This document shows, piece by piece, positions 1-15,518 of a stretch of 15,518 bases of DNA (position 1 is the stretch's first letter; each line of letters begins with the position of its first letter). The DNA is taken from positions 1-15,518 of the forward strand of contig PBFV01000085.1 of NCBI GenBank assembly GCA_002718935.1, read 5' to 3'. Origin of the DNA: Verrucomicrobiales bacterium (GTDB lineage: Bacteria; Verrucomicrobiota; Verrucomicrobiia; Limisphaerales; UBA1100). Below the pieces are notes generated by a model. The model did no database searches and was not told where the DNA came from. It saw only the letters and a list, made by a program, of their open reading frames with translations. The translations under genes and the position numbers were made by a program.

Positions 1-2376
1 ACCAATCACGGCGGCGAACTGAAACTCTATTTCGGCACCGACCGCATCATCCGCTGGGAAGGCGGCACCGTCGCCTACGCCACCGCCGTCAAGAGCGTGC
101 CGGTCGTGCTCTCCTCTGCACGCAAGCATGGCCTCGAAAATTATCCGAACTTTTACACCGTCAACAGCTCCGAAGCCACGCAGATCCTCGGCAAGGCGGA
201 AGACATTTTGCGCTACATGGCCTCCGGCCCGAAGAGCCTGATAGGTTTCCCTGAACAAATCACCGACGATCCCAAGACCTACGACAAGATCAAGCCGAAG
301 GGCGACATTCGCGGCACGCCGATCGCCATCGTGTACAACACGAAGATCGTTCGGCCAATGACGCCCATTCACGATTTGATGAAAGAAGAGGGCGTCACTG
401 ACGAGCGCATGCGCGAGGCGGTGGATTTTCTTTTTGAGGCCGTAACCTTCCGTCCGCCGACCGATAAAGAGGCCGCCGATTACCTGCAGATCGTAAAAAA
501 CTCCATCGATAAGGTCGGCAAGAAAGACGGCGCGATTATGGGGCTCTCCGCCATTTTCCTCGATCGCGATGCGCTGTTTCGCCCTGAGCTCGCCGCCAAC
601 AGCAAGCCCGACAAACACGGTCGAGTGATGCTGCAGGACTGGGAGCTCGGCCTCGCCGTCAACCACGCCCTCAGCTACATCCAGCCCGACGCCCAACTCC
701 GCAAGGCCATCGCCGAGGGCCGCATGCGCACGCGCGATGATGTTCACCGCGAAATCACCCGCATGCTTTCCGATGACAGCCTCCGCAAGCCGCGCGTACT
801 GCGCTTCTTTCGCGACTTTTTCGACTACGACCTCGGCGGCTACATTTGCAAGGACAACGCCGCTCTTGCGCGTACCGGCGTCAACACCCGCGGCAACTCG
901 CACTACCGTGCGATGTTCGATGCCACCTCCAGCACGGACCGTCTGATCGAGCTCATCATTCAAAAAGACGAAGACGTTCTTAAGGAGCTCCTGACTACCC
1001 AACAAGTCGTGGCCACGGGCAATGATAAAACCTACTTTGGAAAGAAAAATAACAAGGAGGAACGAGAAGCCGCTACACTCATTCGAAAAAAAGAGGCGAA
1101 GGCAAAACTGGAGAAGGAAACGGCTGTCGTGGCGGATCTCGAAAAGGAAATTGAGGGCCTCGAAGTCAAATTACGGGACAATTCAGGGGATCAGGTTCCC
1201 CTTGAGCTTTTGGTCAACGGGAGTTTTTCCAAGGTGACTTTTGAGGAGCCCGATCACTGGGAGTTAGAAAAAGGAACCCTTAACCAAACCGAACTTGCAA
1301 ATGGGAAAGTAGTTGGGGAACGAGGCGCTGTAACATTGGAGCAAAAGTTCTCTAAGCCGATTGCCTCCAAGACTAAATTAATAGTCAAAGCTACTCGGAC
1401 TGATTCAAGTTCCAACCCGATTTTCTTCAAGGCCATTTGGGACAACGGTTCTCATTCTGAAAGAATCCAACCGACCATTGGTCAAGTGGAGCTCATAGTC
1501 CCTGCCGGTAAAACGATGACCGGCATCCAGTTTAATACTCGCGCAAATCTTGGTGTATCCGAGGTTTCCTTGAGGGAATATACAGGGATCCTCAAGACCT
1601 TGACGCAAAAGAGGAAGTCCTTGGCCGCCGCCAAGAAGAAGCTGGAGCAGGAAAAAAAGAAGAAGATCGGTTCTGTCAACGTCACGCAAGCCGAGCTTTC
1701 GGGACCAAGAGTCTTCGCTCGGGTCAGTCGACGATCATTCGGAAACGGTTCCATGAAGCCCGAGCGTACATTGGCTACGGCCCCGGAAGGACAACGCCTG
1801 GGCCTTCTGACTCATCCTTCTTGGCTCGTTTCGCATTCCGATGCCATGGACAACCACGCGATTCTGCGCGGACGCTGGGTTCGCGAACGGCTATTGGGGG
1901 GCGGAATACCTGATGTGCCCATCACCGTTGACGCCATGCTGCCCGATGAGCCCAACACTACGTTGCGCTCACGCATGCGTGTCACCCGCGAAGCCTATTG
2001 CTGGACTTGCCATGAAAAGATGGATCCACTCGGTTTGCCCTTTGAAATGTACAACCATGCCGGCCTGTTTCGCACCACCGAGTTGAACAAGCCCGTGGAT
2101 ACCTCTGGCGCAATCATCGATAGCGGCGATCCGAATTTGGATGGTCCGGTAAAGAACGCCATCGAGATGATCGATAAGCTGGCCAAGAGCGACCACGTCG
2201 AGCAGGTGTTTGTCCGGCACGCTTTCCGTTTCTGGATGGGCCGAAACGAAACGATCAATGACGGCCCTGTACTGCAGGATGCCTATCGTGCTTACCGCGA
2301 AAATGGTAGCATGAAGGCCCTCATTACTTCCTTGGTTACTTCGGATGCCTTTCTCTACCGTAAGGTTGAGCAGTAA
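1..2376 (+). CDS. Planctomycete-type cytochrome c protein (DUF1592-DUF1588-DUF1585), 5' partial, with inserted module
   Basis: The frame is open from base 1, so the gene starts upstream; 791 residues are visible. By similarity to the known family it is an exported haem protein of PVC bacteria whose exact role is unclear. The usual order is recognisable. A DUF1592-like part covers roughly residues 115-340 (helical stretches, 'FFRDFFDYD'). A DUF1588 part covers roughly 595-690, with 'LTHPSWL', '[10 protein letters not shown]' and a CxxCH haem site (C667, C670, H671; bases 1999-2013) followed by 'MDPLG'. A DUF1585 part runs from about 715 to the end, closing with 'SDAFLYR'. Between DUF1592 and DUF1588 sits an atypical insert: a charged coiled coil (about 348-395), a beta-sandwich-like segment beginning 'LLVNGSFS' (about 401-527), and a second Lys-rich coiled coil (about 530-555). 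The insert is visibly AT-richer than its flanks. The missing N-terminus would be expected to hold the signal peptide and further cytochrome domains. The DUF1552 gene that often accompanies this family does not follow it. Confidence 0.88.
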
Positions 2377-2421
2377 TTTTTTCATGGAGTAACTCGTAGG
2401 ATTCATCGTCTATTCTCTACA

Positions 2422-2655
2422 GTGCAACCGATTCTTCTTACTGCATTGATTTCAATCTTACTTCTTGGATGCGGTGCTCATGTGGATTCGGTCTATTTGG
2501 GTCGGGAAGAATCGCAATTCTTGGGTGATGTGTCTGCTGGAGATCTTGCGGCAGTTGAAAAGTTTCTTGATGAAGGTGGAAACGTAAACTTACAGGATGA
2601 ACCGGGCATGACGCCATTGCGCCATGCTGCAAATGATGATTGGAAAGAAAAGTGA
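2422..2655 (+). CDS. Short ankyrin-repeat lipoprotein, probably truncated
   Basis: The predicted product has 77 residues and starts at GTG. A hydrophobic segment ends in a lipobox-like 'LLGC', so the protein is probably lipidated at Cys17 and membrane-anchored. What follows matches one ankyrin repeat: 'GDLAAVEKFLDEGG', then 'NVNLQD', then 'MTPLRHAA'. The frame stops right after this, where an ankyrin protein would normally continue with the next helix ('GHKE...LL'). The gene therefore looks like the 5' remnant of a longer ankyrin lipoprotein whose 3' end was lost, although a functional small protein cannot be excluded. It lies 45 bases after the cytochrome gene and 36 bases before the sulfatase, whose ribosome binding site falls directly behind it. 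No good Shine-Dalgarno was seen before the GTG, so the start is uncertain. Confidence 0.55.
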   Translation: MQPILLTALISILLLGCGAHVDSVYLGREESQFLGDVSAGDLAAVEKFLDEGGNVNLQDEPGMTPLRHAANDDWKEK

Positions 2656-2679
2656 GGAACATGAGTCCAAAAAGAAATT

Positions 2680-2684
2680 GGAGG
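2680..2684 (+). promoter_or_regulatory. Strong Shine-Dalgarno of the sulfatase
   Basis: GGAGG lies 7 bases before the ATG at 2692. It is the clearest ribosome binding site in the window and fixes the sulfatase start. Confidence 0.7.
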
Positions 2685-2691
2685 TTCGTGA

Positions 2692-4101
2692 ATGATTAGA
2701 TTGTTGATTGTTTTGTTGTTTGTAGTGAGCCCAGTGTTCGCGGCAAAGAAACCCGACGTTGTGTTTATCGTTGTTGATGACCTAAACGATTGGATAGGTG
2801 TGATGGGTGGCCACCCGCAAAGTAAAACTCCGAACCTTGATGCACTAGCGAATAAGGGAGTCTTGTTTACCAATGCCCACTGCAATGCTCCGCAGTGTGG
2901 ACCTTCGCGGACGAGTCTTTTGCATGGTCTCTATCCCAAAAGTACAGGAAAGTATTTCAATAGCACTCGTAGACCGGCTTTTTTTGGTGGTCAACCCATG
3001 GAGGGGATTACTTCCCCTAGCGCCCCGAAGAATCCGTTCATTTTTCACCACCATTTCAAGAAACACGGATACCGGGTGGTAAGCGGAGGGAAGGTTGCTC
3101 ACGGAAATTCCCGTGGAATCACAAAAAATGCCGATGAATATCTGAAGCGCCCGCCAGATGTCCGCGGTAATTTTACCGATGATAAGGCGAATCTCTGGGG
3201 AGAAGGGGGGGCTCATAACCATAAGGAAGAGGAAACGGGGGACTACAAGGTCGCCCAATGGGCGATTGGAGAATGGAGAAAAGGACTCGATGGCGACAAA
3301 CCTTTGCTTATGACCGTGGGCTTCTATCGGCCTCACCGTCCGTTTAATGCACCCAAGGCCTACTTTGAAAAGTTTCCTTTAGAGGGCATTAAGTTGCCGC
3401 AGGTTCGAGCGGATGACCTCGACGACTTGCCACCCTACGGAAAGGCTTTAGCTCGTTCCAATGCTCACAAGGATTTGTTTAAACCAAGAACCGTGCATGA
3501 ACAGATTCTTCATCGTGGTGGCGAGCAGGAGTGGAAGTATATGGTGCAGTCGCACCTCGCATGTATTAACTATGTGGATGCTCAGATTGGCCGCTTTCTG
3601 AGAGTGCTCAAAGACAATCCTCGAAAACGAGAAACCGTCATCGTACTTACCAGTGATCATGGCTGGAACCTTGGAGAGAAGACGCACTGGTGCAAGGCTG
3701 CCCTGTGGCGAAATACTACTCGCGTTCCGTTTATTGTCATTTTGCCAGGTGTGACCAAAGCTGGCACTCGCAATAATCAACCCATCTCTCACGTGGACAT
3801 CTATCCCAGTCTCTGTGACTTTGCGGGTATTCCTAAGCCAAGTTACCTTGAAGGACGTTCGATCCTACCCCTTTTGAAAGATCTAACGGCGACACGCGAG
3901 GTGGCCTTCCTCAGCTATGGCCCCGAGAATACTGCCGCTCAATCCGAACGCTATCGCTATTTACGCTACGAAGATGGTTCTGAGGAGTTGTATGATCATC
4001 AAAAAGACCCACACGAATGGGTCAATCAAAGCGGTAATCCGAAATATGGAGTCATCAAGAAAAAGATGCGCGCTCAGGTACTCCGCTTTCAGAGTGAGTA
4101 G
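2692..4101 (+). CDS. Secreted type I sulfatase, iduronate-2-sulfatase-like
   Basis: This 469-residue arylsulfatase-family enzyme hydrolyses sulfate esters, most likely on a polysaccharide, in the periplasm or outside the cell. A signal peptide covers residues 1-17 (cleavage after 'PVFA'). The metal-site motif 'VVDDLNDW' (D29, D30) is typical of the iduronate-2-sulfatase-like branch (SulfAtlas S1_7-like, from memory). The activation motif C-x-P-S-R is intact as C69-G-P-S-R73, so it should be matured by formylglycine formation. A second metal and catalytic block 'SDHGWNLGEK' (D322, H323) is present, followed by 'THWCK', where relatives usually have 'HWRK'. The C-terminus ends with the common 'ELYDHQKDPHEW' segment. 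Length is normal for the family. A GH128 glycosidase follows 68 bases downstream on the same strand, which suggests a role in glycan degradation. The natural substrate cannot be read from the sequence. Confidence 0.95.
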   Translation: MIRLLIVLLFVVSPVFAAKKPDVVFIVVDDLNDWIGVMGGHPQSKTPNLDALANKGVLFTNAHCNAPQCGPSRTSLLHGLYPKSTGKYFNSTRRPAFFGGQPMEGITSPSAPKNPFIFHHHFKKHGYRVVSGGKVAHGNSRGITKNADEYLKRPPDVRGNFTDDKANLWGEGGAHNHKEEETGDYKVAQWAIGEWRKGLDGDKPLLMTVGFYRPHRPFNAPKAYFEKFPLEGIKLPQVRADDLDDLPPYGKALARSNAHKDLFKPRTVHEQILHRGGEQEWKYMVQSHLACINYVDAQIGRFLRVLKDNPRKRETVIVLTSDHGWNLGEKTHWCKAALWRNTTRVPFIVILPGVTKAGTRNNQPISHVDIYPSLCDFAGIPKPSYLEGRSILPLLKDLTATREVAFLSYGPENTAAQSERYRYLRYEDGSEELYDHQKDPHEWVNQSGNPKYGVIKKKMRAQVLRFQSE

Positions 4102-4169
4102 CGATTGTGTGGTCGAAAAGCTTCTTTTAAGATCCTACACAAGGACATGATTTGATTCCGAAAAATGAT

Positions 4170-5495
4170 ATGAAAACACTTTCTGTATCCATACTAGTGT
4201 TGTTTTTTGTCAGCTTCGCTTATGCCGAGGAAGCTTACCAGGCTACCGCCAAGATATGGGAAGCAATGGAGCGGAAGAATTGGGATGCAGCCATTGCGCA
4301 GGCAAATAGGGTGATTCGAATTTGGGGGCCACAGGCTAGACGCACTAATGATCAACTTAAAAAATATGCACCGGCCAAAGATGCAAAAAAATACGGCAAC
4401 CTCAATGAAGTAGGGGTTTCACTATTGTTGAAGGGAGATGCCTTGAGCCGGAAAGGTGATAAGGTCGCAGCAAAAGTAGCCTATCAGACCTTACTCGATC
4501 AATATACCTACGCCCAAGTATGGGATCCAAAAGGGTGGTTTTGGAAACCAGCTGAAGAAGCTCGAAAGAAGATCGTTTTGTTGCAGAAGGAAACGACTCC
4601 AAACCTGAAGGTTGCCAAACCACATTTTTCGGCTGCTCAATTAAAATTGCCTGGGAAAAAAGGGATTTGTTTTTCTATGCGCGCTGCTGGCGAGGATGGA
4701 TCCGCTGAAGAAAATTTGCCGCGACTCAAAAAAGTAAATCCCTACTGGAGTTACTCCTGGGGTTGGGATCAAGTGGCCGGTCAACCGTCGCAGGTTGAGT
4801 TCGTTCCCATGGCTTGGGGGGCTTGGTCTACTGATAGTTTGCGTAAAGGTCTGCAGGAAAAGGTTGTGCCTCACATCAAGTCCGGGAAGGTAAAACGGTT
4901 CCTTGGTTTTAACGAGCCAGATAAAAAAGAGCAGGCTAATATGCCCCATAAGGCTGCATTAAAGTATTGGCCGATTCTCGAGTCTCTTAACGTGCCACTC
5001 TGCAGTCCCGGTTGTGCAAATCCTGAGGGATTAAATGATGGAACCGTGCAGGGAGTGAATAGCTCATGGATGGTTGATTTTATGAGGGAAGCTGATCGGT
5101 TGGGATACCGTGTAGATTATGTTGGGGTACATTGGTATGGTGGAACCAATGCAGCGGACTTCAAGGCCAAGATGCGGCGAATCTATGAAAAATATGGACG
5201 ACGGCCCCTGCTGATAACTGAGTTCGCACCGGCCGATTGGCAGGCTAAAACCCATGCTCAAAACCGTATGAAAGCGCCCCATGTTCTGGCTTTCATGAAG
5301 GAAGTGATCCCGTGGTTGGAGAAACAGGATTGGATTGCTGGATATGCTTGGTTTTCCTTTGAGCCGCATCAGGCTCACGGACATACCTCATCATTGTTTG
5401 AGAAGAATGGGGATTTGTCATTACTGGGTCGTTTCTACCAGAGTGTGACTACAAAAAACCCGAATGGTGACCAGACAATTGGGTTAGGACAATGA
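4170..5495 (+). CDS. Secreted GH128-type endo-beta-1,3-glucanase-like hydrolase with TPR-like N-terminus
   Basis: The C-terminal part (about residues 155-435) matches the glycosyl hydrolase catalytic core PF11790 (GH128). It has 'WSYSWGW', 'FVPMAWG', the acid/base motif 'GFNEPD' (E249), 'VHWYGG', and the nucleophile motif 'LLITEFAPADW' (E351), then 'YAWFSFEP'. The family acts on beta-1,3-glucans such as laminarin; both catalytic Glu residues are present. Residues 1-19 form a signal peptide ending 'SFAYA'. Residues 20-145 are helical, with two TPR-like units ('KNWDAAIAQANRV', 'GDKVAAKVAYQTLLDQY') and a Trp-rich stretch, and may serve a binding or scaffold role. Start choice: the ATG at 4170 gives a clean signal peptide. 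A TTG at 4152 in the same frame has an AAGGA 6 bases upstream and would add six residues. It follows the sulfatase on the same strand with no clear terminator between them. Confidence 0.87.
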   Translation: MKTLSVSILVLFFVSFAYAEEAYQATAKIWEAMERKNWDAAIAQANRVIRIWGPQARRTNDQLKKYAPAKDAKKYGNLNEVGVSLLLKGDALSRKGDKVAAKVAYQTLLDQYTYAQVWDPKGWFWKPAEEARKKIVLLQKETTPNLKVAKPHFSAAQLKLPGKKGICFSMRAAGEDGSAEENLPRLKKVNPYWSYSWGWDQVAGQPSQVEFVPMAWGAWSTDSLRKGLQEKVVPHIKSGKVKRFLGFNEPDKKEQANMPHKAALKYWPILESLNVPLCSPGCANPEGLNDGTVQGVNSSWMVDFMREADRLGYRVDYVGVHWYGGTNAADFKAKMRRIYEKYGRRPLLITEFAPADWQAKTHAQNRMKAPHVLAFMKEVIPWLEKQDWIAGYAWFSFEPHQAHGHTSSLFEKNGDLSLLGRFYQSVTTKNPNGDQTIGLGQ

Positions 5496-5548
5496 TGACA
5501 TTTAACCTTTGATTGCTAGCATTCGGATGCAGCATAAGAATTTAAAAA

Positions 5549-6205
5549 ATGAAAAAACTAACATATACTATTGCTACCCTAATTCTTACTACCTCTCTTT
5601 ACAGCATTGAAAGAGATTATGTGCCTAGGGCAATTCTAACCAAAGAGCAGGAAAAGGTTGTTCTGGAACTTGCAGGTAAAGCGGGTATTAAGACGGTCGC
5701 CAAGATTTCCTCATACAATATGTTTCCAAGTCCTTTCCGAGGACTTCGTATTCACGGTGTGGAGCAGGTCAACGGTCGTGAGGTTTCTTTCCAGGTTTTG
5801 AGTGTTAGCCATGCCGAATGGCTGCAACCGGGTGCAAAGCCTGGGAAAGGTCATATTAGGCTGGGCGATTTTTGGGCAGGCAAGCCCTTCATGAGAAAGC
5901 AGATCATTCTCAAGGTGAATAAAAAGGAGTACAGGACTGGCTCTATAAGAGGTTTAAAGCCAGAGGAGTGCGAGAAAATCCTGAGTCAATTAATGTCGGA
6001 TGATTATGATCTAGGGCCGCGAGTTAACGAAAAGACTTTGGCGCAAGTGGACTGGACAAAGCCGAGTCGTTTTTCAAAGCAAGGAGACAACATATCGGCA
6101 GGTTTTTTGCATAAAGGTGGACCTGGTAGTGGTTTTTTTGACCTTCAGATTAAACAAGACGGTGGTGTGCTGACCATTATGCAAATGTTTCAGGCAATAC
6201 CGTAA
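5549..6205 (+). CDS. Exported protein of unknown function, 218 residues
   Basis: I do not recognise this family. The protein begins with a short Lys-Lys start and a hydrophobic segment ending near residue 19 ('TTSLYS'), so it is probably secreted or periplasmic. The mature part mixes charged helices ('TKEQEKVVLELAGKAG') with beta-rich stretches ('GREVSFQVLSVSHAEW', 'KQIILKVNKKEYRTG'). It has no cysteine pair or obvious catalytic motif. Lysine is frequent and the GC content is low, as in its neighbours. It lies 53 bases after the GH128 gene on the same strand. The start ATG is preceded by an A-rich run rather than a clear Shine-Dalgarno. Confidence 0.72.
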   Translation: MKKLTYTIATLILTTSLYSIERDYVPRAILTKEQEKVVLELAGKAGIKTVAKISSYNMFPSPFRGLRIHGVEQVNGREVSFQVLSVSHAEWLQPGAKPGKGHIRLGDFWAGKPFMRKQIILKVNKKEYRTGSIRGLKPEECEKILSQLMSDDYDLGPRVNEKTLAQVDWTKPSRFSKQGDNISAGFLHKGGPGSGFFDLQIKQDGGVLTIMQMFQAIP

Positions 6206-6206
6206 C

Positions 6207-6223
6207 TGCATTCTGAAAATGCA
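6207..6223 (+). terminator. Small hairpin after the unknown gene, weak terminator candidate
   Basis: TGCATT and AATGCA form a perfect 6-bp inverted repeat with the 5-base loop CTGAA, directly after the TAA at 6203-6205. The stem is AT-rich and no solid T-run follows, so termination is only a possibility. It could equally be an mRNA 3'-end or processing hairpin. Confidence 0.25.
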
Positions 6224-6265
6224 CGAGTTTAACAGGTCTCAAATGTAAGGTTTGGTTTAATTAAA

Positions 6266-6538
6266 ATGAACCAAAGGTTTAAACTTAACTCGGTGATTTT
6301 TTCAGCAATCTTTTTTGTTTTTTCAAATTATGTTGTTTCGGATGAATTGCCCGTGCAAATGGATGAGTATGATCTAGTTGAGCGCAAACATCTTGAAGGG
6401 CTTTTTGCTAAACCAAACATTGGTAAGAATTTTGTGGAACAAAAACTATCCAGAGATTCGTATAACGAGTGGCAAAAAGGTAATCTTCGCAAGTGTCTAA
6501 ATTGGGAACGCAACGGTTTGGGGGGGCGCTTATTTTGA
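6266..6538 (+). CDS. Small exported protein of unknown function, possible frameshift at G7
   Basis: The predicted product has 90 residues. A hydrophobic segment (about residues 9-24) indicates a signal peptide or an N-terminal anchor. The rest is charged and helical ('DEYDLVERKHLEGLF', 'SRDSYNEWQKGN'). I do not recognise the family. The frame ends soon after a run of seven G (6520-6526), reading 'GLGGRLF' and stop. If the run were six G, the frame would continue as 'GLGGAYFERAVFFPKT' and stop at 6564-6566, which reads more like natural protein. The present end may therefore be a real frameshift or a homopolymer error. It lies 60 bases after the preceding unknown gene and 48 bases before the next. 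Confidence 0.5.
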   Translation: MNQRFKLNSVIFSAIFFVFSNYVVSDELPVQMDEYDLVERKHLEGLFAKPNIGKNFVEQKLSRDSYNEWQKGNLRKCLNWERNGLGGRLF

Positions 6539-6586
6539 GCGTGCTGTTTTCTTTCCGAAAACTTGAAAGATAAAGAGAATCATCTA

Positions 6587-7963
6587 ATGCAAAACAAGCA
6601 TAGCATCTACATTGCTGTTATGATCATGCTCTTAGTGTCGGACATAACAGGGGCTGATCTCTGGGGCCCATATCGCAAGAGATTAGAGGCAAATGGAGTT
6701 GTTTTTGATTATAAGAAAATTGTTCCTAAACCAGTGCCAAAGGAGAAAAACTTTGCGCTGGCGCCTGCACTCAATCAGCTGCCGGAAGGCATATCCAAAG
6801 GAACTGCCTCTGGTTTATCTTTGACCCTGTGGCAGCATTCAAAGTCAATTGAGTTGGAGGATTTGCGGGACGTCCTGCAAAAAGAGGGATGGGCCATGCC
6901 CGATAAGCCAGGTGATCCTGTGCGTGATATTCTTTTTGCTTTAAGAAAAAATGAGGAGTGGATGAAGCGGTTGTCTGCTGCGGCTAAAGCTAGGCCGTTG
7001 TGTCGGTTTGATGTGAATTATGAGGCTGGCCTCGAGGCGGAATTACCCCACTTATTAATTTTAAGAGGGGCAACTCGTGCCTTTATACTGCGTTCCCTAG
7101 CTTTCATCGAGGGTAATAATACCAAAGCTGCTTTTGCGGATTTGGAGATGGCCTTGTTTCTGGCTGATTGCATCAAGGATGAGCCTTTGCTTATCTCTCA
7201 ATTAGTTCGGTCGGCTATTCTTAATATAACTATGCAGGTGGTATGGGAAGGTTTGGCCAAAAAGAAATGGAATGCCGAGCAACTATCCATTTTGGAAAAG
7301 CATTTCGCTTCAATTAACTGCTTTCAAGAATACCGGAAAGGAATGCTGGGAGAACGTGTTATTGGGATCCAGACTTTTGAGAAATTGAAGGGAGATATTG
7401 ATAAGGCTAGAGAATTATTGGGGGACGGGCTTCCCGCAGATGATCTTGCAGTCGATTGGTTTCATAAGAACATGATTAATCTCAATGAAGTTCACCTAAC
7501 TTACTACAACCAAGTATTTGATGCTAAACCGCCTATACTGCAGCCCAATATTGTCAATGAGTTGACCGAGGAGTTGGAAGGAAACAAAAAAAATAAGGAT
7601 TATCTTCTTTGTGCGATAATGATGCCTTCATTTGGTTGGATGAGCAGGCTTGCCCAGATACAGGCTGCTGTAGATCAGGCTAGACTTTCATGCCTTTTGG
7701 AGATTTATCACTTAAAACACCACAAATATCCAAAACAACTGAAGGATTTAAAGGTTCCATTGCCGGTCGATCTCATGAACGGCAAACCTTATGTGTATAA
7801 ACCAGATTTCAAGGGGCGCTATCTGTTATACGGTGTGGGCTGGAATCAAAAAGATGAGGGAGGCAAGGTGGTTATGTTAGGGCATCCTCACGCGGATGGA
7901 ATTGACCATAAAGCCGGCGATACAGTTTGGGGTTACATTCCGGAAGGTGACGCAAAGCCCTAA
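6587..7963 (+). CDS. Exported protein of unknown function with pseudopilin-like C-terminal segment
   Basis: The predicted product has 458 residues. The chosen ATG at 6587 gives a signal peptide ending near 'DITGA'; the same frame is open from a TTG at 6563, which seems less likely. The middle is all-helical ('AAFADLEMALFLADCIKDEP', 'QLVRSAILNITMQVVWEGL') with no recognisable catalytic motif. Near the C-terminus (about residues 370-445) there is the pattern common to many PVC hypothetical proteins and reminiscent of the globular part of GspG-like pseudopilins: an Ala-Arg helix ('QARLSCLLEIYHLKHHKYP'), 'LKDLKVPLPVDLMNGKP', then 'YLLYGVGWNQKDEGG'. There is no prepilin cleavage site or pilin helix at the N-terminus, so it is not itself a pseudopilin. 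It is the last gene of the plus-strand run and ends facing the regulator gene. Confidence 0.72.
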   Translation: MQNKHSIYIAVMIMLLVSDITGADLWGPYRKRLEANGVVFDYKKIVPKPVPKEKNFALAPALNQLPEGISKGTASGLSLTLWQHSKSIELEDLRDVLQKEGWAMPDKPGDPVRDILFALRKNEEWMKRLSAAAKARPLCRFDVNYEAGLEAELPHLLILRGATRAFILRSLAFIEGNNTKAAFADLEMALFLADCIKDEPLLISQLVRSAILNITMQVVWEGLAKKKWNAEQLSILEKHFASINCFQEYRKGMLGERVIGIQTFEKLKGDIDKARELLGDGLPADDLAVDWFHKNMINLNEVHLTYYNQVFDAKPPILQPNIVNELTEELEGNKKNKDYLLCAIMMPSFGWMSRLAQIQAAVDQARLSCLLEIYHLKHHKYPKQLKDLKVPLPVDLMNGKPYVYKPDFKGRYLLYGVGWNQKDEGGKVVMLGHPHADGIDHKAGDTVWGYIPEGDAKP

Positions 7964-8141
7964 GTGACTTGCCGTAGCGATAAACAAAAAATGATACGTG
8001 AATATAAAACCTTGCGGTTGGTTCAATGGTTGTTGGAGTCCGGCTCCTAATGGGTTTTGCTCCAAAAGCGTGTATGCAGCCTTAAATGCCATACTTTAAT
8101 CAGGAACTCATGGTTCCAATATGGACTTATGCTTTGAGATA
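7964..8141. other. Convergent intergenic gap, no gene seen
   Basis: This gap separates two genes that end toward each other. It holds two short hairpin candidates: GGAG/CTCC around 8035-8047, and GGAAC/GTTCC at 8103-8107 and 8113-8117 with a 5-base loop. Neither is followed by a T-run, so I do not call a terminator. A 19-codon ATG frame at 7991 lacks a ribosome binding site and is not called. Confidence 0.4.
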
Positions 8142-9317
8142 TTAGCGCGCTTGGCCATTCAATTTTCTGAATTTCGAGGGAGTGAGTTTCTCGATTCTCA
8201 GAAAGGCTTTGCTTAGGTGGTCGCTATTGCGGAAGCCACATTCGATGGCTATAGATTTTAGGGAGCCCTTAGTTTCAATGATGAGTCGTTTAGCGCGTTC
8301 AATGCGCATGCGACCGATTTGCTTGGCGATGCCTTCTGGGGAGTACCGTTTGAAACGGCGTTCTAGACTTCTCCGGTTAATTCCGGTTGCGAGTGCCACA
8401 TCTTTCACTGACAAGGGGTGGTGGCTGTTTTCGGCAATAAATCGCAAGGCGTTTGATATTAGTGGGTCTTCTGCGGCAAAGGAGTCTGTGGACTGCCGCG
8501 GGACAAGTTTTTTGGGTTTTACTAATTCTGAGATTGCTGGCGGTTGATTTCCTCTCACCAAGCTATTGAGTAAATCAGCTGCACGGTAGCCAATTTCTTC
8601 AAACCCCATATCGATGCTGGTTAGTGTAGGGTAGGGGGAGTTGCAAATACTCGGCTCGTTAGAGGTGCCAATAATTGCGTAGTCATGGGGAACATTAAGC
8701 CCGGCGGAACGGCAGGCATCCATCAGATAACGGCAATATAGGTCGTTTACGACAAAAATGCCGATGGGCGGGCGCCAACTGGCCACCCATTTCAATAATC
8801 CGGATCTGAATTCATCCCATGCATTCGCATTTCCATGCAGGCTGGTTCGCGCAAATTGATGAATTGAACACTCGAAGTCCTTGGGCTGAAGGGTATGTTT
8901 GAATCCCTTGATTTGCCGTTTCGATTCAATTTCCCGGACATAGCCTAGATATCCAAACCGGCGAAACCCCCGACTCATCAAATGCTCTGCGGCGATCCTA
9001 CCTGACTCTTCAAAATCAGCGTGCACACTGGGCACCTGGGTTGCCGGTGAATTCAGCCAAACATTGACCATGGGCACCTTATTTCTCCGGGCAGTGGTAG
9101 CCATGGATTTTGTGGCTCGTGCAATTACACCGTCAAAGGGCTTTTCGTCTTTCTTTGACTTAAAAATGTGGTCCGAGCTTGGGGTGATCACGCAGTCCCA
9201 ACCGGTCTCGGAGGCATAGTTCAAGCACCCAGCGTAGGTTTCCAAGTGCCGTTTATATCCCCACTCCATCTCCAGCGCGATGGCTACCCGGGGCGGATTT
9301 GAGTGTGCTGGATTCAT
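8142..9317 (-). CDS. XylR-type transcriptional regulator (LacI-like sensor domain plus AraC HTH)
   Basis: The predicted product has 391 residues and is cytoplasmic. The N-terminal two thirds form a periplasmic-binding-protein-like sugar sensor: it opens 'PRVAIALEMEWGYKRHL' and contains 'ADFEESGRIAAEHLMSRGF', 'RFGYLGY' and 'YPTLTSIDMGFEEIGYRAADLL'. There is no N-terminal LacI HTH. The C-terminal hundred residues (about 284-391) are an AraC DNA-binding domain with two helix-turn-helices: 'LSVKDVALATGINRRSLERR' and 'SIAIECGFRNSDHLSKAFLR', closing with 'LTPSKFRK'. This is the arrangement of E. coli XylR, which activates sugar catabolism genes. The frame can be extended upstream to 9368, but that adds an unlikely Phe-rich lead and would cover the repeats in the control region, so I chose the ATG at 9315-9317. 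It is divergent from the esterase operon and probably controls it. The actual ligand is unknown. Confidence 0.92.
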   Translation of the reverse strand: MNPAHSNPPRVAIALEMEWGYKRHLETYAGCLNYASETGWDCVITPSSDHIFKSKKDEKPFDGVIARATKSMATTARRNKVPMVNVWLNSPATQVPSVHADFEESGRIAAEHLMSRGFRRFGYLGYVREIESKRQIKGFKHTLQPKDFECSIHQFARTSLHGNANAWDEFRSGLLKWVASWRPPIGIFVVNDLYCRYLMDACRSAGLNVPHDYAIIGTSNEPSICNSPYPTLTSIDMGFEEIGYRAADLLNSLVRGNQPPAISELVKPKKLVPRQSTDSFAAEDPLISNALRFIAENSHHPLSVKDVALATGINRRSLERRFKRYSPEGIAKQIGRMRIERAKRLIIETKGSLKSIAIECGFRNSDHLSKAFLRIEKLTPSKFRKLNGQAR

Positions 9318-9331
9318 CTTGAGTGGAGTAA

Positions 9332-9349
9332 TTTTGCTTTGTCGCAAAA
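9332..9349. repeat. Inverted repeat TTTTGC-N6-GCAAAA
   Basis: The arms at 9332-9337 and 9344-9349 are perfectly complementary with a 6-base spacer. The site lies 15 bases upstream of the regulator start codon and shares its right arm with the first direct repeat. It may be an operator (for example for autoregulation) or a chance result of the repeated GCAAAA core. Confidence 0.5.
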
Positions 9350-9374
9350 AGAAGAATAGAAAACGCAAAAAGAA
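9343..9374. repeat. Perfect 11-bp direct repeat with 21-bp period, candidate operator
   Basis: CGCAAAAAGAA occurs at 9343-9353 and again at 9364-9374, exactly 21 bases apart, which is two turns of B-DNA. A weaker copy of the core, GCAAGAA, follows at 9376-9382, 11 bases after the second GCAA. AraC-family dimers classically bind two direct half-sites with a 21-bp period, so this fits as the binding site of the adjacent regulator. The assignment is inference; the repeat itself is directly visible. Confidence 0.6.
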
Positions 9375-9386
9375 TGCAAGAATGAA

Positions 9387-9415
9387 TTGAGGAGCGCAGG
9401 CTCATCCAACAAAAT
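9387..9415 (+). promoter_or_regulatory. Possible sigma-70-type promoter of the esterase operon
   Basis: TTGAGG (9387-9392) and CAAAAT (9410-9415) are separated by 17 bases and each matches four of six consensus positions. The second direct repeat ends 12 bases before the -35-like box, a usual place for an AraC-type activator. The match is weak and would leave a leader of about 65 bases. Confidence 0.28.
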
Positions 9416-9486
9416 ATCAGGGCTTCTGTGCGGGGGATGAATGGGCAACCAATACGGATGAAGACCTTCTCGGCGGACAGTTGAAC

Positions 9487-10566
9487 ATGAAACAAATTAA
9501 TAAACTAAACTCAATCCTTTCAGCAGTCGTTCTGATGGCTGCTTCCACCTCGACCGTTTTAGCCGAACTACCGGATCCTAATGGCAAGTCGGCGGACATG
9601 TCCAAGCCGGTAAAGGTGTTTATCATCATGGGCCAATCCAACACGTTGGAGATGGGCCGAGTAAAAGGGGATAAGGATGGGACTCTTGAACACGCTGTTA
9701 AGAAAGAAAAACTATATCCGTTCATGGTGGATGACGCAGGCGATTGGACCAAGCGCATGGACGTCCGCAATGTTCACACGCAAGGCAGTGGCGGTCCAAA
9801 TGGACGCGGCGGGGTTCGGCGCAATGATTGGCTGACCGTCTCTGGAGGCAAGGTTGGCATTGAGATCGGCATCGGCCATCATCTGGGCAATGCGCTGGAT
9901 GAGCCAGTCCTGATTCTCAAAAGCTCCATTGGCAACCGTTCGCTGGGTTGGGATCTCTTGCCTCCGGGCAGTCCGCGGCATGAGGTGGAAACTACCGATC
10001 GGGCAGGTAACAAGGTGACGCTCGTGACCCCAGCCTTCAAGGATGAGGTGCGGCACCCCAGCTGGACCAAAGGCGCCGTGCCCGAGCCGCCCAAACACAA
10101 CTGGCACGCCGGTCTGCAATACATCGGCGATGTGGCACGAGCGAAGGCGGTGCTCAAGGATCTCGACAAGCATTACCCCGGCAGCAAGGGCTATGAGGTG
10201 GCCGGCTTCCTCTGGTGGCAGGGCGATAAGGATCGTTACAACGCAGCGCACGCGGCCATGTATGGCAAGAATCTGGTGCAACTTTTCAAGGCGCTCCGCA
10301 AGGAGTTCAATGCGCCGAAGGCCAAGATGGTGGTAGCCACCCTCGGCCAGACTGATAAGGATAAGGCTAAGGGTAACGAGAAGCTGATCATTGAAGGCAA
10401 ATTTGCCTTCGGGGCGGCACACAAAGGTGAGGCAGCCGTTGTGTATACTCATCCGCTTTCAATGGGTGGTGCCTCTAATGGTCATTACAGCGGCAATGCC
10501 AAGACCTACATGAACGTTGGGCTCGGCATGGGCAAGGCAATGGTGGAGTTGTTAAAATCCAAATAA
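9487..10566 (+). CDS. Secreted SASA-family (sialate O-acetylesterase-like, SGNH) carbohydrate esterase
   Basis: The predicted product has 359 residues from the ATG at 9487; a TTG two codons upstream is a less likely start. The signal peptide ends near residue 26 ('STVLA'). The SGNH nucleophile block is 'VFIIMGQSN' (S51). Later come 'LKSSIGNRSLGWDLLPPGS', the 'FLWWQGDKD' block, and the C-terminal His block 'NGHYSGNA' (H333). This matches PF03629 esterases that remove acetyl groups from carbohydrates; true sialic acid specificity is not implied. It is the first gene of the operon divergent from the XylR-like regulator. Its TAA overlaps the ribosome binding site of the next gene, so the two are very likely co-transcribed. 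Confidence 0.88.
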   Translation: MKQINKLNSILSAVVLMAASTSTVLAELPDPNGKSADMSKPVKVFIIMGQSNTLEMGRVKGDKDGTLEHAVKKEKLYPFMVDDAGDWTKRMDVRNVHTQGSGGPNGRGGVRRNDWLTVSGGKVGIEIGIGHHLGNALDEPVLILKSSIGNRSLGWDLLPPGSPRHEVETTDRAGNKVTLVTPAFKDEVRHPSWTKGAVPEPPKHNWHAGLQYIGDVARAKAVLKDLDKHYPGSKGYEVAGFLWWQGDKDRYNAAHAAMYGKNLVQLFKALRKEFNAPKAKMVVATLGQTDKDKAKGNEKLIIEGKFAFGAAHKGEAAVVYTHPLSMGGASNGHYSGNAKTYMNVGLGMGKAMVELLKSK

Positions 10567-10570
10567 GGAA
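10565..10570 (+). promoter_or_regulatory. Shine-Dalgarno of the transglutaminase/FGE-fold gene
   Basis: AAGGAA overlaps the stop codon of the esterase and lies 6 bases before the ATG at 10577. It supports this start and close coupling of the two genes. Confidence 0.6.
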
Positions 10571-10576
10571 TAGACT

Positions 10577-13252
10577 ATGAAAAAGAGTGCCTCTTTGTTC
10601 CACGGGTGGATTGCCCTGTGTCTGGGCGTTCCATCATTCTTATTGGCTGCCCCTAAGGCGGCTGAGGGAATTGCCTTAACCGGTGAGGGGCGCCGCCTTG
10701 AGGCCCGCTATGCCAAGGAACTCGAGGAGCTGTGGTCGCAGTTAACCAAAAGTATTCCTTATATAGCAGCTCCGACAACCAATGAGGCCCGGAAGCGGCA
10801 GTTCAATTTTCCGGACGTTGGCCTTGGGGGCAACAAAAAGGGCGGGAATCGGTCGCTGGATGATTTGCTGGATAGAGGAGAAAAGCCGGCCCGCAAAGAT
10901 ACTGAATCGACGCCACAAGAGAAGTTCGCCCCTTACCTGACCAACAATCGGCTGGATGGATTGTTGGTAAAGTACGTTGTGTTGCTGGATGCCACACCGC
11001 GCGGCTTGGCGGAATTTGCTCAGCAGGATAAGGAGCATTTGGCACTGGTTGAGCGGTTGCTGGCGAACGCCGACCTGATGAAGCGGATGTTAGTGGCGGA
11101 TGGCGCCAAGGCCAAGCGCATCGGCCGTGGCGGCTATGGGCCTGCTCGTTACGGGGAGGCTATGAAAATCTACACGGCTATTCGCAAAGCTAGCAGCCTC
11201 GCCTCGGGCGGGGTGTTCGAGCGTTTGGCCTTGGCTATTTCCATGGAGCACGCGGTGCCCATGACGCAAACCAATCCTAAGGCCCAAGCGAACGCGCCAG
11301 CGACCATCGACCCCATTAAACGCTACCTGCATTATGAAAAGGCGCACCTCGCCGGTGAACTGGATCCGACTTTTAAAAACCTGAGTGTTTGGAGCCTGCG
11401 CATGGTGGTGAATGGGGACGAACCCGACGAGACGATGGCGTGGGGCCGGCAAACGCTTCGAAACTTCCGGCCCGATCACATTTACGAATCCAACTTTGGT
11501 TGGCGCTACGTTGGAATTGTGAGTTCAGAGGTGAAGTACGGTTCGGGCGACGTGAAGTATGACCGGGACGAACTGCAGAAATACCAGAACATCATCATGA
11601 ACGGCGGCATCTGCGGTCGCCGCGCCTTCTTTGGCCGGTTCATCCTGCGTTCATTTGGTGTACCGACCACGGCGCGGCCGAGCCGTGGCCATGGCGCGCT
11701 CGCCCGTTGGACGCCCGGCGGCTGGTGCGTGAACCTCGGACCCGGCTGGGGATCGGGCTGGACCAAAACGCGCTACCACAAGGACGTGGATTTTCTCGCC
11801 AGCTCCAAGGCGCGCAATGATGAGGAAGCATTTTTGATGGTTAAGCGGGCTCAGTGGATCGGCGATGTGTTTGGTGAGAGACGGATTCATGGGGATAACG
11901 ATCCGTCGCTGAGGTTTAACAGTCAGGTGCAGTTGAAGCCCAAGTTTTGGAACGGCATGGCACTCTGGACTCAGCGCGAAATCATCACCAAGTTGAAGGC
12001 AGCTACCCTCGGCGCCTTGGGGGCGGAACTCGGTGAATCCAACAAGCCGACCATCGCGCAACAAGTGATCGCTGCGCCGGTTGATCCGAAGCACAAGCAA
12101 ATCACTTACAGCGAAAACGGGGTCATCTCGATTCCCGGCGCGGCTTACACTCAAACCTCCGGCAACGTTCGGGAAATCTTGGCCATGAAAAGCTTCGGCG
12201 GAGGCATGCAGATTTTCCTACCACGTTTCGCGCCGGAAGGGCTCACGATCATGCGTGGCGGCACCTGGAAAGGAACGCCGGATGCGTGCACTTCCGGCAG
12301 CCGCATGCTCAGCGCGGGATATGGCCGGTACGAAAACTGGGGCCTGCGGGCGGCCATCACTCCGGCCCCGGGCAAGGCGTCGGCGAAGGAGCTCAAGCTT
12401 GATCTAGGTGAGGGGGTGACCATGGAATTTATCTACGTGAAACCGGGCAAGTTTGTGATGGGCGGTGAGAACGAAAAGGAGAGCCGTTTCGCCTGTGTGG
12501 AATTGCCCAAACATGGGGTGGAGCTCACCCAAGGATTTTACCTCGGTAAATACGAAGTGACGCAGGCCCAATTTGAGGCGGCCATGGGAGCGAACCCGAG
12601 CCGGTCGACCAAGGGGGCGGATTGTCCGGTCGACAATGTTTCTGAACCGGATGCCCGGCAGTTTTGCATCCGGCTTAGTGAAATCGCCAATGTGGAGGCC
12701 CGGCTTCCTACCGAGGCGGAATGGGAATACGCCAGCCGCGCGGGGCGTTCCACCAAATGGTTCTTCGGTGATGACCCATCCAAGATCGGGGATTACGCCT
12801 GGTACAAGGACAACGCTGGAGCGAAGTCGCATCCTGTGGGCCAAAAGAAGCCTAACCAGTGGGGGTTCTACGACATGTACGGCAACGTCAACGAGCGCAT
12901 CTCCGACAAATATCACAAGGACTATTACGCCAACAGTCCCAAGACAGATCCGACCGGGCCTAAGCAGGCAACCAAGTCCCGTTTTGAGTTCAGTATATCG
13001 GCTCCGCAAGCGGGCAAGTACGCATTGAGCGCTCAAGTGGTCACGGTAAATTACGACCAGTGGTTGAAGGTTGCGGCGAATGACGGATCGGAAGTCGCCA
13101 TGCCCATGCCTTTTACTGAAGGCGATTGGCAGGACTCGAAGCCCGTTGAGCTAACGTTGCAAAAGGGGGGGAACACCCTCCGATTCTGGCGCGACGCCCC
13201 GCCGCAGAAAGGCGTGGCGATCAAGAAGTTTACCCTTACGCCGGTGAAATAG
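10577..13252 (+). CDS. Exported multidomain protein: transglutaminase-like domain plus permuted FGE-fold domain nested in a beta-sandwich
   Basis: The predicted product has 891 residues. The signal peptide ends near residue 24 ('SFLLAA'). A helical region (about 30-330) leads to a transglutaminase/cysteine-protease-like core: 'NGGICGRRAFFGRF' (C346), 'SRGHGALARW' (H372) and 'WCVNLG' (N386 as possible third residue). At about 515-550 ('VISIPGAAY', 'MKSFGGGMQIFLPR') a beta-sandwich begins. It is interrupted and resumes at about 802 ('RFEFSISAPQAGKYALSA') to the C-terminus ('IKKFTLTPVK'), resembling carbohydrate-binding domains. The interrupting block has FGE-sulfatase (SUMF1-like) features in swapped order. 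The usual C-terminal motif comes first ('MRGGTW' 559-564, 'NWGLRAAI' to 594). The usual N-terminal part follows: 'VTMEFIYVKPGKFVMGG' from 614, 'YLGKYEVTQAQFEAAMG', 'LPTEAEWEYASRAG' 710-723, 'DMYGNVNER', 'KTDPTGP' to 795. The paired active-site cysteines of genuine FGE are missing, so sulfatase activation is unlikely. It is the second gene of the esterase operon. Its role is unknown. Confidence 0.85.
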   Translation: MKKSASLFHGWIALCLGVPSFLLAAPKAAEGIALTGEGRRLEARYAKELEELWSQLTKSIPYIAAPTTNEARKRQFNFPDVGLGGNKKGGNRSLDDLLDRGEKPARKDTESTPQEKFAPYLTNNRLDGLLVKYVVLLDATPRGLAEFAQQDKEHLALVERLLANADLMKRMLVADGAKAKRIGRGGYGPARYGEAMKIYTAIRKASSLASGGVFERLALAISMEHAVPMTQTNPKAQANAPATIDPIKRYLHYEKAHLAGELDPTFKNLSVWSLRMVVNGDEPDETMAWGRQTLRNFRPDHIYESNFGWRYVGIVSSEVKYGSGDVKYDRDELQKYQNIIMNGGICGRRAFFGRFILRSFGVPTTARPSRGHGALARWTPGGWCVNLGPGWGSGWTKTRYHKDVDFLASSKARNDEEAFLMVKRAQWIGDVFGERRIHGDNDPSLRFNSQVQLKPKFWNGMALWTQREIITKLKAATLGALGAELGESNKPTIAQQVIAAPVDPKHKQITYSENGVISIPGAAYTQTSGNVREILAMKSFGGGMQIFLPRFAPEGLTIMRGGTWKGTPDACTSGSRMLSAGYGRYENWGLRAAITPAPGKASAKELKLDLGEGVTMEFIYVKPGKFVMGGENEKESRFACVELPKHGVELTQGFYLGKYEVTQAQFEAAMGANPSRSTKGADCPVDNVSEPDARQFCIRLSEIANVEARLPTEAEWEYASRAGRSTKWFFGDDPSKIGDYAWYKDNAGAKSHPVGQKKPNQWGFYDMYGNVNERISDKYHKDYYANSPKTDPTGPKQATKSRFEFSISAPQAGKYALSAQVVTVNYDQWLKVAANDGSEVAMPMPFTEGDWQDSKPVELTLQKGGNTLRFWRDAPPQKGVAIKKFTLTPVK

Positions 13253-13267
13253 GGTTGCAGGCAGATC

Positions 13268-13372
13268 ATGAACCGAATTTGGACTGCCCTGACGCTGTTG
13301 CCTTTCGGGGTCATTTCGTATTCGGCGGCGGATCTTGGACGTAGAAAACTCCTTGTCTTAACTCAGGAATAA
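13268..13372 (+). pseudogene. Orphan signal-peptide ORF, 34 codons, likely gene remnant or leader
   Basis: The ATG at 13268 opens a frame that begins like a secreted protein ('MNRIWTALTLLPFGVI', then 'SYSAAD'). It runs out after only 34 residues at the TAA 13370-13372, two bases before the ATG of the next gene. After the expected signal cleavage only about a dozen residues remain. The simplest reading is a secreted-protein gene that lost its body by deletion. A translated leader coupled to the esterase behind it is an alternative. Its ribosome binding site is weak. Confidence 0.35.
13365..13369 (+). promoter_or_regulatory. Ribosome binding site of the large SASA esterase
   Basis: AGGAA lies 5 bases before the ATG at 13375 and overlaps the last codons of the orphan ORF. 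It supports the start and suggests that translation may be coupled. Confidence 0.5.
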
Positions 13373-13374
13373 TC

Positions 13375-15518
13375 ATGAACACTTTCATTGCCTCCATGCT
13401 CCTTGGCCTATCTATGGCTCCGGGACTCGTGGCCGCCGAGCAACAGCTCGAGTTGGCCGTGCCGTTTACAGATAACATGATCCTCCAACGCGAATCCGCC
13501 GTGCCAGTGTGGGGCTGGGATGTGCCGGGCACAAAGGTGATTGTTCAGTTTGCCGGGCAAGCCAAGACGGCGGTTGCTGATAAACACGGTGACTGGATGG
13601 TGAAGCTCGACCCGTTGAAGGTCTCACGTGAGGAGCGCACTTTTGCAGTGAAGAACAATCGAGGCCAAGCCATCACCCTCAAGGGCGTTTTGGTCGGCGA
13701 GGTGTGGTTTTCCTCCGGTCAATCAAACATGGTTTGGACCGCTGGCAAAAGCATGTGCAATCAATTGGCGCGTGATCTCGCCTCGGCCAAGGAGGATATT
13801 CCGATCCGTGAGATCAACATCAATACCGTTTCTGCACTGTACCCGCAGAAACGCGCCACCTCGGATGACGGTTGGAAAAAAGTGAGTGCCGCAAGCGGGT
13901 TTTCCGCGCTATCCCTTTCCTTTGCGCACGACCTTTATAAGGAACTGGGAGTGCCGATTGGCATCCTCCTCAGTGCTCATAGCAATACGCGCATCGAGGC
14001 TTTTACCCAACGCTATGCCATCGAGGCGCACGCCAAGCTCAAGGACGACGCCGATCTCATCCGCGACGCCGACCCGCTTACCGCCCAAGGCCGCAAGGCC
14101 TACGATCAATACTATGCTGACTTGAAGGCGTGGCAGGTCACCGCTAGTGAGGCGATGGAAAAGGGCGGCCGCGTCCCGGCGCGGCCCAAGTTGCCGGGCA
14201 TCGCCGGCATGTGGCGGGGGCCGTCGCAGTTTTTCAACGGCAAGATTGCGCCGGTGATTCCCTATGCCATCCGGGGTGCAATCTGGTGTCAGGGCACGAG
14301 TAACAGCGGCGATGGCCGCATTTACGCCGCGCGCATGGAGGCGCTGATGCAGGGCTGGCGCGATGCGTGGGGCACGCCGGAGATGCCGTTTTACTTCACC
14401 CAAATGCAATGCTACGGCTCGCCCGATCCGGATAACGTTGGCTTTGCCGATATCCGACAGGTGCAGCATTTGTTTTTCAAAAACAACCGTGAGAATGTCG
14501 GCATGGTAGTGCAGTCGGACCTCAACTCCGCGCGGCCACAGGGCATTCATTACTTCAATAAGCTGCATCCCGGCATGCGCATGGCGCGATGGGCCTTGGC
14601 CAAGGAGTACGGCAAGCAGGTCGCCTACACCGGTCCGATCTTCAGCGACTACGAGGTGAATGGGAGCAAGGTGACGGTGCGTTTTGAGCGGGGCAGTCTC
14701 TTTGGTGGCTTGATGGTCGGCAGTAAGGGGATGGCCAAGGATTACCGGGAGCCTGGTAAATTCATCGAGCCGGCGGTACCCAGGCCCGGCGAGAAGCTCA
14801 ACCACTTCCGCTTATGCGGGGCCGACAAACAATGGCATGCCGCCGAGGCGAAGATTGTGGGCGATACTGTGGTCGTGACTTCCGAAAAAGTCTCCGCACC
14901 CATCGGCGTGCAGTACGCCTACAGCGCCGTCCCGGAGAATTCCAATTTGTACAATCGAGCCGGCCTGCCAGCTACGCCGTTTGCCATGATCGATGGGCAG
15001 TTTATTTTCGAGGAAGACGATCTCGAAAAGGCTGCCGAGCTCAAGGCGAAGTACGCGCGCTTCACGGATCCAGATTATCCCATCCTGCAAGTGGCCGAGT
15101 ATTATCGTGATGGTGTCATCTTGCAGCGCAATCAGCCGATCCGTGTATGGGGTCACGCGAATCAGGGCGTGACGGTGAAGATCAATTTGGGCGGCGCGAT
15201 TCAGAGGGTGGTGGCCAACGACTTACAGCAATGGTCTGTCACTTTCCCCGCGCGCCAAGCCTCAACCCAACCGATCACGCTCCAGATCGACACCAGTCAT
15301 GATCACAGCCGAACGGTGAAGGATATTTTGATTGGCGATGTTTGGTACCTCACCGGTAGCACGCAACTCACCTCCGAATGGGCGCACGATCGGTGCGACA
15401 ACGAGGCCAAGTTGCCCACCACACTGCCATTCGTCCGCGAGTATCGTCGTCGAACCAAGACCAGCTCCTTTGCCACGCCGCGCAAGCGCCGCTTCGAGAC
15501 GGGCGGGGGAAAATACCG
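13375..15518 (+). CDS. Large secreted sialate O-acetylesterase-like protein with a second, degenerate SASA repeat (3' partial)
   Basis: The frame is open for 714 codons from the ATG at 13375 to the window edge, with no stop. The signal peptide ends near residue 21 ('GLVAA'). Module 1 is a typical sialate O-acetylesterase: 'PFTDNMILQR', 'PVWGWDVPG', then 'VGEVWFSSGQSN' with nucleophile S117, the 'WCQG' block, and 'LHPGMRMARWALAKEYGK' (H398). Two usual residues are changed. The Glu of 'QGESN' is Thr308, and the acidic residue expected just before the catalytic His is Lys396, so activity may be reduced or altered. Module 2 starts near residue 573 and repeats the N-terminal architecture: 'YYRDGVILQRNQPIRVWG', then 'IGDVWYLTG'. 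There the GQSN nucleophile motif is replaced by 'GSTQ' (662-664). It closes the operon visible here, after the transglutaminase/FGE-fold gene and the orphan ORF. The role is probably removal of acetyl groups from glycans. Confidence 0.88.
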   Translation, partial: MNTFIASMLLGLSMAPGLVAAEQQLELAVPFTDNMILQRESAVPVWGWDVPGTKVIVQFAGQAKTAVADKHGDWMVKLDPLKVSREERTFAVKNNRGQAITLKGVLVGEVWFSSGQSNMVWTAGKSMCNQLARDLASAKEDIPIREININTVSALYPQKRATSDDGWKKVSAASGFSALSLSFAHDLYKELGVPIGILLSAHSNTRIEAFTQRYAIEAHAKLKDDADLIRDADPLTAQGRKAYDQYYADLKAWQVTASEAMEKGGRVPARPKLPGIAGMWRGPSQFFNGKIAPVIPYAIRGAIWCQGTSNSGDGRIYAARMEALMQGWRDAWGTPEMPFYFTQMQCYGSPDPDNVGFADIRQVQHLFFKNNRENVGMVVQSDLNSARPQGIHYFNKLHPGMRMARWALAKEYGKQVAYTGPIFSDYEVNGSKVTVRFERGSLFGGLMVGSKGMAKDYREPGKFIEPAVPRPGEKLNHFRLCGADKQWHAAEAKIVGDTVVVTSEKVSAPIGVQYAYSAVPENSNLYNRAGLPATPFAMIDGQFIFEEDDLEKAAELKAKYARFTDPDYPILQVAEYYRDGVILQRNQPIRVWGHANQGVTVKINLGGAIQRVVANDLQQWSVTFPARQASTQPITLQIDTSHDHSRTVKDILIGDVWYLTGSTQLTSEWAHDRCDNEAKLPTTLPFVREYRRRTKTSSFATPRKRRFETGGGKY

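Follow-up and report, generated by a model that had tools for sequence, protein, structure and literature searches.

A putative circularly permuted FGE-type domain nested in a CBM6-like domain of a possibly transglutaminase-like protein from a Verrucomicrobiales bacterium

The stretch of DNA analysed here (15,518 nucleotides, hereafter the window) covers positions 1 to 15,518 of contig PBFV01000085.1 of a Verrucomicrobiales bacterium (assembly GCA_002718935.1). It carries a gene for an 891-residue protein, flanked by two carbohydrate esterase genes, and contains the following features:

2692-4101: sulfatase with the Cys-type motif CGPSR
8142-9368, minus strand: regulator resembling sugar-sensing ones, with a periplasmic-binding-protein-like and an AraC-type DNA-binding domain
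9481-10566: flanking gene of a SASA-family carbohydrate esterase
10577-13252, plus strand: gene of the 891-residue protein, stop codon included
10907-12061, plus strand: TG, conserved N-terminal domain (residues 111-495)
12110-12226, plus strand: A1, the CBM6-like host domain up to the block (residues 512-550)
12227-12976, plus strand: the inserted block, a putative permuted FGE-type domain (residues 551-800), its ends good to a few residues
12233-12367, plus strand: F2, C-terminal piece of the FGE-type fold, standing first (residues 553-597)
12368-12388, plus strand: linker of low conservation between F2 and F1 (residues 598-604)
12389-12976, plus strand: F1, N-terminal piece of the FGE-type fold, standing second (residues 605-800)
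12977-13249, plus strand: A2, the rest of the CBM6-like host domain, after the block (residues 801-891)
13375-15516: flanking gene of another SASA-family carbohydrate esterase, running off the window end

The neighbours in the window also include a glycosyl-hydrolase-like protein, and the predicted gene content fits the use of a polysaccharide. In a survey of 20 chosen neighbours of 11 family loci, SASA-family genes were found near five (L012, L013, L020, L021 and L083, that of L020 barely above the cut-off), a sulfatase near L017 and genes of other kinds near L014, L015, L016, L018 and L019. As the neighbours differ between family members, they do not fix the substrate.

The N-terminus of the 891-residue protein has, judged by eye, the look of a signal peptide. 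The TG domain, which had no Pfam match in this protein, contains Cys346 and His372 in all 68 rows of the family alignment and Asn386 in 65 of them, a pattern that we take to be transglutaminase/papain-like and that suggests an enzyme of this kind. The TG domain is a member of a large protein family. Profiles of five segments were built from 68 family members (TG 100-495, A1 512-550, F2 553-597, F1 604-800 and A2 802-891). Within the protein, conservation is highest in F2 and in F1, with a mean of 0.86 each, and the linker at 598-604 has a mean of 0.44.

The earlier note on this DNA had correctly numbered the motifs MRGGTW (559-564), GLRAAI (589-594), VTMEF (from 614) and TDPTGP (790-795) and had concluded that the segment normally ending an FGE-type domain precedes the one normally starting it; the profiles place the two segments in the same swapped order. 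The Pfam FGE-sulfatase profile PF03781 matches residues 617-791 with its positions 4-205 of 255, and the last fifth of the profile lies upstream, at 553-597, whereas in the canonical-order proteins P0289 and P0295 the match runs over positions 4-254. In a Protein Data Bank search, residues 705-795 aligned to positions 159-249 of TvpA (2y3c), and residues 557-595 to positions 255-293, right after them, although the latter match gives only 7.8 bits on its own. The F2 profile was also scored in FGE instances outside the family (82 instances, one too short, leaving 81). Downstream of F1 it exceeded 5 bits in 56 and 0 bits in 76, compared with 0 and 10 for shuffled downstream stretches and 6 and 12 for upstream stretches, and all six upstream matches were arrays with another F1 just before. 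Since F2 scores downstream of F1 outside the family, it is the C-terminal FGE piece, which here stands in front.

A rotation test pointed the same way. Doubling P0289, which allows it to be read in rotated order, raised its alignment score with the block by 132 (649 to 781), and 142 of the 244 residues (58%) were identical; in 200 shuffles of F2 the mean gain was 5 and the largest 26. The gains of P0295, P0329, P0332 and P0335 were 130, 80, 45 and 47 (shuffled maxima 20, 24, 11 and 15), and after rotation the block is collinear with all five canonical homologues. The block has the sequence and the predicted fold of an FGE/SUMF1 domain, with its pieces out of the normal order of F1 before F2.

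A high-confidence predicted structure contains an ordered FGE-type domain with a CBM6 fold split around it. The alignment behind the model included five tandem-array stretches in the order F2-F1, and block-free rows entered with their A2 part only; a full-length AlphaFold2 model from 68 close homologues (pLDDT 56.4) was set aside. The host domain has the fold of a CBM6 in the model, where 125 of the 130 residues in the CBM6 structure 2cdp_D were aligned at an rmsd of 2.0, and the fold matches to FGE-type structures extend over F1 only. From the pLDDT, the pTM and the strand assignment, F2 is predicted to pack on F1 in one fold; the outcome that the earlier note had set against its own reading, namely two segments that do not form one FGE fold, is made unlikely by this structure. 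It is also improbable, in our estimate, that F2 supplies the last piece of the FGE fold in an adjacent molecule, giving a swapped dimer rather than a closed permuted domain. Segment swapping has a precedent in the C-type lectin-like superfamily, where it is recorded for a single member, collagen IV NC1 (PMC3779223), but the single-chain model keeps its high confidence all along F2 (pLDDT means of 90-97 per 10 residues over model residues 51-100), and the F2-F1 linker is similar in length to the unit spacers of the tandem arrays L097 and L098, the spacer in L102 being shorter. In a viral fold library, an FGE-like protein of a phage was matched, as were diverse other proteins of phages and giant viruses.

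The claim that the block is inserted into a beta-sandwich domain is supported, as uninterrupted relatives exist and CBM6 matches run across the split. The C-terminal domain is uninterrupted in the TG relatives L006-L011 of the same taxonomic order. Among the 120 listed of 3097 matches to the block-free L009, 119 have the arrangement TG-A1-A2 and one has TG-A2, and neither F1 nor F2 was found in any of these 120. When A1 and A2 of the window protein were joined, identities to L006, L090, L091 and L009 were 60/127, 69/128, 63/128 and 55/124, and the scores were 277, 295, 274 and 241, compared with 228, 245, 230 and 185 for the interrupted sequence. The Pfam CBM_6 profile reached 13.9-25.0 bits in the block-free P0121, P0128, P0164, P0227 and L006, below its cut-off of 28.9, and the Pfam scan gave no CBM_6 match in the block-free L090 or in the window protein; precomputed tables list CBM_6 for the block-free P0227 and CBM_35 (PF16990) for the family members P0258 and P0275. 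Both kinds of relatives that the earlier note had proposed to look for, with and without the block, were found. At the search threshold, 9 of the 320 genomes of the window's taxonomic order hold block-free genes and no block-bearing gene, and the block-free loci classified from this search were L089-L096 (8 loci) and L009. Paralogues with and without the block occur in one genome (e.g. G708, G709, G711, G714 and G715, from match ranges and frame lengths). The 11 genomes checked for paralogues had been picked for holding family loci, so that the presence of the family in 11 of 11 says nothing on its frequency.

A search with residues 490-891 gave 4975 matching proteins (7992 candidates scored). 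Of the 120 listed, 118 have the arrangement TG-A1-F2-F1-A2 and the other two are tandem FGE arrays. The named genomes with the full or a contig-cut arrangement belong to Verrucomicrobiota and Planctomycetota, including Pirellulaceae. At the thresholds used, the nested arrangement was found in 3 of 387 sampled Verrucomicrobiota genomes, the window's own counted, and in 3 of 392 sampled Planctomycetota genomes, where a fourth match was the canonical P0289, present in G992 of this sample. In the window's taxonomic order it was found in 3 of 320 genomes, with one further contig-cut copy in G019. The nested arrangement is widespread, but not frequent. The genome containing the window is a draft of 85 contigs and about 71% complete, which might favour an assembly artefact or a misread gene; the same order in the 118 listed homologues and in separately assembled genomes makes this extremely improbable. 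Both junctions are common to relatives in such genomes, and an assembly chimera at the junctions is therefore rejected.

A search with the block alone, limited to proteins of about 140-450 residues, returned among the best 120 of 7989 matches 59 proteins with F2 before F1, 13 with F2 after F1 and 48 with F1 and no scorable F2 (36 of these with A2). Among the canonical ones, P0289 and P0295 score 322 and 321 bits with F1, followed by 65 and 61 bits with F2. The tree built on F1 and F2 comprised 36 rows, 18 of them permuted and the canonical ones hand-chosen; rows without usable F2 had been left out, i.e. 12 of the 29 permuted rows of the F1-only tree, four canonical ones, and P0316, whose sequence stops short of F2. 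In this tree the permuted rows form a group with P0289, P0295 and P0329 (98/96), with P0332/P0335 and the other canonical rows outside it, and a group with P0289/P0295 alone (83/93), and the permuted rows lie on one side of a branch with weak support (57/93, i.e. 57% bootstrap). Together with the rotation test and the F2 profile test, this tree with its canonical outer rows supports circular permutation of the FGE-type domain, as the earlier note had proposed from the sequence.

In the F1-only tree (93 rows), the canonical P0289, P0295 and P0316 fell among permuted rows without resolution, with four changes between the orders; on inspection after this tree P0336, which has a weak A2 score, was reclassified as permuted, and P0308 and P0341, which look like frameshifted fragments, were dropped. 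In a quick TG-domain tree, 21 block rows and 27 empty rows came apart with two changes, and the empty row L006 joined the block row L020 at 84. From these comparisons, the canonical order is most likely ancestral and a single origin of the nested permuted block is likely. The block may have been lost later, or the normal order regained, the latter since P0289, P0295 and P0316 lie among permuted rows. The trees leave the order of events undecided, and the permuted order might have arisen first in a free-standing FGE protein that was inserted into the CBM6-like domain afterwards. We consider this unlikely, because, among the best 120 of 7989 matches, the 59 proteins in which F2 precedes F1 are either members of the family or fragments (with A2 in 56, with TG and A1 in one, and two short pieces).

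The earlier note had also suggested that the block derives from a circular or tandemly repeated FGE segment. Tandem FGE arrays of the window's taxonomic order (L097-L100 and L102) contain F2-linker-F1 stretches that are 43-46% identical to the block, and in one alignment such a stretch matches residues of about 558-797. Their units stand in the normal order, unlike the nested block, and no CBM6-like host was found in them by profile. The tandem-repeat part of the suggestion is therefore plausible, although no intermediate between array and nested block was found among the proteins classified by segment profile; an out-of-phase array unit, or a unit of a duplication, would yield the order seen in the block and is a plausible candidate for the source. 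Long tandem FGE arrays were also seen in L044, P0060 and P0093, and L044, from a planctomycete, has nine F1 units in one frame.

The word CGTTT does occur at both junctions (12224-12228 and 12980-12984), 756 bases apart, as had been pointed out, but it does not stand as a trace of insertion. The longest word common to both junctions was four or five bases in 15 family loci, and CGTTT was shared in two, namely in the window and in L022. In 1002 of 1952 trials, two randomly drawn 30-base stretches of the gene had a word of at least five bases in common. Such words being common in random pairs, the CGTTT pair is rejected as a target-site duplication and attributed to chance.

The active-site cysteines of FGE, which we take to be Cys336 and Cys341 of the human enzyme (mutants of both were named among the structure matches), were matched by eye to positions 566 and 571 of the protein. 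Position 566 is occupied by Gly in 60, Asn in 6, Glu in 1 and Ser in 1 of 68 rows, and position 571 by Cys in 65 and Ser in 3, so that the block lacks one of the two cysteines of a formylglycine-generating enzyme in every row. The same genome encodes an FGE-like protein with both cysteines (GGSFLCTDLYC; L002, G000:C13:32937-33353). As this protein is encoded in the same genome as the Cys-type sulfatase of the window, there is no need for the nested block to act as the FGE of that sulfatase. The block might still be an enzyme, FGE- or EgtB/PvdO-like, which the nesting brings to its substrate; the high conservation of F2 and F1 and the retention of one cysteine in nearly all rows speak for this. 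The other cysteine being absent throughout and a two-cysteine protein being available, an enzymatic role is disfavoured and regarded as unlikely, and the block is taken here as a putative binding module.

Compared with the FGE/SUMF1 family (PF03781), including human FGE and TvpA, the block differs by its rotated order, its nesting and the missing cysteine. The host domain is alike in fold to CBM6/CBM35 modules, with putative binding, but has about 250 residues set into it. For most natural circular permutations, what is known is the end state. Montanier et al. in 2010, to go by the title, reportedly described a circular permutation linking two calcium-dependent CBM families; there the CBM itself would be permuted and here the guest domain, both cases being natural and concerning carbohydrate-binding folds. 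A 2026 survey states that a domain inserted into another may itself be permuted and names some insertions of RNA polymerase as a case (PMC13114784), so that this kind of event is known. Those insertions likewise have a permuted domain in a host domain, with another host and guest; the present family comes with both canonical sister domains and hosts lacking the block. Searches of open-licence PubMed Central papers brought up no description of a permuted FGE domain, and none was seen in passages of PMC3779223 and PMC4444583.

It is highly probable that the 891-residue protein, probably secreted and transglutaminase-like, carries at its C-terminus a permuted FGE-type domain of the C-type-lectin fold (CLec) nested in a CBM6-like domain. 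By sequence, the chain runs through the CBM6-like domain to about residue 550, passes through the C-terminal FGE segment, the linker and the N-terminal segment, and returns to the CBM6-like domain. The short variable linker probably joins the last and first FGE strands and, since these strands pair in the FGE-type fold, the rotation would cost little. The block may have arisen once, when a single unit, out of phase in a tandem FGE array or in a local duplication, came to lie in a surface loop of a host protein that already existed. The block would be a ligand-binding module without enzymatic activity, anchored to the CBM at two points, and block and CBM may bind a polysaccharide together. A further-reaching proposal is tentative, and we regard it as rather doubtful: that this is the first natural permutation of an FGE-type CLec domain, fixed by insertion of an out-of-phase array unit into a loop next to the ligand site of the CBM6, with the ligand-site-bearing F2 and the CBM forming a composite glycan-binding site.

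A linear profile such as PF03781 covers about 80% of a permuted domain and misses the remainder. The permuted guest, its canonical sister (58% identity), the empty host and the arrays with the out-of-phase stretch are all extant, and as all of these stages survive, the steps of a permutation by insertion are open to direct testing.
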